Positions 1-64,000 of a stretch of DNA of 64,000 nt are shown here, piece by piece. Location: NCBI GenBank assembly GCA_016223085.1, contig JACRPS010000015.1, positions 1-64,000 of the forward strand, in the 5' to 3' direction. Positions within the stretch are counted from its first letter, which is position 1, and each line of letters begins with the position of its first letter. The notes beneath the pieces are model-generated. The model did not search any database. It saw nothing but the letters and a program-made list of their open reading frames with translations, and was not told the origin of the DNA. Source of the stretch: Chloroflexota bacterium (GTDB lineage Bacteria > Chloroflexota > Anaerolineae > Aggregatilineales > Phototrophicaceae). The translations under genes were made by a program, and so were the position numbers.

Positions 1-1
1 G

Positions 2-121
2 ATTGAGTGCTTCATTGGCAAGATCAAACATTTTCGCCGAGTCTTTTCCCGCTTTGACAAGCTCGCGCGTCGCTATCTCGGTTTCTTGCATCTCACCAGT
101 ACCTTGATTTGGTTACGTTGA
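2..121 (+). mobile_element. IS5-family transposase, C-terminal fragment
   Basis: The window opens inside a reading frame that encodes 39 residues and stops at a TGA. It begins IECFIGKIKHFRRVFSRFDK and ends with LIWLR. This matches the C-terminal end of IS5-family DDE transposases, where the catalytic Glu lies just before a basic KxxHFRRVxSRxDKxAR helix; the Glu is the second residue visible here. The rest lies outside the window, so it is unknown whether the element is intact. It ends 45 bp upstream of ftsW, so an insertion sequence sits at the left edge of the division cluster. The inverted-repeat end of the element was not identified. Confidence 0.7.
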
Positions 122-166
122 TATGTCAACACAACCTAGCGACTATAGACTATCCAAGGGCGTGTT

Positions 167-1492
167 ATGGCCGACGTGCCGCAGTTCATCGAAAACGAAA
201 CGATTGCCCAGCCCGCGCCGCGTCCGGTACGGTCCACACCCCGCGCGACGCCGCGAGTCGTGCCCGCCGAACCGGCGGAGACGAAGCGCCGCTGGCTGAG
301 CACGCTGGACGGCTACCTGCTGCTGGTGACGGGTATCCTGCTGGCGGTCGGCCTGATGATGGTTTACAGCACGACGTTTGACCTCAGCTACCAAATCTAT
401 GGTGACCAGACAACGATTTTTATGCGCCACCTGCGCAACCTGGGCGTGGCGCTGGTCTTCCTGGTGCTGCTGGCGCTGATTGACTACCGCATCTGGCGGC
501 GGCTGGCAGTGCTTCTGCTGCTGCTGACGATTGGCGCGCTGGTGGCGGTGCTGCTGTTTGGCGATAACACGCTACTGGACGCCCGCCGCGCGCTGGTCAA
601 CGGGTCGTTCCAGCCCGGCGAGCTGGCGGAACTGACGACCGTGATTTACATGGCGGCCTGGCTCGGTTCGCGCAAGACGCAGATTCGCAGCATCACCTTC
701 GGGCTGATTCCGTTCGCGGTGCTGGTGAGCATCATCGGCGGGCTGGTGCTGCTCCAGCCGGACATCAGCACGGCGGCGACAATTGTGTTCGCGGCGGGCA
801 TCATGTTCTTCCTGGCGGGTGCGGACCTGGTGCAGTTGGGGGCGATAGCGGTGGTAGGGGCGGTGATCGCCATTCTGTACCTCACCTCATCCGGCCCGCA
901 TTATGCGCAGGGGCGCGTATCGTCGTATATCTCCGGCACGTCCGATCTGACGCAGGCGGACTATCATATCCAGCAGGCGATCAAGGCGTTTTCCAACGGC
1001 GGCTGGACCGGCGTTGGCCTGGGGCAGAGCAAGCAGAAGTTTGAAAACCTGCCCGTGCCGCACACGGACAGCATCTTCGCCGTGATCGGGGAAGAACTGG
1101 GCATTCTGGGGGCGGGGGCGGTGGTGGCGCTGTATACCGCGCTGGTCATACGCGGCCTGCAAGTGGCGCGGCGTTCGATTGATTCGTTTGGGATGCTGCT
1201 GGCCGCCGGGCTGACGATCTGGATAGCCGTCAAAGCCCTGCTGAACATCGCCGTGATGACGGCGCTCGTGCCGCCGACCGGCGCGTCGCTGCCCTTTATC
1301 AGCTTCGGCGGGTCGTCGCTGGTGGTGGTGATGGCCGGCGTTGGGCTGATTCTGAGCGTCGCTCGCGTGCGGCTGCTGCAAAACCTGCCGCGCCGCCCGA
1401 TCACGGAACGCATTAAAGCCGGCGCGAACGGCCACCGCAACGGGCGCAAGCGGATAGGTGCGCGGGAGAAAACAGTGAATACGAACGTGTAG
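167..1492 (+). CDS. ftsW: FtsW/RodA/SpoVE-family peptidoglycan polymerase
   Basis: This 441-residue SEDS-family protein polymerises lipid II into glycan strands, in FtsW's case at the division septum with a class B penicillin-binding protein. A hydrophilic Pro/Arg-rich N-terminus of about 45 residues precedes roughly ten membrane segments. The family signature YHIQQAIKAFSNGGWTGVGLG starts near residue 266, followed by PHTDSIFAVIGEELG near 298 and FGGSS near 380. The C-terminus is a basic tail. An AAGGG ribosome binding site six bases upstream supports the ATG. The gene lies at the head of a dcw-type cluster, which favours FtsW over RodA. mraY and murD are not between the IS remnant and this gene. 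Confidence 0.93.
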   Translation: MADVPQFIENETIAQPAPRPVRSTPRATPRVVPAEPAETKRRWLSTLDGYLLLVTGILLAVGLMMVYSTTFDLSYQIYGDQTTIFMRHLRNLGVALVFLVLLALIDYRIWRRLAVLLLLLTIGALVAVLLFGDNTLLDARRALVNGSFQPGELAELTTVIYMAAWLGSRKTQIRSITFGLIPFAVLVSIIGGLVLLQPDISTAATIVFAAGIMFFLAGADLVQLGAIAVVGAVIAILYLTSSGPHYAQGRVSSYISGTSDLTQADYHIQQAIKAFSNGGWTGVGLGQSKQKFENLPVPHTDSIFAVIGEELGILGAGAVVALYTALVIRGLQVARRSIDSFGMLLAAGLTIWIAVKALLNIAVMTALVPPTGASLPFISFGGSSLVVVMAGVGLILSVARVRLLQNLPRRPITERIKAGANGHRNGRKRIGAREKTVNTNV

Positions 1493-1529
1493 AAGCCAGA
1501 CTGCTGTTATACGCGCCAGGCACTCAAAG

Positions 1530-2051
1530 TCACGTACACAAATTCTCGCACGGCACACCGTCGCTGTCCTCGTCCCGGTCAAAACACTGGCAAGTGTTCA
1601 GCTGGAAGTACGCCTCGTCACAGGTCAATATCTGCTCGCACGTCAGCGAACAGTTGCACACCCACACGGCGCTGGTCGCCACCGGCTGCACCAGCGCAAA
1701 CGCCGGCGTGATCGGGGCCAGCGTCACGTTGGGCGTGGGCGTAAACGTCACGTATAAGTCGCCAACGCCGGGGTCGGTGGCCGTCAGCAGCGAACTGTGA
1801 ATGTAACCGTCCTGGTTGTCTGCCCGGACGCGATACCAGGTGGAACTGTTGGCGAACCGCTGGCCGCGCACCGTTTCCAGCACGGTGACGGTCGTGCCGG
1901 GACGCAGCCCGGTGACGATGCGGCAGGATGTTCGCGGGCAGCTTCGGACGTTGGTGGTGCGCGCTTTCACGTACAGGATGCTGGTTTGCGCCGCCACTGA
2001 CATCACAACCAGCAGAAACAGGGCGGCGGCCACAAAAACTCGCTTTTGCAT
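1530..2051 (-). CDS. Secreted SH3-domain protein with Excalibur-like calcium motif
   Basis: This is a 173-residue exported protein. Residues 1-21 form a signal peptide ending in VAAQ. A bacterial SH3 domain (about residues 25-92) contains NVRSCPRTSC, GTTVTVLE, WYRVR and GYIHSSLL, the usual pattern of wall-binding SH3b domains. After a Pro/Thr-rich linker the C-terminus is Cys-rich and ends in CFDRDEDSDGVPCENLC, which resembles the DxDxDGxxCE loop of the Excalibur extracellular calcium-binding domain. It lies on the opposite strand between ftsW and murG, so it interrupts the cluster and is transcribed separately. A role at the cell wall is inferred from the domains. The substrate is unknown. 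Confidence 0.8.
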   Translation of the reverse strand: MQKRVFVAAALFLLVVMSVAAQTSILYVKARTTNVRSCPRTSCRIVTGLRPGTTVTVLETVRGQRFANSSTWYRVRADNQDGYIHSSLLTATDPGVGDLYVTFTPTPNVTLAPITPAFALVQPVATSAVWVCNCSLTCEQILTCDEAYFQLNTCQCFDRDEDSDGVPCENLCT

Positions 2052-2176
2052 GGTGTTTGCCTCGCGCGTTTTTCGACAGTTTACCCCATTCGCAGCCGGC
2101 GCATAAATAGGCCATTGTGTTTAGTGCGGCGCTGACGGCTGAGACTGGTCATGTTTTCTTCAATCGTGACCTCTGT

Positions 2177-2182
2177 TAGAAT
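2177..2182 (+). promoter_or_regulatory. Possible -10 element for murG
   Basis: TAGAAT lies 23 bases before the murG start in the 154-bp gap shared with the divergent SH3 gene. No good -35 match is visible. Because the SH3 gene on the opposite strand separates murG from ftsW, murG plausibly has its own promoter here. Confidence 0.3.
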
Positions 2183-2205
2183 GGAACAGCAGGCACGATA
2201 AAATC

Positions 2206-3330
2206 ATGAGCAGACACAACAACAGCGCGCAGCACATTTTGATAGCCGCTGGTGGCACTGGCGGCCACGTTTACCCGGCGCTGGCGATTGCCGAAGCGGT
2301 ACGGGAACATTATCCCAACGTGAGCCTGGCGTTTGTGGGCAGCGTCGGCGGTTTCGAGCGCCCGCTGGTGCAGGAGTCCGGCGTGGTATTTGAGTCGTAC
2401 AATGAAGTGCGCGCCGGACCGCTGCACGGGGTCGGCCTGCCACGCAAGCTGTGGAGCGCGGTCAACCTCGCCGTCGGTACGCTGCAAGCCCTGGCGCTGA
2501 TGCTGCGGCAGAGACCCGACGCAATCCTGCTCACGGGCGGCTGGAGTGGCCTGCCGGTGTCACTGGCCGGGTGGCTGCTGCGCGTGCCGATTCTGATTTT
2601 TCTGCCGGACATCGAACCGGGGCTAACGATTCAGGCGCTGAAGCCGTTCGCGCGGCGCGTGGCCGTCACAACGGCGGAGTCGCAGCCGTATGTCCCGGCA
2701 GGCAAGATGATCGTCACCGGCTACCCGCTGCGGGCGGCGCTGCGCCGGGCGACCCGCGACCAGGCGGTGCAGCACTTTGGACTGGACCCGGCGCGCCAGA
2801 CGCTGCTGGTCTTTGGCGGCAGCCGGGGGGCGCGGGCGATTAACAACGCGCTGCTGGACATCGCGCCCGACCTGCTGGCGGACGGCATCCAGATCATTCA
2901 CGTGACCGGCACGCTGGACTGGCCGGACATCGAACGGCGCGCGGCGGGGCTGTCTGACCGTTACCACGCCTTCCCTTATCTGCACGGCGACATGGGGCTG
3001 GCGTTTGCCGCTGCCGATCTGGTGGTCAGCCGGGCAGGGGCCAGCGTGTTAGGCGAACTGCCGTATTTTGGGTTAGCATCCATCCTGATACCGTATCCCC
3101 ACGCCTGGCGTTACCAGAAGGTGAACGCGGATTGGCTCGCCAGCCGGGGCGCAGCGGTGCGGCTGGACGAAGACCGGATGGCCGCCGATTTGCTACCGAC
3201 CATTCGCAGCCTGCTGAACGACCCGGCGCGGCTGGCGGAGATGCGGGCGAAGGCGGCGGCGCTGGCGCAGCCGGATGGGGCGCGGCGCATTGCCGCTGAA
3301 CTGGTACAACTGGCCGGAGGACAGGCATGA
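2206..3330 (+). CDS. murG: MurG, lipid II synthase (N-acetylglucosaminyltransferase)
   Basis: This 374-residue protein transfers GlcNAc from UDP-GlcNAc to lipid I on the inner face of the membrane. It is a GT28/GT-B enzyme of normal length. The N-domain loop GGTGGHVYPA is at residues 16-25, the second glycine-rich loop FGGSRGARAIN near 203, and the UDP-sugar-binding segment RAGASVLGELPYFG near 275, followed by PYPHA. The murG stop overlaps the next start as ATGA, so the downstream CvpA-like gene is probably translationally coupled. No strong Shine-Dalgarno sequence is visible before the ATG. Confidence 0.95.
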   Translation: MSRHNNSAQHILIAAGGTGGHVYPALAIAEAVREHYPNVSLAFVGSVGGFERPLVQESGVVFESYNEVRAGPLHGVGLPRKLWSAVNLAVGTLQALALMLRQRPDAILLTGGWSGLPVSLAGWLLRVPILIFLPDIEPGLTIQALKPFARRVAVTTAESQPYVPAGKMIVTGYPLRAALRRATRDQAVQHFGLDPARQTLLVFGGSRGARAINNALLDIAPDLLADGIQIIHVTGTLDWPDIERRAAGLSDRYHAFPYLHGDMGLAFAAADLVVSRAGASVLGELPYFGLASILIPYPHAWRYQKVNADWLASRGAAVRLDEDRMAADLLPTIRSLLNDPARLAEMRAKAAALAQPDGARRIAAELVQLAGGQA

Positions 3331-3869
3331 TTCAACTGGTGGGGCTGCTGTGGGGCATGGCGCTGGTGTTTGCCATCATCGGCTATATTCGCGGCCTCAG
3401 CCGGGAGGTGATTGCTACCTCCGGGATAATCCTCGGCCTGTTTGCGCTGTTCCAGTTTGACGACGTGATTCGCGGTACGCTGCTGGCAAACGTCCCCAAC
3501 GACCAGAAATTCTGGGTGCAGTCGGCGCTGTTCCTGGCGATTGTCTATTTCGCCTATCAGACGCGCACCTTCACCCGGCGCGAGCTGGCGCAGCGTGCGG
3601 AAGGCCGCGACAATCTGCAATCGAGCGTGCTGGGCGGCATCGTCGGCTTCATCAATGGCTACCTGGTGTGGGGGTCGCTGTGGTATTTCATGCACATCAA
3701 CAACTACCCACTTGCGCCGTACATCTCGCAGCCACCCGCCGGGTCGCCGAGCGCGCAGGCCATTGGCACGCTGCCGCTGTATATCCTGGCCGGCGGGCCG
3801 GGCGGCACGGGTAATCTGCTGGCGCTGGCGGTGATCGTGCTGTTTATCTTCGTGCTCGTTGTGATATAG
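3327..3869 (+). CDS. CvpA-like four-helix membrane protein, copy 1
   Basis: This is a 180-residue integral membrane protein. It has an N-terminal helix pair (residues 1-35) with the motif IGYIRGLSREVIATSGIILG, a middle segment with a helix near 70 and another near 100-120, a Pro/Ser/Gly-rich loop and a C-terminal hydrophobic segment. The opening 'helix, G-x-x-RGxxRE, T/S-G-I-x-L' resembles CvpA/colicin V production family proteins, but similarity beyond that was not established. It overlaps murG by 4 bp. A clear paralogue follows directly. Its place between murG and murC suggests a cell-envelope role; the function is unknown. Confidence 0.75.
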   Translation: MIQLVGLLWGMALVFAIIGYIRGLSREVIATSGIILGLFALFQFDDVIRGTLLANVPNDQKFWVQSALFLAIVYFAYQTRTFTRRELAQRAEGRDNLQSSVLGGIVGFINGYLVWGSLWYFMHINNYPLAPYISQPPAGSPSAQAIGTLPLYILAGGPGGTGNLLALAVIVLFIFVLVVI

Positions 3870-3872
3870 ATT

Positions 3873-3902
3873 TGTAGGGACACGATGTATCGTGTCCCTA
3901 CA
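3873..3902. repeat. GTAGGG-family palindrome, copy 1
   Basis: A 30-base palindrome with 14-base arms (TGTAGGGACACGAT and its complement) around a central GT. It fills the gap between the two CvpA-like genes and ends just before the ribosome binding site of the second. It belongs to the dispersed family described in the findings. Confidence 0.9.
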
Positions 3903-3914
3903 GGAGCAACCGGG

Positions 3915-4448
3915 ATGGTACAGCTCTATTCCATGCTGTGGATAATGGCCGCGTTCTTCGCCGTGATCGGCGCGATACGCGGCTGGTCAAAAGAGATCGT
4001 CTCGACGGCGGGCATCATCCTGGCGCTGTTTGCGCTGTTCCAGTTCGACCCGCTGCTGCGCGGCGTGTTCCTGGTGTCCGTCCCACGCGACCAGGCGTTT
4101 TTTGTGCAGATTGGCCTGTTCGCGGCCATCATCTACTTCGCCTACCAGTCGCGCACCATCGTCAATCGCGCCGGGCCGGACAATCCCAACCGGGCGCAAA
4201 ACGCGGTGCTGGGCGCGGTACTGGGCGCGCTCAACGGCTACCTGATCTGGGGCGCGGTCTGGTACTTCCTCGACATCAACGAGTACCCGCTGTCGCCAAT
4301 GGTGATCGCGCCCGCGCCGGGGTCGGTCAGCGAAACGACGCTGAACACGATTCCACTGGTGCTGCTGGGCGGCGGCGCGGCCAGCAACGGCGAACTGCTG
4401 ACGATTATCGTGATTGTGTTGTTCCTCGTGGTGCTGTTTCTGATTTAG
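3915..4448 (+). CDS. CvpA-like membrane protein, copy 2
   Basis: This 177-residue protein is a tandem paralogue of the preceding gene. It shares the opening IGAIRGWSKEIVSTAGIILA, the ALFQFD segment, the YFAYQSRT segment and the NGYLIWGAVWYFLDINEYPL segment, ending in a hydrophobic tail. An earlier in-frame ATG at 3885 lies inside the palindromic repeat. The ATG at 3915 is preceded by AGGAG with eight bases spacing and aligns with the start of copy 1, so 3915 was chosen. Function unknown; probably envelope-associated by context. Confidence 0.75.
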   Translation: MVQLYSMLWIMAAFFAVIGAIRGWSKEIVSTAGIILALFALFQFDPLLRGVFLVSVPRDQAFFVQIGLFAAIIYFAYQSRTIVNRAGPDNPNRAQNAVLGAVLGALNGYLIWGAVWYFLDINEYPLSPMVIAPAPGSVSETTLNTIPLVLLGGGAASNGELLTIIVIVLFLVVLFLI

Positions 4449-4520
4449 TTTTCAGTTATCGGTTTTCAGTTATCAGTAAAAGAAAAGACTGGAAACTGAC
4501 AACTGATAACTGACAACTGA
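4449..4520. repeat. CAGTTATC-type long inverted repeat
   Basis: Left arm TTTTCAGTTATC (repeated twice) and right arm built from ACTGATAACTGACAACTGA can form a long imperfect hairpin of about 28 bp with a purine-rich loop. It fills the gap before murC. Related sequences occur at 6046-6109 and 19005-19076, with a partial copy near 55520-55545, so this is a dispersed repeat rather than a gene-specific terminator. Confidence 0.75.
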
Positions 4521-4530
4521 GGACTATCAA

Positions 4531-5961
4531 TTGGCAAAGATACATCCCCCGCAGCATATTCATCTGGTTGGCATCGGTGGCAGCGGACTGTCGGCGATTG
4601 CGCGCGTGCTGCTGGGGCAGGGCTACAAGGTAAGCGGTTCTGATCGCACGCCGAACGCGCTGACTGAGGCGCTGGCGCGGGACGGCGCAACGATCTACAC
4701 CGGCCACGACGCAAGTTACATCAACGGCGCGGAGGCGTTGATTATCACGTCGGCGGTGAAAGACGATCATGTGGAAGTGGCGGCGGCGCGCACAGCCGGA
4801 ATCCCGGTGTACAAGCGGCAGGACATCATCGCCGACGTGATGGAAGGCAAGACCGTGATCGCCGTCGCCGGGACGAAGGGCAAAACGACGACAACCAGCA
4901 TGATCGTCCACATCCTGCGCGAATGTGGCAAAGACCCCAGTTACATCGTTGGCGGGGTGATGGGCAACACCGGCACAAACGCGGGCGTTGGTCAGGGCGA
5001 TATTTTTGTGGTCGAGGCCGACGAATACGAGAATATGTTTCTCGGCCTGAAACCAGACATTGCCGTGATTACGAATATTGAGTGGGATCATCCCGATTTT
5101 TTTAAGACGCCGGGTGAGATGGTTGAGGCGTTTGAGAATTTTATTGCCATCCTAAAAGAGAATGATCGCGGCGTTTTGATTGCGTCAGCAGATGATGAGC
5201 GTACAGCCATAATTGCTACTAGGCAGCGGGCAATAAATCGAAGTGTGCTGTGGGGAAAAGTTGATCGAGTTCTCTCTCAATTAGCGATGTCAACATCAAC
5301 TTATGGTGTGGATATGCCAGCCGACTACCAAGCGGTCAATCTTCGCATCAATGGTAATGGAAACACACTATTTGATGTCGAAGATATGGGAACAGTATGT
5401 TTACACCTGCCAGGTAAACATAATATCCGAAATGCTCTTGCTGCCTTACTAGCTGCCGACACCGAGGGTATTTCGTTTATCGAAGCTGCTAAAGCCCTCG
5501 AATCCTTCATTCCTCCCGCGCGGCGGTTTGAACTGCGCGCCGATGTGAACGGCGTCGCCATTATTGATGACTACGCCCATAACCCGATGTCGATTCGGGC
5601 GGTACTCGATGCGGCGCGGCAGCGGTATCCTGAGCGTGCCATCTGGGCAGTATGGCAGCCGCACACGTTTAGCCGGACGCAGGCGTTGTGGGATGATTTT
5701 GTGAAGGCGTTCGCGCAGGCCGATCATGTGCTGGTGACGGACATTTACGCCGCTCGTGAGCAGCGAATTCCGGGCGTGACTAGCGCGGCCATCGTCGCGG
5801 CGATGCAGCACCCGGATGCGCGCCACACGCCGGCGTTTGCCGATGCGGTCGCCGCGCTGCGCGAGGGCGTGACCGCGCCCGCCGCCATCATCATCATGAG
5901 CGCGGGCGATGCGCCGCAAATCGGCGTGGAGTACGTGAAATGGCTGGAGGCGCGGGAATGA
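4531..5961 (+). CDS. murC: UDP-N-acetylmuramate--L-alanine ligase (MurC)
   Basis: This 476-residue Mur ligase adds the first amino acid (L-Ala in most bacteria) to UDP-MurNAc using ATP. Visible motifs are GIGGSGLSAIARVL near residue 10, the P-loop AGTKGKTTTTS near 115, EADEYENMF near 165, DHPDFF near 187 and DDYAHNP near 345, with PHTFSR further on. EADEYENMF and DDYAHNP also recall the Mpl branch of the family, but the dcw context favours MurC. The start is TTG with GAGGA eight bases upstream. The stretch about 5090-5520 is clearly more AT-rich than the rest of the gene, although the frame is intact. Confidence 0.9.
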   Translation: MAKIHPPQHIHLVGIGGSGLSAIARVLLGQGYKVSGSDRTPNALTEALARDGATIYTGHDASYINGAEALIITSAVKDDHVEVAAARTAGIPVYKRQDIIADVMEGKTVIAVAGTKGKTTTTSMIVHILRECGKDPSYIVGGVMGNTGTNAGVGQGDIFVVEADEYENMFLGLKPDIAVITNIEWDHPDFFKTPGEMVEAFENFIAILKENDRGVLIASADDERTAIIATRQRAINRSVLWGKVDRVLSQLAMSTSTYGVDMPADYQAVNLRINGNGNTLFDVEDMGTVCLHLPGKHNIRNALAALLAADTEGISFIEAAKALESFIPPARRFELRADVNGVAIIDDYAHNPMSIRAVLDAARQRYPERAIWAVWQPHTFSRTQALWDDFVKAFAQADHVLVTDIYAAREQRIPGVTSAAIVAAMQHPDARHTPAFADAVAALREGVTAPAAIIIMSAGDAPQIGVEYVKWLEARE

Positions 5962-6045
5962 ATATAAAGCCTTTTCAACCGCCAAGACGCCACCCCCTGC
6001 ATCTCGTAAACTCGATGCGGGGGCATAGAGAACGCCAAGAGAGAG

Positions 6046-6109
6046 TTTTCAGTTGTCGGTTTTCAGTTGTCAGTATTAACTGGAAACTGGCGACTGGCAA
6101 CTGGCAACT
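6046..6109. repeat. CAGTTGTC-type long inverted repeat, second copy
   Basis: This is the same repeat type as at 4449-4520: TTTTCAGTTGTC units pair with ACTGGCAACTGGCAACT. The 196-bp gap between murC and murB also holds a CCGCCAAGACGCCA segment near 5980 and a run of CTTTG-type units (CGCCTTTGCCCCTTTGCG, 6115-6140). No gene is visible in it. Confidence 0.7.
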
Positions 6110-6157
6110 TCTCTGCGCCTTTGCCCCTTTGCGCGTTTGCGTTGAATCTGATTCTTT

Positions 6158-7066
6158 ATGTTGAGCCTTCCCCCGCCTTACGCTTCCCGATTGCTGCACG
6201 ATGAACCCCTTGCCCGTTATACGGCGGCGCGGCTGGGCGGGCCGGCGGATATGCTGTACGTGGCGCGGGAGTCCACCGATGAGTTAGTTGAAGTGGTATC
6301 GGCGGCGTGGGCGCAGGGTGTCCCGGCGCGGGTGCTGGGCGGCGGCGCGAACGTGCTGGTATCGGACAACGGCTTTCGCGGCCTGATCGTCATCAACGAC
6401 GTGGCGGAAATCACCTTTGGCAACTGGCATGGCGGGCGCAATGTGGCTGCGACGGGTGGCGCGGGGTTAACCGTGCTGGCGCGGAAATGCGCGGCGCGGG
6501 GCCTGGCCGGGCTGGAATGGGCCGCCAGCGTGCCGGGAACGATCGGCGGGGCGGTGGTGAACAACGCCGGCGCGCACGGTAGCGACATGGCCGCGACGTT
6601 GCGTGATGTGGTGGTGCTGGATGCCGAACGCGGGCCGGAGTTGCTGGCGTGCGCCGACCTGGTTTATGGCTACCGCACGTCGGTGTTGAAGCAGCGTGCT
6701 GACCGGCGCTTTCTGGTGCTGCTGGCAACCTTCGCGCTGGAAGTGGATGAGCCGGAGGCGATTCACGCCAGGATGGACGAATTTATCGCTTACCGCAAGC
6801 GCACGCAGCCGCCGGGTGCGAGCCTGGGCAGCATCTTTAAGAATCCGCCGGGAGACTACGCCGGGCGTCTGATCGAAGCGGCGGGCTTGAAGGGCTATCG
6901 CATCGGCAGCGTGCAGGTGTCGCCAGTCCACGCCAACTTTTTTGTGAATACTGGCAGCGCGTCGGCCAGCGACTATTACACGTTGATTCGCCAGGTGCGC
7001 GAAGCGGTGTACCAGCACAGCGGCGTGGAACTGGAACTGGAAATCGAACTGGTGGGCGAGTGGTGA
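6158..7066 (+). CDS. murB: UDP-N-acetylenolpyruvoylglucosamine reductase (MurB)
   Basis: This 302-residue FAD/NADPH enzyme reduces UDP-GlcNAc-enolpyruvate to UDP-MurNAc in the cytoplasm. FAD-binding elements are YTAARLGGPAD near residue 20, VLGGGANVLVSDNGFRGL near 60 and ASVPGTIGGAVVNNAGAHG near 125. GASLGSIFKNPPGDYAG near 220 carries the catalytic Ser, followed by GYRIGSVQVSPVHANFFVN. The length of about 300 residues and the lack of the extra C-terminal loop place it in the short type II MurB group. It lies between murC and ftsQ. The ATG has no strong Shine-Dalgarno sequence, and the repeats upstream may have replaced original leader sequence. Confidence 0.94.
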   Translation: MLSLPPPYASRLLHDEPLARYTAARLGGPADMLYVARESTDELVEVVSAAWAQGVPARVLGGGANVLVSDNGFRGLIVINDVAEITFGNWHGGRNVAATGGAGLTVLARKCAARGLAGLEWAASVPGTIGGAVVNNAGAHGSDMAATLRDVVVLDAERGPELLACADLVYGYRTSVLKQRADRRFLVLLATFALEVDEPEAIHARMDEFIAYRKRTQPPGASLGSIFKNPPGDYAGRLIEAAGLKGYRIGSVQVSPVHANFFVNTGSASASDYYTLIRQVREAVYQHSGVELELEIELVGEW

Positions 7067-7084
7067 TCTTGGTGCTAAACCATT

Positions 7085-7112
7085 GTAGGGACACGGCATG
7101 CCGTGTCCCTAC
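7085..7112. repeat. GTAGGG-family palindrome, perfect 28-mer
   Basis: A perfect 28-base palindrome with arm GTAGGGACACGGCA, located 18 bp after the murB stop. It can form a 12-bp hairpin but lacks a T-run, so it is a repeat rather than an intrinsic terminator. Confidence 0.9.
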
Positions 7113-7245
7113 GGCTCTAAAGGCGTTGGGGCAGGGCTGTGCGCCCTTGTGGGGTATGATGAACGATAGTAAACGTCAAAAGCTATCAGTTCAAAATTAT
7201 TCACGAAACTTAAGTATCTCCCCTACCGAATCTTAACTTTACGAT

Positions 7246-7275
7246 TTGTCGTTTTGCGGTGGGTTGTGGGATAAT
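7246..7275 (+). promoter_or_regulatory. Candidate promoter for ftsQ-ftsA
   Basis: TTGTCG at 7246-7251 and GATAAT at 7270-7275 are separated by 18 bases and end 25 bases before the ftsQ start. The preceding 130 bp is AT-richer than the coding DNA and contains no gene. This would drive ftsQ and ftsA independently of the mur genes. Confidence 0.4.
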
Positions 7276-7300
7276 GTGGGATAGAGTCTGAGGAACGGGC

Positions 7301-8119
7301 ATGGCGTCACGGCTGCGAGAACGAAAGCGAACCGCGCGCGAACCCGGCGTCCTGCGCGGGTCGGTTACTACGCCGCACAGCATGCCGGTGGTTCAGCATG
7401 GCGTGGAAAACCGTGCCGGCATTAGCTGGCGCGTATTTAGCGGCCTGATTGTCGTCAGCCTGATGATGGTGCTGGTGCTGTTCTTCTCGCTCGACCTGTT
7501 TTACGTCCACAGCATCGCGGTTGGCGGGTTGAAGTACACCACCAAAGAGGAAGTATTCGCGCTGTCGAACATCGCCAACCTGCACGTGTTCTGGGTAGAC
7601 CCGGACGAGGTGCGCCGCAACATCCTGCGCTCCCCCACGATTGCCGATACGCAGGTGGTCGTTGGCTGGCCGCCCAACATGGTGCAGATTATCATCGAGG
7701 AGCGTGAACCGGCGGTGGTGTGGGAGCAGGCTGGCGTGGCGGTATGGGTGGATATTCAGGGGCGGGTGATGCGCCAGCGCGAGGACCGCCCGGAACTGGT
7801 GCGCGTGGTGGTGGATAACTCGGTGGAAGGGCCGCTGGGGCCGAACGTGGCCGTGCCGCTGGATGCTGTGACCGGCGCGCTTCAGTTGAAGTCGCTGCGT
7901 CCGAATATTGACGTGCTGCGGTATAACCCGTATAAAGGGTTGGGCTACCAGGATGGGCGCGGCTGGGAAGCCTGGTTTGGCACCGGCACGGATATGCAGG
8001 AAAAGCTGCAAGTGTACGAAACGCTGGTGCAAAATCTGCTGACACGCAGCATCCAACCGCGAGAAGTGAACGTGGTGAATCCTGACGCGCCGTTTTATTC
8101 CGTCCTGTGGGGGCGTTAA
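7301..8119 (+). CDS. ftsQ: Cell division protein FtsQ/DivIB
   Basis: This 272-residue bitopic membrane protein is a divisome assembly factor. An arginine-rich cytoplasmic N-terminus of about 45 residues is followed by one membrane helix (RVFSGLIVVSLMMVLVLFFS, about 46-66). An extracytoplasmic POTRA domain (about 70-140) begins FYVHSIAVGGLKYTTKEEVFA and contains the usual R-x-SPTIADTQVVVGWPPNMVQI pattern, followed by the FtsQ beta domain with VWVDIQGRVM. The stop overlaps the ftsA ATG by one base (TAATG), indicating coupled translation. Confidence 0.88.
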   Translation: MASRLRERKRTAREPGVLRGSVTTPHSMPVVQHGVENRAGISWRVFSGLIVVSLMMVLVLFFSLDLFYVHSIAVGGLKYTTKEEVFALSNIANLHVFWVDPDEVRRNILRSPTIADTQVVVGWPPNMVQIIIEEREPAVVWEQAGVAVWVDIQGRVMRQREDRPELVRVVVDNSVEGPLGPNVAVPLDAVTGALQLKSLRPNIDVLRYNPYKGLGYQDGRGWEAWFGTGTDMQEKLQVYETLVQNLLTRSIQPREVNVVNPDAPFYSVLWGR

Positions 8120-9366
8120 TGCGTGATCTGGCCGTAGCGTTAGACGTTGGAACGCGAAAAATCTGCACAATTGTGGCGGAAGTCCGTCCGGATGACATCT
8201 TCGTGGTCGGCGTCGGCATCGAGCCAAGCGCCGGCATGAAGAAGGGCGTGGTCAACGACATGGCGCAGCTTACCGCCGCGATTTCCGCGTCGGTACACAA
8301 GGCGGAAAAGAGCAGCGGCTTCGACATCGCCCGCGCCTTCGTCAGCGTGGCGGGCAGCCATATCGCCTCGCTCAACAGTCGCGGCGTCGTCGGCATTTCC
8401 GGCCAACGCGGCGTGAACCTGGACGATCTGGACAAGGCGATGGAGGCCGCCCGCGCTATCGCCATCCCGCACAACCGCGAGGTGTTACACATTGTCCCGC
8501 GTAGTTATTCGCTGGACGGACAGGAGCGCGTGCGCAGCCCGATTGGGATGCATGGCTTCCGGCTGGAGGTTGAAGCGCATATCATCACGGCCTCGTCCAC
8601 CAGCGTGGCGAACCTGGAACAGTCGGTGGAGGCGGCTGGTGTATCGGTTGACCGCTTTATCCTCAATCCGCTGGCGTCCGGTGAAGCGGTGCTCACCGAG
8701 CAGGAAAAAGAGATGGGCGCGGTCATCATTGATATTGGCGGCGGCACGACCGACATGGCGATTTTCATCGAGGGTACGGTCTGGCACACGGCGGTGATTC
8801 CGATTGGCGGCGATCTCATCACCAACGATCTGACCCACTGGATGCACGTCTCGTTTGACGTGGCGGAGGCGGTGAAGCTGCACTACGGCCACTCGCTGCA
8901 ACGCGCCGTTGATCCACTGGAAACGTTCCTGGTCGAGCCGTTTGGCGACGGGATGCCGGTCGAAGTGCAGCGGTACGCCATGGCCGAGATCATGGAACTG
9001 CGCGTTGCCGAAATTTTTGACCGGGTGCAAAAAGAGATCAAGCGCTCCGGCTACGAAGGGCTGCTGCGTGCCGGGGCGGTGATTACCGGCGGCTGCGCGC
9101 AGTTGGAAGGGCTGCGCGAGGTGGCGGCGCGGGAACTGGGGCTGCCGGTGCGCGTTGGCAGGCCGGAACGGTTAACCGGCATGGCCGATACGCTGCGCAA
9201 CCCGGCCTACAGCACCGGCGTCGGTTTGCTGCGGTTGGGGATGAAGATGGACACGATTGTTCGCCCCGCGCCATCATCAAATGTGGCGCTGCCGGGCAGC
9301 AAGATCGGGCAGGTGATCGGCGGGCTGTTCAAACGGCTGCTGCCTGCGGATGGGGATAACGGATAG
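8119..9366 (+). CDS. ftsA: Cell division protein FtsA
   Basis: This 415-residue actin-fold ATPase tethers FtsZ to the membrane. The phosphate-1 motif is ALDVGTRKICTIVAEV (residues 5-20), the 1C subdomain occupies roughly 80-165, and IIDIGGGTTDMAIF near 205 and ITGGCAQLEGLREVA near 320 are the phosphate-2 and adenosine motifs. The C-terminus (KIGQVIGGLFKRLLP) is an amphipathic membrane-targeting helix. A GTG at 8107 is also in frame, but the ATG at 8119 overlaps the ftsQ stop, has GGGGG just upstream and starts at the usual FtsA N-terminus. Confidence 0.95.
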   Translation: MRDLAVALDVGTRKICTIVAEVRPDDIFVVGVGIEPSAGMKKGVVNDMAQLTAAISASVHKAEKSSGFDIARAFVSVAGSHIASLNSRGVVGISGQRGVNLDDLDKAMEAARAIAIPHNREVLHIVPRSYSLDGQERVRSPIGMHGFRLEVEAHIITASSTSVANLEQSVEAAGVSVDRFILNPLASGEAVLTEQEKEMGAVIIDIGGGTTDMAIFIEGTVWHTAVIPIGGDLITNDLTHWMHVSFDVAEAVKLHYGHSLQRAVDPLETFLVEPFGDGMPVEVQRYAMAEIMELRVAEIFDRVQKEIKRSGYEGLLRAGAVITGGCAQLEGLREVAARELGLPVRVGRPERLTGMADTLRNPAYSTGVGLLRLGMKMDTIVRPAPSSNVALPGSKIGQVIGGLFKRLLPADGDNG

Positions 9367-9370
9367 CCGG

Positions 9371-9397
9371 GTAGGGCGCACCGCCGTGCGCCCCTAC
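9371..9397. repeat. GTAGGG-family palindrome, GCGCAC variant
   Basis: Arms GTAGGGCGCAC and GTGCGCCCCTAC flank a CGCC loop just after the ftsA stop. One extra C makes the arms unequal. It is the same repeat family as at 7085-7112 with a changed inner arm. Confidence 0.75.
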
Positions 9398-9449
9398 AGA
9401 ACGTTTGTTTGTGGGTATAACGTACCACAGGACAGGCCGGTTGGCTGAT

Positions 9450-9477
9450 TTGCGAAACGGTTTGTTCCGCGTACAAT
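9450..9477 (+). promoter_or_regulatory. Candidate ftsZ promoter
   Basis: TTGCGA at 9450-9455 and TACAAT at 9472-9477 are separated by 16 bases. They lie about 57 bases before the ftsZ start, with AGGAGG at 9517-9522 as a strong ribosome binding site. High separate expression of ftsZ would be expected. Confidence 0.4.
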
Positions 9478-9533
9478 AGGTTTAATCCGGCGGTATATTA
9501 CGCTAATCGTCAATTTAGGAGGCCAGGTCAGGC

Positions 9534-10757
9534 ATGGAAGAGTTTACACCTGGGGAAAACTTTGCCCAGATCAAGGTGATTGGTGTGGGTGGCGGGGGTG
9601 GCAATGCCATCAACCGGATGATTAACGAAGGGTTGGGAGGCGTCGAATTTATCTCCGTCAACACTGATAACCAGGCGTTGATGCTGTCCAAAGCCAAGAC
9701 CCGCGTCCGTATTGGCGATAAGCTCACTCGTGGCCTGGGCGCGGGGGGCAATCCTGAAATTGGACGGAAAGCCGCCGAAGAAAGCGCTGACGAACTGTAC
9801 GAGGTCATTCGCGGCGCGGATATGGTGTTCATCGCCAGCGGTATGGGTGGTGGCACCGGCACCGGCGCCTCACCCGTGATCGCGCAGATTGCGAAGGAAC
9901 TGGGGTCGCTGACGATTGGCGTGGTCACGAAGCCGTTTAGCTTCGAGGGGTCGCGCCGGATGCAGAGCGCGGAAGCCGGTATCGAGGCGCTCAAGAGCCA
10001 GGTAGATACGCTCATCGTCATCCCAAATGACCGCCTCCTGCAAATTGCCGACAAACGCGCCAGCCTGCAGCAGGCGTTTTCGCTGGCCGACGACGTGCTG
10101 CGACAGGGTATTCAGGGCATTTCCGAACTCATCACCGTCCCGGCGCTGATTAACCTGGACTTCGCCGACGTGCGGACAATCATGTCCGAAGGCGGCGCGG
10201 CGCTGATGGCCGTCGGCAAGGCCGAGGGCGACGACCGCGCCCGTCGGGCAGCGGATGCGGCGATCAGCAGCGGCCTGCTGGATGTGACGATTGACGGCGC
10301 ACGCGGCATCCTGTTTAACATCACCGGTGGCCCGAACCTCAGCCTGTTTGAGGTCAACGAGGCGGCGGCGATTATTAAGGAAAGCGCACATCCTGAATGT
10401 AACCTGATCTTCGGCGCCCAGATTGACGAGAACATGGGCGACGAAGTGCGGATTACCGTCATCGCCACCGGCTTCGAGCACAGCCGCGCCGCGCGCAAGG
10501 TGGAAGCGACCATGCCACCGCGCCAGCCAGCGCAGCGCCAGCAGCCGCAGCAGTACCAGCAGGCGTTCCAGCCGCGCCCAATGCAGCCGGTGGAGCGCGA
10601 ACAGCCGCCGGTGCAGCAGCAGCCTCCGCAGCAGCCGTACCAGCCGCCGCGCCAGGCCTCACCGCCGCCCGCGCAGTCACCGGCGCAGGAGCCACCGGCG
10701 CGCGTCTACGACGACGACGATATTGACATTCCGACGTTCTTACGCAAGCGGAAGTAA
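9534..10757 (+). CDS. ftsZ: Cell division GTPase FtsZ
   Basis: This 407-residue tubulin homologue forms the Z ring. The N-terminal nucleotide loop [13 protein letters not shown] is near residue 16, the tubulin signature [13 protein letters not shown] near 103, and the T7 synergy loop [11 protein letters not shown] near 205. Residues about 325-390 form a Gln/Pro-rich disordered linker, and the conserved C-terminal peptide [12 protein letters not shown], which binds FtsA, ends the protein. AGGAGG lies 11 bases before the ATG. The gene closes the division cluster. Confidence 0.98.
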
Positions 10758-10776
10758 AGCGTAGCGATTCCATTTG

Positions 10777-10844
10777 AACCGCCGAGCCGCCAAGGGCGCC
10801 AAGCAAAACAGTTTAGTCTTGGTGTTCTTGGCGACTTGGCGGTT
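10777..10844. repeat. CGCCAAG-type inverted repeat between ftsZ and the yfhO-like gene
   Basis: AACCGCCGAGCCGCCAAGG pairs imperfectly with CTTGGCGACTTGGCGGTT across a short AT-rich loop. The right arm overlaps the last ten or so codons of the convergent yfhO-like gene. It could act as a bidirectional terminator, but similar CGCCAAG units near 5980 and GGCGTCCTGGCGGTT at 56631-56645 show it is a dispersed repeat. Confidence 0.65.
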
Positions 10845-13338
10845 TATGATTTCCCAGTAGATAAAACACCACAAATACTACTGTTGCGAGGAAAATGACG
10901 AAACCTGCCGCCAGCCCCGGCGGCTGGAAGCGCAGGGTATAGGTGTGTGCGCCGGGCAGCAGCCGCACGCCGATAAACCCTTCGTAGCGCGCGGCGTCCT
11001 GGCGGGTTGCCAGCGTGGTGCTTTCGACCGGTAGGCCGTCGGCAAAGGCCAACCAGCCGGGGAAATGGGTTTCGCGCACGACCAGATAATAATCGCCGTC
11101 GTCCTCTGGTTTTTCCGCTTCGATGAGAATCGTATCCTGCTGGTGAACCAGCGACCGCACCGGCAGCACATTGTCACGATGGAGCGTGCCGGGCGCCGTT
11201 GTCAGCACGTCTGCCGGGGCGATGAAGGCGTAGGGCAGCACATCCGGCTTTTCGTACAGCACCGCCACGTAGGGCGCTTCGACACTAACATCGCACGGGT
11301 TAACGCTGGCTGGCTGCGGTTGCAGCGTGATGCATTGCCGCTGCTCATATCCCTGCTGCTGCACGAAGGTTTCGGCAAAGGCGCGGGATGCGCCGCCGTA
11401 GACGTTGGACACAATCGCCCAGCGCGGCAGATCGTTAAGCGCGCCCGCCTCTGCCGGGATGATGCCCGGGGTTGCGCCGGCGCGCCAGCCCTCGGTCAGC
11501 CCCCAGTTGCGCATCTCCGCGTAATATGGGTCAAACGCCATCGGCAGGTGCGGTTCCTGAATCATCGGGTAGGGCGTGTCCGGGTCGGCTTCGCGCACCG
11601 TGTCGTACAACGGCTGAAAACTGCCCAGCAGGGGGTGCAGGGGAAGAAGCTGGCTGTTGACGGACAGGATGTCGGCCAGCGCCAGCAGAATGACGCCGAG
11701 GACAAGACCTCGCGCCCCCCGCACGCCAACGCCCCGCCATCCAAACCGGCGCGCCTGTGTCCACGCGCCGAACCGGGCCAGCGCCAGCAGCAGGGTATCC
11801 ACGACCAGCGCCGCCAGCAGCAGACTCCAGAAGCCGTTTGCCACGTCCGTGAAGGTGACAAAGCGCAGCGTGTCCAGCCGGCGGAACAGGTCAAAACTCC
11901 CGAGTGCCAGCCGCAGCCGGGCGCTGTTATTGCCCAGGCTGTACAGCCCCAGATAGCTCCAGACCAGCACGGCCAGAAGTAACATCCGCGTGAGACGCGC
12001 CCGGTCGTAGCGGTCGAACGTTGGTGGAAGTCGCAGCAGGTCCCGTGCTGCCCGCCACAGGGAGTCCGCCGCGATACTGGCCAAGACAATCCACCACAGC
12101 GCCGCAATCGCCAATGCCCGCCCGACGTAGCGGAACTGTGCCAGCAGCGCCACGTTGGCGTAAAGCTCCTGCACAATAATCGTTTGCCCCGCGCCCCAGA
12201 TCATCATCCCGACTGCCAGCAGCAAAGCCAGCCAGGGCATCTGGCGATAGATGGGACGCAGGCGCACGACCAGCAGCGCGACCGCCGCCGCGCCGATCAA
12301 CAGGAACGGCGCCAGACCGATGTAGTTGTAATCCACCACAACAAACAGGTTAAACGGTGGGACTTCATCAAACGCCGGTCGCCAGAGTTCCCAGGGATAG
12401 ATCAGGTTGACGGCAGCCTGCGCCAGACTGTATCGGGTGAGCAGTGCCGGGTCGCCATCATGGATGATAAAGCCGGCGGTCGCCAGCACGGGCACAAATT
12501 GCAGCGCCGCCAGCCCAACAGCGAAACCCGCACCGAGTGCCACGCGCCGCACGCGCCACCACTGGACGTGCCAGCGTCCATATTCGCGCCCGGTGAGGTG
12601 AGCAGCGAACAGCGCCAGGCAGCTTATGAGCGTGTGCAGCGAATAATAGATGTTGCCGGAGGTGTACAGCAGCGCGAAGGCAGCCGCCATCAGCACCGGT
12701 GCGCGCCGGTCGCGGCTGCGCAGCGTCCACCACAGCCCGGCGAAAACCAGCGGCACCCACGCCAGACTCAGCCCTAGCTGGAAGTGACCGGTATAAAATT
12801 TGCCGGCGATGCCGCCGCTCATCATGTACAATGCGCCGGCGGTCACACGACCGACGCCGCCAACGCCGGTGGCTCGCATCAGCGCCCACATACTGAGCGC
12901 AGCGATCAGCAGCGCCAGCGCCATCGCCAGCTTGCTGCCCTGCACGCCGCCAAAGAGCAGCACCGGCAGGCTGAAAACCGGGTTAAACAGGTAGCTGAAC
13001 GGGTTGTTAATGGTTGGCTGGCCGCTGCTGAGGTAGGGATTCCAGGCAGGGATATGGCTGTAACGTTCCAGGCCGATCTGGACGGGCACCAGTGTTCCCG
13101 CCAGTCGTTCGTGCTCGACCCCCGGCTGGCGGAACGTGGGGGTAAGCCAGGCCTGTGCCAGCACCGCCGCGTCCAGCCTATCCTGATATGGATATAAAAA
13201 GCTGGGTACAACCTGGCTGAGATAGAGCAGCCACAGCAGCGCCAGCGCCGCCAGTTCCAGCACCGTGGCAGGCGGGTGCAGCAGGATTCCAGACAGGCGC
13301 AGTAAGCGGTTCAGCACGTGGCGAGTAGCCAGAGACAC
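10813..13338 (-). CDS. YfhO-like polytopic membrane protein
   Basis: This 841-residue protein has a dozen or more membrane helices and a C-terminal extracytoplasmic beta domain ending in a last helix. The N-terminal loop with PYQDRLDAAVLAQ, HIPAWNPYLSSGQP and NPFSYLFNP resembles the catalytic-side loop of YfhO/GT-C proteins. The C-terminal FPGWLAFADGLPV, GFIGVRLLPGAHTYTLRF and FIIFL-like end fit the YfhO family, which adds sugars to cell-surface polymers in Firmicutes. The start is GTG with AAGGAT eight bases upstream. It is convergent with ftsZ. The substrate is unknown. Confidence 0.72.
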   Translation of the reverse strand: MSLATRHVLNRLLRLSGILLHPPATVLELAALALLWLLYLSQVVPSFLYPYQDRLDAAVLAQAWLTPTFRQPGVEHERLAGTLVPVQIGLERYSHIPAWNPYLSSGQPTINNPFSYLFNPVFSLPVLLFGGVQGSKLAMALALLIAALSMWALMRATGVGGVGRVTAGALYMMSGGIAGKFYTGHFQLGLSLAWVPLVFAGLWWTLRSRDRRAPVLMAAAFALLYTSGNIYYSLHTLISCLALFAAHLTGREYGRWHVQWWRVRRVALGAGFAVGLAALQFVPVLATAGFIIHDGDPALLTRYSLAQAAVNLIYPWELWRPAFDEVPPFNLFVVVDYNYIGLAPFLLIGAAAVALLVVRLRPIYRQMPWLALLLAVGMMIWGAGQTIIVQELYANVALLAQFRYVGRALAIAALWWIVLASIAADSLWRAARDLLRLPPTFDRYDRARLTRMLLLAVLVWSYLGLYSLGNNSARLRLALGSFDLFRRLDTLRFVTFTDVANGFWSLLLAALVVDTLLLALARFGAWTQARRFGWRGVGVRGARGLVLGVILLALADILSVNSQLLPLHPLLGSFQPLYDTVREADPDTPYPMIQEPHLPMAFDPYYAEMRNWGLTEGWRAGATPGIIPAEAGALNDLPRWAIVSNVYGGASRAFAETFVQQQGYEQRQCITLQPQPASVNPCDVSVEAPYVAVLYEKPDVLPYAFIAPADVLTTAPGTLHRDNVLPVRSLVHQQDTILIEAEKPEDDGDYYLVVRETHFPGWLAFADGLPVESTTLATRQDAARYEGFIGVRLLPGAHTYTLRFQPPGLAAGFVIFLATVVFVVFYLLGNHKPPSRQEHQD

Positions 13339-13652
13339 AATTTATCCTTGAGGCGAAACCCCCGGTCAACGATCAATTATACGTGGATTCAGGCTTCCTC
13401 GCGCCCTGTGGGATATGCCGGAAATTGTGGGAAAATCGTTACAATACCATACTATTTTCTAACCGAAGCGCCTCGGATTTCGGTGGACAAACTCAGCCGC
13501 AACGTGCTAAAGTACAGCTTGTAACAACGGGTTTTCTATAATCTCGATTTACTTAAATGCGCCCCCATAGCCGGTTGTGTGGGGGTTTTGTATCGTATTG
13601 TCTTTTTTTTGTGCTACAGCACGAACATTTGTTTGGTGAAAGGTGGGTAACG
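13339..13652 (+). promoter_or_regulatory. nrdJ upstream region: -10 element and leader hairpin
   Basis: This 314-bp region separates the yfhO-like gene from the reductase and contains no convincing gene. TATAAT occurs at 13537-13542 without a good -35. A hairpin CCCCCA/TGGGGG (13562-13567 and 13580-13585) followed by TTTTG, and by a T8 run at 13603-13610, lies between it and the ATG. This has the form of an intrinsic terminator inside the leader, so expression could be controlled by attenuation. That is an inference. Confidence 0.45.
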
Positions 13653-16600
13653 ATGGTGCAAACCCCGCAGCGGAACGCCCTGCACGAACTGGGATACAAA
13701 ATCTTTCTGGATCGCTACGCCCAGAAGGATATGACACGCTCGACCCTGACCGTTGGCGACACCGTGATTGTGGTGGTGGACTCCAAAACCGGCCAGCGGG
13801 AAATCGGCAGGGTGACGGCGATGAACCTGCCAAAGGTGACGGTTGAACTGCTGGATGGCGAGGTGGTGGAACGCGACCTGGAACACGTAGACAAGCCGCT
13901 GGAAACTGACCCCGGCCAGATGATGGACCGGGTGGCGGCGGGCATTGCCGCCGTCGAAGCGACACCGGAACTGCAGCGAGCATGGACGGAACGCTTCCGC
14001 TGGCTGCTGGACGATTGGAAGTTTGTGCCTGCCGGTAGAATATTAACTGCTGCTGGAACCGATCAATTACTAACGTATTACAATTGTTATGTAGTGCCGT
14101 CGCCCCGTGATTCGCGTGGTGGAATTATTGAAACACTGCGTCAGATGACCGAAATTATGTCTCGCGGCGGGGGTGTGGGTATCAATATTTCTAGCTTGCG
14201 CCCACGTCATGCTTACGTGAAGGGCGTCAATGGCCGATCAAGTGGTGCGGTGTCCTGGGGCGCGCTCTACAGCTTCGTGACCGGGCTGATCGAGCAGGGC
14301 GGATGCCTTACGCCGGATACGTTGGTTTTCACCGACGAGGGATTGCTTCGTCTGGATGAAATCGTTCAACATTCCGAAACAGGGTGGCGCGAACATACGC
14401 TGACCGTGATGACGGACGAGGGTGCGCGGGTGTCCCGACAGGTCTATAACAATGGTACTGCCGATGTGCTGACAGTTAAGACCGACATGGGTCTGACGAT
14501 CACCGGTACGCCCAACCACAAAGTCAAGGTGACGACCGCAGATGGGCCAGCTTGGCGGCAGCTCGCCGACTTGCAGACCGGTGACGCGATTCTGGTGAAA
14601 CTCGGCCAGCACCGAGGGAAGTTCCAGGCGCTCAAAAAGCCGGAACACCATCATCACAATCCGGATGTGGTGAGATTACCCTCTATTTTGGATGAAGAAC
14701 TGGCTTTCTTCCTGGGCTACTTCATGGGTGATGGCTTCATGACACAGGAAGCGGGCGACTGGCGGTTGGGTGTGGCAGTCGCCCATTCCAGTTATCTCGT
14801 TGAAGAAATGCCGCGCCTTATGGAGTGCCTGTTTGCAGGGATTCACGTTCGCAGCGACCAGAAAGACAACGATGCGTCGTTGATCTACTTGATTAGCAAT
14901 CGGGCCATAAAAGAATTTCTCAAGCTCAACGGCTTCGATAAACCCCGTAGTGCAGAGGTATCCGTACCGCGCCTCATCCGTAAAAGCCCCCCGGAAGTGG
15001 TGGGCGCGTTCCTGCGTGGTTTGTTTGAAGCTGATGGCGGTTTATCCGATCATTATCCAACTTTATCAAGCACATCAAAACGACTCATAGACGAATGTGC
15101 AACACTCTTGCTCGGTCTTGGTTGCCCGGTCAAAGTTGAACCCTTCCCCTATTCAGCAGATCGTTATGGCACGAAGCCAAGCTGGAGACTGCGTATTCAC
15201 TCATTCAGAGGTCTAGAAAACTGGCGTGCCAAAATTGGCTGTGATTCCCGGTCACGGTTTGCAGTTTGTCTGGATTTTAAGCCTGACCTAATGCGGGAAA
15301 CCAGCCATGTGCTACCTCATTCAGAATACTGGGTTGAGCCGGTTTTGGAAGCAACCGCATTACAGCCCCGCGATCATCGTGCCAGAGGTATTCGGGTAAC
15401 GGCGACCGATGCGCCACTCCGTCAAAAGCTGCTCCGCTATGCACGTGGTGATCGTAATCTGACTCTGTCAGCCTATACCTCCTTAAGCCAATCGCAGCTG
15501 GATTTTGCCAAAAACGCTCCACCGATCAATGATACATGGTTTGTCTTCGTAGACAGTGTTGAAGCTACCGGCCAAGCACAGACACTTGATCTTGAGGTGG
15601 ATGATAATCATACCTATCTTGCAAACGGGCTTGTAACCCACAATTCGCGGCGCGGCGCTCTGATGCTCATCCTCAACGACTGGCATCCTGATATATTCGA
15701 TTTTATTAACAGCAAGCGTAAAGCGGGGCAGATCACCAACGCCAATATCAGCGTGGGTGTGTCTGACAAGCTGATGGAAGCCGTGAAGGCGGATGACGAC
15801 TGGACGCTGCGCTTCCCGGATACCAGCGAACCCGGCTATGATGAACTGTGGGACGGCGATCTCGAAAAGTGGATGGCGTCCGGGCGGAAGGTTATCACCT
15901 ATCGCACGATAAAGGCGCGCAGCCTGTGGAACGCCATCATCGAGAGCGCCTGGGCCAGCGCCGAACCGGGCGTATTCTTCCGGGAACGCTACAACAAAAT
16001 GTCGAATAGCTGGTACTTCGCTCCGATCATCAGCACGAATCCGTGCGGAGAGCAGGGCCTTCCAGCGTTTGGCGTGTGTAATCTCGGCGCGATCAACCTG
16101 GCGAAGTTCTACGACGAAGCCCAACACGATGTGAAATGGGACGAACTGGAACAGACTGCCCGCTACGCCACACGTTTCCTCGATAACGTGATTGACAACA
16201 CCCCCTATTTCTTCGAGGAAAACCGCCAGCAGCAGTTGAGCGAACGGCGCGTCGGCCTCAACAATATGGGCTTGGCTGAACTGATGATTCGGCTGGGGAT
16301 TCGTTACGGCAGCGACGAGTCGGTGAAGTTCATTGACAGGCTGTACAGCTTCCTGGCGCGCGTGGTGTACGAAACCTCGGTGGAGATCGCGCAGGAGAAA
16401 GGTGCGTTTCCCAAATTCGACGCCAGGAAGGTCGTGCAGAGTGGCTTTATGCAGTCCATGCCGAAGGACATACGGGATAAAGTTAAGAAATACGGGATCC
16501 GCAACGTCACGCTGCTTACCCAGGCCCCAACCGGCACGACCGGAACGATGGTGAACACGTCTACCGGCATCGAACCGTTCTTCTCGTGGAAGTATTACCG

Positions 16601-17561
16601 CAAAAGTCGGCTGGGTCTGCACGAGGAACAGGTGCCCTTAGTCAAGGAATGGTTCGACCGGCACCCCGGCGAAACCGAACTACCGGATTATTTCGTGACA
16701 GCAATGGATTTGACACCAGAAGAACACGTCAAGGTGCAGGCAGCGATTCAGAGATGGGTCGATTCGAGTATATCCAAGACCGCGAATCTGCCACATGATT
16801 ACACCGTTGAGCAGACACGGGCACTGTACGAATTAATGTACGACCTGGGCTGCAAGGGCGGCACGGTCTACCGGGATGGCAGCCGCGACGAGCAGGTGTT
16901 GATGCTCAAGACTGACGACGCGGCAGACAAAAAAGCCTCGCCCAACGGCAAGGCGCAGGCCGACAACGGCAAGCCGGTGGAGCAGGTCGCCACGCCGCAC
17001 CGGGTATACCCGCGCCCCCGGCAGCTTGCCGGTGTCACGGTCAGCCGCAAAACGCCGTTTGGTACGGCCTTCATCACCATGAACAGCGACGAACACGGCA
17101 ACCCGTTCGAGGTGTTTATCACGGTCGGCAAGGCCGGCAGCGACCTGCAGGCCGACGCCGAAGGGCTGGGGCGCATGATTTCGCTGCAACTGCGCACAAC
17201 CGCGCCGCAGAACCGCAAGGAAATGCTTAAGCTGGTCGTGGACCAGCTTCAGGGCATCGGCGGGTCGCGGGCAGTGGGGCTGGGGCCGTCGCGCGTGCTG
17301 TCGCTACCGGACGCGGTCGCGGGCGCGCTGCTGGAACACTACTTCCCGCCAAACCCGGAGCAGCAGTTGAAACTGCCGATCATTAACGGCGGTGCGACCG
17401 AGCACACACCGCCAGCGGTCCAGCCGGATGTCAGCGGGAACGGCATCCCAACACACGGCATCATCTCCGGCGCCGATATCTGCCCGGAATGCGGCCTTGC
17501 CACGCTGGTGCGTGTCGAGGGATGCGAGAAATGTTTATCGTGCGAATACAGCAGGTGCTAA
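13653..17561 (+). CDS. nrdJ: Adenosylcobalamin-dependent (class II) ribonucleotide reductase, intein-containing
   Basis: This protein reduces ribonucleotides to deoxyribonucleotides using a B12 radical. The 1302-residue precursor becomes about 855 residues after removal of the 447-residue intein. Extein motifs include NCYVVPSPRDSRGGI, the loop SRGGGVGINISSLRP, and NPCGEQ with the active-site Cys at precursor residue 798. RVGLNNMGLAELM and APTGTTGTMVNTSTGIEPFF follow, then a TSCPD domain (TPFGTAFITMNSDEHGNPFE) and a C-terminal Cys cluster (CPECGLATLV, CEKCLSCEYSRC) for thiol re-reduction. The ATG at 13653 has AAAGGTG upstream; an earlier in-frame ATG at 13557 lies in the leader hairpin and was rejected. 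Confidence 0.95.
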   Translation: MVQTPQRNALHELGYKIFLDRYAQKDMTRSTLTVGDTVIVVVDSKTGQREIGRVTAMNLPKVTVELLDGEVVERDLEHVDKPLETDPGQMMDRVAAGIAAVEATPELQRAWTERFRWLLDDWKFVPAGRILTAAGTDQLLTYYNCYVVPSPRDSRGGIIETLRQMTEIMSRGGGVGINISSLRPRHAYVKGVNGRSSGAVSWGALYSFVTGLIEQGGCLTPDTLVFTDEGLLRLDEIVQHSETGWREHTLTVMTDEGARVSRQVYNNGTADVLTVKTDMGLTITGTPNHKVKVTTADGPAWRQLADLQTGDAILVKLGQHRGKFQALKKPEHHHHNPDVVRLPSILDEELAFFLGYFMGDGFMTQEAGDWRLGVAVAHSSYLVEEMPRLMECLFAGIHVRSDQKDNDASLIYLISNRAIKEFLKLNGFDKPRSAEVSVPRLIRKSPPEVVGAFLRGLFEADGGLSDHYPTLSSTSKRLIDECATLLLGLGCPVKVEPFPYSADRYGTKPSWRLRIHSFRGLENWRAKIGCDSRSRFAVCLDFKPDLMRETSHVLPHSEYWVEPVLEATALQPRDHRARGIRVTATDAPLRQKLLRYARGDRNLTLSAYTSLSQSQLDFAKNAPPINDTWFVFVDSVEATGQAQTLDLEVDDNHTYLANGLVTHNSRRGALMLILNDWHPDIFDFINSKRKAGQITNANISVGVSDKLMEAVKADDDWTLRFPDTSEPGYDELWDGDLEKWMASGRKVITYRTIKARSLWNAIIESAWASAEPGVFFRERYNKMSNSWYFAPIISTNPCGEQGLPAFGVCNLGAINLAKFYDEAQHDVKWDELEQTARYATRFLDNVIDNTPYFFEENRQQQLSERRVGLNNMGLAELMIRLGIRYGSDESVKFIDRLYSFLARVVYETSVEIAQEKGAFPKFDARKVVQSGFMQSMPKDIRDKVKKYGIRNVTLLTQAPTGTTGTMVNTSTGIEPFFSWKYYRKSRLGLHEEQVPLVKEWFDRHPGETELPDYFVTAMDLTPEEHVKVQAAIQRWVDSSISKTANLPHDYTVEQTRALYELMYDLGCKGGTVYRDGSRDEQVLMLKTDDAADKKASPNGKAQADNGKPVEQVATPHRVYPRPRQLAGVTVSRKTPFGTAFITMNSDEHGNPFEVFITVGKAGSDLQADAEGLGRMISLQLRTTAPQNRKEMLKLVVDQLQGIGGSRAVGLGPSRVLSLPDAVAGALLEHYFPPNPEQQLKLPIINGGATEHTPPAVQPDVSGNGIPTHGIISGADICPECGLATLVRVEGCEKCLSCEYSRC
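14304..15644 (+). other. Intein with LAGLIDADG homing endonuclease inside NrdJ
   Basis: The 447-residue insertion begins with Cys (CLTPDTLVFTDEG, splicing block A) and has block B TGTPNHKV near residue 70. It ends with LDLEVDDNHTYLANG and LVTHN, followed by Ser as the +1 extein residue. Removal restores EQGG-SRRGALM, the uninterrupted reductase sequence. Two dodecapeptide motifs, LGYFMGDGF near intein residue 137 and FLRGLFEADG near 236, indicate a LAGLIDADG endonuclease. All canonical splicing residues (Cys1, block B His, terminal His-Asn, Ser+1) are present, so it is probably active. Codon use is more AT-rich than in the host gene. Confidence 0.96.
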
Positions 17562-17574
17562 GCTAAAGACAATG

Positions 17575-17603
17575 GAAGGGACATGGCGCCGCCATGTCCC
17601 TTC
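17575..17603. repeat. GTAGGG-family palindrome, GAAGGG variant
   Basis: Arms GAAGGGACATGGC and their exact complement flank GCC just after the nrdJ stop. The outer GTA/TAC of the family is GAA/TTC here: both ends have changed while pairing is kept. Confidence 0.85.
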
Positions 17604-17702
17604 ACGATCCCGTGAGTCCCCGCTACCCATTCCCCCTGCCAACCTGTATAATAATCCGTCCAAATCAAACCATCTGTAACCCTGAGAAGGATCAATCACC
17701 GT

Positions 17703-18254
17703 ATGTTCTGGGATGATGACAGCCCCCTGCCTGATACGTCTGGTTTCTGGCAGGAACCGGACTTTTTGCTGGCCGATCTCGTCTCTGCCTTTGTGAATCG
17801 TGGCGGGATGCAGCTTGGCCTGACGATTTTTATGAAGGGCATGGTCATCACCGGCACGCTGGTTAGCGAGGAAGAATACCTCGCCACGATGAGCAAAATG
17901 TTCGCCCGGCAGGCACGGAAGTCCATGCTGCATCCATCAGCCGACGACCTTCAGGCCACCGAGGAACTGTTCGATTTTACCGGCCTGACCGAAGACGATG
18001 CCGCCAAACCGGAGGACGAGGACAACGAGGACGGAGAGTTTGACCCCGCCGATGACGCGCGGTTTCCGACCATCCGCCACATGCACCTGAAAGACCCGGT
18101 GATTTTGCAGCCGCAGTCGTCCATCAGCTTCAGCCACAGCCAACTACCGATCATGCGCATCCGGCTGACGGCAGTGGACGGCTGGATGATGGGTAAGGTT
18201 TCGTTGGATGACGATGCCGATTTCCCGCTGACGCCGAATGAAGTCCGGCATTAA
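17703..18254 (+). CDS. Uncharacterised acidic protein
   Basis: This 183-residue protein has no signal peptide or membrane helix. The N-terminal half (DFLLADLVSAFVNRGGMQLGLTIFMKGMVITGTLVSEEEYL) looks like a compact alpha/beta domain and faintly recalls the GvpU-type gas vesicle accessory family. No other gas vesicle gene is nearby, so no function is assigned. A central Asp/Glu-rich segment (about residues 98-120) precedes a beta-rich end with HLKDPVILQPQSSISF and LPIMRIRLTAVDGWMMG. AGAAGGAT precedes the ATG, and a TATAATAAT lies about 55 bases upstream as a possible -10. Confidence 0.7.
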   Translation: MFWDDDSPLPDTSGFWQEPDFLLADLVSAFVNRGGMQLGLTIFMKGMVITGTLVSEEEYLATMSKMFARQARKSMLHPSADDLQATEELFDFTGLTEDDAAKPEDEDNEDGEFDPADDARFPTIRHMHLKDPVILQPQSSISFSHSQLPIMRIRLTAVDGWMMGKVSLDDDADFPLTPNEVRH

Positions 18255-18279
18255 GCGTTGGTTTTTGTTGTAGGTTGTT

Positions 18280-18302
18280 GGGGCGGCCTTGCTGGTCGCC
18301 CC
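18280..18302. repeat. GGGGCGA-type hairpin
   Basis: GGGGCGGCC pairs with GGTCGCCCC (one G-T pair) around TTGCT, between the acidic unknown gene and the YdcF-type gene. The same hairpin type recurs at 25446-25468, 29267-29290, 29915-29939 and 34373-34400. None is followed by a convincing T-run. Confidence 0.6.
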
Positions 18303-18323
18303 TTCTCATTTCGGGAGTAGCGG

Positions 18324-19004
18324 TTGAAGATACGGATTCCCCGGTTATGGCCCCGATTCCGGCGGGCACGCCCGGCGCTGCACTGGCAGCGCGTGCGCCG
18401 AATTGGGCTGGTGTTGGCCTTCGGCTGGTTCGCGCTGGTCATGATGCTGGGGATAGTTATCCATGCTTACGGGCTGGTTGACCGCACCCGGCCAGCGGAC
18501 GTGATTATCGTGCTGGGCGCCGGGCTGCGTCCCGATGGCAGCCCTGGCCCGGCGCTAACCCGCCGTTCGACCCACGCCGCCGACCTGTGGCAGCAGGGTT
18601 ACGCGCCACAGATCATCTGCGCGGGTGGCACGCCCGGCCAGATCACCATTCGCAGCGAAGCCGACGCCTGCGCCGCGATTCTGCGCGAACAGGGCGTTCC
18701 CACCGACGCGATTATCCTCGAAGACCAAAGTCGCAGCACCGAAGAAAACGCGATTGAATCGAAGCAGATCATGGATGCCGGCGGCTGGCGGACGGCGCTG
18801 CTGGTCAGCGATGGCTTCCACATGCTGCGCGCGCAGTGGATTTTTAGCTATTACGGTCTGGATATCTCGCCCGCTCCGGTCACGGATGCGCGCCCCCCTC
18901 TGTTTGAATACCTGCTGGCGATTTTGCGCGAAATCGTGGCCCTGCACTGGCTGGCGCTGAAAGTGGTGTTCAACCTGCCGATCACGTATGTGAAAAGCAT
19001 TTAG
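18324..19004 (+). CDS. YdcF/SanA/ElyC-family (DUF218) membrane protein
   Basis: This 226-residue protein has a basic N-terminus, one membrane helix (about residues 28-48) and an extracytoplasmic DUF218 domain. Family landmarks are VIIVLGAGLRPDGSPGPAL near 55, an IICAGG strand, then LEDQSRSTEENA near 133 and LLVSDGFHMLRAQWIF near 155. ElyC and SanA, the studied relatives, affect envelope integrity and the undecaprenyl carrier, but the reaction is not settled. The start is TTG with GGGAG seven bases upstream. The stop abuts an inverted repeat. Confidence 0.85.
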   Translation: MKIRIPRLWPRFRRARPALHWQRVRRIGLVLAFGWFALVMMLGIVIHAYGLVDRTRPADVIIVLGAGLRPDGSPGPALTRRSTHAADLWQQGYAPQIICAGGTPGQITIRSEADACAAILREQGVPTDAIILEDQSRSTEENAIESKQIMDAGGWRTALLVSDGFHMLRAQWIFSYYGLDISPAPVTDARPPLFEYLLAILREIVALHWLALKVVFNLPITYVKSI

Positions 19005-19076
19005 TTGTCAGTCTTCAGTCTACAGTCGTCAAAAAAAAGTATTTACTGAAGACTGTGGACTGATGACCGACGACTT
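19005..19076. repeat. CAGTC-type long inverted repeat, third copy
   Basis: AGTTGTCAGTCTTCAGTC and further units pair with GACTGTGGACTGATGACC units across an A-rich loop. The design matches the 4449-4520 repeat with drifted sequence. The right arm keeps complementarity to its own left arm, so compensatory change or local copying is likely. Confidence 0.7.
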
Positions 19077-19141
19077 TCAGCGTAGGCCAGCCGTCAGGCA
19101 ATCGGTTTGTGGCCGTTTTTTCATTACCGTTCACCTTGCTA

Positions 19142-19147
19142 TATAAT
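19142..19147 (+). promoter_or_regulatory. -10 element of the alpha-2-macroglobulin gene
   Basis: TATAAT lies 38 bases before the chosen ATG, after a T-rich stretch (19116-19122). A -35 match is weak. AGGGGAT before the ATG serves as ribosome binding site. Confidence 0.45.
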
Positions 19148-19184
19148 CAGGGTAGCCACATCTCCACCAGACAGGGGATCTATC

Positions 19185-22100
19185 ATGCGCCGCTTCATTC
19201 CCGCATTGCTTGTTCTGCTGATGCTGCTCAGTTTAACCAGCCTGTCCGCGCAGGAAACACCGGCCTCACCTGGCCTGCAACTGGTGGACAGCGACCCGTT
19301 CTCGGGGCAGGAACTGAGGCTGCAATCCAGCATCGTGTTGTACTTTGACCGTCCGGTAGACTGCGCGACGGCGGAAAGCGCCATCACGATCAGCCCGAAC
19401 GTGACGGGTGACATCACGTGCAGCGACGCCGAGGCGTCTGTGACGTTCACGCCGTCGCAGCCGTTCGAGCGGGCTACCAACTACACCCTGACGATAAGGG
19501 ATGCCCTGCGCGCGCAGGATGGCACGGCGCTGGCCGAGCCGGTGACGCTGGAGCTGACCACCACCGGCTATCTGACCGTCGCGGACGTGCTGCCCGCGCC
19601 GGACAGCGACGGCATTGAAACCGATGCTGTGATTACGGCGATTTTTAACCGCCCGGTCGTACCGCTGGTATCGGCAGAGGAGATGGCAAACCTGCCCGAT
19701 CCGCTGACGATCAGCCCGCCGATCGAGGGCAGCGGCGAATGGCTGAACACGTCCATCTACGTGTTTCGTCCTGACCCGGCGCTGGCCGGCGGCACGGAAT
19801 ACACGGTCACGGTGAACGCTGACCTGCAAGCGGTGGACGGCGCCGTGCTGCAGGAGCCATTTACGTGGTCATTCACCACGGTTGACCCGGCCATCGTCGA
19901 AACCATTCCGGAGGACATGAGCAGCAACATCCCGCTGGACCAGACGATTCAGGTGCGCTTTAACCAGCCGATGGACCAGGCCAGCGTCGAGGCGAACTTC
20001 TACCTGCGACCGGAAGGCAGCGGCGCCAGCGTTGAAGGTACGTTTGAATGGGCGGATGACGGCGCCGGCTTCCGGTTTGTGCCGTCGGAAATGCTGGAAC
20101 TTGATACTGTCTACGAGGCCGGGTTTAACGCCGGCGTGCAGGCCATCAACGGGGGCGCGCCGCTGACCGGCTTCACGTCGTGGCAGTTTGTGGCGGCGCT
20201 GCATCCTGGCATCCTGGGTACAGACCCCTCCGACGGGCAGCAGGATGTTTATCCCTGGGGCAGCTTCACCATTTACTTCGCCTCCGCGATGGACGTGGAC
20301 ACGCTGGCCGACAAAATCACGATTGAGCCGGAACCCTGGCGCGATCCGGACTTTTATTACAGCGATTGGGATTACAGCTACAGCGTCAACTTCCCGATGG
20401 AGCCCAGCACGGACTATACCATCACGATTGCGCCCGGTATGGCCGACGTGTACGGTAACACCATCACCGAGGAGCGTGTGGTGCGCTTCACGACTTCACC
20501 GCTGGACCCGACCGTGCTGCTGAATGTGCCCGGCGAAGTTGGCTTCTACAATGCCCACAACGAACAGACACAGCTTTTCCTCAAGCACCTGAACGTTAAC
20601 CAGATTGATCTGAGTCTGTTCAGCGTACCGGTGCAGGATTTTGTCGAAGCAGCCGGTCAAAACGCTTACGGCCCGGCCACCGACTATACGCCTGATATCG
20701 CCAACCGCCTGCGTGACTGGCAGCTTGACGTAGCGTCACCGGAAAACCAGTATCGCTATGAACTGTTGAACCTGGGCGCAACCGGCGCGGCAGACTGCCC
20801 CGGCGCGCCTGCGAGCCGCCTGAAAGTGGGCGACCTGGCGATTGTTATCAGCGATCCTGACCCGGTGCGCGCCCGCGCCTCCGCCCCCGATGGTGAGGTG
20901 ATCGCCCAGTTGTACCGCGATTACCAGCTACCGGTGGTTGGTGGACCGGTGTGCGCCGATGGCATCCTGTGGTGGGAAGTGCGGCTGCGCGACGAGCGCA
21001 CCGCCTGGGTGGCCGAAGGCGTCGGTGATGAGTATTTCCTGGACGTGCGGCTGGCGTCGGAAACGTCGCCCGTGACGGTCGCTGCCAGTGACGGCGCGCT
21101 GCCCCCTGGCGTGTATCTGCTGGAAGTGTCGTCGCCGGAAGGGAACAATGGCGCAACACAATCGCACTTTATGATCGTGGGCACGGCCAACCTGACGCTG
21201 AAATATGCAGTGGATAATGTGCTGGTGTGGGCAACGGATGTGCAGACTGGCGCGCCAATTGCCAACGCGCCGATCACGTTATACGACAAAAACGGCGGCG
21301 CACTGGGGCAGGGCAGCACCGACGCCGATGGGCTGACACGTATCACCATTCCGCGCCAGAGCGACCTGTACCAGCCGGTGATCGCGCTGCTGCAAACCGG
21401 TTCGCAGTTTGGGCTGAGCCACAGCGAATGGTCGGGCGGCATCGAAGGCTGGCAGTTCGGCCAGAACACCAATTATTTCCCGCAGCAGTACCGGGGTTAT
21501 CTCTATACCGACCGTCCGATCTACCGCCCCGACCAGCCGGTTTACTTCCGGGGCATCGTACGGGCGCAGGACGACGTGACCTATACGCCGCCGCCGTTCT
21601 CCACCATCCCGGTCAAGATTTACGACGCCAACGGCGAAATCGTCTATGACGAAGTGCTGGACATCACACCGTTTGGCACGTTCAGCGGCCAGTTCGACAT
21701 CGCGGACGACGCACCGCTGGGCTTCTACCGCATCGAAGCCGAACTGCCAAGACAGGAGGGGCAGGAGTTCTACTCCGTATCATTCGGCGTAGCGGAGTTC
21801 CGCCTGCCGGAATTCCAGGTGAACGTCACACCGGCAGCGGCGGAAGTGGTGCAGGGGGATACTATCCGCGTCACGGTGGACAGCCGCTACTTCTTCGGCG
21901 GTGTGGTTTCGAACGCGGACGTGCAGTACAGCGTGATCGCGCAGCCGTACTTCTTCCAGTACGACGGGCCGGGTTATTACGACTTCACCGATTATAACTA
22001 CGACGCAGGGCCGAGTGAATTTTACGGCGGCGGTGGCGGCGAAATCGCCAGCGGCACGGGTACAGCCGACGCCGAGGGTAAGCTCACTATCGAAATCCCG

Positions 22101-25100
22101 GCGGAACTGGAAGACAGCACCCAGAGCCAGACCTTCACGATTGAAGCCGTCGTCACCGACGAGAGTGATCTGGTGGTGGCCGGGCGCACTGATGTGATCG
22201 TGCATAAGGGTCTGATTTACGTCGGCGCGCGGCCAGCAGATTACGTCGGCACGGCGGGGCAGGAAACGACCATCAACATCATTGCCGTTGACTGGGACAG
22301 CCAGGGCGTGGCGAATCAGGATGTTGACGTGGAAGTCGTTGAACGCCGGTGGTCAAGCGTGCAGGAGGAGGACGAAGCCGGGCGGACCACATGGACGTGG
22401 GAAGTCGAAGAAATCCCGGTCACGACCGGCAGCGTCACCACCGATGAGCAGGGCAAGGCGAACTTCACCTTTACCCCACCCAACGGCGGCGTGTTTAAGG
22501 TGAAAGTGACCAGCCGCGACGAACGTGGCAACGAAGTCGTGGCCTCGACAACCATGTGGGTCAGCAGCGAGGATTACGTATCCTGGCGGCAGCAGAACAG
22601 CAACCGGATTGACCTGATCGCCGACCAGACCGATTACAACGTGGGCGACACCGCTCAAATCCTAATTACGTCGCCGTTCCAGGGCCGCGCCGAGGCGCTC
22701 ATCACGGTCGAACGTGGGGACGTGCTGACGGCGGAACGCATCACCATGACCAGCAATTCCACCATCTACGAACTGCCGATCACGCCGGACTTCGCGCCTA
22801 ACGTGTATGTCAGCGTGATGCTGGTCAAGGGCGTGGACGAAAATAACCCGGTGGCGGCCTTCCGCATGGGGCTGGTGCAGCTTGCGGTAGATAACCAGCG
22901 CAAGCAGATCACTATCGCCATCACGCCTGACCGCGAACAGGCCGGGCCAGGTGAAACCGTGACCTATACCGTTCGCACGACCGACTTTGAAGGCCAGCCG
23001 GTGCAGGCGGAAGTCGGCGTCGGTCTGACCGATCTGGCGTCACTTTCGATTGCCGACCCGAACAGCGGCCCGCTGCTGGCCTATTTCTACGGCCAGCAGG
23101 GCTTGAGCGTCCGCACCGCCACGCCGCTGACGATCAACGTGGATGCGCTGACGCAGTACGTGCTGGACGTGATTAAAGGCGGCGGCGGCGGCGCAGGCGA
23201 GGGCGGAATCTTCGACATCCGGCAGGAATTTGTGGATACGCCTTACTGGAATCCGTCCATTATCACCGACGCCAACGGCGAAGCCTCGTTTACCGTTACG
23301 CTGCCGGACAACCTGACGACATGGCGGCTGGATGCGCGCGCCGTGACCAGCGGCGCGGACGGTGAGACACTGGTCGGACAGGCAACGGCTGATCTGCTGA
23401 GCACCAAGCCGCTGCTGATTCGCCCGGTGACGCCGCGTTTCCTGGTTGTCGGCGACGAAGTGACGCTGGCGGCAGTTGTGAACAACAACACCGGCGAGGA
23501 CATGCCGGTTGAGGTATCCATTGAAGGCACGGGCGTGACCTTCACAGGTGAGGCAGCGCAGACATTCACCATTCCGGCGGGCGGACGCCAGCGCGTCAAC
23601 TGGCCGGCAATGGTGGAGGACGTGACCAGCATTGACCTGACGTTCTTCGCCAACGGCAACGACGGCGAATACACCGACGCCAGCAAGCCGCCGCTGGGGC
23701 AGGGCGATAACCGCCTGCTGCCGGTCTACAAGTACGAAGTGCCGGAGACGGTGGGCACCGCCGGCGTGCTGCGCGAAGGCGGTTCGGTGACGGAAAGTAT
23801 CGTGCTGCCGCGCCGCTTCGACGTAACGCAGGGCGAACTGACCGTTAACCTCGATCATTCGCTCGCGGCGACCACCATTGACGGCCTCGATTACCTGCGG
23901 AACTACCCGTACCAGTGCATCGAGCAGACCGTCAGCCGCTTCCTGCCCAACATCATGACCTACCGCGCCCTCAATCAACTGGGCGTGGCGAACGCCGATC
24001 TGAAGGCGCAGTTGGACGTTGCCGTGAACTTTGCCCTGCAGCGCCTGTACGCGCAGCAGAAGGTGGACGGCGGCTGGGGCTGGTTCGTACAGGACCCCAG
24101 CAACGCCCTGACGACGGCTTACGCCCTGATCGGCCTCGTTGAAGCGCGGAACGAAGGTTTTGCCGTCAGCGACGACGTCATCAGCCGGGCGCAGAATTTC
24201 CTGCGGACGACGTTTGTCACCCCCGCGCCAAGTGTCGAGACATGGCGGTTGAACCGGCAGGCGTTTGTGCTGTACGCGCTGGCGCGTTCCGGTGACCCGG
24301 ACGTGGCGCGGATGGCGAACCTGTACGACGTGCGAGCGCGGCTGCACAACTACGCCAAAGCGTACCTGGCACTGGGCTTTAACCTCGCCAACCCGAACGA
24401 TACCAGCCGTACCGATGTGCTGGTGTCCGATCTGGTGAACGCGGCGGTCCTAAGCGCGACCGGCGCGCACTGGGAAGAACCGGAGCGCGATTACTGGAAC
24501 TGGAACACCGACACGCGCACGACCGCGATTGTGCTGGACGCGCTGGTGAAGCTGGTGCCGCAGAACAACCTGCTGCCGAACGTGGTGCGTTATCTGATGG
24601 TGCAGCGGCAGGCGGATGCCTGGGAAACGACGCAGGAAACGGCCTGGGCGGTGATGGCGCTGACGGATTGGATGGTCGTATCGGGCGAGCTACAGCCGAA
24701 TTACGAGTATTCGGCTTCGCTCAACGGCGATAAGCTGGCGGAAGGCACGGCCACGCCGGATACCGTGCGCGAGTCGCAGGAACTCATCGTGCAGGTGGCC
24801 GACCTGCTGCAGGACGAAGCCAACGCGCTCGTCATCGGGCGGACGGATGGCCCCGGCGCACTGTATTACACGGCGCACCTGCGGGCGTTCCTGCCCGTGC
24901 CGGAGATCGAATCGCTCAATCGCGGCATCATCGTCGAACGGCGCTATCTCGTGCCGGGCGACGAGAGTAACACGCCGGTGACGCAGGCGCGCGTGGGCGA
25001 CCTGCTCCAGGTGCGGCTGACGATCATCGCGCCCAACGATCTGCACTACGTCGTGATCGAAGACCCGATTCCAGCAGGCACGGAAGGTGTGAACCCGAAC

Positions 25101-25388
25101 CTGAGCACCGAGCAGCAGATTGGCACGCGCCCCGGCCTGGTCGAAAACGACCCGTTGAGCCAGGGCTGGGGCTGGTGGTGGTTCAGCAACATCGAGTTCC
25201 GTGACGAGAAAGTGGTGCTGTTTGCGACGTACCTGCCCGCCGGGACTTATGAGTACCAGTACAGCATCCGCGCCGGGCTTCCGGGCACGTACAACGTGAT
25301 TCCGGCGCAGGGTTACGAATTCTACTTCCCTGAGGTCTACGGACGCAGCGCCGGCAGCAGCTTTACGGTGCTGCCAGCGGAGGAGTAA
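19185..25388 (+). CDS. Secreted alpha-2-macroglobulin with embedded SH3-like domain
   Basis: This 2067-residue exported protein is probably a broad protease trap at the cell surface. A signal peptide (MRRFIPALLVLLMLLSLTSLSAQ) lacks a lipobox Cys, unlike many bacterial homologues. Four Big_5-type Ig-like domains span about residues 25-440. An SH3b-like domain at about 543-620 contains RLKVGDLAIVISDPDPVRAR, WWEVRLRDERTAWVAEG and YFLDV. The MG2 landmark LYTDRPIYRPDQPVYFRG is near 775, and the thioester site is CIEQ, with Cys at residue 1578. DGGWGWF and the alpha/alpha toroid follow, then a C-terminal receptor-binding-like domain. A GTG at 19107 is in frame but would put 26 residues before the signal peptide. 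Confidence 0.93.
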   Translation: MRRFIPALLVLLMLLSLTSLSAQETPASPGLQLVDSDPFSGQELRLQSSIVLYFDRPVDCATAESAITISPNVTGDITCSDAEASVTFTPSQPFERATNYTLTIRDALRAQDGTALAEPVTLELTTTGYLTVADVLPAPDSDGIETDAVITAIFNRPVVPLVSAEEMANLPDPLTISPPIEGSGEWLNTSIYVFRPDPALAGGTEYTVTVNADLQAVDGAVLQEPFTWSFTTVDPAIVETIPEDMSSNIPLDQTIQVRFNQPMDQASVEANFYLRPEGSGASVEGTFEWADDGAGFRFVPSEMLELDTVYEAGFNAGVQAINGGAPLTGFTSWQFVAALHPGILGTDPSDGQQDVYPWGSFTIYFASAMDVDTLADKITIEPEPWRDPDFYYSDWDYSYSVNFPMEPSTDYTITIAPGMADVYGNTITEERVVRFTTSPLDPTVLLNVPGEVGFYNAHNEQTQLFLKHLNVNQIDLSLFSVPVQDFVEAAGQNAYGPATDYTPDIANRLRDWQLDVASPENQYRYELLNLGATGAADCPGAPASRLKVGDLAIVISDPDPVRARASAPDGEVIAQLYRDYQLPVVGGPVCADGILWWEVRLRDERTAWVAEGVGDEYFLDVRLASETSPVTVAASDGALPPGVYLLEVSSPEGNNGATQSHFMIVGTANLTLKYAVDNVLVWATDVQTGAPIANAPITLYDKNGGALGQGSTDADGLTRITIPRQSDLYQPVIALLQTGSQFGLSHSEWSGGIEGWQFGQNTNYFPQQYRGYLYTDRPIYRPDQPVYFRGIVRAQDDVTYTPPPFSTIPVKIYDANGEIVYDEVLDITPFGTFSGQFDIADDAPLGFYRIEAELPRQEGQEFYSVSFGVAEFRLPEFQVNVTPAAAEVVQGDTIRVTVDSRYFFGGVVSNADVQYSVIAQPYFFQYDGPGYYDFTDYNYDAGPSEFYGGGGGEIASGTGTADAEGKLTIEIPAELEDSTQSQTFTIEAVVTDESDLVVAGRTDVIVHKGLIYVGARPADYVGTAGQETTINIIAVDWDSQGVANQDVDVEVVERRWSSVQEEDEAGRTTWTWEVEEIPVTTGSVTTDEQGKANFTFTPPNGGVFKVKVTSRDERGNEVVASTTMWVSSEDYVSWRQQNSNRIDLIADQTDYNVGDTAQILITSPFQGRAEALITVERGDVLTAERITMTSNSTIYELPITPDFAPNVYVSVMLVKGVDENNPVAAFRMGLVQLAVDNQRKQITIAITPDREQAGPGETVTYTVRTTDFEGQPVQAEVGVGLTDLASLSIADPNSGPLLAYFYGQQGLSVRTATPLTINVDALTQYVLDVIKGGGGGAGEGGIFDIRQEFVDTPYWNPSIITDANGEASFTVTLPDNLTTWRLDARAVTSGADGETLVGQATADLLSTKPLLIRPVTPRFLVVGDEVTLAAVVNNNTGEDMPVEVSIEGTGVTFTGEAAQTFTIPAGGRQRVNWPAMVEDVTSIDLTFFANGNDGEYTDASKPPLGQGDNRLLPVYKYEVPETVGTAGVLREGGSVTESIVLPRRFDVTQGELTVNLDHSLAATTIDGLDYLRNYPYQCIEQTVSRFLPNIMTYRALNQLGVANADLKAQLDVAVNFALQRLYAQQKVDGGWGWFVQDPSNALTTAYALIGLVEARNEGFAVSDDVISRAQNFLRTTFVTPAPSVETWRLNRQAFVLYALARSGDPDVARMANLYDVRARLHNYAKAYLALGFNLANPNDTSRTDVLVSDLVNAAVLSATGAHWEEPERDYWNWNTDTRTTAIVLDALVKLVPQNNLLPNVVRYLMVQRQADAWETTQETAWAVMALTDWMVVSGELQPNYEYSASLNGDKLAEGTATPDTVRESQELIVQVADLLQDEANALVIGRTDGPGALYYTAHLRAFLPVPEIESLNRGIIVERRYLVPGDESNTPVTQARVGDLLQVRLTIIAPNDLHYVVIEDPIPAGTEGVNPNLSTEQQIGTRPGLVENDPLSQGWGWWWFSNIEFRDEKVVLFATYLPAGTYEYQYSIRAGLPGTYNVIPAQGYEFYFPEVYGRSAGSSFTVLPAEE

Positions 25389-25445
25389 AAGCAAAAAGCG
25401 TAACACAAAGGCCCTAAGGAGCAAAGGCGCAAAGAAGGAAATTCA

Positions 25446-25468
25446 GGGGCGAGCCGCTGGTTCGCCCC
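25446..25468. repeat. GGGGCGA-type hairpin
   Basis: GGGGCGAGCC pairs with GGTTCGCCCC (one wobble) around GCT, about 57 bases after the macroglobulin stop. The preceding 25393-25436 has AAAGGC-type units (CAAAGGCCCTAAGGAGCAAAGGCGCAAAG cut by drift) resembling the unit run at 6115-6140. It may serve as a terminator for the long gene. Confidence 0.6.
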
Positions 25469-25576
25469 GATTGAGAAAGATTTGTTCAATCTCAAGCCCT
25501 GTTCATGATATATAAATAGTAGGAACGCAGCACACTGCGCCCTGTCAAACCCGATGATGTTGACGGGAATAACTCC

Positions 25577-26551
25577 ATGTCCGACCCCCTTCTCCCGATA
25601 CGAGAGGCGATCCGGCGCGGCGATAAAAAGTGCGCACGGGAACTGCTGCGCCCGTTATTAAAAAACCCAACTGCTGAAACATGGTATATAGCCGCCCAGT
25701 CGTGTGACAGCCGAGCGAAGGCGCTGGACTGCCTGCGCCGGGCGCTGCGGGTTGACCCAACTTATGAGCCGGCGCGCCGGGCGTTGGCGAAGCTGGAAAT
25801 GTCGGGGCTGGATCTGCCGCCGCTGGAAGCGCTGGTTGCTGTTCCCCCGACGGAGGTTGATACTTCACTTCCACCAGAATTTGTTCCCCTGCGACCATCC
25901 CGTAGCGAAAGGAAACGCAGCGTCTGGACAACCATCGGCTGCGCCGGTTCGATCTTGCTGAGTCTGTCGTCCGCCTACTTTGTGCTGACGGTGCTGGGGT
26001 CACCAGTGGCCGGGCAGCTTCGCGCTGCCGTTGACCGCCTGACCGGTGGTAGCGGCGGGCAAACGGGCGAAGGAACGCCCGTCTTCGGTCTACCCTCAGA
26101 TGATGACGGTCAACCCGGCGCGGGCAGCGAAGCCGCAGATAGCGGCGTGTCCGGTGGGGAAACTTCGGGCGGGGCGGTTCGCGGGGCATCCGGCGGGTTT
26201 ATCGTGAAGCCCAACAAGACGGTTGAACTCAAACGCAATCAGCCGGTCAGCGATGTGCTGGACGCCGGTTATGCCCACGAATATACTTTTGAGGCGCAGG
26301 CCGGGGAAGAACTGGCCGTTGGCGTTCAATTCTTTTCGCCCAACGCGAAACGGGTCGGCGCGAACGTCGCGGTGCTGGACCCGGGTGGCGTCAACGCCGA
26401 AAGCCGCTGTCAGCGTGATTCGATTCTCAGTGATGGGTCGAGCGTGGCCTTCATCTGCCAGGTCAATAAAACCGGTACGTGGAAACTGCACATCTTTGGC
26501 CGTGACGGCGAAAGCACCGGCGTGTACGTCGTCACTTACGAGCGCATGTGA
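25577..26551 (+). CDS. Membrane-anchored protein with TPR-like and beta domains
   Basis: This 324-residue protein has no recognised overall family. Residues 1-70 form three helices with the TPR-like repeat WYIAAQSCDSRAKALDCLRRALRVDPTYEPARRALAKLE. A single membrane helix lies at about 115-138 (SILLSLSSAYFVLTVLG). A Gly/Ser/Asp-rich linker leads to an outer beta domain at about 215-324 (HEYTFEAQAGEELAVGVQFFSP, GTWKLHIFGRDGESTGVYVVTYERM). This resembles pre-peptidase C-terminal (PPC) domains. The layout is cytoplasmic helices, membrane, then extracytoplasmic beta domain. Function unknown. Confidence 0.7.
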   Translation: MSDPLLPIREAIRRGDKKCARELLRPLLKNPTAETWYIAAQSCDSRAKALDCLRRALRVDPTYEPARRALAKLEMSGLDLPPLEALVAVPPTEVDTSLPPEFVPLRPSRSERKRSVWTTIGCAGSILLSLSSAYFVLTVLGSPVAGQLRAAVDRLTGGSGGQTGEGTPVFGLPSDDDGQPGAGSEAADSGVSGGETSGGAVRGASGGFIVKPNKTVELKRNQPVSDVLDAGYAHEYTFEAQAGEELAVGVQFFSPNAKRVGANVAVLDPGGVNAESRCQRDSILSDGSSVAFICQVNKTGTWKLHIFGRDGESTGVYVVTYERM

Positions 26552-26632
26552 GCAAAGCCCCAAGTCACGGTGTAAAAACTACAAATTAAACCGAACACTA
26601 TCCGCTTTGGCTGACATAAAAAGAGGCTGACT

Positions 26633-27373
26633 ATGAACACTCCTTATTCTGTAGATGATTACAAAAAGGCATTTCAAGCAATTCTTTCAAAAATGACGGA
26701 ACAAGATCGTGAAATGCTGCGAATTCAATACACCGCCCCAGAACGTACTATCAGCCCCCAACAGTTAGCAGTTGCCATCAATTACAACAACTATCCCATC
26801 ATAAATCGAATGTATGGTCATCTCGGGCGACTATTATCCGATTATCTTGGGACGCCCCCTGATACCTATGATGATGGTAATCCCGTATGGTTTACCTGTT
26901 TATCAGACTACAAGAGAACCGACTACGGTATTGTCTGGACGATGTGGCCTGCGGTAGCAAGTGCGCTGGAAGAGCTTAATATTGTTAAGAAAACTGAAGA
27001 AGCTTTGCCAGAGGAAGTCTATCCTGGCTTCCAATATGTCGAAGGAGCGGTTCGCCAGATAACCGTAAATGCTTATGAACGTGACCCTAAGGCGCGGCGT
27101 GATTGTATCAAGTATTACGGTACTCGCTGCCAAGTGTGCGATATTGATCTTGGAGAAAAATATGGTGAAGTTGGTGAGAGGTATATTCACGTTCACCATG
27201 TACGCCCTTTGGCCGAAATCGGTGTTACTTATACCATAGATCCCGAAACCGATCTTGTACCTGTCTGTCCGAACTGCCATTCCATAATGCATCGCCGCAC
27301 ACCCCCATTTAGTGTCGAAGAAGTGCGTAAGATGATTCGTAAAGCACAAGAGACACTCAAAAAGGAATTATGA
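26633..27373 (+). CDS. HNH endonuclease (McrA-like)
   Basis: This 246-residue protein has a C-terminal HNH nuclease domain. RCQVCDIDLG (residues 163-172) and PVCPNCHSIMH supply two CxxC zinc knuckles, HVHHVRPLAEIG gives the first catalytic His pair, and NCHSIMHRR the Asn and last His. The C-terminal PFSVEEVRKMI is typical of restriction-type HNH proteins. The N-terminal 150 residues may bind DNA. AGAGG precedes the ATG. The gene stands alone and is far more AT-rich than its neighbours, which points to recent transfer. It could be a modification-dependent (type IV) restriction enzyme; no methyltransferase is near. Confidence 0.82.
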   Translation: MNTPYSVDDYKKAFQAILSKMTEQDREMLRIQYTAPERTISPQQLAVAINYNNYPIINRMYGHLGRLLSDYLGTPPDTYDDGNPVWFTCLSDYKRTDYGIVWTMWPAVASALEELNIVKKTEEALPEEVYPGFQYVEGAVRQITVNAYERDPKARRDCIKYYGTRCQVCDIDLGEKYGEVGERYIHVHHVRPLAEIGVTYTIDPETDLVPVCPNCHSIMHRRTPPFSVEEVRKMIRKAQETLKKEL

Positions 27374-27437
27374 AAGCGTCAGTTGAGGTTAAACGTCCCG
27401 CGTGTTTGGGGACATCGGTATGACCGGAAACTATACA

Positions 27438-27461
27438 CTACTCCTAGCTGTATTGGAGTAG
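27438..27461. terminator. Hairpin after the HNH gene
   Basis: CTACTCC and GGAGTAG form a 7-bp stem with a 10-base loop, 65 bases after the HNH stop. There is no T-run directly after it, although TGTTTTAG follows 12 bases later. The rest of the 165-bp gap to the next gene shows nothing else. Confidence 0.4.
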
Positions 27462-27553
27462 CACCTGTTGTGTTTTAGTGGGTGTTTCTATACACCGCAG
27501 GTTCCATCATTAACGGTTGAGGCACGGCCATTATTCCGTTGGAGTCATTCATT

Positions 27554-29251
27554 ATGGAACGACGCGCGTTTGCGGTATGGGCGGTAGGAGTCGGCCTGGT
27601 ACTGGGGGTACTGGGAAACATCTTTTTTTACGGGCGGGTGATCGGTCTGTCGTTCCCCGTTTTTGTGGCGCTGTCAACGGTGGCGGTGCTGGCGTCCAGC
27701 CGTCCGGCGCGCCAGAAGCTGCGCCTGCGCAACCTGTGGCCGTTGCTGCCGATGCTGTTTTTTGCGATCATGGTCGCGGTGCGCGCCGATGAACTGATTA
27801 GCTTTCTCAACGTGATGGCGGTGCTGGCGCTGGGTGGGCTGGTGCTGTATTACCTGCCGCTGTTCCGTCCGCTGGACGAAGACTCCCTGTCGGAGCACGT
27901 TATGAATACCATCGAAGCGGGTTTGTCGCTGCCATCCCATGCCGCCGGCGAGCTGCGGTACTCGTGGGATTGGCTGCGGGAGCGACGCCACCAGCGCGGT
28001 GGGGCGCTGGCATCGGTGCTGCGCGGGCTGGTGTTTGCGTCGCCGGTGCTGGTGGTCTTTGTGTTTCTGCTCGGCTCGGCGGACGCGGTGTTTGCCAACT
28101 ACGTCAGCCAGACGTGGAATGGACTCCGGAAGCTATTGGGGCTGCAAGTGATGGGCGAAACCGTGCCGCGTTTGATGTTTACCCTGTTTATCGCCGGCCT
28201 GGGAACCGGAGCGATTGCCTATAGCTGGGCGCGGCGCGAACGGATGGTGCGGGTAGCCCGCCGCTACATCGCCGTCGGGAACGCGGTCAATGAGATGCCC
28301 GCCGACGAAGAAACCGCCGTCGAAGCCGAAGCGAAGGCTAAGCCGTCGGTGAAACTGGGCATGATCGAAACCGGCGTGGTGCTGGGCAGCGTGGTCGCCC
28401 TGTTTGCGGTGTTTGTGGTGATTCAATTTGCCTACTTCTTCGGCGGGCAGGACAACATCACGGTTGAGGGGCTGACTTATGCCCAGTACGCGCGGCGTGG
28501 CTTCTTTGAACTGGTGGCCGTCTCGGTGCTGACATTGGGCCTGGCGCTGTGGCTTGACCGGGTGACAGTGCGCCAGGAACGGCGGGAGCAGCTTATCTTC
28601 CGCGCCTTGTGTGTGGCGCTGGTGGTGCTGACGACGATCATGCTGGTGTCAGCCTCACAGCGGATGCTGCTGTACGAAGGCGTATACGGCTACACCCAGC
28701 TTCGGGTGTACACGCATGTGTTTATGCACTGGTTGGGTGTGCTGTTGGTGGTGTTCCTGCTGGCGCTGTTCCGCGTGCGGAGGAATGTGTTTTCGCTCGG
28801 TTCGCTGCTGGTGATCATCGGCTATCTGGGCACGATGAACCTGATGAACGTGGATTACTACATCGCGGAACGGAATATCGCCCGCTACCACGAAGGGCAG
28901 GAACTCGACATCGCCTTCCTGGATATTCTGTCGGTGGATGCCGCGCCGGCGATTCTGCCGCTGTATGCCGAGTCAGAAGCCGGCACGCAGGTAAACCAGT
29001 GGGCAGGACAATGGCTGCGCCGTAAGCTGATGGCGCTCGACTGGCAGCACGACAATGCCAGCCTGTTTTCCGCCCATGCTGCCCGTGACGCCGCCTGGAC
29101 GCAGTTAGACGCGGTGCGCGCCTCGCTCCCGGAATACGATCCGTCGCTGTACTGGGGGTCGTACTACGGCGCTTACTTTGGCACGAATGACGATTTTGGC
29201 AGCGGTTATGGGTCCGGCTGGGACGTGATCGCCACCGACGAGCCGCGATAG
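27554..29251 (+). CDS. DUF4173 (formerly DUF4153)-type membrane protein
   Basis: This 565-residue protein has about a dozen membrane helices. The central signature FAYFFGGQDNITVEGLTYAQYARRGFFEL (cut here as FAYFFGG, then TYAQYARRGFFEL) is typical of the DUF4173 group. It is followed by MLVSASQRMLLYEGVYGYT, a TxLRVYTH stretch and NVDYYIAERNIARY. Members have no settled function. An in-frame TTG exists at 27539, but the ATG at 27554 has GGAG nine bases upstream and was preferred. The C-terminal about 100 residues are soluble and contain YWGSYYGAYFGTNDDFGSGYGS. Confidence 0.78.
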   Translation: MERRAFAVWAVGVGLVLGVLGNIFFYGRVIGLSFPVFVALSTVAVLASSRPARQKLRLRNLWPLLPMLFFAIMVAVRADELISFLNVMAVLALGGLVLYYLPLFRPLDEDSLSEHVMNTIEAGLSLPSHAAGELRYSWDWLRERRHQRGGALASVLRGLVFASPVLVVFVFLLGSADAVFANYVSQTWNGLRKLLGLQVMGETVPRLMFTLFIAGLGTGAIAYSWARRERMVRVARRYIAVGNAVNEMPADEETAVEAEAKAKPSVKLGMIETGVVLGSVVALFAVFVVIQFAYFFGGQDNITVEGLTYAQYARRGFFELVAVSVLTLGLALWLDRVTVRQERREQLIFRALCVALVVLTTIMLVSASQRMLLYEGVYGYTQLRVYTHVFMHWLGVLLVVFLLALFRVRRNVFSLGSLLVIIGYLGTMNLMNVDYYIAERNIARYHEGQELDIAFLDILSVDAAPAILPLYAESEAGTQVNQWAGQWLRRKLMALDWQHDNASLFSAHAARDAAWTQLDAVRASLPEYDPSLYWGSYYGAYFGTNDDFGSGYGSGWDVIATDEPR

Positions 29252-29266
29252 ACAGGGGTTTATGAC

Positions 29267-29290
29267 GGGGCGACCCGATGTTGTCGCCCC
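29267..29290. terminator. GGGGCGA-type hairpin after the DUF4173 gene
   Basis: GGGGCGAC and GTCGCCCC form a perfect 8-bp stem around an 8-base loop, 16 bases after the stop codon. It belongs to the GGGGCGA hairpin series and may terminate transcription despite lacking a T-run. Confidence 0.5.
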
Positions 29291-29376
29291 TACGATTTCG
29301 CTCAGTTATGATCTCAGGGCGCTTGTTCACAAAGATTTTACACTTCGATAGCAACCTTTCGCACTCCGGCAACATT

Positions 29377-29424
29377 TCCCCTCTACGATGCAACTAACGC
29401 TAACGAACCCAACACTAGAGGGGA
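29377..29424 (+). promoter_or_regulatory. Inverted repeat that would sequester the ribosome binding site
   Basis: TCCCCTCTA (29377-29385) is exactly complementary to TAGAGGGGA (29416-29424), with a 30-base spacer. The right arm is the Shine-Dalgarno region (GAGGGGAG) of the secreted protein starting at 29434, so folding would hide it. Confidence 0.55.
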
Positions 29425-29433
29425 GAACAAACC

Positions 29434-29898
29434 ATGAACACCTACCGCAAAATTGTTATCACTATCACGCTGCTGGCTCTGCTGGCGCTGGCGGTGGTCC
29501 CGGCCTTCGCCCAGTCCGCGACTGTCACCTGGACAGAGGAGGACATCAACAGTTCCTACCGCGTGACCAATCCGGCGCGGCGCAGCGTTACCAATGTGTC
29601 GGTGGATTTGCAGCCGGAGCAGGTGGTGGTAAACGCGACCGTGACGCTGCGCGGCAAAACGCCGGTTGACGTGGTGACGACGCTGACGCCAAGTATCAGC
29701 AACGGGCGTATCTTCTGGACGGTGACGGCAGTGACAAAAGACGGCCAGCCGGTGTCGCAGGACATCCTGAACCAGATCAACGCTTCGATCACGTCGTCCT
29801 GGCGCCATTATGTGAAGGAGCATGGCCGACCAGGGCGCGTGACCGCTATCGAGATCACCGACGACACTGTGACCATCACCTACAGCCGCAGCCGGTAA
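29434..29898 (+). CDS. Small secreted protein of unknown function
   Basis: This 154-residue protein has a clear signal peptide (MNTYRKIVITITLLALLALAVVPAFA, cleavage before QS). The mature part is mostly beta: INSSYRVTNPARRSVTNVSVD, VVVNATVTLRGKTPVDVVTT, GRIFWTVTAVTKDGQPVS, DILNQINASITSSWRHYV and VTAIEITDDTVTITYSR. The alternating strands and long helix recall LmeA/DUF2993-like lipid-binding folds, but this is only a resemblance. The ATG is preceded by GAGGGGAG. A GGGGCGAAC hairpin follows the gene. Confidence 0.75.
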   Translation: MNTYRKIVITITLLALLALAVVPAFAQSATVTWTEEDINSSYRVTNPARRSVTNVSVDLQPEQVVVNATVTLRGKTPVDVVTTLTPSISNGRIFWTVTAVTKDGQPVSQDILNQINASITSSWRHYVKEHGRPGRVTAIEITDDTVTITYSRSR

Positions 29899-29914
29899 AC
29901 GGTGACAAAAGCGC

Positions 29915-29939
29915 GGGGCGAACCACAACAGTTCGCCCC
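29915..29939. terminator. Bidirectional hairpin between convergent genes
   Basis: GGGGCGAAC and GTTCGCCCC form a perfect 9-bp stem with a 7-base loop. It is the only sequence between the secreted protein and the convergent hydrolase gene, so it is placed to stop transcription from both sides. Confidence 0.55.
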
Positions 29940-29945
29940 ACTTGT

Positions 29946-30836
29946 TTACTCCGTCAGGAACTCCCCGATCAGCCGGTTCACTTCGTCCGCTTCATCGTGC
30001 TGTACCCAATGGGTCGCTTCCGGGAAAAATACCAGCCGCCCGTTGTCGCACAGGTTGATGCTTTCCTGCGCCAGCGATTTTTCCAGCGCAACATCCTGTT
30101 CGCCCCACAGCAGCAGCGTTGGGGTGGTGATGCGCGGCTTGCCCCGGTAGATCAGCTCACTTTCTTCGGGATGCACCGCGCCGCGTGCGGCAGCACGATA
30201 CCAGTTCATCATCGCTATCATCGCGCCCGGCTGCGACCACGCCTGTTTATAGGCCGCGAAATCTTCGGCGGTGAAGGTATCTGGCCTGCCGCTGCGGCGC
30301 ATGGACTGTTCCAGGGCGCGCCAGTTGTTTAAGCCGGCGAGCCGTTCCGGCAGGTGGGGAATCTGGATGAAGAAAATGTACCAGCTTTTCAGGATTTGCC
30401 GCAGATTGCCCTGCCGGTAGGCTTTGTTCGCCAGCGTGGGGAAGGGGGCGTTGAGGATAACGAGTTTATGTAAACGATCAGGATATTTTGTAGCGACCCA
30501 CCACGCCACCACCCCGCCCCAGTCATGACCGACCAGATGCACACGCTCGTAGCCCAGCGTATCCATCAGGCCAACCACGTCCCGCGTTAATTCACTGATG
30601 CGGTAGGCATTCACTGCTTTGGGTTTGTCGCTCAGGTTATAGCCGCGCTGGTCAGGCGCGATCACCCGATAGCCGCGCGCCGCCAGATACGGGATTTGAT
30701 GCCGCCAGCCGTACCAGAACTCCGGGAAACCGTGCAGCAGGATAACGGGCGGGCCATCCTCCGGCCCGGCTAGGACGGTATGCAGGGCGATGTTACTGGT
30801 CTTGAGGTAGGTGTGGTGGAGGTCGGGAATCGTCAT
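29946..30836 (-). CDS. Alpha/beta hydrolase, epoxide hydrolase type
   Basis: This 296-residue cytoplasmic enzyme has the oxyanion motif HGFPEFWYGW (residues 35-44), PDQRGYNLSD near 61, the nucleophile elbow VGHDWGG with Asp105, and the acid loop WGEQD. The catalytic His is probably His276 in EATHWVQHD. An Asp nucleophile rather than Ser, with HGFPE, indicates an epoxide hydrolase or haloalkane dehalogenase; HGFPE and the cap residues favour epoxide hydrolase. Its ATG follows directly on the stop of the PIN toxin gene (TAGATG), so it is co-transcribed with the upstream toxin-antitoxin pair. Confidence 0.88.
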   Translation of the reverse strand: MTIPDLHHTYLKTSNIALHTVLAGPEDGPPVILLHGFPEFWYGWRHQIPYLAARGYRVIAPDQRGYNLSDKPKAVNAYRISELTRDVVGLMDTLGYERVHLVGHDWGGVVAWWVATKYPDRLHKLVILNAPFPTLANKAYRQGNLRQILKSWYIFFIQIPHLPERLAGLNNWRALEQSMRRSGRPDTFTAEDFAAYKQAWSQPGAMIAMMNWYRAAARGAVHPEESELIYRGKPRITTPTLLLWGEQDVALEKSLAQESINLCDNGRLVFFPEATHWVQHDEADEVNRLIGEFLTE

Positions 30837-31220
30837 CTAATAAGGCCGCCGTTCGTCTATGTCAGACAGAGGCGCAAAATGTCGTGTATTTTGTGTGTAG
30901 AGGGGTATGTTTAGGCGTACTGCAACCGACGCAATCATGACATCAGGAAACTGAACACTGTGACTGAGAAAATACTCAGCGAAATGCTCCATTGCCCATT
31001 CATTATCTATAGGTAATGGATGCTCCATGTGGAACCGGTGCAAGAAGCGTATTGCTCGGTCGCGTTCAAGCTTGTTGGATGCGCCTTCGGTTTCCAACCA
31101 GACAACCGGAGTGATGGCAAGCACTTGCGTTGCTTGGGCTTTGAACCAGGCTTTTGAAGGTTCGTACCCACGCAAATCATCAACAATGATACTGGTATCT
31201 ACGATGCCATTGATTACCAT
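30837..31220 (-). CDS. PIN-domain ribonuclease (VapC-like toxin)
   Basis: This 127-residue protein is the likely toxin of a type II module. PIN acidic residues are visible as Asp8 in GIVDTSIIVDD, Glu43 in WLETEG and Asp93 in FPDVMIASVA, followed by YTQNTRHF. It would cleave RNA, classically initiator tRNA or rRNA. The start lies 7 bp inside the end of the antitoxin-like gene upstream. The gene is AT-richer than its neighbours. Confidence 0.82.
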   Translation of the reverse strand: MVINGIVDTSIIVDDLRGYEPSKAWFKAQATQVLAITPVVWLETEGASNKLERDRAIRFLHRFHMEHPLPIDNEWAMEHFAEYFLSHSVQFPDVMIASVAVRLNIPLYTQNTRHFAPLSDIDERRPY

Positions 31221-31543
31221 GTGTATCTCTTTTTGTTGCGGGTCTTCTCAACATATGATTCCCCATCCTGTATATCGGTACGATTGTTCCATGCACCAAA
31301 TTCGGGCGAATTGGCAATTTCTCCGGCGGTAAGCCCCTGGCCGCGCAGATTCTCTGGTTTCAATAGCTCTTTTAATTCCGCATCCAGTGTGGCTTCCTGT
31401 TCCGGTGTCCGGTCTAGTTCTTCATAGGCTTCCGCTTTTCTCACTGTCACCTTGACCGGGCCGCGCGGCGCATCCGGCGGAAGCTGAATTACGAGTTTGC
31501 CATCTTCGCCGATTTCTGCGTCTATCACAATCAGGTCGCTCAT
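31214..31543 (-). CDS. Antitoxin-like protein paired with the PIN gene
   Basis: This 109-residue protein begins with a short beta unit (LIVIDAEIGEDGKLVIQLP, then GPVKVTVRK) followed by an acidic helical and disordered tail with LDAELKELLKPENL and TAGEIANSPEFGAW. That layout, a small N-terminal DNA-binding unit with a toxin-wrapping tail, fits antitoxins, but no named family was recognised. It overlaps the PIN toxin by 7 bp. AAGGAAG precedes the ATG, and a TACAAT on the minus strand near 31582 may be the -10. Confidence 0.65.
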   Translation of the reverse strand: MSDLIVIDAEIGEDGKLVIQLPPDAPRGPVKVTVRKAEAYEELDRTPEQEATLDAELKELLKPENLRGQGLTAGEIANSPEFGAWNNRTDIQDGESYVEKTRNKKRYTW

Positions 31544-31610
31544 CGGTATACTTCCTTACTACTACGCTCGTTGTGTTCATTGTATCCCACGATCAAAGAG
31601 GAACGGACGT

Positions 31611-32000
31611 ATGCACATTGAACACGTCGCCATCTGGACACACGATCTGGAACGGCTGAAGGATTTTTACGCGCGCTACTTCAACGCCGTGCCGAGCGCC
31701 AAATACACCAATTCGTTCACGCAGTTTGAGTCGTACTTCCTGACGTTCGAGACGGGCGCGCGGCTGGAACTGATGCAGATGCCGGGGATTGCGGCGGGAC
31801 CGAACGGAGGTGAGCAGCAGTTCACCGGGTATAACCACCTGGCGTTTTCGGTCGGCAGCCAGGAAGCGGTTGATGCGCTGACCGAACAGCTTCGCCGCGA
31901 CGGCTACCCGGTGATCGGCGAGCCGCGCCGGACCGGGGATGGCTATTACGAAAGCGTGATTTTGGATCCAGACGGCAACCGCGTCGAAATCACGATCTAG
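31611..32000 (+). CDS. Glyoxalase/VOC-family protein
   Basis: This 129-residue protein consists of one vicinal-oxygen-chelate unit pair. MHIEHVAIWTHDLERLKDFY gives the first metal-ligand His5, ARLELMQMPG an acidic ligand, NHLAFSVGSQEAVDALTEQL the third and DPDGNRVEI the last Glu. It is probably a metal-dependent lyase or dioxygenase subunit with an unknown substrate. The ATG at 31611 has AGAGGA upstream and matches the family's start; the frame stays open further upstream without a better start. Its end overlaps the convergent FemAB gene by 11 bp. Confidence 0.85.
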   Translation: MHIEHVAIWTHDLERLKDFYARYFNAVPSAKYTNSFTQFESYFLTFETGARLELMQMPGIAAGPNGGEQQFTGYNHLAFSVGSQEAVDALTEQLRRDGYPVIGEPRRTGDGYYESVILDPDGNRVEITI

Positions 32001-33063
32001 CCCGCCGCATCCACTTCAGCAGGCGCGGCAGGATTTGCGTGTAGCCCCAGTACAGCGGCGGGTACGGGGCATAATCCCACGCGCCGATGTAGCGCGTCAC
32101 CGTGCCGCGAAAACCGCGCTTGAATTCGTACACGCCCCACATCGAGTCTGACTCGTCGAACATGTCCGGCGCGCCCCACAGGTCGTAGGTGGTGTAACCC
32201 TGCGCTTTCGCCCAGCGCATCGCCTCCCATTGCAGCAGGTAGTTCGGCATCCGTTCGCGCTCCTCGTTGGCGGACGCGCCGTAGAAATACCAGCATTTGC
32301 GCCCGAAGTGGAACAGGATGACATGGGCAATCGGCTTGCCTTCGTACTCGGCGATCAGCGCGTGGGCTAACCCGGCTTCCATTAAAAAGCGCCATTCGCG
32401 CTGGTAATATTCCGCCGGACGAATCAGGAAGTTATCGCGCGCGCCGGTCACACGGTACAGATCATACAGAACCGGTAAATCGGCTACCGTCGCGGGGCGG
32501 ACTGTCACCCCTTTTTTCTCGGCAGTACGCACCTTGCGGCGCGTGTTCTGGCTCATCTGCGCCAGCAGCGTATCTTCACCAGGGGTGAGGTCAACGGTGA
32601 TCGTGTTGCGGAACTGCACCTGATCGGGGGAAAAGCGCCAGCCGCGTTCGCGCAGCAGCTTCATGAAGGTCTGACCGGTCGCGTTCGGTGTGTCGCTGTC
32701 CTCGCCTGGTACGCCAGTGGCAGCGATCACGTCCGGGTCGAGCTTCAGCCACACGGCGGCCTGCCGCCTCGCCAGTGTTTGCAAGTGGTCAAGCACCGAG
32801 GCGGCGAGGGCGGTATCGGCATAATCGAGCGCCGGGCCTTTGGGGATGTACATCACCTTCAGCGGGCCAACACTGCGAACGCCGACCGATGCCATCGCTG
32901 CCACATCCGCCCCGCGTTTGAAGGCCAGGCGCAGCGGCTGCCAGCCGGTCGTTTCGCGCTTAAATTCGCCCCATTCCCAGGTTTGCAGGACGTGGGCATA
33001 GGGCAGGGTGCGAAGTGCGGCGTTCCAGTCTTTGGGGGAGGTGATGACAATAGGAATGAGCAA
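31990..33063 (-). CDS. FemAB-family peptidoglycan aminoacyltransferase, copy 1
   Basis: This 357-residue protein of the FemX/FemAB family uses aminoacyl-tRNA to add bridge amino acids to lipid II stem peptides. Twin GNAT-like domains are indicated by AHVLQTWEWGEFKRETTGW (residues 24-42), VMYIPKGPALDY near 70, the basic NTRRKVRTAEKKGVTVR near 175, the YYQREWRFL region, and HVILFHFGRKCWYFYGASANE. The C-terminal motif YTTYDLWGAPDMFDESDSMWGVYEFKRGF is conserved in the family. The start is TTG. A second copy lies at 35100-36206. The amino acid added cannot be read from the sequence. Confidence 0.9.
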   Translation of the reverse strand: MLIPIVITSPKDWNAALRTLPYAHVLQTWEWGEFKRETTGWQPLRLAFKRGADVAAMASVGVRSVGPLKVMYIPKGPALDYADTALAASVLDHLQTLARRQAAVWLKLDPDVIAATGVPGEDSDTPNATGQTFMKLLRERGWRFSPDQVQFRNTITVDLTPGEDTLLAQMSQNTRRKVRTAEKKGVTVRPATVADLPVLYDLYRVTGARDNFLIRPAEYYQREWRFLMEAGLAHALIAEYEGKPIAHVILFHFGRKCWYFYGASANEERERMPNYLLQWEAMRWAKAQGYTTYDLWGAPDMFDESDSMWGVYEFKRGFRGTVTRYIGAWDYAPYPPLYWGYTQILPRLLKWMRRARS

Positions 33064-33122
33064 GAGCGGTCTCTCAGTTTGATAGCAGCACGCTGGACAT
33101 TATAACATAGCAGATTTCCCGC

Positions 33123-33174
33123 TTGACATGTAAGCTGTAGCTAACATATAATGATGTGTAAGCTATAGCTTACA
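33123..33174 (+). promoter_or_regulatory. Promoter and two 18-bp operators of the ArsR operon
   Basis: TTGACA (33123-33128) and TATAAT (33147-33152) are both consensus and 18 bases apart. The spacer itself is operator 1, TGTAAGCTGTAGCTAACA (33129-33146). Operator 2, TGTAAGCTATAGCTTACA (33157-33174), is a perfect palindrome just after the -10. The centres are 28 bp apart. Binding of the ArsR protein encoded just downstream would block the polymerase, which fits autorepression. Confidence 0.8.
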
Positions 33175-33197
33175 CGTTGGTCGCAGGGTTTGTAGAG

Positions 33198-33557
33198 ATG
33201 ACTAAAAGGATTAGACGGGTGGAAGCCGATGTGTTTACAGCCATCGCGCATCCGGTTCGCCGGCGTATTCTAGAGACGCTGGCAAGGGGTGGCATGACCG
33301 CTAACGCTCTGGCCAAACCGTTTGACATTTCACGATCAGCGGTCAGCCAACACCTGAGCATCCTGCTGGAGAGCGGCCTTGTTACTGCAACCCGAAAAGG
33401 GCGGGAGCACGTTTATCAGCTTCGTCCAGACAATTTGAATCAGGTCTATGAGTGGATAAGCCAGTATGAACGCTTCTGGACACACAAACTGGACGCGCTG
33501 AGCCTGTATCTGGATAACATGACAGAAGAGGAGCAAACTCCACCTGATGAAACGTGA
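33198..33557 (+). CDS. ArsR-family winged-helix repressor
   Basis: This 119-residue protein has the ArsR fold: VFTAIAHPVRRRILETLARGG (helices 1-2), MTANALAKPFDISRSAVSQHLSIL (recognition helix near residues 45-55) and GLVTATRKGREHVYQLRP (wing). The usual metal-binding ELCVCD box is absent, so it probably senses something other than arsenic-type metals or uses its partner protein. It is the first gene of an operon with an SRPBCC and an ABM gene, a common pairing. An upstream in-frame TTG at 33177 was rejected because the ATG at 33198 starts nearer the conserved domain. Confidence 0.88.
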   Translation: MTKRIRRVEADVFTAIAHPVRRRILETLARGGMTANALAKPFDISRSAVSQHLSILLESGLVTATRKGREHVYQLRPDNLNQVYEWISQYERFWTHKLDALSLYLDNMTEEEQTPPDET

Positions 33558-34041
33558 TTTAAAGTTTGAACGTTTCTACCCACATCCGGTGGAACGGGTC
33601 TGGGCAGCTTTGACCGACTCGAAGGCGCTGGCAGGCTGGTATATGGACAACGACTTTCAGCCTGTTGTCGGGCATCGTTTCCAGTTCCGTACCACACCGG
33701 TGCCGGAACAGAGGTTTGATGGTTTTTTGCGCGGCCAGGTGCTTACCGTTGAAGCGCCATACAAGCTGGCTTACAGCTTCATTGGCGGTACGATGGAACG
33801 TGAGACAATCGTTACGTGGACACTAACAGCCCACAACGGTGGAACGCTGCTGGTGCTGGAACATACGGGATTTACCGGCCTACACGATGTAGCCGTCAGC
33901 CATATTCTCGAGTCGGGCTGGAATACATTCATGGCAAATATACCTGCCGTTCTGGATGCGCTGGCACGGGGCAAAATGAGTCTTCAACAGGACGAGGGAC
34001 AATCTAATGGTGACCATGACGAAGGACAACAATCTCTATAA
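33547..34041 (+). CDS. SRPBCC/AHSA1-family protein
   Basis: This 164-residue START-like ligand-binding protein opens KFERFYPHPVERVWAALTDSKALAGWY, has GHRFQFRTTP and TWTLTAHNGGTLLVLEHTGF, and ends in the long C-terminal helix SGWNTFMANIPAVLDALARG, all typical of the AHSA1 group. It overlaps arsR by 11 bp and is co-expressed with it. In such pairs the SRPBCC protein is thought to bind a hydrophobic ligand. The acidic tail (about 20 residues) overlaps the next gene. Confidence 0.85.
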   Translation: MKRDLKFERFYPHPVERVWAALTDSKALAGWYMDNDFQPVVGHRFQFRTTPVPEQRFDGFLRGQVLTVEAPYKLAYSFIGGTMERETIVTWTLTAHNGGTLLVLEHTGFTGLHDVAVSHILESGWNTFMANIPAVLDALARGKMSLQQDEGQSNGDHDEGQQSL

Positions 34042-34360
34042 TGTTCTCGTTCGGTATACAATAGAGCCGAGCGACCAAGCTGAACTGGTGGACGTACTCA
34101 AACGCGCCGCTCATGCGTTTGAGCCGCTGCCAGGATTTGTTTCGCTGACCATGCACCGGGGCATGGATGATAAACAGATCGTCGTTTATTTGCAGTGGCG
34201 CAGTAAAGCTGATTCCGATGCCTGCGCGAGCAATCCCATATGGCTGGCTTCAGGTCAGGAACTGTACGAGAAATTTATCATTCCGGGCCGGGCCACAATG
34301 GAACCGCAGGCGTTCGAGATTGTGTACCAGTTGGAGGGAGCAGCACAGGGGGTGCAGTAA
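34007..34360 (+). CDS. Antibiotic biosynthesis monooxygenase (ABM)-domain protein
   Basis: This 117-residue protein has one dimeric alpha/beta-barrel ABM domain: NVLVRYTIEPSDQAELVDVL, FEPLPGFVSLTMHRGMDDKQIVVYLQW and SKADSDACASNPIW. Relatives include cofactor-free monooxygenases and haem-degrading enzymes, and no specific substrate is indicated. It overlaps the SRPBCC gene by 35 bp. An alternative ATG at 34016 would remove three residues. A GGGGCGAAC-type hairpin (34373-34400) follows. Confidence 0.78.
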   Translation: MVTMTKDNNLYNVLVRYTIEPSDQAELVDVLKRAAHAFEPLPGFVSLTMHRGMDDKQIVVYLQWRSKADSDACASNPIWLASGQELYEKFIIPGRATMEPQAFEIVYQLEGAAQGVQ

Positions 34361-34372
34361 ACACGTTACCAA

Positions 34373-34400
34373 CAGGGGCGAACGTGCTGGTTTGCCCCTG
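34373..34400. terminator. GGGGCGA-type hairpin after the ArsR operon
   Basis: CAGGGGCGAAC and GTTTGCCCCTG form an 11-bp stem (one G-T) with a 6-base loop between convergent genes. It is part of the GGGGCGA series and is positioned as a bidirectional terminator. Confidence 0.5.
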
Positions 34401-34422
34401 ATCGCTGTGGCTTCCATTGGAT

Positions 34423-34860
34423 TTATGACTCAAAATCCCCCACCCACTTCACCCAATTCAATTGCTGGCGAACCGCATTAAATAGCTTTTCGTCCGCTGT
34501 CCAAAAGTCACAGTCCAAGCGTTCAGCAACGGCTAGATACTGCGAGTCATACGCCGTTGGACGGTTGAACTGGGTGGCAAGCTCGTAGGCACGTTTAAGG
34601 AGAGGCATATCCATCATGAGTTGGACAGGTACGGATAGAAGTTTATCACGGACAATAATCGCTTCTTCAGGAACAAGCGTTCCACGATAAACGTTCTTCC
34701 TAAGTGCAGCCACGATTTCATAGTGAAAGAGGGAAGGCGCAGTCAATTGTAAGTTCTGTTGTTCCCACAGTTGCACCAGCGCCCGCGCTTTGCTTGTGTT
34801 TGACTCGACCAGTGCCGTTGCTATCAGCAAACTGGAGTCACAAACTACCGAGGATGTCAT
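34423..34860 (-). CDS. PIN-domain ribonuclease (VapC-like), second module
   Basis: This 145-residue PIN protein has all four acidic positions: Asp8 (VVCDSSLLIA), Glu48 (LFHYEIVAAL), Asp105 (TAYDSQYLAVAERL) and Asp123 (FWTADEKLFNAV). The AYDxxYLAxA and TADxxL patterns are typical of VapC toxins. It overlaps the upstream antitoxin gene by 23 bp. Confidence 0.87.
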   Translation of the reverse strand: MTSSVVCDSSLLIATALVESNTSKARALVQLWEQQNLQLTAPSLFHYEIVAALRKNVYRGTLVPEEAIIVRDKLLSVPVQLMMDMPLLKRAYELATQFNRPTAYDSQYLAVAERLDCDFWTADEKLFNAVRQQLNWVKWVGDFES

Positions 34861-35086
34861 CCAGCCGTTCCTCTCTGACCTCGTTAATTAGATCGGCTGC
34901 ACTGGGGAAATGGTGAGCGCCATACTTAGCCTGAAGCGTCTGGCTCAATGTTTCAATGTCCTGAAGCCATTCACCTAAAGTTAACCGAGGCGCATCTATC
35001 TCTTGAATGTAGAGTAATACCTGTCGTTTGCGATCTTCATCCAGCTTGCGAATCCGGTCAATCAATTCCTGTTCCAGCGCCGACAT
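34838..35086 (-). CDS. Probable antitoxin of the second PIN module
   Basis: This 82-residue protein has an N-terminal helix pair (LEQELIDRIRKLDEDRKRQVLLYIQEID) and a longer C-terminal part with LTLGEWLQDIETLSQTLQAKYG, ending in LINEVREERLDDILGSL. The size and 23-bp overlap with the PIN gene identify it as the antitoxin by context. The ATG at 35086 has AGGAGTGG nine bases upstream; longer in-frame starts run into the end of the FemAB gene and were rejected. Confidence 0.72.
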   Translation of the reverse strand: MSALEQELIDRIRKLDEDRKRQVLLYIQEIDAPRLTLGEWLQDIETLSQTLQAKYGAHHFPSAADLINEVREERLDDILGSL

Positions 35087-35099
35087 GCTGTTCCACTCC

Positions 35100-36206
35100 T
35101 TACTCATCAGCCCCACCGCGCAGCCGCAAAGCGGCTCTATAGGCATTATACACCAGCGGGTTATACACCTTATCCCATGCGCCGAGCGAGCGCACGATCT
35201 GCCCGCCCCAGCCGCGCTTGAAGCCGTACACACCCCACAGGCCGTCGCTGCGCTGCTGGAACTGGGCTTCGAGGGTCACTTCATCTTCGTCGGGGATGCC
35301 CCACATGTCGTACATGGTGCAGCCGCGCGCCTTCGCCCATTGAATCGCGGCCCACTGCACGCCGTAGGCCGCCATCAGGTTACGCTTCACCTCGGACGAT
35401 GCGCCGTACAGATACCAGGCCGCCTTGCCGATGGCGAATACCATGATGCCTGCCAGCGCATCGCCATCATGTTCGGCCAGAATCAGCACGGCGTGTCCCT
35501 GCGGCACAAACAGCTCATAGGCCAGTTCGTAGTATTTCGGCGCATGGACACCAAATTCGTTGCGTGCGCCAGTGGTGTGCATCATGGCGTTAAAGACCGG
35601 GACTTCGGCGCGGCTGGCTTCCCAGTAACGGATGCCATTTTTCTGGCTCTGGCGGATTTTGCGGCGCGTGCCCTGGTTCATGCGGGCGAGAACGGTGTCA
35701 TCATCGCTGCTGATGTCAATCATAATCGTGCGTGGCGGCTGGATGGTCTGCGGGCTGGCGCGGAAGCCGAGTTCCGGCGGGGACACGGCGCGCCGTGTCC
35801 CTACGGGGTCTGCATCAACAATGCCCGGCTCCCACTTGAGGAAGGCGGCGCGGCGCTGCCGGGCACAGGCATCTATTGCCTGCCACAACGGGCGCCTGAT
35901 TTCCACGCTGGCGCTGCTGTTTTGTCCCCCCCTCTCTGAATTCGGGGAGGGGGCAGGGGGGAGGGGTTGGATATACGGCCCCATCGCCAGATACGCCATC
36001 GTGCCCAGACGGAAGGGCAGCCGCCGGAACAAAAGCTGCGCGCCGGCGACGATCTGCCCATCCTCGACCAGCGCCACGCGGTCGGCGTCCCAGCCAAAGG
36101 CGCGTTTGAGTTCACCCCAGGCCGAGAGTTGCAGCACATGGGCGCGCGGCTGGGCAGCTACGAAAGCATCCCATTGATCTGGTGTGGGCGAAATGGTTTG
36201 TAACAT
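35100..36206 (-). CDS. FemAB-family aminoacyltransferase, copy 2, with repeat-derived insertions
   Basis: This 368-residue paralogue of the 31990-33063 protein shares AHVLQLSAWGELKRAFGW, LGTMAYLAMGPYI, QGTRRKIRQSQKNGIRYW, KAAWYLYGASSE, YDMWGIPDEDE and WGVYGFKRGWGG. Two segments have no counterpart in copy 1: residues about 81-95 (PLPPAPSPNSERGGQ) and about 133-143 (DPVGTRRAVSP). Both are encoded by palindromic intergenic-type repeats that keep the frame. They lie in loops of the first domain, so the enzyme may still work. Its substrate is presumably the lipid II stem peptide, and it ends 14 bases before the antitoxin start. Confidence 0.88.
   Translation of the reverse strand: MLQTISPTPDQWDAFVAAQPRAHVLQLSAWGELKRAFGWDADRVALVEDGQIVAGAQLLFRRLPFRLGTMAYLAMGPYIQPLPPAPSPNSERGGQNSSASVEIRRPLWQAIDACARQRRAAFLKWEPGIVDADPVGTRRAVSPPELGFRASPQTIQPPRTIMIDISSDDDTVLARMNQGTRRKIRQSQKNGIRYWEASRAEVPVFNAMMHTTGARNEFGVHAPKYYELAYELFVPQGHAVLILAEHDGDALAGIMVFAIGKAAWYLYGASSEVKRNLMAAYGVQWAAIQWAKARGCTMYDMWGIPDEDEVTLEAQFQQRSDGLWGVYGFKRGWGGQIVRSLGAWDKVYNPLVYNAYRAALRLRGGADE
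35780..35804. repeat. GTAGGG-family palindrome inside the FemAB frame
   Basis: GGGACACGGCG and CGCCGTGTCCC form a perfect 22-base palindrome followed by TAC, the same core as the intergenic copies at 7085-7112 and 58524-58545. It is read on the minus strand as PVGTRRAVS within FemAB copy 2. Confidence 0.88.
35926..35970. repeat. CCCCTCTCTGAATTCGGGGAGG repeat inside the FemAB frame
   Basis: A C-rich arm, GAATTC centre and G-rich arm (GGGGAGGGGG) followed by CAGGGGGGAGGGG form an imperfect inverted repeat of intergenic type, translated as a Pro/Ser-rich loop. No second copy is in this window, so its repeat nature rests on composition and symmetry. Confidence 0.6.
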
Positions 36207-36618
36207 GGAGCAAATGGCCTTTAGCGGTTGGCTGGTGGCAATTGGTGGTTAGCCAATCATCTTTTTAGAGGACAGGGACAGGAAAAGCAAGGCTGAGTTC
36301 GCAAAAGACAGTTAGCCGTTGGCAGGGCGTATGGTAGAGGCTACAAAGCCAACAGCGACAGATTTCAAAACGTTATAAATGGATTGCGAAATGGTTTTGG
36401 CGTCCCCCAACCGATATGTTACAATCCGCACGGTGGAATTTTGCTAACTGGCGCGAACGCAATTGCTCCAAAACCTTTGCAGAAAATGAATGTCATGCTA
36501 TACTCGTGCCGTTTGTCACAAATTCCCACGCCTTGATTTTGATGACCGGTTCCGGGTGTACCAACTGCACCCGATGTTGCAGCTTAAAGCACTTTTATCT
36601 TGTGGGAGTGTTGCTCCG
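36207..36618 (+). promoter_or_regulatory. nuo operon upstream region with two candidate promoters
   Basis: This 412-bp gap contains no convincing gene. Promoter 1 is TTGGCG (36397-36402), a 17-base spacer and TACAAT (36420-36425). Promoter 2 is TTGCAG (36477-36482), 16 bases and TATACT (36499-36504). Either would drive nuoA, leaving a leader of 110-190 bases. Near 36226-36265 a hairpin GGTTGGCT/AGCCAATC is followed by ATCTTTTT. It reads as a plus-strand terminator that could stop antisense transcription from the divergent femAB side. Confidence 0.5.
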
Positions 36619-36981
36619 ATGGCTGTCTTAAACGAATGGGCATTCGTCGGCGTCTTTTTCGCCATCGCCTGGGTGTTCCCGGTGCTGCCGATTGTGGGCG
36701 CACGAATCTTTGCCCCGCACAAGCCGAATCCACTCAAGCAGTCTACCTATGAATGCGGTGTGGAAACGGTTGGCGATACCTGGGTTCAGTTCAAGGTTCA
36801 GTATTACATCTACGGTCTGGTGTTCCTTGTATTTGACGTGGAAGTGGTGCTGCTGTTCCCCTGGGCACTGGCGTACAACCAGCTTGATTTCTTCGCGTTT
36901 GCGGCAGGGCTGCTGTTTATCTTCCTGCTGGCCGATGCGTTGATTTACGCCTGGCGCAAGGGCGCGCTGGAGTGGGTCTAA
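36619..36981 (+). CDS. nuoA: NADH-quinone oxidoreductase subunit A (NuoA)
   Basis: This 120-residue membrane subunit has three helices. The family signature NPLKQSTYECGVETVGDTWVQ (read as YECGVE) sits in the first loop, followed by QYYIYGLVFLVFDVEVVLLFPWA, both hallmarks of NuoA/ND3. The frame is open about 130 bp further upstream, but the ATG at 36619 with GGGAG upstream gives the normal length. It is followed directly by nuoH, so nuoBCD are not in their usual place. Confidence 0.94.
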   Translation: MAVLNEWAFVGVFFAIAWVFPVLPIVGARIFAPHKPNPLKQSTYECGVETVGDTWVQFKVQYYIYGLVFLVFDVEVVLLFPWALAYNQLDFFAFAAGLLFIFLLADALIYAWRKGALEWV

Positions 36982-36986
36982 TACAG

Positions 36987-37021
36987 TACTGAGTACTGAG
37001 TACTGAGTGCTGAGTGCTGAG
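36987..37021. repeat. Heptamer tandem repeat (TACTGAG/TGCTGAG)
   Basis: Five 7-base units, three TACTGAG then two TGCTGAG, occupy the nuoA-nuoH gap. They resemble the short tandemly repeated heptamers (STRR) of cyanobacteria. A second tract of the same unit lies at 43364-43391. Confidence 0.9.
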
Positions 37022-37037
37022 TGAGGATACAAGACTG

Positions 37038-38294
37038 ATGGCCGATGTGTGCAGTATCAATAACCTGACACGCTGTCTGATTGAGGGCGGCATGAACCCC
37101 GGGCTGGCAAACTTCATCTCCATCCTGCTGGGGGTGGTGGCGACCGCCACGTTGCCGCTGGTGACGGTGATCTTCCTCATTTGGGTGGAACGCAAAATCG
37201 CCGCCCGTGTGCAGGACCGCCTTGGCCCGAACCGGGTTGGCCCGTGGGGGCTACTGCAATCAGTGGCGGACGCGCTGAAACTGTTGACCAAGGAAGACAT
37301 TACCCCGCTGGGAGCGGACAAGTTTATTTATAACCTCGCGCCGATTATCGCCTTCGCTTCGATTGTGCTGCTGTGGGCGGTCGTGCCGTTCACCCCACTG
37401 CACGTGGGCGCGAACCTGGCGATTGGCGCGCTGTACTTCATGGCGGTTGGCTCGATTGCCACGATTAAGGTGATGGTGGCTGGGTGGTCGAGCAATAACA
37501 AATACGCGTTGCTGGGGGCGTTCCGCACCATCGCGCAGCTTTTGAGTTACGAAGTGCCGCTGGTGCTGGCGCTGATCGTGCCGGTGATGATCGCCGGGAC
37601 GATGAGCCTACAGGAACTAACCTTCGCACAGCAGGGCATGTGGTTTGTGTTTATGGCGCCGGTAGCGGCGTTGATTTTCTTCATCGCCAATCTGGCGGAG
37701 GTGGGGCGCGCGCCGTTTGACCTGCTGGAAGCCGAATCGGAAATTATCGCTGGCTACAACATTGAATATTCCGGCTTTAAGTTCGGCATGTTTATGGCTG
37801 CCGAGTTTATGCACGCTTTCACCATTTGCGTGCTGACGGCGGTCATTTTCCTGGGTGGCTGGTCAGGGCCGTTTGTGCATGAACTGCCGGTGTTAGGGTT
37901 TGTATGGCTGGGCCTCAAAACAGCGGTGGTCTACATCTTCATGCTGGTGCTGCGGGCCACCGTGCCGCGCGTCCGCATTGACCAGTTGATGGCCTTCAAC
38001 TGGAAGTTCCTGGTGCCGATTTCGATTGTCAACCTGCTGGTCACCGCATTTCTGCTGTACGTAGTACGCGCGCTTGGGCTGACGCCCGCGCCAGGGCAGG
38101 AATACAACTTTGTCGCGAACCTGCCGCAAACAATCGTTTTGTTTGTCGGCAACCTCGTTGTGGTTGGCGTGGTTGTGACGATGATTCGCAACTGGGCGCG
38201 CCGCCAACGGTTGGGCGAAGAGGCGCGCAGTCTGGCACTGGTGGCCGTCGAAGACGAAAACCCTGCCGCAATTACCCTTCCCGCAGGGCATTAA
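37038..38294 (+). CDS. nuoH: NADH-quinone oxidoreductase subunit H (NuoH)
   Basis: This 418-residue protein is the membrane subunit that forms much of the quinone chamber at the junction with the peripheral arm. Typical motifs are WVERKIAARVQDRLGPNRVG (near residue 45), GLLQSVADALKLLTKED, SNNKYALLGAFRTIAQLLSYE, NLAEVGRAPFDLLEAESEI and RATVPRVRIDQLMAFNWK. An earlier ATG at 37014 lies in the heptamer repeat; the ATG at 37038 with GAGGAT upstream was chosen. The tail after residue about 395 is hydrophilic. Confidence 0.96.
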   Translation: MADVCSINNLTRCLIEGGMNPGLANFISILLGVVATATLPLVTVIFLIWVERKIAARVQDRLGPNRVGPWGLLQSVADALKLLTKEDITPLGADKFIYNLAPIIAFASIVLLWAVVPFTPLHVGANLAIGALYFMAVGSIATIKVMVAGWSSNNKYALLGAFRTIAQLLSYEVPLVLALIVPVMIAGTMSLQELTFAQQGMWFVFMAPVAALIFFIANLAEVGRAPFDLLEAESEIIAGYNIEYSGFKFGMFMAAEFMHAFTICVLTAVIFLGGWSGPFVHELPVLGFVWLGLKTAVVYIFMLVLRATVPRVRIDQLMAFNWKFLVPISIVNLLVTAFLLYVVRALGLTPAPGQEYNFVANLPQTIVLFVGNLVVVGVVVTMIRNWARRQRLGEEARSLALVAVEDENPAAITLPAGH

Positions 38295-38309
38295 TGATAT
38301 TGTATTTGT

Positions 38310-38338
38310 GTAGGGGAGGGTCTAAGACCCTCCCCTAC
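38310..38338. repeat. GTAGGGGAGGGTC palindrome
   Basis: Two perfect 13-base arms (GTAGGGGAGGGTC and complement) flank TAA in the nuoH-nuoJ gap. The outer GTAGGGG/CCCCTAC matches the copies at 38899 and 41728. Confidence 0.9.
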
Positions 38339-38360
38339 GAGCGCGAATCTGGGGACACCT

Positions 38361-38885
38361 ATGCTCGAATTTAATGTTCAGACCCTGGCTTTTTTACTGT
38401 TTAGCCTGTTTGTTCTGGGTGGTGCGGCAGGGGTTGTCACCACACGCAACCTTATTCATGCCACCCTGTACCTCATCCTCAGCCTGTTTGGGGTGGCGGG
38501 GTTGTTTGTACTGATGAGCGCTCCCTTCCTGGCAGTGGTTCAGGTCGTGGTCTACATCGGCGCGATTGCCATTCTCATCGTGTTCGCCGTGATGCTCACC
38601 CGCAGCATGACGCGCCTGCGCGACCTGTACAACCACCAGTGGGCGGCCAGCGCCGTTGTGGCCGTGCTGCTGTTTGTGCTGCTGGCCGTCGGTGTTATCC
38701 TGCCGGTGTGGGGTGTCAATGGCGCGCAGACGCCAACCGAGGTGTCCGACGTGGTGGCCGATACGGTTGAACTGGGCAAGGCGCTGGTGGACCGCAACCA
38801 GTACGTGCTGCCGTTTGAACTGGCGTCGCTGCTGCTGACGGCGGCGATGATCGGCGCGATTGTCGTGGCGCGGGATGACGAGTAA
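38361..38885 (+). CDS. nuoJ: NADH-quinone oxidoreductase subunit J (NuoJ)
   Basis: This 174-residue membrane subunit (ND6 equivalent) has five helices. GAAGVVTTRNLIHATLYLILSLFGVAGLFVLMSAPFLAVVQVVVYIGAIAILIVFAVMLT contains the pi-bulge helix region (VQVVVYIGAIAILIVF) typical of the family. It ends in MIGAIVVARDDE. The position between nuoH and nuoK is canonical except that nuoI is absent. Confidence 0.95.
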   Translation: MLEFNVQTLAFLLFSLFVLGGAAGVVTTRNLIHATLYLILSLFGVAGLFVLMSAPFLAVVQVVVYIGAIAILIVFAVMLTRSMTRLRDLYNHQWAASAVVAVLLFVLLAVGVILPVWGVNGAQTPTEVSDVVADTVELGKALVDRNQYVLPFELASLLLTAAMIGAIVVARDDE

Positions 38886-38898
38886 CCATTAAGAATGT

Positions 38899-38928
38899 GT
38901 AGGGGCGGGTTTTGAAACCCGCCCCTAC
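38899..38928. repeat. GTAGGGGCGGGTTT palindrome, perfect
   Basis: Two perfect 14-base arms flank TG in the nuoJ-nuoK gap. The GCAGGAG that follows serves as the nuoK ribosome binding site. Confidence 0.92.
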
Positions 38929-38946
38929 GCGCGCAGGAGTTAAGAC

Positions 38947-39255
38947 ATGGTTCCTTTGTGGGCGTATTTATTAGTGGCTGCCGGGCTGTTCTGTATTGGG
39001 GCGTATGGCGTCCTGTCCCGCCGCAACGCGGTCGCCGTGCTAATGGGCGTTGAACTGATGCTCAATGCCGTGAACATCAACCTGGTCGCCTTCTGGCGCT
39101 ATCTCTCGCCACTGAACATGGGCGGGCAGGCGTTTGTGGCCTTCGTATTTGTGGTCGCGGCGGCGGAAGCGGCGGTCGGTCTGGCGATCATCATCTCGGT
39201 CTACCGCAGCCGGCGGTCGGTCATCGTTGAAGACGTTGACATCATGAAATGGTAG
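38947..39255 (+). CDS. nuoK: NADH-quinone oxidoreductase subunit K (NuoK)
   Basis: This 102-residue, three-helix subunit (ND4L equivalent) has the proton-channel glutamates in VLMGVELMLNAVNINLVAF and AAAEAAVGLAIIISVYR. The length is normal. It ends 9 bases before nuoL. Confidence 0.96.
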   Translation: MVPLWAYLLVAAGLFCIGAYGVLSRRNAVAVLMGVELMLNAVNINLVAFWRYLSPLNMGGQAFVAFVFVVAAAEAAVGLAIIISVYRSRRSVIVEDVDIMKW

Positions 39256-39264
39256 GGCGTCTTT

Positions 39265-41712
39265 ATGAGTTTGAATGAGTTTTTCAGTAACATGAATCTG
39301 CTCCCCTGGCTGGTGCCGGTGGGGCCGCTGCTGGCGTTTTTTATCATCATGCTGGTGACGAACCGCGCCCGCATGGTGCCGGCGACCAGCGAGGAATACG
39401 GCGGCCATCACCCGGATTACGAAGGGATGCCTGTGCCGGTGGTCAACGACTGGGGGCGAGTCGCCAGTATCGTCGTGGGTATGGCCGGCGTGCTTGCGGC
39501 GTGGCTCATCAGCCTGATGGTGGTGGGCAACGCCTTCGGCACCGAGCACCTGGGTGAAACCGTGTACGGTAGCAGCGTTCCCTGGCTGGCGACCGGCACG
39601 ACCTCGTTTAACATGGGTGTGCTGGTTGATCCTCTGACGACCGTCATGCTGGTAATGGTGCCGCTGGCCTGCACCATGATCTTCATCTACAGCATCGGCT
39701 ACATGGCGCACGATCCCCGGCAGGCGCGGTTCTTCGCGCTGATTTCGCTGTTTGCCGGCGCGATGCTGACGCTGGTGGTGGCCGATAACCTGCTGCTGCT
39801 GTTTGTTGGCTGGGAAGTGATGGGTCTGTGCTCGTATCTGCTGATCGGCTTCTGGTACGAAAAAGAGAGCGCCTACAAGGCCGCCATCAAAGCCTTCACC
39901 ACCACCCGCGTAGCGGACGTGATTATGCTGCTCGGCATCGCCTATCTGTACGCAGAAACCGGCACGCTGTCGTTCCGCGAAATTCTGTATAACGAAGAAG
40001 TGCTGCATCATCTGGCGACCACCCCGGCCATCCTGCTGGGCGGGCTGGGTTTCAGTGTAGCGGGTTTGATCGGCGTGTTCCTGATTATTGGTACCATCGG
40101 CAAATCAGCGCAGTTCCCGCTGCACGTCTGGCTGCCGGACGCGATGGAAGGTCCGACACCCGTCAGCGCCATGATTCACGCCGCCGCGATGGTGTCCGCC
40201 GGTATCTATGCCATCATTCGCATGTACCCGCTGTTTGAAGCGGGTGGCAACCCGCATCACGGTGAATTCACGACGCCGCTGCTGCTGATGGCGATTGTCG
40301 GCTCGTTTACGGCCATTTTTGCGGCGACCATCGCCGTCGCACAGAACGATGTGAAGCGCGTGCTGGCGTATTCCACGATTTCGCAGCTCGGTTTTATGAT
40401 GGCTGCGCTCGGTATCGGCGCGTATATCGCCGCCGCTTTTCATCTGATTACCCACGCCTTCTTCAAGGCGCTGCTGTTTATGGCGTCCGGGTCAGTCATT
40501 CACGGTATGGAACACGGCGAACATCACGTTCACGCCCACGCTCATAACCACGATGACGACCATCTGGCGCTGCCGTCGCCAACGGCTCGCGCGCTGCCGG
40601 AGACAGTCAGCGGTGAACACCACGACGCCGCAATTGGCGACGAAGCCGGGGAAGGAATGCCGGCTGAGGCCCATGCCCACGTGGAGTCCCATGCCGAACA
40701 TCCCCACGAAGCGCACCCGCATTTCGACCCGCAGGACATGATGAACATGGGCGGCCTGCGGAAAACAATGCCCGTCACGTTCTGGACATTCCTGATCGGC
40801 GGCCTGTCGCTAGCCGGTCTGCCGCTGGTGACTGCCGGTTTCTGGTCGAAGGACGAAATCCTGGCGGATGCCTTCTACGGCCTGAGCAACGGCTATGGGC
40901 CGCACGCGCTGGTGTTTGTGCTGCTGGCGCTGGCCGCCTTCCTGACCGCGTTTTACACGATGCGGCAGTTGGGGCTGACCTTCATGGGCGAACCGCGTAC
41001 CGAAGAAGCGCGCCACGCCAGCCTGGGGCGGGGCGTGGTCAGCGCCACGATGACGCTGCCGCTGATTATCCTGGCGTTTTTTGCGGTGTTCGCCGGTTAC
41101 GTCGGCGTGCCGCCGGAGTTCCCGGTGTTCGGCGCGATTTTCTCGCCGGAGCATAACCCCTTCCATCACTTCGTCAAATACACGCTGCTGCCGGAAATGC
41201 AGGCCGAAGCGCCGCCGTTTAACTGGATACCCGTACTCACGTCGTTTGTGGTGGCGCTGGGCGGGATTGCACTGGGGTACGTGGTGTACTGGCGCAGGCC
41301 GCTGCAGGCAGGTGAGGTTGACCCGCTGGTGCGGGCGCTGGGGCCGGTGCATCCGGTGCTGCGGAACAAGTATTACCTCGACGAACTGTACGGCGCGGTG
41401 TTTGTCGCGCCGTCGAAGGCGGTTGCCAGCTTCGTCTCCGGTGTGGTTGACCGGGGCCTGATTGACGGCATCCTGCATACGATTGCCCGTGTCGGCGTGT
41501 GGATCGGCGATCTGTTCAAGAATCTGAATACCTGGCTGATTGACGGTGTCGGTGACAGCATCCCGGAGATGATCGCGGTGTTTGGCGCGTGGTTCCGCCG
41601 CATTCAGACCGGGCGCGTCCAGCAGTATCTGTTGCTGGTCGCCATCGCCGCGATTTTGATCGCGCTGATCTTTGCCGCGTCGTCGGGGATGCTGGTGCAG
41701 GCCGCGCCGTGA
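39265..41712 (+). CDS. nuoL: NADH-quinone oxidoreductase subunit L (NuoL) with His-rich insertion
   Basis: This 815-residue antiporter-like subunit at the far end of the membrane arm pumps protons. Core motifs are LFVGWEVMGLCSYLLIGFW, TIGKSAQFPLHVWLPDAMEG, TPVSAMIHAAAMVSAGIYAI and QNDVKRVLAYSTISQLGFMM. The usual length is about 610-660. Much of the excess is an insertion at residues about 413-491 holding about 18 histidines and many acidic residues, placed between GSVIHGMEHG and the conserved QDMMNMGGLRK. The C-terminal lateral helix region (about 690-815) is present. Confidence 0.95.
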   Translation: MSLNEFFSNMNLLPWLVPVGPLLAFFIIMLVTNRARMVPATSEEYGGHHPDYEGMPVPVVNDWGRVASIVVGMAGVLAAWLISLMVVGNAFGTEHLGETVYGSSVPWLATGTTSFNMGVLVDPLTTVMLVMVPLACTMIFIYSIGYMAHDPRQARFFALISLFAGAMLTLVVADNLLLLFVGWEVMGLCSYLLIGFWYEKESAYKAAIKAFTTTRVADVIMLLGIAYLYAETGTLSFREILYNEEVLHHLATTPAILLGGLGFSVAGLIGVFLIIGTIGKSAQFPLHVWLPDAMEGPTPVSAMIHAAAMVSAGIYAIIRMYPLFEAGGNPHHGEFTTPLLLMAIVGSFTAIFAATIAVAQNDVKRVLAYSTISQLGFMMAALGIGAYIAAAFHLITHAFFKALLFMASGSVIHGMEHGEHHVHAHAHNHDDDHLALPSPTARALPETVSGEHHDAAIGDEAGEGMPAEAHAHVESHAEHPHEAHPHFDPQDMMNMGGLRKTMPVTFWTFLIGGLSLAGLPLVTAGFWSKDEILADAFYGLSNGYGPHALVFVLLALAAFLTAFYTMRQLGLTFMGEPRTEEARHASLGRGVVSATMTLPLIILAFFAVFAGYVGVPPEFPVFGAIFSPEHNPFHHFVKYTLLPEMQAEAPPFNWIPVLTSFVVALGGIALGYVVYWRRPLQAGEVDPLVRALGPVHPVLRNKYYLDELYGAVFVAPSKAVASFVSGVVDRGLIDGILHTIARVGVWIGDLFKNLNTWLIDGVGDSIPEMIAVFGAWFRRIQTGRVQQYLLLVAIAAILIALIFAASSGMLVQAAP

Positions 41713-41727
41713 TATTGGGGTGTACAC

Positions 41728-41757
41728 GTAGGGGCGGGTTTCTAAACTCGCCCCTAC
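41728..41757. repeat. GTAGGGGCGGGTTT palindrome, one mismatch
   Basis: GTAGGGGCGGGTTT and AAACTCGCCCCTAC flank CT in the nuoL-nuoM gap. It differs from the 38899 copy by one arm base and the loop. Confidence 0.9.
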
Positions 41758-41772
41758 CATGAGGTTGATGGT

Positions 41773-43356
41773 ATGACGATATTTGGAATTGACGTTCTCA
41801 GTTTTCTGGTGGTGGCCCCGGCAGTAGCGGCGCTGATCGTGCTGCTGCTGCCGAAGCAGCGGGACGTGGCGCGCTGGGCGGCACTGGGGTTCTCGGTGGT
41901 GATCGGCGCGCTGTGTGTGGTGGTGTTTTTTAACTATGACCGCACCCAGGCCGGCTACCAGATGGTATCGCAGGTGCCCTGGTTCGCGCTGATCGGCGCG
42001 TCGTGGCATGTCGGAATTGACGGCATCAGCGCGACGATGGTGCTGCTGACCGGCATCCTCTTTCCGCTTGCCATCCTCATCAGCTTCGAGGTGGACGAGC
42101 GCGTGAATATGCACATGGCGCTGCTGCTATTCTTTGAAACCGGGCTGCTGGGTGTGTTCGTGGCGCTGGACATGATGATTTTCTTCCTGTTCTACGAACT
42201 CAGCCTCGTGCCGATGTACTTCATCATTGACCAGTGGGGCGGCCCGAACCGCAAGTACGCCTCGACCAAGTTCTTTATCTACTCGGTCGGCGGGTCGCTG
42301 GGGATGCTGCTGGCGACGCAGCTTATTGGCTGGACGGCAGGCACGTTTGACATCCCGGCGCTGACACAGGCCTGGCCGACCTTCACAGGCGATAATGGCA
42401 CGTTCCTCGGCATCGGTATAGAGACGGTCAAGGCGCTGGCTTTCCTCGGCTTCTTCGTCGCCTTCTGTATCAAGGTGCCGGTCTGGCCGTTCCATACGTG
42501 GCTACCGGACGCGCACGGCGAAGCGCCAACAGCAGGTTCGATGCTGCTGGCCGGCGTGATGCTCAAGCTGGGCGCGTATGGCTTCCTGCGGCTGACCATC
42601 CCCCTGTTCCCGGATGTGTGGGTCGCGCCGATTAACATCCTGGGTGTGATACAGACGAACTGGGCGGGCATCTTCGCCTTTCTGGCGATGTTGAGCATCG
42701 TGCTCGGCGCGTTCGCGGCCTTCGCCCAGAACGACATCAAACGGCTGGTGGCGTACAGTTCGGTCAACCACATGGGCTTCGTGGCGATGGGTATCGCCGT
42801 GGCGGCGCTGGCTTACGGCCAGAACTTCATGGAAGCCACGACCGAACACATGCAAAGCGCGATCATCGCCACTAACGGCGCTGTTATGCAGATGTTCAAT
42901 CACGGCCTGTCCTCGGCGGCGATGTTCCTCCTCGCCGGCGCGATCTACCACAAAACGCACACCCGCGACCTGACGCAGTACGGCGGCTTCTGGGTGAAAG
43001 CGCCGATTTACGGCGCAATCTTCATCTTCACCAGCATGGCAAGCCTGGGGCTGCCGGGACTGAACGGCTTCGTCAGCGAGTTTCTGGTGGTGCGCGGCTC
43101 GTGGCCGGTGTATACCGGGCTGACGGCGCTGGCGATGATTGGTCTGCTGTTCACCGGCGGTTATATCCTCAAGGGCATTCGCGCCGTGCTGCACGGGCCG
43201 TTTAACCTGAAGTGGCGTGATTATGATCTGGAGATCGAACTGCGCGAAGTGGTGGCAATTGCGCCGCTGCTGGTGCTGATGCTGGTAACGGGCATCGTGC
43301 CGAACTGGATTCTGCCGATTATCAACGACTCCGTGACACGGTTGTTTGGCGGGTAA
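41773..43356 (+). CDS. nuoM: NADH-quinone oxidoreductase subunit M (NuoM), copy 1
   Basis: This 527-residue antiporter-like subunit has the channel residues in LLLFFETGLLGVFVALDMMIFFLFYELSLVPMYF, CIKVPVWPFHTWLPDAHGEAPTAGSMLLAG and QNDIKRLVAYSSVNHMGFV. The length is normal. A second NuoM-type gene follows, which is common in Chloroflexota and cyanobacteria-like complex I clusters and may extend or vary the pump. Confidence 0.95.
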   Translation: MTIFGIDVLSFLVVAPAVAALIVLLLPKQRDVARWAALGFSVVIGALCVVVFFNYDRTQAGYQMVSQVPWFALIGASWHVGIDGISATMVLLTGILFPLAILISFEVDERVNMHMALLLFFETGLLGVFVALDMMIFFLFYELSLVPMYFIIDQWGGPNRKYASTKFFIYSVGGSLGMLLATQLIGWTAGTFDIPALTQAWPTFTGDNGTFLGIGIETVKALAFLGFFVAFCIKVPVWPFHTWLPDAHGEAPTAGSMLLAGVMLKLGAYGFLRLTIPLFPDVWVAPINILGVIQTNWAGIFAFLAMLSIVLGAFAAFAQNDIKRLVAYSSVNHMGFVAMGIAVAALAYGQNFMEATTEHMQSAIIATNGAVMQMFNHGLSSAAMFLLAGAIYHKTHTRDLTQYGGFWVKAPIYGAIFIFTSMASLGLPGLNGFVSEFLVVRGSWPVYTGLTALAMIGLLFTGGYILKGIRAVLHGPFNLKWRDYDLEIELREVVAIAPLLVLMLVTGIVPNWILPIINDSVTRLFGG

Positions 43357-43363
43357 CAAAAAA

Positions 43364-43391
43364 GTGCTGAGTGCTGAGTGCTGAGTGCTGA
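43364..43391. repeat. Heptamer tandem repeat (GTGCTGA), four units
   Basis: Four identical GTGCTGA units lie in the gap between the two nuoM genes. A degenerate GTAGGG-type element (GTAGGCAAGGCC with CGCCCCTAC, 43408-43431) follows. The unit is the same as the last units of the 36987-37021 tract. Confidence 0.9.
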
Positions 43392-43480
43392 GTAGACGGA
43401 TGTTATCGTAGGCAAGGCCTTGCGCCCCTACAAAATCGTCAAAAGGCAGGCAGCGGAGGCGCTCCGCCAAAGGGATAGTT

Positions 43481-45265
43481 ATGGACGGAACATTCACCTT
43501 TCCGATTTTAAGTCTCATCGTCTTCACGCCAATTGTGGCGGCAGTCGTGATCCTGTTTATGAACAGTGCCCAGCGTGACCTGATTCGTGGCGTGGCGATT
43601 GCGGCAGCAGTCATCATGCTGGTGCTATCCGGCGCGGTGTTCTTCGGCTACAACGGGCAGGTTGCCGCGCTGCAACAGGCGCGGGAAGGGGCGCTGCCCG
43701 CCAGTCCACTGGATACGGGGGCGGGCGTGGCCGATATGCCCGGCATGGAAGCGCCGGGCGCAACTGCCGGAACCAACACCGCCACGCAGATGTTTAAGGA
43801 CGGGTTGGCGTTTGAGGAATACGTACCCTGGGTGTCGAGCCTGGGTATCGCCTATCACCTGGGCGTGGACGGTCTGAACGCGCCAATGGTGCTGCTGACC
43901 GGGCTGGTCGCTGTCGCCGGCGTGCTGATCTCATGGCGCATCGAAGACCGCACCAAAGAATTTATGGCCTTCTTTATGCTGCTGGTGGCAGGTGTGTACG
44001 GCGTGTTTGTCGCCATTGACATGTTCGTACTGTTTTTCTTCTACGAACTGGCGATCTTCCCCATGTACCTGCTGATCGCCACCTGGGGCTGGGTGAAACT
44101 GCGCGAATACGCCGCCATGAAACTGACGCTGTACATCCTGATCGGGTCGGTCATCGCCCTGGTCGGCGTGATTGCGATGGTGCTGGTCGCCAGCAACTTT
44201 TTCCAGAACGAAGGCGCGGCGGTGTTCCAGTCAGCCAAAGACTCCGGTCTGCTGCCGGCGGATGCGCAGCCGTTCAGCTTTAACATGACGCAGTTGATGC
44301 TGGCGGCGGAAAACGGCGCGTTTGACGTGGCGGGTTACGCCGGTGTGGAAGCGCTGACGTTCGCCAAGCTGTGGTTCCCGTTCATCTTTATCGGCTTCGC
44401 GGTGCTGGCGGGTGTGTTCCCATTCCATAACTGGTCGCCGGACGGTCACGTGGCCGCGCCAACGGCGGTTTCGATGATTCACGCGGGCGTGCTGATGAAG
44501 CTGGGCGCGTATGCCGCGCTGCGGGCGGGCGTGCAGCTTTTGCCGGAAGGGGCGCAGACGCATCTGCCCTGGATTGTGTTCCTGACGCTGATTAACGTGG
44601 TGTACGGCGCGTTTATTGCCTTTCGTCAGCGCGACTTCAAATACGTCATCGGCTTCTCGTCGGTCAGCCACATGGGGCTGGTCAGCATGGGCTGGGCTTC
44701 GATGAACATCATCGGCATGACCGGCGCCGGCCTGCAAATGTTCAGTCACGGCGCGATGACGGCGCTGTTCTTCGGCTGCGTCGGCATGGTGTACGACCGC
44801 GCCCACACCCGCGACATCCCCAGCCTGGGCGGCTTCGTCAAACGAATGCCCTGGGTTGCTATCGCCTTTATCATCGGCGGCTTAACCAGCATGGGTATGC
44901 CCGGCCTCAGCGGCTTTGTGGCGGAGTTCCCGATCTTTCAGGGCATGTGGGCGGCGTCGCCCAATGTGGAACTGCGAATCGGAGACTTCGTACTGACCAA
45001 CTATTACTCAGTGATCGTCGTGATCGCGGCCATTGCCATCGTTGTGACGGCGGCCTACGTGCTGCGGGTCACCAGTCAGGTGTTCTTTGGTGACTTCAAC
45101 GAACGGCGCTATGCCGATGTGGGGGATATTGCCATCACCGACCGTATCATTCTCATTCTGCTGGGCGCGCCGCTGATTATCCTGGGCGTCTACCCGGCGA
45201 TTATGGCCCCGATGATCGAGTCCGGTCTGCGGCCTGTGCTTGCCATCCTCGGAGGGGGTTCGTAA
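43481..45265 (+). CDS. nuoM: NuoM-like antiporter subunit, copy 2
   Basis: This 594-residue paralogue of the preceding gene has DMFVLFFFYELAIFPMYLLI, FAVLAGVFPFHNWSPDGHVAAPTAVSMIHAGVLMKLGAY and RDFKYVIGFSSVSHMGLV. Conserved positions differ: the channel segment reads PFHNWSPDGHVAAPT instead of PFHTWLPDAHGEAPT. An extra loop of about 50 residues after the first helices contains ADMPGMEAPGATAGTNT. The stop overlaps the nuoN ATG by one base (TAATG). Confidence 0.92.
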   Translation: MDGTFTFPILSLIVFTPIVAAVVILFMNSAQRDLIRGVAIAAAVIMLVLSGAVFFGYNGQVAALQQAREGALPASPLDTGAGVADMPGMEAPGATAGTNTATQMFKDGLAFEEYVPWVSSLGIAYHLGVDGLNAPMVLLTGLVAVAGVLISWRIEDRTKEFMAFFMLLVAGVYGVFVAIDMFVLFFFYELAIFPMYLLIATWGWVKLREYAAMKLTLYILIGSVIALVGVIAMVLVASNFFQNEGAAVFQSAKDSGLLPADAQPFSFNMTQLMLAAENGAFDVAGYAGVEALTFAKLWFPFIFIGFAVLAGVFPFHNWSPDGHVAAPTAVSMIHAGVLMKLGAYAALRAGVQLLPEGAQTHLPWIVFLTLINVVYGAFIAFRQRDFKYVIGFSSVSHMGLVSMGWASMNIIGMTGAGLQMFSHGAMTALFFGCVGMVYDRAHTRDIPSLGGFVKRMPWVAIAFIIGGLTSMGMPGLSGFVAEFPIFQGMWAASPNVELRIGDFVLTNYYSVIVVIAAIAIVVTAAYVLRVTSQVFFGDFNERRYADVGDIAITDRIILILLGAPLIILGVYPAIMAPMIESGLRPVLAILGGGS

Positions 45266-46782
45266 TGACCGAATTTGACCTCGCAACCAGCCTGCTGGCG
45301 ATCCTGCCGGAAATTGCGCTGACCGTACTGGCGATGATCGTGCTGTTCCTCGATCTGAGCCTGCCGGAAAGCCAGCGGCGCACGATTGCAGTGGTATCCA
45401 GCATCGGGTTAGCCTTTACCGCCGCGCTGCCGCTGATCCTGTGGCCGGGGTCGGCACAGGTGCCGGAAGGGCTGTACTGGGGCTGCATGGTGCGTTACGA
45501 CGTGCTGTCGCAGATTTTTAAGGTCATGGTGCTGCTGGCGGCGGCGATTACCTGCCTGATGTCCATTGATGTGAAGGGTATCGGGCGCAAGGGCGAGTTT
45601 TATCTGGTGCTGATTGTATCCACCCTGGGTATGACGCTGCTGGCGGGCGCGGCAGACCTCATTATGGTGTTCCTGGCACTGGAAACCACGTCCATTCCGC
45701 TGTACATCCTGGCCGCTTTCAAACGCGACGATAACAAATCAGTCGAAAGCGGTGTGAAGTATTTCCTGTTTGGCTCGTTTTCGTCCGCCATTCTGCTGTA
45801 CGGCCTCAGCCTGCTGTACGGCTTCAGCGGCGGGCAGACCAACCTGTACCAGATTGCCGGCGTGCTGAACAGCGAAGCCTTCGCCAATAATCCGCTGCCG
45901 ATTCTGGGCGCGCTGGCGATGGTGATTGTCGGTTTCGGCTTTAAGATCAGCGCCGTGCCGTTCCACTTCTGGACGCCGGACGTGTACGAAGGCGCGCCAA
46001 CGCCGGTGACGGCCTTCCTGAGCGTGGCGAGCAAGGCGGCCAGCTTCGCCGTGCTGGTGCGCTTCCTGATGGCGGTGTTCCCGGCTTCGGTGGTGATCGG
46101 TAACGCGGAAATCCAGAACTTCTGGGTGCAGTTGATGGCGGCCTCGGCGGTTATCTCGATGACCATCGGCAACGTGGTCGCGCTGGCGCAGCGCAACATC
46201 AAGCGGCTGCTGGCGTATTCGTCCATCGCGCAGGCCGGTTACACGCTGATGGGCGTGGCGGCACTGCAGGCGACCAGCGCCGACGTGCAGGCGCAGGCGA
46301 TTGCGTCTATCAGCTTCTATATGTTTATGTACGTGTTCACCAACCTGCTGGCGTTTGCGGTCGTCGTGCTGTTCAGCGAAGCGACCGGCAGCGAGACGAT
46401 TGCCGATCTCGCCGGACTCAGCCGCCGCAGCCCCTGGCTGGCGCTGATGATGACCATCGGCCTGCTGTCGCTGGCAGGCGTACCGCCGGCGGCGGGCTTC
46501 TTCGGCAAGTTCTTCCTGTTTAACGCGGCGGTGCAGGCCGACCTGACCTGGCTGGCGATCATCGGCGTACTGAACGCGATCATCGGTCTGTACTACTATC
46601 TGGTTGTGATTAAGGTGATGTACGTTGACCGCAGCGAGGACGAGGACAAGCCGATTCCGGTGTCCCGCCCGTATGTATGGGTGCTGGCGATTACGGCGAT
46701 TGTGGTGATTGTGCTGGGCACGTTCGGCGCGCAGCCGGTGTTTGACTGGGCGGTGCGCAGTGCCAGTTCGCTGCTGGGGTAG
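45265..46782 (+). CDS. nuoN: NADH-quinone oxidoreductase subunit N (NuoN)
   Basis: This 505-residue antiporter-like subunit next to NuoK has landmarks GMTLLAGAADLIMVFLALETTSIPLYIL, FGFKISAVPFHFWTPDVYEGAPTPVTAFLS and AQRNIKRLLAYSSIAQAGYTLMG. It is the last complex I gene here and is followed by an apparent terminator. Confidence 0.96.
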   Translation: MTEFDLATSLLAILPEIALTVLAMIVLFLDLSLPESQRRTIAVVSSIGLAFTAALPLILWPGSAQVPEGLYWGCMVRYDVLSQIFKVMVLLAAAITCLMSIDVKGIGRKGEFYLVLIVSTLGMTLLAGAADLIMVFLALETTSIPLYILAAFKRDDNKSVESGVKYFLFGSFSSAILLYGLSLLYGFSGGQTNLYQIAGVLNSEAFANNPLPILGALAMVIVGFGFKISAVPFHFWTPDVYEGAPTPVTAFLSVASKAASFAVLVRFLMAVFPASVVIGNAEIQNFWVQLMAASAVISMTIGNVVALAQRNIKRLLAYSSIAQAGYTLMGVAALQATSADVQAQAIASISFYMFMYVFTNLLAFAVVVLFSEATGSETIADLAGLSRRSPWLALMMTIGLLSLAGVPPAAGFFGKFFLFNAAVQADLTWLAIIGVLNAIIGLYYYLVVIKVMYVDRSEDEDKPIPVSRPYVWVLAITAIVVIVLGTFGAQPVFDWAVRSASSLLG

Positions 46783-46826
46783 CTTTGCCGGATGCTCAAG
46801 CATCTGGCTGAACGAAAATGCCCTCC

Positions 46827-46851
46827 AAAGAGGGTCGAAGACTCTTTTTTT
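46827..46851 (+). terminator. Intrinsic terminator of the nuo operon
   Basis: AAAGAG and CTCTTT (extended by TC/GA past a GG bulge) form a short stem that runs into seven T residues, 45 bases after the nuoN stop. The T-run makes it the most canonical intrinsic terminator in the window. Confidence 0.6.
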
Positions 46852-46909
46852 GCCGTTGTGAGCCTGCGGCGCGGGCTGGCGGAGCTGATGGGAAGGGCCG
46901 ACGCGCGAC

Positions 46910-47473
46910 GTGTTTGACTTTTCGTATTTTCCGGTGCTGGAAACCGCGCATTTCCGCCTGCGGCAGATCACAAGCGCCGACGCGGACGCGATCATCGGCC
47001 TCTTCGGCAATCCAGAGGTGATGCGGTACTCCAACTCGCCGCCGATCTTGACCAATGAAGCGGCGGTCGAGTTTATCAACTGGCTGGAAGGGCACTTCCA
47101 GCACCGGGCGGCGCTGCGCTGGGGGATCACCTTTCGGGGTGATGACCGGGTGATTGGCACCTGTGGCTTTCACTTCTGGGATGCGGAGAACCGCCATACC
47201 GACATCGGCTACGATCTGCTGCCTGAATACTGGGGCAAAGGGTACATGACTGAGATTGTCCGCGTGTTGGTGGGCTGGTGCTTCCAGAATCTGAACCTGC
47301 ACCGGATTCAGGCCGATTGCACCGCCGGCAATATCGGCTCGGAGCGAGTGCTGGAGAAAGTGGGCTTCACGCTGGAGGGCATCTGGCGGGAGCGCGATTG
47401 GGAACACGGGCGGTTTGTGGATATCAAGCAGTTCGGTTTGCTGCGCCGGGAATTTCTGCCGCCGGGTTCATAA
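46910..47473 (+). CDS. GNAT acetyltransferase, RimJ/RimL type
   Basis: This 187-residue protein opens FPVLETAHFRLRQITSADAD, as RimJ/RimL-group N-acetyltransferases do. RVIGTCGFHFWDAENRHTDIGYDLLPEYWGKGYMTE contains the acetyl-CoA loop (EYWGKGY), and NLNLHRIQADCTAGNIGSERVLEKVGF is the conserved last helix and strand. It may acetylate protein N-termini or small amines. The start is GTG with GGAAGGG upstream at a rather long spacing, so the start is uncertain. Confidence 0.88.
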   Translation: MFDFSYFPVLETAHFRLRQITSADADAIIGLFGNPEVMRYSNSPPILTNEAAVEFINWLEGHFQHRAALRWGITFRGDDRVIGTCGFHFWDAENRHTDIGYDLLPEYWGKGYMTEIVRVLVGWCFQNLNLHRIQADCTAGNIGSERVLEKVGFTLEGIWRERDWEHGRFVDIKQFGLLRREFLPPGS

Positions 47474-47510
47474 AAGCCATGCTCTGGTGGTGTAATTTAC
47501 CGTAATTTTG

Positions 47511-47540
47511 TTGGCAAGCGCAGGCTGCTTGTGATAGAAT
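47511..47540 (+). promoter_or_regulatory. Candidate promoter of the F0 ATP synthase genes
   Basis: TTGGCA (47511-47516) and TAGAAT (47535-47540) are 18 bases apart and lie 25 bases before the first atp gene. Confidence 0.5.
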
Positions 47541-47564
47541 TCTCCAACCAGGCTCAAGAATCGT

Positions 47565-47846
47565 ATGGTTGAAGAACCGAAACCGCCGTCGCGGATTAAC
47601 AACCTCTCGCTTACCGGCATTGCCGGGCTAGCGGGCTGCTTTATTACCGTCATGGTTATTGCCGCGCTGCTGATTGGCCTGTGGCTGGATGCGCGGTTTG
47701 GCCTGCGCGGGCCGTTCACGGTGGGGCTGGTGCTATTGAGCGTGCCTGTAACGTTATGGATGGTGGTGCGTGTCGTTCTGGGGCTGGTGCGAGCCGTCCA
47801 GCCGCCGCCAAAACCGCACCAGGACACCGACAACACTTCATTGTAG
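47565..47846 (+). CDS. atpI: AtpI/AtpZ-like ATP synthase accessory protein
   Basis: This 93-residue protein has two membrane helices (about residues 17-40 and 50-75). It contains GIAGLAGCFITVMVIAALLIGLWLDARFGLRGPFTVG and ends in a Pro/Asp tail. The two-helix layout with GLWLD between helices and its place before atpB identify it as an AtpI/AtpZ-type factor for c-ring assembly or Mg transport. Confidence 0.7.
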   Translation: MVEEPKPPSRINNLSLTGIAGLAGCFITVMVIAALLIGLWLDARFGLRGPFTVGLVLLSVPVTLWMVVRVVLGLVRAVQPPPKPHQDTDNTSL

Positions 47847-47860
47847 AGGAGGTTAAATAC

Positions 47861-47909
47861 TTGGGAATGAGACCGATTAGGATGGATGGCGTAGCAGAGG
47901 AGGGGCATC

Positions 47910-47923
<14 letters not shown>
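47861..47923 (+). CDS. Possible 20-codon leader ORF before atpB
   Basis: A TTG with AGAGGAGG eight bases upstream opens a frame encoding MGMRPIRMDGVAEEGHRDSL. Its stop lies 13 bases past the atpB start, and its DNA carries the atpB ribosome binding site (AGAGGAGGGG). It could couple atpB translation to ribosome arrival. It may equally be a chance frame. Confidence 0.3.
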
Positions 47924-49513
<1,590 letters not shown>

Positions 49514-49535
49514 GAGCATGTCGAGGAGTATGGAC

Positions 49536-50435
49536 ATGCGACGAACATTCTGGAAATACGTACTCTTGTTGGTGATGGCAGCGGCGCTGCTCATCCCAAC
49601 GCTGGCGGCGCTGGCGCAGGAAGGCGAAGCAACCGCCGAACCCGCTGCCGAAACTCAGGTCGAAGGTGAAGGGGCGGTGGGCGAAGAAGCGGCGGCTGAA
49701 GGCGAAGAAGCCGCAGCCGAAGAAGGCGGCGGTATTGCCGCGCTCGGTCTGAACGCCGGTTATCTGATCGCGCAGATCATCAACTTCGGCATTATCTTCG
49801 GCGCGCTGACGCTGCTGCTGTGGCGACCAATCACCACCATGCTGGATGCCCGCGCAGCCAAGATCGCCAAGGGGCTGGAAGACGCGCAGGTGGCGGCCAA
49901 TGCCCGGCTGAATGCTGAAGCGGAAGCCGAACGGATTCTCGCTTCATCACGGGCGGACATCTCGCGGGCGATTGAAGAAGGCCGGGCGCGTGGTGAAGAA
50001 GTGGCGCGGCAGATCGAAGCCGAAGCCCGCACCGAAGCCGAGCGCATCCGTAACGAGGCGCGGCAGGCGGCTGAGGCGGAACGCAACCAGCAGTTGGCCG
50101 ATCTGCGCGGCCAGGTGGCGGACATCGCAGTTGCCATCTCGCAGCGTTTGATCGGCGCGTCGCTGGACGGCAACCGGCAGCAGGCATTGATTAACGACTT
50201 CTTCGCCAAGCTGCCCGCCAACGCGCGCGGCCTGAGCGGCGCGGTCGAAGTCACCAGCGCCATGCCCCTCGGTCCGGACGAGCAGGCACGCATCCAGCGC
50301 GAACTGGGCGCGGAAGCGGTGATGTTCAAGGTAGACCCCTCTATCCTGGGCGGACTCGTGGTGCGCGCGGGCGACCGCGTGATTGACGGCAGCGTGCGCA
50401 GCGGCCTGGACGAACTGGCCGGGCGGCTGGGGTAA
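49536..50435 (+). CDS. atpF: ATP synthase b/delta fusion subunit with N-terminal signal sequence
   Basis: This 299-residue protein begins with a signal-like helix (WKYVLLLVMAAALLIPTLAALAQ) and a Glu/Ala linker (about 25-70). A b-subunit membrane helix (LIAQIINFGIIFGALTLLLWRPI) and long charged coiled coil to about residue 205 follow. The end (VEVTSAMPLGPDEQARI, VDPSILGGLVVRAGDRVIDGSV) is the C-terminal half of the delta subunit. No separate delta gene follows. The ATG at 49536 has AGGAG seven bases upstream; upstream ATGs at 49518 and 49530 were less well placed. Confidence 0.9.
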   Translation: MRRTFWKYVLLLVMAAALLIPTLAALAQEGEATAEPAAETQVEGEGAVGEEAAAEGEEAAAEEGGGIAALGLNAGYLIAQIINFGIIFGALTLLLWRPITTMLDARAAKIAKGLEDAQVAANARLNAEAEAERILASSRADISRAIEEGRARGEEVARQIEAEARTEAERIRNEARQAAEAERNQQLADLRGQVADIAVAISQRLIGASLDGNRQQALINDFFAKLPANARGLSGAVEVTSAMPLGPDEQARIQRELGAEAVMFKVDPSILGGLVVRAGDRVIDGSVRSGLDELAGRLG

Positions 50436-50450
50436 ACCTGTCCTCAGTGT

Positions 50451-50501
50451 GTAGGGATGACTCGTCCCTACGGGTACAATGCGCCGGTGATAAACCGGCG
50501 C
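50451..50501 (+). terminator. GTAGGG remnant and hairpin after the atp genes
   Basis: GTAGGGATGACTCGTCCCTAC (50451-50471) is a degenerate member of the GTAGGG family. GCGCCGGT and ACCGGCGC (50481-50488, 50494-50501) form an 8-bp hairpin with a 5-base loop and then GTTGTGTTT. Together they probably end atp transcription. Confidence 0.45.
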
Positions 50502-50600
50502 GTTGTGTTTCCCGCCAGAATGGTCAAAAAGTGAGCAGGAATTGGACTGTTCGATGAGCAGTCTGCCAGTATATAGTGGGGACAGTTGAAACGAATATTT

Positions 50601-50706
50601 ACGGTCGCAGAAGTGGTCACTTGCCTGCGGCGGGTCGTAGAGGTGGTAAACTTTCCTACGACCGTACCATCTGAACCCGGTGGGGTGATACCGCCGGGTT
50701 TTGTTG
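50601..50706 (+). promoter_or_regulatory. murE: Structured leader with terminator before murE
   Basis: ACGGTCG (50601-50607) and GGTCGTAG (50633-50640) can each pair with the same downstream CTACGACCGT (50656-50665), so they compete. CGCAGAAGT pairs with ACTT-GC-CTGCG between them. A final hairpin AACCCGGTGG/CCGCCGGGTT (50674-50683, 50691-50700) ends in TTTTG, a terminator form. Alternative pairing upstream of a terminator is the hallmark of an attenuator or riboswitch. TATAAT (50708-50713) lies exactly 7 bases before the murE ATG, so a leaderless transcript is also possible. Confidence 0.5.
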
Positions 50707-50720
50707 GTATAATCCCATGC

Positions 50721-52283
50721 ATGACCACCACGTTTTCACAACTCCTCTCGGCACTACCTGACCTCATCCACGTGACCGGCGACACAGAAATTACTGCACC
50801 GGTCGTTGAATCAGACGCTGATTTGCAGCCCGGCGGCGTGTTTGTCGCCCGGCGTGGCCTGTCCAGCGACGGCCACGATTTCATTCCGCGCGCCATCGAA
50901 AAGGGCGCGGCGGCCATTGTCGGCGAGCGCGACATCACCGGCCTGAGTGTGCCCTATGCCCAGGTGGGCAACGCGCAGGAAGACACCGGCCTGCTGGCGG
51001 CAGCCTACCACGACTTCCCGGCGCGGAAGCTGACCATTATCGGCGTGACCGGCACCGATGGCAAAACGACGACCAGTACGCTCATTCACACTATCCTGCA
51101 GGGGGTGACGGACAACCGCGCCGGACTCATCAGCACCGTCTCCGCCGAACTGGGCAGTATATCCGCCGATACCGGCCTGCACGTCACCACGCCGGGCGCG
51201 CCCCAGGTACAGGGCTTTCTGGCGCAGATGGTTGCCAACGGGCTGACCCACGCCGTGCTGGAGATGACCAGTCACGGGCTGGCGCAGGGTCGCCTGCAGG
51301 GGGTGGATGTGGATGTGGCAGTGATGACCAATGTTACCCACGAGCACCTGGATTATCACGGCTCGTTTGAGAACTACCGCGCGGCCAAAGGGCGGCTGTT
51401 TGAGATGCTGGCGCGCTCCTACCGCAAGCTGCACCAGCCCAAGATTGCCATTGTGAATGCCGACGACCCAAACGCGGATTTCTTCGCGGCCTTCCCGGCG
51501 GATAAAGTGGTGCGCTACAGCATCAACCAGCCGGCGGACGTGCGCGCCACCGACATTTATTACCTGCCGGAAAAGACGCAGTTCCAGGTCGAGGTCAAGC
51601 CGGTGTTTGAGCGCCCGTATGACGCGAAGATGGAGTACGAAACCCCGCTGGCGGGCGAATTTAACGTGTATAACGCGCTGGCAGCGATTGCGACCGGCTA
51701 CAGCCTGCACTTCAACCCGAATATCATCTGGCTCGGTCTGGAGAGCATGGCCGGCGTGCCGGGACGGATGGAGCGCATAGACGAAGGCCAGCCGTTCACG
51801 GCCATCGTGGATTTCGCCCACACGCCGAATGCGCTGGAAAACGCGCTGAAAGCGGCACGTAAGATGCTGCGCTTCGGCAAAAGGCTGATCGTTGTGTTTG
51901 GCAGCGCCGGCCTGCGCGACCGGGAAAAACGGCGGCTGATGGCGGAAGTGGCGGCGCGCCACGCGCATTTCACCATTCTGACGGCGGAGGACCCGCGCAC
52001 CGAGTCGCTGGATGCGATTCTGGAAGCGATGGCGCAGGGGTGTATCTCGCAGGGCGGGGTCGAGGGTAAAACGTTTGTCCGCGTGCCGGACCGGGGCGAG
52101 GCGATTTACCGTGCCTGCCAGATGGCGGGGCCGGGTGACATCGTGATGGCCTGCGGCAAGGGGCACGAACAAAGTATGGCCTTTGGCACGGTTGAATATC
52201 CCTGGGATGACCGCGAGGCCATGCGCGCGGCACTGCGCGGCCAACCGCTACGAACCCTGCCGACGGCACCAACGAAAATGTAG
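50721..52283 (+). CDS. murE: UDP-N-acetylmuramoyl-dipeptide ligase (MurE)
   Basis: This 520-residue Mur ligase adds the third amino acid to UDP-MurNAc-L-Ala-D-Glu. Motifs are FVARRGLSSDGHDFI, the P-loop GVTGTDGKTTTSTLI near residue 110, EMTSHGLAQGR, NVTHEHLDYHGSFENY, the carbamylated-Lys region YRAAKGRLFEML and VDFAHTPNALE. At the amino-acid-binding site the usual DNPR of diaminopimelate enzymes reads EDPR. The frame is open upstream through the leader hairpins, but the ATG at 50721 gives the family N-terminus. The gene stands apart from the main division cluster. Confidence 0.93.
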   Translation: MTTTFSQLLSALPDLIHVTGDTEITAPVVESDADLQPGGVFVARRGLSSDGHDFIPRAIEKGAAAIVGERDITGLSVPYAQVGNAQEDTGLLAAAYHDFPARKLTIIGVTGTDGKTTTSTLIHTILQGVTDNRAGLISTVSAELGSISADTGLHVTTPGAPQVQGFLAQMVANGLTHAVLEMTSHGLAQGRLQGVDVDVAVMTNVTHEHLDYHGSFENYRAAKGRLFEMLARSYRKLHQPKIAIVNADDPNADFFAAFPADKVVRYSINQPADVRATDIYYLPEKTQFQVEVKPVFERPYDAKMEYETPLAGEFNVYNALAAIATGYSLHFNPNIIWLGLESMAGVPGRMERIDEGQPFTAIVDFAHTPNALENALKAARKMLRFGKRLIVVFGSAGLRDREKRRLMAEVAARHAHFTILTAEDPRTESLDAILEAMAQGCISQGGVEGKTFVRVPDRGEAIYRACQMAGPGDIVMACGKGHEQSMAFGTVEYPWDDREAMRAALRGQPLRTLPTAPTKM

Positions 52284-52307
52284 GGACACGGCGCGCTGTA
52301 TCCCTGC
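52280..52307. repeat. GTAGGG-family palindrome, degenerate
   Basis: GTAGGGACACGGCG and CGCTGTATCCCTGC differ at two or three paired positions. The copy overlaps the murE stop codon (TAG within GTAGGG). Confidence 0.75.
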
Positions 52308-52312
52308 TAGGT

Positions 52313-52858
52313 CTACTTTTTCAATCGCTCGAAATACTGCTTGCGGAATTTGGCGACCTTCGGCGCGATCACAAACTGGCAGTAGCCCTGATTCGGGTTG
52401 TTGGCGAAATATTCCTGGTGGTAATCTTCCGCCGGGGAATAATTGCTGATCGGCGTTACCTCGGTCACAATCGGGGTCGGCCAGAGCTGCGCCGAATTTA
52501 GCTCCTTGATCTTCTGCTCAGCGATGGCCTTCTGCTCCGGGGTGTGGTAGAAGATGGCCGAACGGTACTGCGGGCCAACGTCCGCGCCCTGACGGTTAAG
52601 CGTCGTCGGGTCGTGGATGGTAAAAAACACGTCCAGAATGTCACTGAAGCTGACGATCTTCGGGTCAAAGCGGATTTGCACGACTTCGGCGTGGCCGGTT
52701 CTGCCGGTGCTGACCGCCTGATACGACGGGTTTTTGACGTGGCCGCCGGCGTAACCGGATACGACATCTGTCACCCCCTGCAACTGGTCGTACACCGCTT
52801 CCAGACACCAGAAACAGCCGCCGCCCAGCGTGGCGACCTCGTCCGTACCGTTAGTCAT
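52313..52858 (-). CDS. msrA: Peptide methionine sulfoxide reductase MsrA
   Basis: This 181-residue enzyme reduces S-methionine sulfoxide in proteins. The catalytic motif GCFWCLE has the nucleophilic Cys at residue 15, followed by SGYAGG, YQAVSTGRTGHAEVV, DPTTLNRQGADVGPQYRSAIFY and EDYHQEYFANNPNQGYC with a late Cys as resolving candidate. AAAGGGA precedes the ATG. It is convergent with murE. Confidence 0.96.
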   Translation of the reverse strand: MTNGTDEVATLGGGCFWCLEAVYDQLQGVTDVVSGYAGGHVKNPSYQAVSTGRTGHAEVVQIRFDPKIVSFSDILDVFFTIHDPTTLNRQGADVGPQYRSAIFYHTPEQKAIAEQKIKELNSAQLWPTPIVTEVTPISNYSPAEDYHQEYFANNPNQGYCQFVIAPKVAKFRKQYFERLKK

Positions 52859-52882
52859 GATCGTCGTCCCTTTCTGTGGTCT

Positions 52883-52908
52883 GCGGACACGGCATGTCGT
52901 GTCCCTAC
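52883..52908. repeat. GTAGGG-family palindrome, degenerate
   Basis: GCGGACACGGCA and TGTCGTGTCCCTAC remain from a family member upstream of msrA. The 201-bp gap to the glycosyltransferase has no gene; TACAAT near 53033 may be its -10. Confidence 0.7.
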
Positions 52909-53059
52909 GAATGATTCAGGTATGAGTCCTGCATCTGCCGCCCATGTTACGCGATTTGCCTTAATATCCGGTAAGTGCGGCCAGGATGGGGAATCGTCTG
53001 GCTGCCGTTGGGTGACGCCGGTTGAGTTATGGTACAATCCGAACGATTGAGGAACAACC

Positions 53060-53959
53060 ATGCTCGATTTAGGCATCGTCATCGTCAACTGGAACACGCG
53101 TGACCTGCTCAAACGCTGCCTGGAAACGGTGCTGGCGAATCAGGGTGTGACCTGTCACGTGATTGTGGTTGACAACGCTTCCAGCGACGGCAGCGCCGAG
53201 ATGGTCAGCCGGGATTTTCCGGCGGTGCAGGTTATCAAAAGCGACATCAACGGCGGCTATTCCTACGCCAATAATTTAGGGTTGCGGGCGTTGGGCTATC
53301 GCGCTGCCGGCGTTGTGGCTGCCGACGCGCCGCGTTACGCCCTGCTGCTGAACCCCGATACCGAAGTGCCGCCGGACGCGCTGGCGGAGATGGTACGGTT
53401 TATGGATTCGCGCCCGGACGTGGGCGTTGCCGGGCCAAAACTGGTTTTAGCGGACGGGAGCCTGGACCTGGCCTGCCGCCGCAGTTTCCCCACACCCATC
53501 GTTTCGTTCTATCGTTTTTCGGGCCTGTCCAAACTGTTCCCTCACAGTCCCCGCTTTGGACGGTATAATATGACGTTTGTTGATCCTGACGAGGAACTGG
53601 AAGTGGACTCCGTCGTCGGGGCGTACATGCAGGTTCGCCGTGAGGCCATCCAGGCGGTTGGGCTGCTGGACGAAACCTTTTTTATGTACGGAGAGGATTT
53701 AGATTGGGCGTACCGAATAAAAAAGGCGGGGTGGAAGGTCTTTTATCATCCACAGGTGACGGTCAAACACGTCAAGCGGGCAGCCAGCCGGCGCAGCCGG
53801 AAAGCGCAGTTCGAGTTCCAGCGGGCAATGCTGATCTTCTACCGGAAGCACTACCGGCAGACGACACCGCTGTGGCTGCACGCGCTGGTGATGCTCGGCC
53901 TGCTGGCGAAGGGGGGACGGGACCTCTGGCCGGAGATTCGCCTGCCTTCGACTTCGTAA
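53060..53959 (+). CDS. Family 2 glycosyltransferase (rhamnosyltransferase-like)
   Basis: This 299-residue GT-A enzyme has LGIVIVNWNTRDLLKRCLETV, VVDNASSDGSAEMV (nucleotide-binding DNASSDGS), LLLNPDTEVPPDAL (metal-binding region) and ETFFMYGEDLDWAYRIKKAGW (catalytic EDxDW). It probably adds a sugar to an undecaprenyl-linked chain of a surface polysaccharide, consistent with the initiating transferase next to it. GAGGAA precedes the ATG. Confidence 0.9.
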   Translation: MLDLGIVIVNWNTRDLLKRCLETVLANQGVTCHVIVVDNASSDGSAEMVSRDFPAVQVIKSDINGGYSYANNLGLRALGYRAAGVVAADAPRYALLLNPDTEVPPDALAEMVRFMDSRPDVGVAGPKLVLADGSLDLACRRSFPTPIVSFYRFSGLSKLFPHSPRFGRYNMTFVDPDEELEVDSVVGAYMQVRREAIQAVGLLDETFFMYGEDLDWAYRIKKAGWKVFYHPQVTVKHVKRAASRRSRKAQFEFQRAMLIFYRKHYRQTTPLWLHALVMLGLLAKGGRDLWPEIRLPSTS

Positions 53960-55401
53960 GAATACCACCGGCGTCCAGCCGCGCCAGCCGCACACGTGCG
54001 GCGCTGGGCCTCCTGCTGATCGCGCTCGACATTACGGCACTGACCGGCGCGTTTCTGCTTGGCTACGTCGGACGCGCCACGCTGCCGCTGTTCAGTCTGC
54101 CGGATCGCCTGCCCACGCTGCTGCAATACGTCCCGACGATGATCTTACACGTGGCGTTTATTGTCACCATGTTTTATCTGTCACGGCTGTATCACCTGCC
54201 GCGCGCCGTCAGCCGGATTGATCAGGCGCGGAAGATCGTCGGCGTGGTGACGGTGGGGTCGCTGCTCGCCAGTGCCGTGCAGGAACTCGTGTTTAAGTTC
54301 ACCATCTTCGAGGTGGATTACCCGCGCGGCATGTTCTTCTACGTGTGGGTGTTCAGTATGCTGCTGGTGCTGGTCGGACGGGAGTTTTACCATATCCTGC
54401 AAACCTTCCTGCGCGAACGCGGCTATGATCGGGATAACCTGCTGATCGTCGGCATGGGCAAAATCGCGCGCGACATCGCCCGTAAGATCAACGATCAGCC
54501 TGAACTGGGGTACAACATCGTTGGGGTGGTGGTCAATGGCAAAACCAAAACCCGCGGCACGCTGGTGGGGTATCCGATCATCGGCACGTACCAGGATTTG
54601 CCGCGCCTGATTGACACGGCCAATATCGAGCAGGTGATTATCGCGCTGCCGGAGGCGCAGCGGGCGGAAATCGTGGAACTGGTCACGCTGTGCCAGCGCG
54701 GCCATGTGGACATCAAGATTTACCCGGACATGTTCGCCTACATGGCCGGCGATTTGAGCGTGGACGATCTGGGCGGCACGCCGCTGCTGACGGTGCGGGA
54801 CATCGCGCTGCGCGGCTGGAAGTTGAGCCTGAAACGCGGACTGGATATTCTGGGGTCATTTGCCGGGCTGGTGTTCCTGTCGCCATTGATGCTGCTGACC
54901 GCGCTGCTGATTAAGTGGGAAGACGGCGGCCCGGTGTTTTATACGCAGGAACGGATGGGGCTGGATGGCCGTCCGTTTGAGATGATTAAGTTCCGCTCGA
55001 TGCGGGTGGATGCCGAGGCCAGCGGGCCGGGCTGGACGGTCGAGAATGACCCGCGCGTAACACGGCTGGGGCACTTCCTGCGCACGACCAACTGGGACGA
55101 AATCCCGCAGTTGATTAACGTGCTGGTCGGGCAGATGAGCCTGGTCGGGCCACGACCGGAACGCCCGGTGTACGTCTGGCAGTTCCGCGAACATATCCCG
55201 CGCTACATGGAACGCCACCGCGAAAAGTCCGGCATGACCGGCTGGGCGCAGGTCAACGGCCTGCGTGGTGATACCTCGATTGCCGAGCGCACGCAGTACG
55301 ATCTGTGGTACGTCGAAAACTGGTCGCTATGGCTGGACATCAAAATCATCGTGCGCACCATCTGGCAGACGGTTACGCGGCGGGATAAGAATGCGTATTG
55401 A
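53872..55401 (+). CDS. Undecaprenyl-phosphate sugar phosphotransferase (WcaJ/PglC superfamily)
   Basis: This exopolysaccharide-initiating enzyme transfers a sugar-1-phosphate to undecaprenyl phosphate. It has four to five N-terminal membrane helices ([20 protein letters not shown] onward) and a CoA-binding-like domain with [16 protein letters not shown]. The catalytic C-terminal domain ([57 protein letters not shown]-type [14 protein letters not shown]) is complete. The start is unclear: no ATG lies near the preceding stop, so GTG 53872, an 88-bp overlap, was taken. TTG 53704 is the only earlier obvious alternative besides a GTG near 53731. Confidence 0.88.
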
Positions 55402-55406
55402 GCATC

Positions 55407-55456
55407 GCCGGGGGTTAAAACCCCCCGGCTGAGTGAAAAAAGCCCACTAAAGGGGC
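55407..55456. repeat. GCCGGGGGTT hairpin and AGCCC/GGGGCT hairpin
   Basis: GCCGGGGGTT pairs with AACCCCCCGGC (one extra C), followed by AAAAAAGCCC and GGGGCT that form a second small hairpin. Together they look like a dispersed double-hairpin repeat that could end the polysaccharide operon. Confidence 0.55.
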
Positions 55457-55545
55457 TGAAAAGACTGTCCTCTTTGCTGGTTCGGTTCTCACTTCCGGGA
55501 TGTCGGATTGCAATCAACTTACTTACCGGAAACTGGAAACTAACG

Positions 55546-55839
55546 ATGGACCTAGAGATGCTGACCGCCGCCATGCACGCTTTTGTCCAGAGCAAAGGCT
55601 GGTACGACCCCGATTCGCCGCACCCACAAACATCCAAAAACATCGCCATTTCGCTGGCGGTCGAAGCCGCCGAAGTGCTGGAACATTTCCAGTGGGACGA
55701 AACGACGGACAAGGCCGAACTCGCCGGCGAACTGGCCGACGTGCTGCTGTACCTGTTGCAGCTTGCCAGCCTGAATGGGATTGACCTGGGGCAGGCGGTG
55801 ATGGACAAGCTGGACCGGAACGCCGGGCGGGAGTGGTAA
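55546..55839 (+). CDS. MazG-like nucleotide pyrophosphohydrolase
   Basis: This 97-residue all-alpha NTP-PPase has SLAVEAAEVLEHFQW and ELAGELADVLLYLLQLASLNGIDL, supplying the ExxE and ExxD magnesium ligands. It is the small single-domain type (RS21-C6/MazG-like) that cleaves non-canonical nucleoside triphosphates. The ATG at 55546 lies just after a remnant of the CAGTT-type repeat. Confidence 0.88.
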   Translation: MDLEMLTAAMHAFVQSKGWYDPDSPHPQTSKNIAISLAVEAAEVLEHFQWDETTDKAELAGELADVLLYLLQLASLNGIDLGQAVMDKLDRNAGREW

Positions 55840-55842
55840 ACG

Positions 55843-56250
55843 ATGCCGGCGAAAGATAAGTATCACGACACAGTGGCGCGGGCGCTAGGGAAAATTGGTT
55901 GGCAGGTCATCGGTGAACAAGTTCGCCTTTTTTACGGTGGTCGCCGATTCTGGGTTGATTTGCAGGCGGCCCAATCGAACGGAGCAATCGCGATATTGAT
56001 TGAGGTGAAAGGCTTTGAAAATGCCCCTTCACCCGTTGACTATCTTTATTCCGTTATCGGACAATACATTCTGTATCTTGCTATCATAGAACAATCCAGT
56101 CATCCAATGTCGTTATATCTCGCTGTTCCTGTTGAGGCTTATGAAGGTGTACTAGGGGAAGAATTAGGCCAGCTCGTTATTGACAAGGTACAGATTCGCC
56201 TGATTGTTTTCGATCCCAGAATGGAGGAGATTATCAAATGGATAACCTAA
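55843..56250 (+). CDS. XisH-family protein
   Basis: This 135-residue protein resembles the fdxN-element excision controlling factor XisH. A PD-(D/E)xK nuclease-like core is visible: Asp39 in FWVDLQAAQ, and Glu54-x-Lys56 in ILIEVKGFEN. YSVIGQYILYLAIIEQ and YLAVPVEAYEGVL are also typical. Whether it cuts DNA is unknown. It is AT-richer than its neighbours, overlaps xisI by 13 bp and follows the MazG-like gene after 3 bases. Confidence 0.88.
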   Translation: MPAKDKYHDTVARALGKIGWQVIGEQVRLFYGGRRFWVDLQAAQSNGAIAILIEVKGFENAPSPVDYLYSVIGQYILYLAIIEQSSHPMSLYLAVPVEAYEGVLGEELGQLVIDKVQIRLIVFDPRMEEIIKWIT

Positions 56251-56555
56251 AGGATACCCTACGACGTGTGATGGAAGGATATACCGGCAAGGGTCTGAAC
56301 GACATCAGTTACCTGACCTGGAACGACGAACAAAACGTATACGCTGTTGTTTCGGTTGGCAAGTGGCAGGGCAAACATATTGCTGATTCAAGCCTCATCG
56401 CGCGCCTTGTGGGTGATAAAATCGTGATCGAGCAGGATATGAATGACAAAATCCTGATGGATGCGCTCTTGCAAGACGGCGTCCCGCGCGAACAAATCGT
56501 GCTGGCATACGCTGGCGAAACGCTGCCGGAAACTGAATCGCAGCCCGCGCCTTAA
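56238..56555 (+). CDS. XisI-family protein
   Basis: This 105-residue protein has the XisI pattern GRWQGKRI-like (GKWQGKHIADSSL), DKIVIEQDMNDK and ALLQDGVPREQIVLAYAGE. XisI accompanies XisH in cyanobacteria and Chloroflexota. Most copies are not next to fdxN elements, and their role is unknown. No recombinase (XisF) or fdxN is nearby. Confidence 0.88.
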   Translation: MDNLKDTLRRVMEGYTGKGLNDISYLTWNDEQNVYAVVSVGKWQGKHIADSSLIARLVGDKIVIEQDMNDKILMDALLQDGVPREQIVLAYAGETLPETESQPAP

Positions 56556-56568
56556 TCACCGCACCAAT

Positions 56569-56596
56569 GTAGGGACGAGATATATCTCGTCCCTAC
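56569..56596. repeat. GTAGGG-family palindrome, perfect 28-mer
   Basis: Arm GTAGGGACGAGATA and its exact complement, between xisI and proS. The inner arm differs from the GACACGG type, yet pairing is perfect. A CGCACTTGGCGTCCTGGCGG segment (CGCCAAG type) follows at 56624-56645. Confidence 0.92.
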
Positions 56597-56690
56597 GCAT
56601 AATTCACCTCTCTCTGCTCCCGGCGCACTTGGCGTCCTGGCGGTTCAACTGTACCATTAAGCAGCGCCCTCGTTACCAGGAGTTCGACCC

Positions 56691-58466
<1,776 letters not shown>

Positions 58467-58523
58467 ACCAAGCAGCGGCTATGAGTTCAACAGCAGCGAA
58501 GTGGTGAAAATTCGATTTATGCC

Positions 58524-58548
58524 GGGGCACGGCGCGCCGTGCCCCTAC
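58524..58548. repeat. GTAGGG-family palindrome, GGGGCACGGC type
   Basis: A perfect 22-base palindrome with arm GGGGCACGGCG, followed by TAC, between proS and the small secreted gene. Confidence 0.88.
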
Positions 58549-58571
58549 GACTTTGCGGAGGCAGCCCGGTT

Positions 58572-58820
58572 TTAATGCTGGCCTTCGTACTCGTTGACTT
58601 TGCGCGTGGCCTCGAACCCCCACTGGCTTGGATCGCTGGCGATACGGTGCTGGCCTTCGTACTCGTTGACCTTGCGCGTCAGCAGTTCCTCGACACCCCA
58701 CTGGCTGGGATCGCCGTCACTCAGAAAAACAACCGTCACTTTGGCGGCGGTGGGCGCGACCAAGACGACCAGGATGGCGATCAGCAGAGCGATAACGGTG
58801 AGTTTGCGGAGTCTGTTCAT
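58572..58820 (-). CDS. Small secreted protein with duplicated motif
   Basis: This 82-residue protein has a signal peptide (LTVIALLIAILVVLVAPTAA). The mature part is almost entirely a direct duplication: DPSQWGVEELLTRKVNEYEG and, after GQHRIAS, DPSQWGFEATRKVNEYEG. At DNA level the repeated segments are about 72 bp apart. AAAGGAA lies eight bases before the ATG. Function unknown; it may be a peptide-like secreted factor. Confidence 0.62.
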   Translation of the reverse strand: MNRLRKLTVIALLIAILVVLVAPTAAKVTVVFLSDGDPSQWGVEELLTRKVNEYEGQHRIASDPSQWGFEATRKVNEYEGQH

Positions 58821-59094
58821 AGCAGTGTTCCTTTCACTGGAGCGAATGACGTTCCTCAGGTTACACCGGAACCTGCAGGACGTAATCCAACTGAAAGGGG
58901 AAACCGGAACGCCTCCTTCGCCCGAAGCCGGCTTACGGCAAACGATGTAGACCGGTTTAGGCTGGAAGATTAAGGCTGTATAAGGGCGAGCGGGTCAATT
59001 CGCCGTTTTCCAAATTCCCCCGCTTAATTTCTGCCGTTTTCCTGTATAATACTGCGGTGTTGTTTTGTAAAAAGTTTCACAAGGGAACGGGCAC
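58821..59094 (+). promoter_or_regulatory. Upstream region of the second proS
   Basis: This 274-bp gap has no gene. TATAAT at 59045-59050 lies 44 bases before the start, with no good -35. CACCGGAACCTGCAGG and GAAACCGGAACGCC near 58862-58912 share ACCGGAAC as a short direct repeat. No T-box or other known leader was recognised. Confidence 0.4.
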
Positions 59095-60537
59095 ATGGCG
59101 TCGCAGGCTGTCACCCCGCAGAGCGAAGATTTTTCAAAATGGTACAACGAGATTGTTTATAAAGCAGAACTGGCAGATCAGTCGCCGGTGCGCGGCTGCC
59201 TCATCATCAAGCCGTACGGCTATGAATTGTGGGAGGCGATTAAATCTGGCCTGGACCGCCGCTTCAAAGCGACTGGCCACCAGAATGCCTACTTTCCGCT
59301 GTTTATCCCGGAGAGCTTTCTCAAGCGCGAAGCGGAACACGTCGAAGGCTTCAGCCCGGAACTGGCTGTTGTGACCATCGCCGGTGGCAAGGAACTGGAA
59401 GAACCGCTGGTTGTCCGGCCTACATCGGAAACGATCATCATGGACGCCTTCAAGCAGTGGATTCAGTCCTACCGCGATCTGCCGCTGCTGATTAACCAGT
59501 GGGCGAACGTGGTGCGCTGGGAACTGCGGACGCGTCCGTTCCTACGAACGACCGAGTTCCTCTGGCAAGAAGGACATACCGCCCACGCCACCGCCGAGGA
59601 AGCCGAAGCCGAAACGAAGCAGATGCTGGACGTGTACGCCGATTTTGCCATTAACGACGCGGCGATTCCCGTAATTAAGGGTAAAAAGAGCGACCGCGAG
59701 AAGTTCGCTGGCGCGGTGCATACCTACACCATCGAAGCGATGATGCGCGACAAAAAGGCGCTGCAATCCGGCACCAGCCACAACCTGGGGCAGAATTTTG
59801 CGAAGGCGTTTGGCATCCAGTACGTGGACGAGAATAACCAGTACCAGTACGTGTGGACCACATCGTGGGGGTTAAGTACCCGTATGATCGGCGCGATTGT
59901 GATGACACACGGCGACGACAAAGGGCTGCGCCTGCCGCCAAAGGTCGCACCGTACCAGGTGGTGATCGTGCCGATTTACAAAAACGATACGGAACGCGGC
60001 GCGGTGATGGAAACGGTTGACAAAATCAGTAAGGAACTGGCGGCTCACGGCATCCGTATTTACTTGGATAAGCGCGAAAATCTGTCGCCCGGCTTCAAGT
60101 TTAACGACTGGGAGATGCGCGGCGTGCCAGTACGGATGGAAGTTGGCCCGAAGGATGTGGAGAAAGGGACGGTGGCGCTAGCCCGCCGGGACATCCCCGG
60201 CAAAGAGGGCAAGCAGTTCGTGCCGCAGGAGAACCTCGCGGCGCGGGTGCTGGAGCTGTTGAACGAGGTGCAGGCCAACCTGCTGCAACAGGCAGCGGAC
60301 TTCCGCGATGCCAACATCCACGACGTGACCAGCTATGACCAGATGAAGCAGGTGATTGAACAGGGCGGCTGGGCACGCGGCTGGTGGTCGGGTACGGGTG
60401 ACGACGAGGCGCAGATTAAGGACGAAACGGGCGCGACCATCCGGTGTTTTCCATTTGAGCAGCCCAGTGGCGCGGGCCAGTGTTTCTTCACTGGTCAGTC
60501 GGCAGAGCGCATCGCGCTATTTGCCAAAGCGTATTAA
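59095..60537 (+). CDS. proS: Prolyl-tRNA synthetase, archaeal/eukaryotic type
   Basis: This 480-residue synthetase is of the short form without the INS editing domain. Motif 1 is in GCLIIKPYGYELWEAIKSGLD, motif 2 in WELRTRPFLRTTEFLWQEGHTAH, and motif 3 in WGLSTRMIGAIVMTHGDDKGL. The anticodon-binding domain and the extra C-terminal domain typical of archaeal-type ProRS (WWSGTGDDEAQIKDETGATI, ending FAKAY with terminal Tyr) follow. It thus duplicates the function of the bacterial-type gene upstream by a distinct lineage. AAGGGAAC precedes the ATG. Confidence 0.95.
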   Translation: MASQAVTPQSEDFSKWYNEIVYKAELADQSPVRGCLIIKPYGYELWEAIKSGLDRRFKATGHQNAYFPLFIPESFLKREAEHVEGFSPELAVVTIAGGKELEEPLVVRPTSETIIMDAFKQWIQSYRDLPLLINQWANVVRWELRTRPFLRTTEFLWQEGHTAHATAEEAEAETKQMLDVYADFAINDAAIPVIKGKKSDREKFAGAVHTYTIEAMMRDKKALQSGTSHNLGQNFAKAFGIQYVDENNQYQYVWTTSWGLSTRMIGAIVMTHGDDKGLRLPPKVAPYQVVIVPIYKNDTERGAVMETVDKISKELAAHGIRIYLDKRENLSPGFKFNDWEMRGVPVRMEVGPKDVEKGTVALARRDIPGKEGKQFVPQENLAARVLELLNEVQANLLQQAADFRDANIHDVTSYDQMKQVIEQGGWARGWWSGTGDDEAQIKDETGATIRCFPFEQPSGAGQCFFTGQSAERIALFAKAY

Positions 60538-60980
60538 TCTCAGGAAGGCGGCATCAGAAGAACACACCCTGATATCGTGTATAATGGGGTGGCTTAAACG
60601 TTTAATTTCCTTAAGCAATTGCTCAGGATTTATCATGTGGCATTAACGGTTTGAGATTATAATGAAGATAAAGGTAGATAATATTGGCAACAAGTGTAGC
60701 GATTGGTTTAACAATCATATCGAAAACTTATATGTCAATAGTAGAATGGGGGCAGGAATACATCCCTGAAGGAGATTTTAATTGAGAATAAAATGAGATT
60801 TGCTTTTGCCGAACTCGGCTATTGATCGCCAGTGCAATTGCTGGTAGCCTTAACCCGGATATTTATAAACGGTTTTACGTAAATGCTTGTTTGGGATGTC
60901 GGTCCGTAAGACAAATAATGTCTGTAAGACACTACCACCGGCCCCGAGGCGCAGGTGGTATAATTTTTAGGATAGCAAGA
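60538..60980 (+). other. AT-rich 443-bp gap upstream of the NYN gene
   Basis: This region is clearly AT-richer than the surroundings. It has possible short frames: 60662-60769 (35 codons, MKIKVDNIGNKCSDWF start) and an overlapping TTG frame 60684-60785 (MATSVAIGLTIISKTY start, hydrophobic). Neither is convincing. Near the end, GTAAGACA occurs twice (60906-60913, 60924-60931), and TACCACC/GGTGGTA (60933-60939, 60954-60960) form a hairpin running into TAATTTTT. TATAAT (60959-60964) lies within that end, 16 bases before the next ATG. Confidence 0.45.
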
Positions 60981-63128
60981 ATGGCTGCGTATTTAATAGT
61001 AGATGTGGATGATTTGCTCCAACGGTTCAAAAACCGGGGAGTTTCGGTAGATGTTCAGGAACTGGCCGTTGGGCTGCGCGGTGGCGCAGCGCTGGCGGCA
61101 GGCCTATTCAGTGCTGACAGTCTGAAGGCGGTGGCCGTTTCGAACTGGAGCCAGTATGGCACGTCCGGCGGGAATTACCAGCGCATCTTCAAGGCTGCCG
61201 GTTATGATGTATTTGATATGCCGCGCCGCGATACCCTGGCGGACGCGCTCATCGTCCATTACTTCTCGTTTGACCCCGAACCGGTTGATGAACTGATTCT
61301 GGCGACATCCAGCCCGGATTTAATCCCGCTGGTGCGGCGGGTGAAAACCACCCGCAGCGCGCGCATTCGGGTTTGGGGGTCGGAACACCCGCTGCAGGGC
61401 ACTGAGTTCGAGAATGAGGTCATCTTCCAGCCACTGGACGGGCTGCTGGGCATCCAGACCAAAAACGTTGCGGTGTACATTGACTTTGAAAACATCGCCA
61501 TCAGCCTGAACGAACAGGGGTTTGTGGTCAACCTCGACCACCTGATTGACCGCTTTGTCACGCAGGCGAAGGCACACGGCCAGGTCGTCAAAATGGCGGC
61601 CTATGCGCCCTGGGGGCAGCGCGGCAGCCTGCCGCCGCTGGTGGACTCGCAGGGGCGGGAGGTGGCCGACGAAGCGCCCAGCCGCCTGATGCTGGCGAAC
61701 ATTGACCCGGTGTTTAACCTGCCCGGTAAAAACAGCGCCGACATGCGCATTGCGCGCGATGTGATTACCGACTCCAGTCATACCGATGCCGCGGACGTGT
61801 ACATTATGGCAAGCGGCGACCGAGACTTTAACCAGGTGCTGAACGCGCTGCGGGCGCGTAACAAGACGGTGATCGTCTGGGGAGTGCGCGGCAGCACCAG
61901 CCGCCAGTTGGAGAACAACCCCGGCGTGACCATCGAATACGTCGAGGACTTCACTGACCTGCAAACGCACCAGTCATTAAGCACGGTATCGCTGGTGGAC
62001 AATGGCCTTGATACGGCTGGTTTTACACCGTCGCAGTGGTCGAGCGTCATCATCCAGTTTGACCGGCTGGCAAGCGCCCTGGGGCGTGACGTGCTGCCCA
62101 TGCACCGGCTGCTGGACCAGCTTCAGGAAGTCGGCGCGGTTATCTCCCGCCCGCGCGGCGAAGACCTGATCTCGCAGGCGATTTCGCTGGGCATCCTCAA
62201 GCCGGTGAACGCCAGCGGCGATCTGACGCTGAACGCGATGCACCCGATTGTCGAAAAGACGCGGCTCATCCGCGACCGGATTGTGATGCGGGTGCTGAAT
62301 ACGCTGACGGTGCGCGGCTGGGAGTACGTTAACTACGGCTTCCTGCTGAAAGGGCTGGCGATGGACCGGGAACTGGATCGCCCCGGCTGCAATTACAGTG
62401 ACCAGTGGCGCTCGGAGTGGATTGACTGCCTGGTGCGGGAGCGTGTGCTGGTGCGGGAACTGCTGCCGCACCGCCATAACCCGGAAGACCTGGTGCCAGT
62501 CATCAAGCTGCAAAAAGACATCCCGCTCCCGCCGACCACAACGCCGTTCTCCCCGCAGCGCATGGACGATGAACAGCAGGCCGGCCCGAACTGGGCGGGC
62601 ATCGCGCTGACCGATCTTGACCAGTTGAACCCGGACACGGGCAGCATGGTGCGGCGCATCGTCGTCAGCGTGGAGCAGTTTACCAGCTTCCGCAACTTCA
62701 CCTGGTGTCCGCTGGGCAGCCTGCACCGGCGGCTGCGCCCATTTGATACCGGTATGGCCTTCCAGCGCGCGGTCGAATACCTGAAGGAAAATGACGCGGC
62801 GGAGATTGCGGAGTATCCGAATCCGCAGAGCGATTTTATGACCAAAGGGATTTCGCTCGACCTGAACTCGGAAATCTGCCGGGGGATACTGGAACAGCGC
62901 GACGCTTTCGTGCGGATTCTGCTGGCACTGTACGAGCGCAACATCCTGATTTCGGAACAGAGCGTCCGCGCGATGGACCCCGGGACGGACTGGAATCTCG
63001 ACCTGTGGTTTTCGATCATGGAAACGGAAAACGTGCTGAATGCGGTGCCGGGGCGTCCGGGGCAGTACAGCCTGTTCCGCACCCACCACACGGTGAACCT
63101 GGTGGCCGACGCGCAGCGGACGGAGTGA
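60981..63128 (+). CDS. Tandem NYN-domain (LabA-like) putative ribonuclease
   Basis: This 715-residue protein has two NYN/PIN-like domains. The first (residues 1-130) starts AAYLIVDVDDLLQRF and keeps ATSSPDLIPLVRRVK but has lost some acidic positions. The second (about 160-310) has AVYIDFENIAISL, SADMRIARDVI and MASGDRDFNQVL, supplying the expected Asp residues, and GVRGSTSRQLENNPGV. The remaining 400 residues look like several winged-helix modules (SALGRDVLPMHRLLDQLQEVG) with unknown targets. The ATG at 60981 has AGGAT seven bases upstream. RNA cleavage is inferred from the domain. Confidence 0.82.
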   Translation: MAAYLIVDVDDLLQRFKNRGVSVDVQELAVGLRGGAALAAGLFSADSLKAVAVSNWSQYGTSGGNYQRIFKAAGYDVFDMPRRDTLADALIVHYFSFDPEPVDELILATSSPDLIPLVRRVKTTRSARIRVWGSEHPLQGTEFENEVIFQPLDGLLGIQTKNVAVYIDFENIAISLNEQGFVVNLDHLIDRFVTQAKAHGQVVKMAAYAPWGQRGSLPPLVDSQGREVADEAPSRLMLANIDPVFNLPGKNSADMRIARDVITDSSHTDAADVYIMASGDRDFNQVLNALRARNKTVIVWGVRGSTSRQLENNPGVTIEYVEDFTDLQTHQSLSTVSLVDNGLDTAGFTPSQWSSVIIQFDRLASALGRDVLPMHRLLDQLQEVGAVISRPRGEDLISQAISLGILKPVNASGDLTLNAMHPIVEKTRLIRDRIVMRVLNTLTVRGWEYVNYGFLLKGLAMDRELDRPGCNYSDQWRSEWIDCLVRERVLVRELLPHRHNPEDLVPVIKLQKDIPLPPTTTPFSPQRMDDEQQAGPNWAGIALTDLDQLNPDTGSMVRRIVVSVEQFTSFRNFTWCPLGSLHRRLRPFDTGMAFQRAVEYLKENDAAEIAEYPNPQSDFMTKGISLDLNSEICRGILEQRDAFVRILLALYERNILISEQSVRAMDPGTDWNLDLWFSIMETENVLNAVPGRPGQYSLFRTHHTVNLVADAQRTE

Positions 63129-63140
63129 TTTTTTACCGTC

Positions 63141-63168
63141 GTAGGGACATGGCCCGCCATGTCCCTAC
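63141..63168. repeat. GTAGGG-family palindrome
   Basis: Arms GTAGGGACATGG and exact complement flank CCCG, 12 bases after the NYN gene stop. Confidence 0.92.
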
Positions 63169-63182
63169 CATGTTTTTGAGGA

Positions 63183-63253
63183 TTGGCAGAGGAATGTCAC
63201 CCTGCTATAATGCTCATCATCATTAGACCGGCGGGCCAACTGTCCGGCCCGTC
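63183..63253 (+). promoter_or_regulatory. rpsO: rpsO promoter and leader hairpin
   Basis: TTGGCA (63183-63188) and TATAAT (63206-63211) are 17 bases apart, the best housekeeping promoter of the region after the ArsR one. In the leader GGCGGGCC (63230-63237) pairs with GGCCCGTC (63246-63253). S15 controls its own mRNA in several bacteria through leader structures, so this hairpin is a candidate site. CCAGAGGACGG precedes the ATG. Confidence 0.6.
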
Positions 63254-63279
63254 TGGATATAACACCAGAGGACGGTACG

Positions 63280-63549
63280 ATGCCAATCTCAAAAGTTGAG
63301 AAAGAAATGCTCATTCGGGAACATGCCCGGCACGATAGTGATACGGGGTCGCCCGAAGTCCAGATTGCCCTGCTGACGAACCGGATTAACCAGTTGACCG
63401 AGCATTTAAAAGCGCACAGCCACGACGAACACTCGCGGCGCGGCCTGTTGAAACTGGTCGGCCAGCGGCGGCGTCATCTACGCTATCTGAGCCAGACAAA
63501 GCCCGATGTTTACCGCGAACTCATTCAAAAGCTGGGGTTGCGCCGTTAG
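63280..63549 (+). CDS. rpsO: 30S ribosomal protein S15
   Basis: This 89-residue protein of normal length binds 16S rRNA. The signature [40 protein letters not shown] followed by [11 protein letters not shown] is intact (here cut to [16 protein letters not shown] and [20 protein letters not shown]). It precedes pnp, the classical rpsO-pnp arrangement. Confidence 0.98.
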
Positions 63550-63561
63550 TACAGTTGAAAC

Positions 63562-63600
63562 CAGGATGTCCAACCGGGCATCCTGTTGCCATTTTTATCG
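63562..63600 (+). terminator. Hairpin terminator between rpsO and pnp
   Basis: CAGGATG and CATCCTG (63562-63568, 63579-63585) form a 7-bp stem followed by TTGCCATTTTTA. A second hairpin CCTGG/CCAGG (63666-63670, 63674-63678) running into CTTTTCCTTTT lies just before the pnp ribosome binding site. In other bacteria processing of hairpins here controls pnp. Confidence 0.6.
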
Positions 63601-63705
63601 CAGCCTGGCAGGGCAGGAATTGGAATGTGAGGCTAAACCGCGATGGTTAGCAGCACCTTCCAGTCCCTGGCTGCCAGGCTTTTCCTTTTAGAGGAGACAG
63701 ACACA

Positions 63706-64000
63706 ATGACGGATAATGGAATGGGCGTGAATCACCGTTATACGGCCCGGTTGGGCGGCAGCGAACTGGTGATTGAGACAGGCCGGCTGGCCGAACAGGC
63801 CGGCGGCGCGGTGACGGTGATGGAAGGTGACACGATGGTGTTTGCCACCGCCACCATGAGCAAAAAGCCGCGTGAGGGGATTGATTTCTTCCCCCTGAGC
63901 GTGGACTACGAAGAAAAACTGTATGCTGCCGGGCGGATTCCTGGCAGCTTCTTCCGGCGCGAGGGCAAACCGTCTGACCAGGCAATTCTGGTCGGGCGCG
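63706..64000 (+). CDS. pnp: Polyribonucleotide nucleotidyltransferase, N-terminal part
   Basis: The first 98 codons are visible; the window ends inside the gene. [67 protein letters not shown] and [14 protein letters not shown] are the conserved start of the first RNase PH domain of PNPase, which degrades RNA from the 3' end with phosphate. GAGGAG lies nine bases before the ATG. Confidence 0.96.

Follow-up and report, generated by a model that had tools for sequence, protein, structure and literature searches.

A short palindrome, element A, is most probably a REP-like repeat that has multiplied in the genome analysed here and whose copies within genes are tolerated in protein loops, two such loops of one FemAB protein (FemAB2), an enzyme of cell-wall type, having been colonised by repeats. 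The course that we propose would start from a symmetric, GTAG-tagged palindrome multiplied to more than 700 copies, mostly just behind genes; a copy inside a gene would survive if the frame is kept, the TAG phase is avoided and the site tolerates about 10 extra or replaced residues. FemAB2 would offer two tolerant loops, colonised by element A, by a second repeat (element B) or by other repeats, here and in related species, the order of events probably being colonisation, trimming and renewed colonisation. Dispersed in-frame repeats show how new protein segments can originate from repeat DNA.

Two repeats in frame within a FemAB gene

The window, that is the whole 64,000-nt stretch analysed, comprises positions 1-64000 of contig C4; the genome (G000 in the comparisons below) measures 6.03 Mb and is assembled in 37 contigs. 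It holds two FemAB genes near each other on the minus strand, copy 1 (31990-33063, 357 aa) and copy 2, FemAB2 (35100-36206, 368 aa, PF02388), and at least two FemAB matches are present in most of the 98 genomes of the family. Between the two genes, a PIN-domain gene (PF01850, 34423-34860) overlaps a small upstream frame (34838-35116) in a VapBC-like layout.

The preliminary description had placed two palindromic repeats in frame within FemAB2, and both are indeed translated there. Element A, a 28-nt GTAGGG...CCCTAC palindrome, lies at 35777-35804 and encodes residues 135-144, VGTRRAVSPP; it is self-complementary at 24 of 28 positions, more than any other 28-mer of the gene, with slight decay at the end lying 3' in the coding direction. 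Element B, a C/G-rich inverted repeat centred on GAATTC, lies at about 35920-35975 (core 35927-35952) and covers approximately residues 79-97, including PLPPAPSPNSERGG; both residue spans are arithmetic from the coordinates. Copy 1 had been described as aligning on either side of the two segments while lacking both. It does lack them, but there is no clean gap, its loop 2 being longer rather than shorter.

The structural model of FemAB2 has a FemX-like fold (best PDB match 6snr, TM-score 0.80 by query and 0.74 by target) and places both repeats in loops, at residues 75-97, between the end of a strand at 74 and the start of a helix at 98, and at 127-142, between a strand ending at 126 and a helix starting at 143. 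Mean pLDDT is 87.4, with values below 50 only at 85-96, at 132-139 and at the C-terminal residues 366-368; since thin alignment at the loops alone lowers pLDDT, these values set the loops outside the conserved fold and do not prove disorder. Outside the loops, dN between G000 and the related genome G015 is 0.116 and dS is 0.892, so that the rest of the gene is, on these rates, under purifying selection. A and B lie in frame in a gene predicted to be functional from its open frame, confident model and dN well below dS. The assembly is fragmentary, in its 37 contigs, and FemAB2 might on that account be an assembly error, or else a decaying pseudogene; given the open frame, the predicted fold, the low dN and the variation of the same loops in separately assembled genomes, we give this reading next to no credence.

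Element B belongs to a real but small family, with 11 places at E <= 0.03 in a 2.84-Mb sample of the genome, that in FemAB2 included, and the second C/G-rich inverted repeat previously reported at 35926-35970 is thereby upheld. Five of the 11 places are inside called genes; within the window, no second copy of the B core was found at up to three mismatches. As a strong RNA hairpin B is rejected, since dinucleotide shuffles fold as well as it does (z +0.89). Of its four other in-gene places, three are in A-bearing genes, which make up 2.7% of coding bases, all three being weak matches (E 0.006-0.025), and some genes seem permissive to repeats. A repeat of ACTGAGT/GCTGAGT type occurs at 36980-37029 and 43358-43393 of the window, and the same kind is present in FemAB2 loop 2 of G011 and G014 (L019, L020).

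Copy number and symmetry of element A

The segment 35780-35804 had been taken for the core of a dispersed GTAGGG palindrome, and the genome agrees: GTAGGGN15-18CCCTAC matches 731 times in 6.03 Mb and once in the reversed control. The seed GTAGGGACACGGC has 16 matches with up to two mismatches in the window (mean of 100 shuffles, 1.97), and 146 exact matches in the whole genome, where the reversed pattern has 0. The palindrome count of 731 is the highest among the 98 family genomes, followed by 279, 172, 145, 117 and 88, and 15 of the 98 have none; a sample of 400 genomes of the phylum includes 210 with a match, many of them near the control level, the counts being 165 and 169 in two genomes of another family (f25). 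This distribution suggests that the repeats are mobile.

A census over 2.84 of the 6.03 Mb, with genes called by a home-made caller that places the FemAB2 start later, at 36137, returned 552 copies of A and 3 in the reversed sequence. The FemAB2 copy, in which two bases of one terminus are changed, enters at a wider tolerance of two terminal plus two arm mismatches, at which 630 copies were found in the same sample against 9 in reverse. The commonest lengths are 28, 29 and 30 nt, and there are several core types. Pairing of GTAG with CTAC makes the element symmetric: the outermost four positions are complementary in 96, 87, 97 and 98% of 301 28-mers, a set selected for complementarity. When copies were picked on their termini alone and arms shuffled among copies, core complementarity exceeded that of the permuted arms in 234 28-mers (0.903 vs 0.643) and 127 29-mers (0.906 vs 0.557), with little excess in 30-mers (0.868 vs 0.809) and none in 27-mers (0.341 vs 0.396). 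The flanks of the palindrome are not conserved, apart from a scarcity of T beside CCCTAC; with this avoidance as the only signal, no conserved target motif was seen for A.

Within the window, further copies of A lie at 3874-3901, at 7085-7112, where the palindrome is perfect (RNA z -5.48), and at 63141-63168, where both arms differ in step from the 7085 copy (CATGGC/GCCATG; RNA z -6.42). Copies of the wider A superfamily are of the GTAGGGGAGGGTCT type at 38310-38338, the GTAGGGGCGGGTTT type at 38899-38928 and 41728-41757, and the GTAGGGACGAG type at 56569-56596.

Placement of element A relative to genes

The 552 census copies comprise 448 intergenic copies, 48 that overlap the 3' end of a gene, 6 that overlap a 5' end and 50 inside genes, so that the in-gene copies beyond FemAB2 for which the genome was searched do exist, yet are few in a sample that is 88% coding. 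A supplies the TAG stop in 45 of the 48 copies over 3' ends, and intergenic copies lie a median of 30 nt downstream of stop codons. When gaps of 60 nt or more are counted, 102 of 445 copies fall in convergent gaps, which are 221 of the 1,614 gaps, and 43 of 445 fall in divergent ones, which are 375 of the 1,614.

The intragenic copies are spread over 40 of 2,507 genes, six of which have at least two, and divide among the three phases as 37/11/2; 48 of the 50 thus fall in the two phases that avoid TAG, and the two in the TAG phase have no intact GTAG. The proposal that the palindrome is six-frame-tolerant fails here, as one phase holds TAG and none of the 552 copies is open in all six frames; copies are usually open in four (382 of 552). 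The peptide commonly encoded is VG(T/A)RxxV(S/P)LQ, and the host genes, assigned by domain or solved homologue, include metG, glyS, dnaG and hypF as well as genes for a fatty-acyl-AMP ligase, a biotin carboxylase and a kinase-TPR protein. Five in-frame copies of several core types occur in a gene for a YfhO-like membrane protein (L082, G000:C12:802496-805432). REP-like elements can be common within genes in this largely uncultured group.

Copies in genes might be kept for a function, as an mRNA hairpin or a useful protein loop, and a stable RNA hairpin is predicted for the FemAB2 copy of A (z -3.27 vs dinucleotide shuffles); the short distance of intergenic copies from the stops ahead of them and their share of convergent gaps would fit such a role. 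We nevertheless find it improbable, as in-gene copies are rare for so coding-dense a sample, their hosts are unrelated and the loop sequences differ between near species.

FemAB2 loops across related genomes

FemAB2 loops were read in 30 orthologues, the best 30 of 94 genomes with a match. A further FemAB locus set of 22 of 26 loci (L161, L162 and L167 being among those left out) overlaps widely with these 30, and alignment A1 has 24 rows, without L152, L160, L163 and L164. The genomes with a close FemAB2 are MAGs labelled Anaerolineae, Chloroflexi, Anaerolineaceae, Aggregatilineales and similar, and one is labelled Bacteroidetes. Most of the 30 orthologues have no repeat recognisable by eye in the loops; segment 1 is 31-36 residues long in 23 of 30 (counting G015, with repeat DNA) and segment 2 is 17-22 residues long in 25 of 30 (counting G004 and G013, with repeat DNA).

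Repeat-like DNA occurs at both loops in a four-species clade of G000, G015, G004 and G013 (98/94) in a tree built without the loop columns. The tree sets G015 nearer G004 and G013 (97/63); by MetG identity G015 is nearest G000 (92% vs 84%). In loop 1, G000 and G004 have element B with a common left junction and G013 an apparent remnant of B, both as judged by eye, and G015 has an A variant that is self-complementary at 22 of 28 positions. In loop 2, G000 has the A copy described above, G004 a perfect 18-nt palindrome, G013 a 28-mer with another core (22/28 self-complementary) and G015 a decayed GTAGGG sequence (14/29). In G013 and G015, as in G000, no 28-mer anywhere in the gene is more self-complementary than one of these loop sequences. 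Other repeats fill the same loops elsewhere: loop 1 of G003 has a GTAGGGGTTTGCC hairpin with 8-bp arms, out of register as a 27-mer (8/27), of a type that occurs elsewhere in the G003 genome too, and loop 2 of G011 and G014 has a CAGCACT-type repeat. In L152 (JAFLCG010000007.1), loop 1 is extended in frame by a long insert resembling several degenerate repeats. Scanning 55 FemAB loci of relatives at census thresholds gave no copy of A, so the loop repeats of these relatives have either decayed or belong to other types, and were assessed by eye.

The A and B segments of FemAB2 look acquired, not ancestral, because the loops of most orthologues are short and free of recognisable repeats, several genus members have different repeats in the same two loops, and the only internal pLDDT values below 50 fall there. 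That both peptides are old, the palindromes having arisen in place by chance or drift, would be favoured by the long loop 2 of the paralogue and by L025, in which both loops are long with no repeat recognisable by eye. We consider this account very improbable all the same, given the short loops in most orthologues read and the dispersal of the same type of DNA by the hundreds, against a near-empty reversed control. Read by eye, the 29 other orthologues include none with these peptides in the absence of repeat DNA, and the refuting observation named at the outset was not made; the similar loop-1 peptide of L010 comes with the same repeat DNA.

Insertion or replacement of loop sequence

Orthologues had been expected to differ by precise presence or absence of the two segments. 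Absence in most was confirmed, precise insertion was not. Loop 1 with B has 51 residues against 32 in a repeat-free relative (+19), and loop 2 of G000 has 24 against 20, so that a gain of merely about 4 residues, though the A copy spans about 10, gives no clean insertion. Among alignments of 17 element sites with own-genome paralogues, four read cleanly, the paralogue being 7-9 residues shorter, and the other 13 ranged from -36 to +14 and were not cleanly readable. Of 16 MetG proteins of the genus, four have the same length as that of G000, 10 are longer by 4 residues and two are shorter by 3; in G015, the 148 bases surrounding the MetG element are matched over their full length at 85% identity. 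At the HypF, biotin carboxylase and DnaG sites, net differences to genus relatives, worked out by hand from spans, are about -8 to +15, and the best alignments with solved homologues of MetG, HypF and the fatty-acyl-AMP ligase make G000 only a few residues longer at the element. The solved homologues, the net differences within the genus and the MetG lengths disagree with a clean insertion of 10 residues as a general rule, which we reject.

The palindrome could instead overwrite loop DNA with little or no change in length, by hairpin template switching or conversion, the same process keeping both arms matched as the core changes; such a process overlaps with our preferred explanation in that the loops are repeat-derived in both. 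It would account for the small gain at loop 2 of G000, for the net gain of 0 at loop 2 of G013 and for a MetG that is not longer than those of relatives. The loop-2 palindrome, moreover, reads CGAGTCATGACTCG in G004 and CGAGTTATAACTCG in G013, a paired change between genes 93.4% identical outside the loops; that the change keeps the palindrome matched is suggestive, as one case read from sequence. The excess complementarity of the cores over permuted arms in 28-mers and 29-mers points the same way, but subfamilies with different cores would also beat permuted arms, and the excess is small in 30-mers and missing in 27-mers. Overwriting is further opposed by the gains of 7-9 residues in the four readable paralogue pairs, by the 19 residues that loop 1 gained with B and by the G015 proteins, which are exactly 10 residues longer than those of G000 at the HypF and biotin carboxylase sites. 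On balance we hold it to be unlikely.

Between the near relatives L010 and L012, a pair of substitutions at mirrored sites of the FemAB2 loop-2 palindrome alters two amino acids at once. Palindromes might act as self-correcting loop editors, overwriting tolerant loops rather than lengthening them and shifting both arms together by hairpin-templated correction or conversion, an idea that we regard as decidedly doubtful; if it held, unrelated proteins would undergo concerted amino-acid change driven by one repeat family. Our best reading is that repeats were inserted into tolerant loops, were then trimmed and were followed by new colonisers.

Candidate transposases

In the course that we propose, an IS200-type Y1 transposase would move element A in the form of a single-stranded hairpin. 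Two short Y1 proteins of PF01797 type (C8:13469-13813 and C10:5821-6168) pass the NCBIfam IS200 cut-off of 55 bits, scoring 93.6 and 97.2. Around the two frames there are palindromes at distances of 25 nt to about 1.1 kb, a weak association in a genome where the palindrome is so common. A RAYT is doubtful as the mover, since the RAYT scores of the two proteins, 34.3 and 25.7 bits, fall short of the cut-off of 80 and co-occurrence does not match it either. The element-rich genomes G015 and G045 have just weak Y1 matches (38 and 45 bits) within long frames, and such matches recur across many family genomes. In G000, a Y1-transposase-like match lies in a 1,043-aa frame beside a DNA polymerase I-like frame (L041, G000:C8:171634-174966); it may be a domesticated, inactive domain, as the catalytic His and Tyr look lost by eye.

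Comparison with known repeat systems

Rickettsia palindromic elements (RPE) are palindromic repeats found in frame inside genes of unrelated function, and T. roseum is a member of the Chloroflexi. The likeness to the RPE mode drawn at the outset stands, as dispersed palindromes are in frame within FemAB2. Di Nocera et al. 2013 (PMC3733652) report CGTC as the tag of the R. conorii RPE and longer insertions for RPE-1, and the GTAG tag of A differs from the tag so described.

In the REP-RAYT system (Nunvar et al. 2010, PMC2817692), RAYT genes are described as always flanked by two inverted REPs. As there, GTAG-headed palindromes and PF01797 transposases occur here in one genome; unlike there, palindromes and transposase genes are only loosely associated in position, and the RAYT scores stay below cut-off. 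Enterobacterial repeat units within annotated genes (Delihas 2007, PMC2759123) resemble A in being small mobile repeats read as protein, but are described as MITE-like and 103-168 bp long, whereas A is a palindrome of about 28 nt. MITEs measure 70-300 bp with terminal inverted repeats, and A, at about 28-30 nt with no conserved flank, falls outside that class. The RepRanger survey (PMC12306157), compared here by description, reports REP-type sequences in Chloroflexota, and its table names Anaerolinea thermolimosa, so that REPs from this bacterial class are already in print; the word 'intragenic' is absent from its main text.

In-gene GTAG repeats in other bacteria are likewise already described (PMC3733652). 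What is apparently new is a family symmetric for GTAG/CTAC and the colonisation of the same two loops of one enzyme by unrelated repeat families; among the papers listed by searches of one open-access library, none was found to describe such a symmetric family placed in frame within Anaerolineae genes, or successive unrelated repeats in the same loops of one enzyme. Across related species, this one gene offers a natural series in which the same two loops are empty, hold one repeat, hold another or hold a decayed one, which opens to test the long-standing question of whether small repeats are a source of new protein sequence. Intragenic REP-like elements also matter for annotation.

The closest counterparts of A are the GTAG REPs, described as palindromes of 20-40 bp in high copy, mostly intergenic, that often give the flanking gene its TAG stop, some of them lying in repair and tRNA-synthetase genes, with loops offered as a reason for tolerance of in-gene copies and different REPs at about the same recB site in two Xanthomonas species (PMC3733652). 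With 27-30 nt and 731 exact copies, the A pattern lies within the size (20-40 nt) and number (>100) of GTAG REPs. The same account reports GTAG repeats in the phylum Chloroflexi, with the T. roseum GTAG-23 repeats clustered in blocks, whereas copies of A are dispersed. A and the GTAG REPs as described there have in common short length, high copy number, the GTAG tag, a mostly intergenic position near 3' ends and the supply of TAG stops; they differ in that GTAG is unpaired and at one end in the published repeats and paired with CTAC, in a symmetric element, in A.
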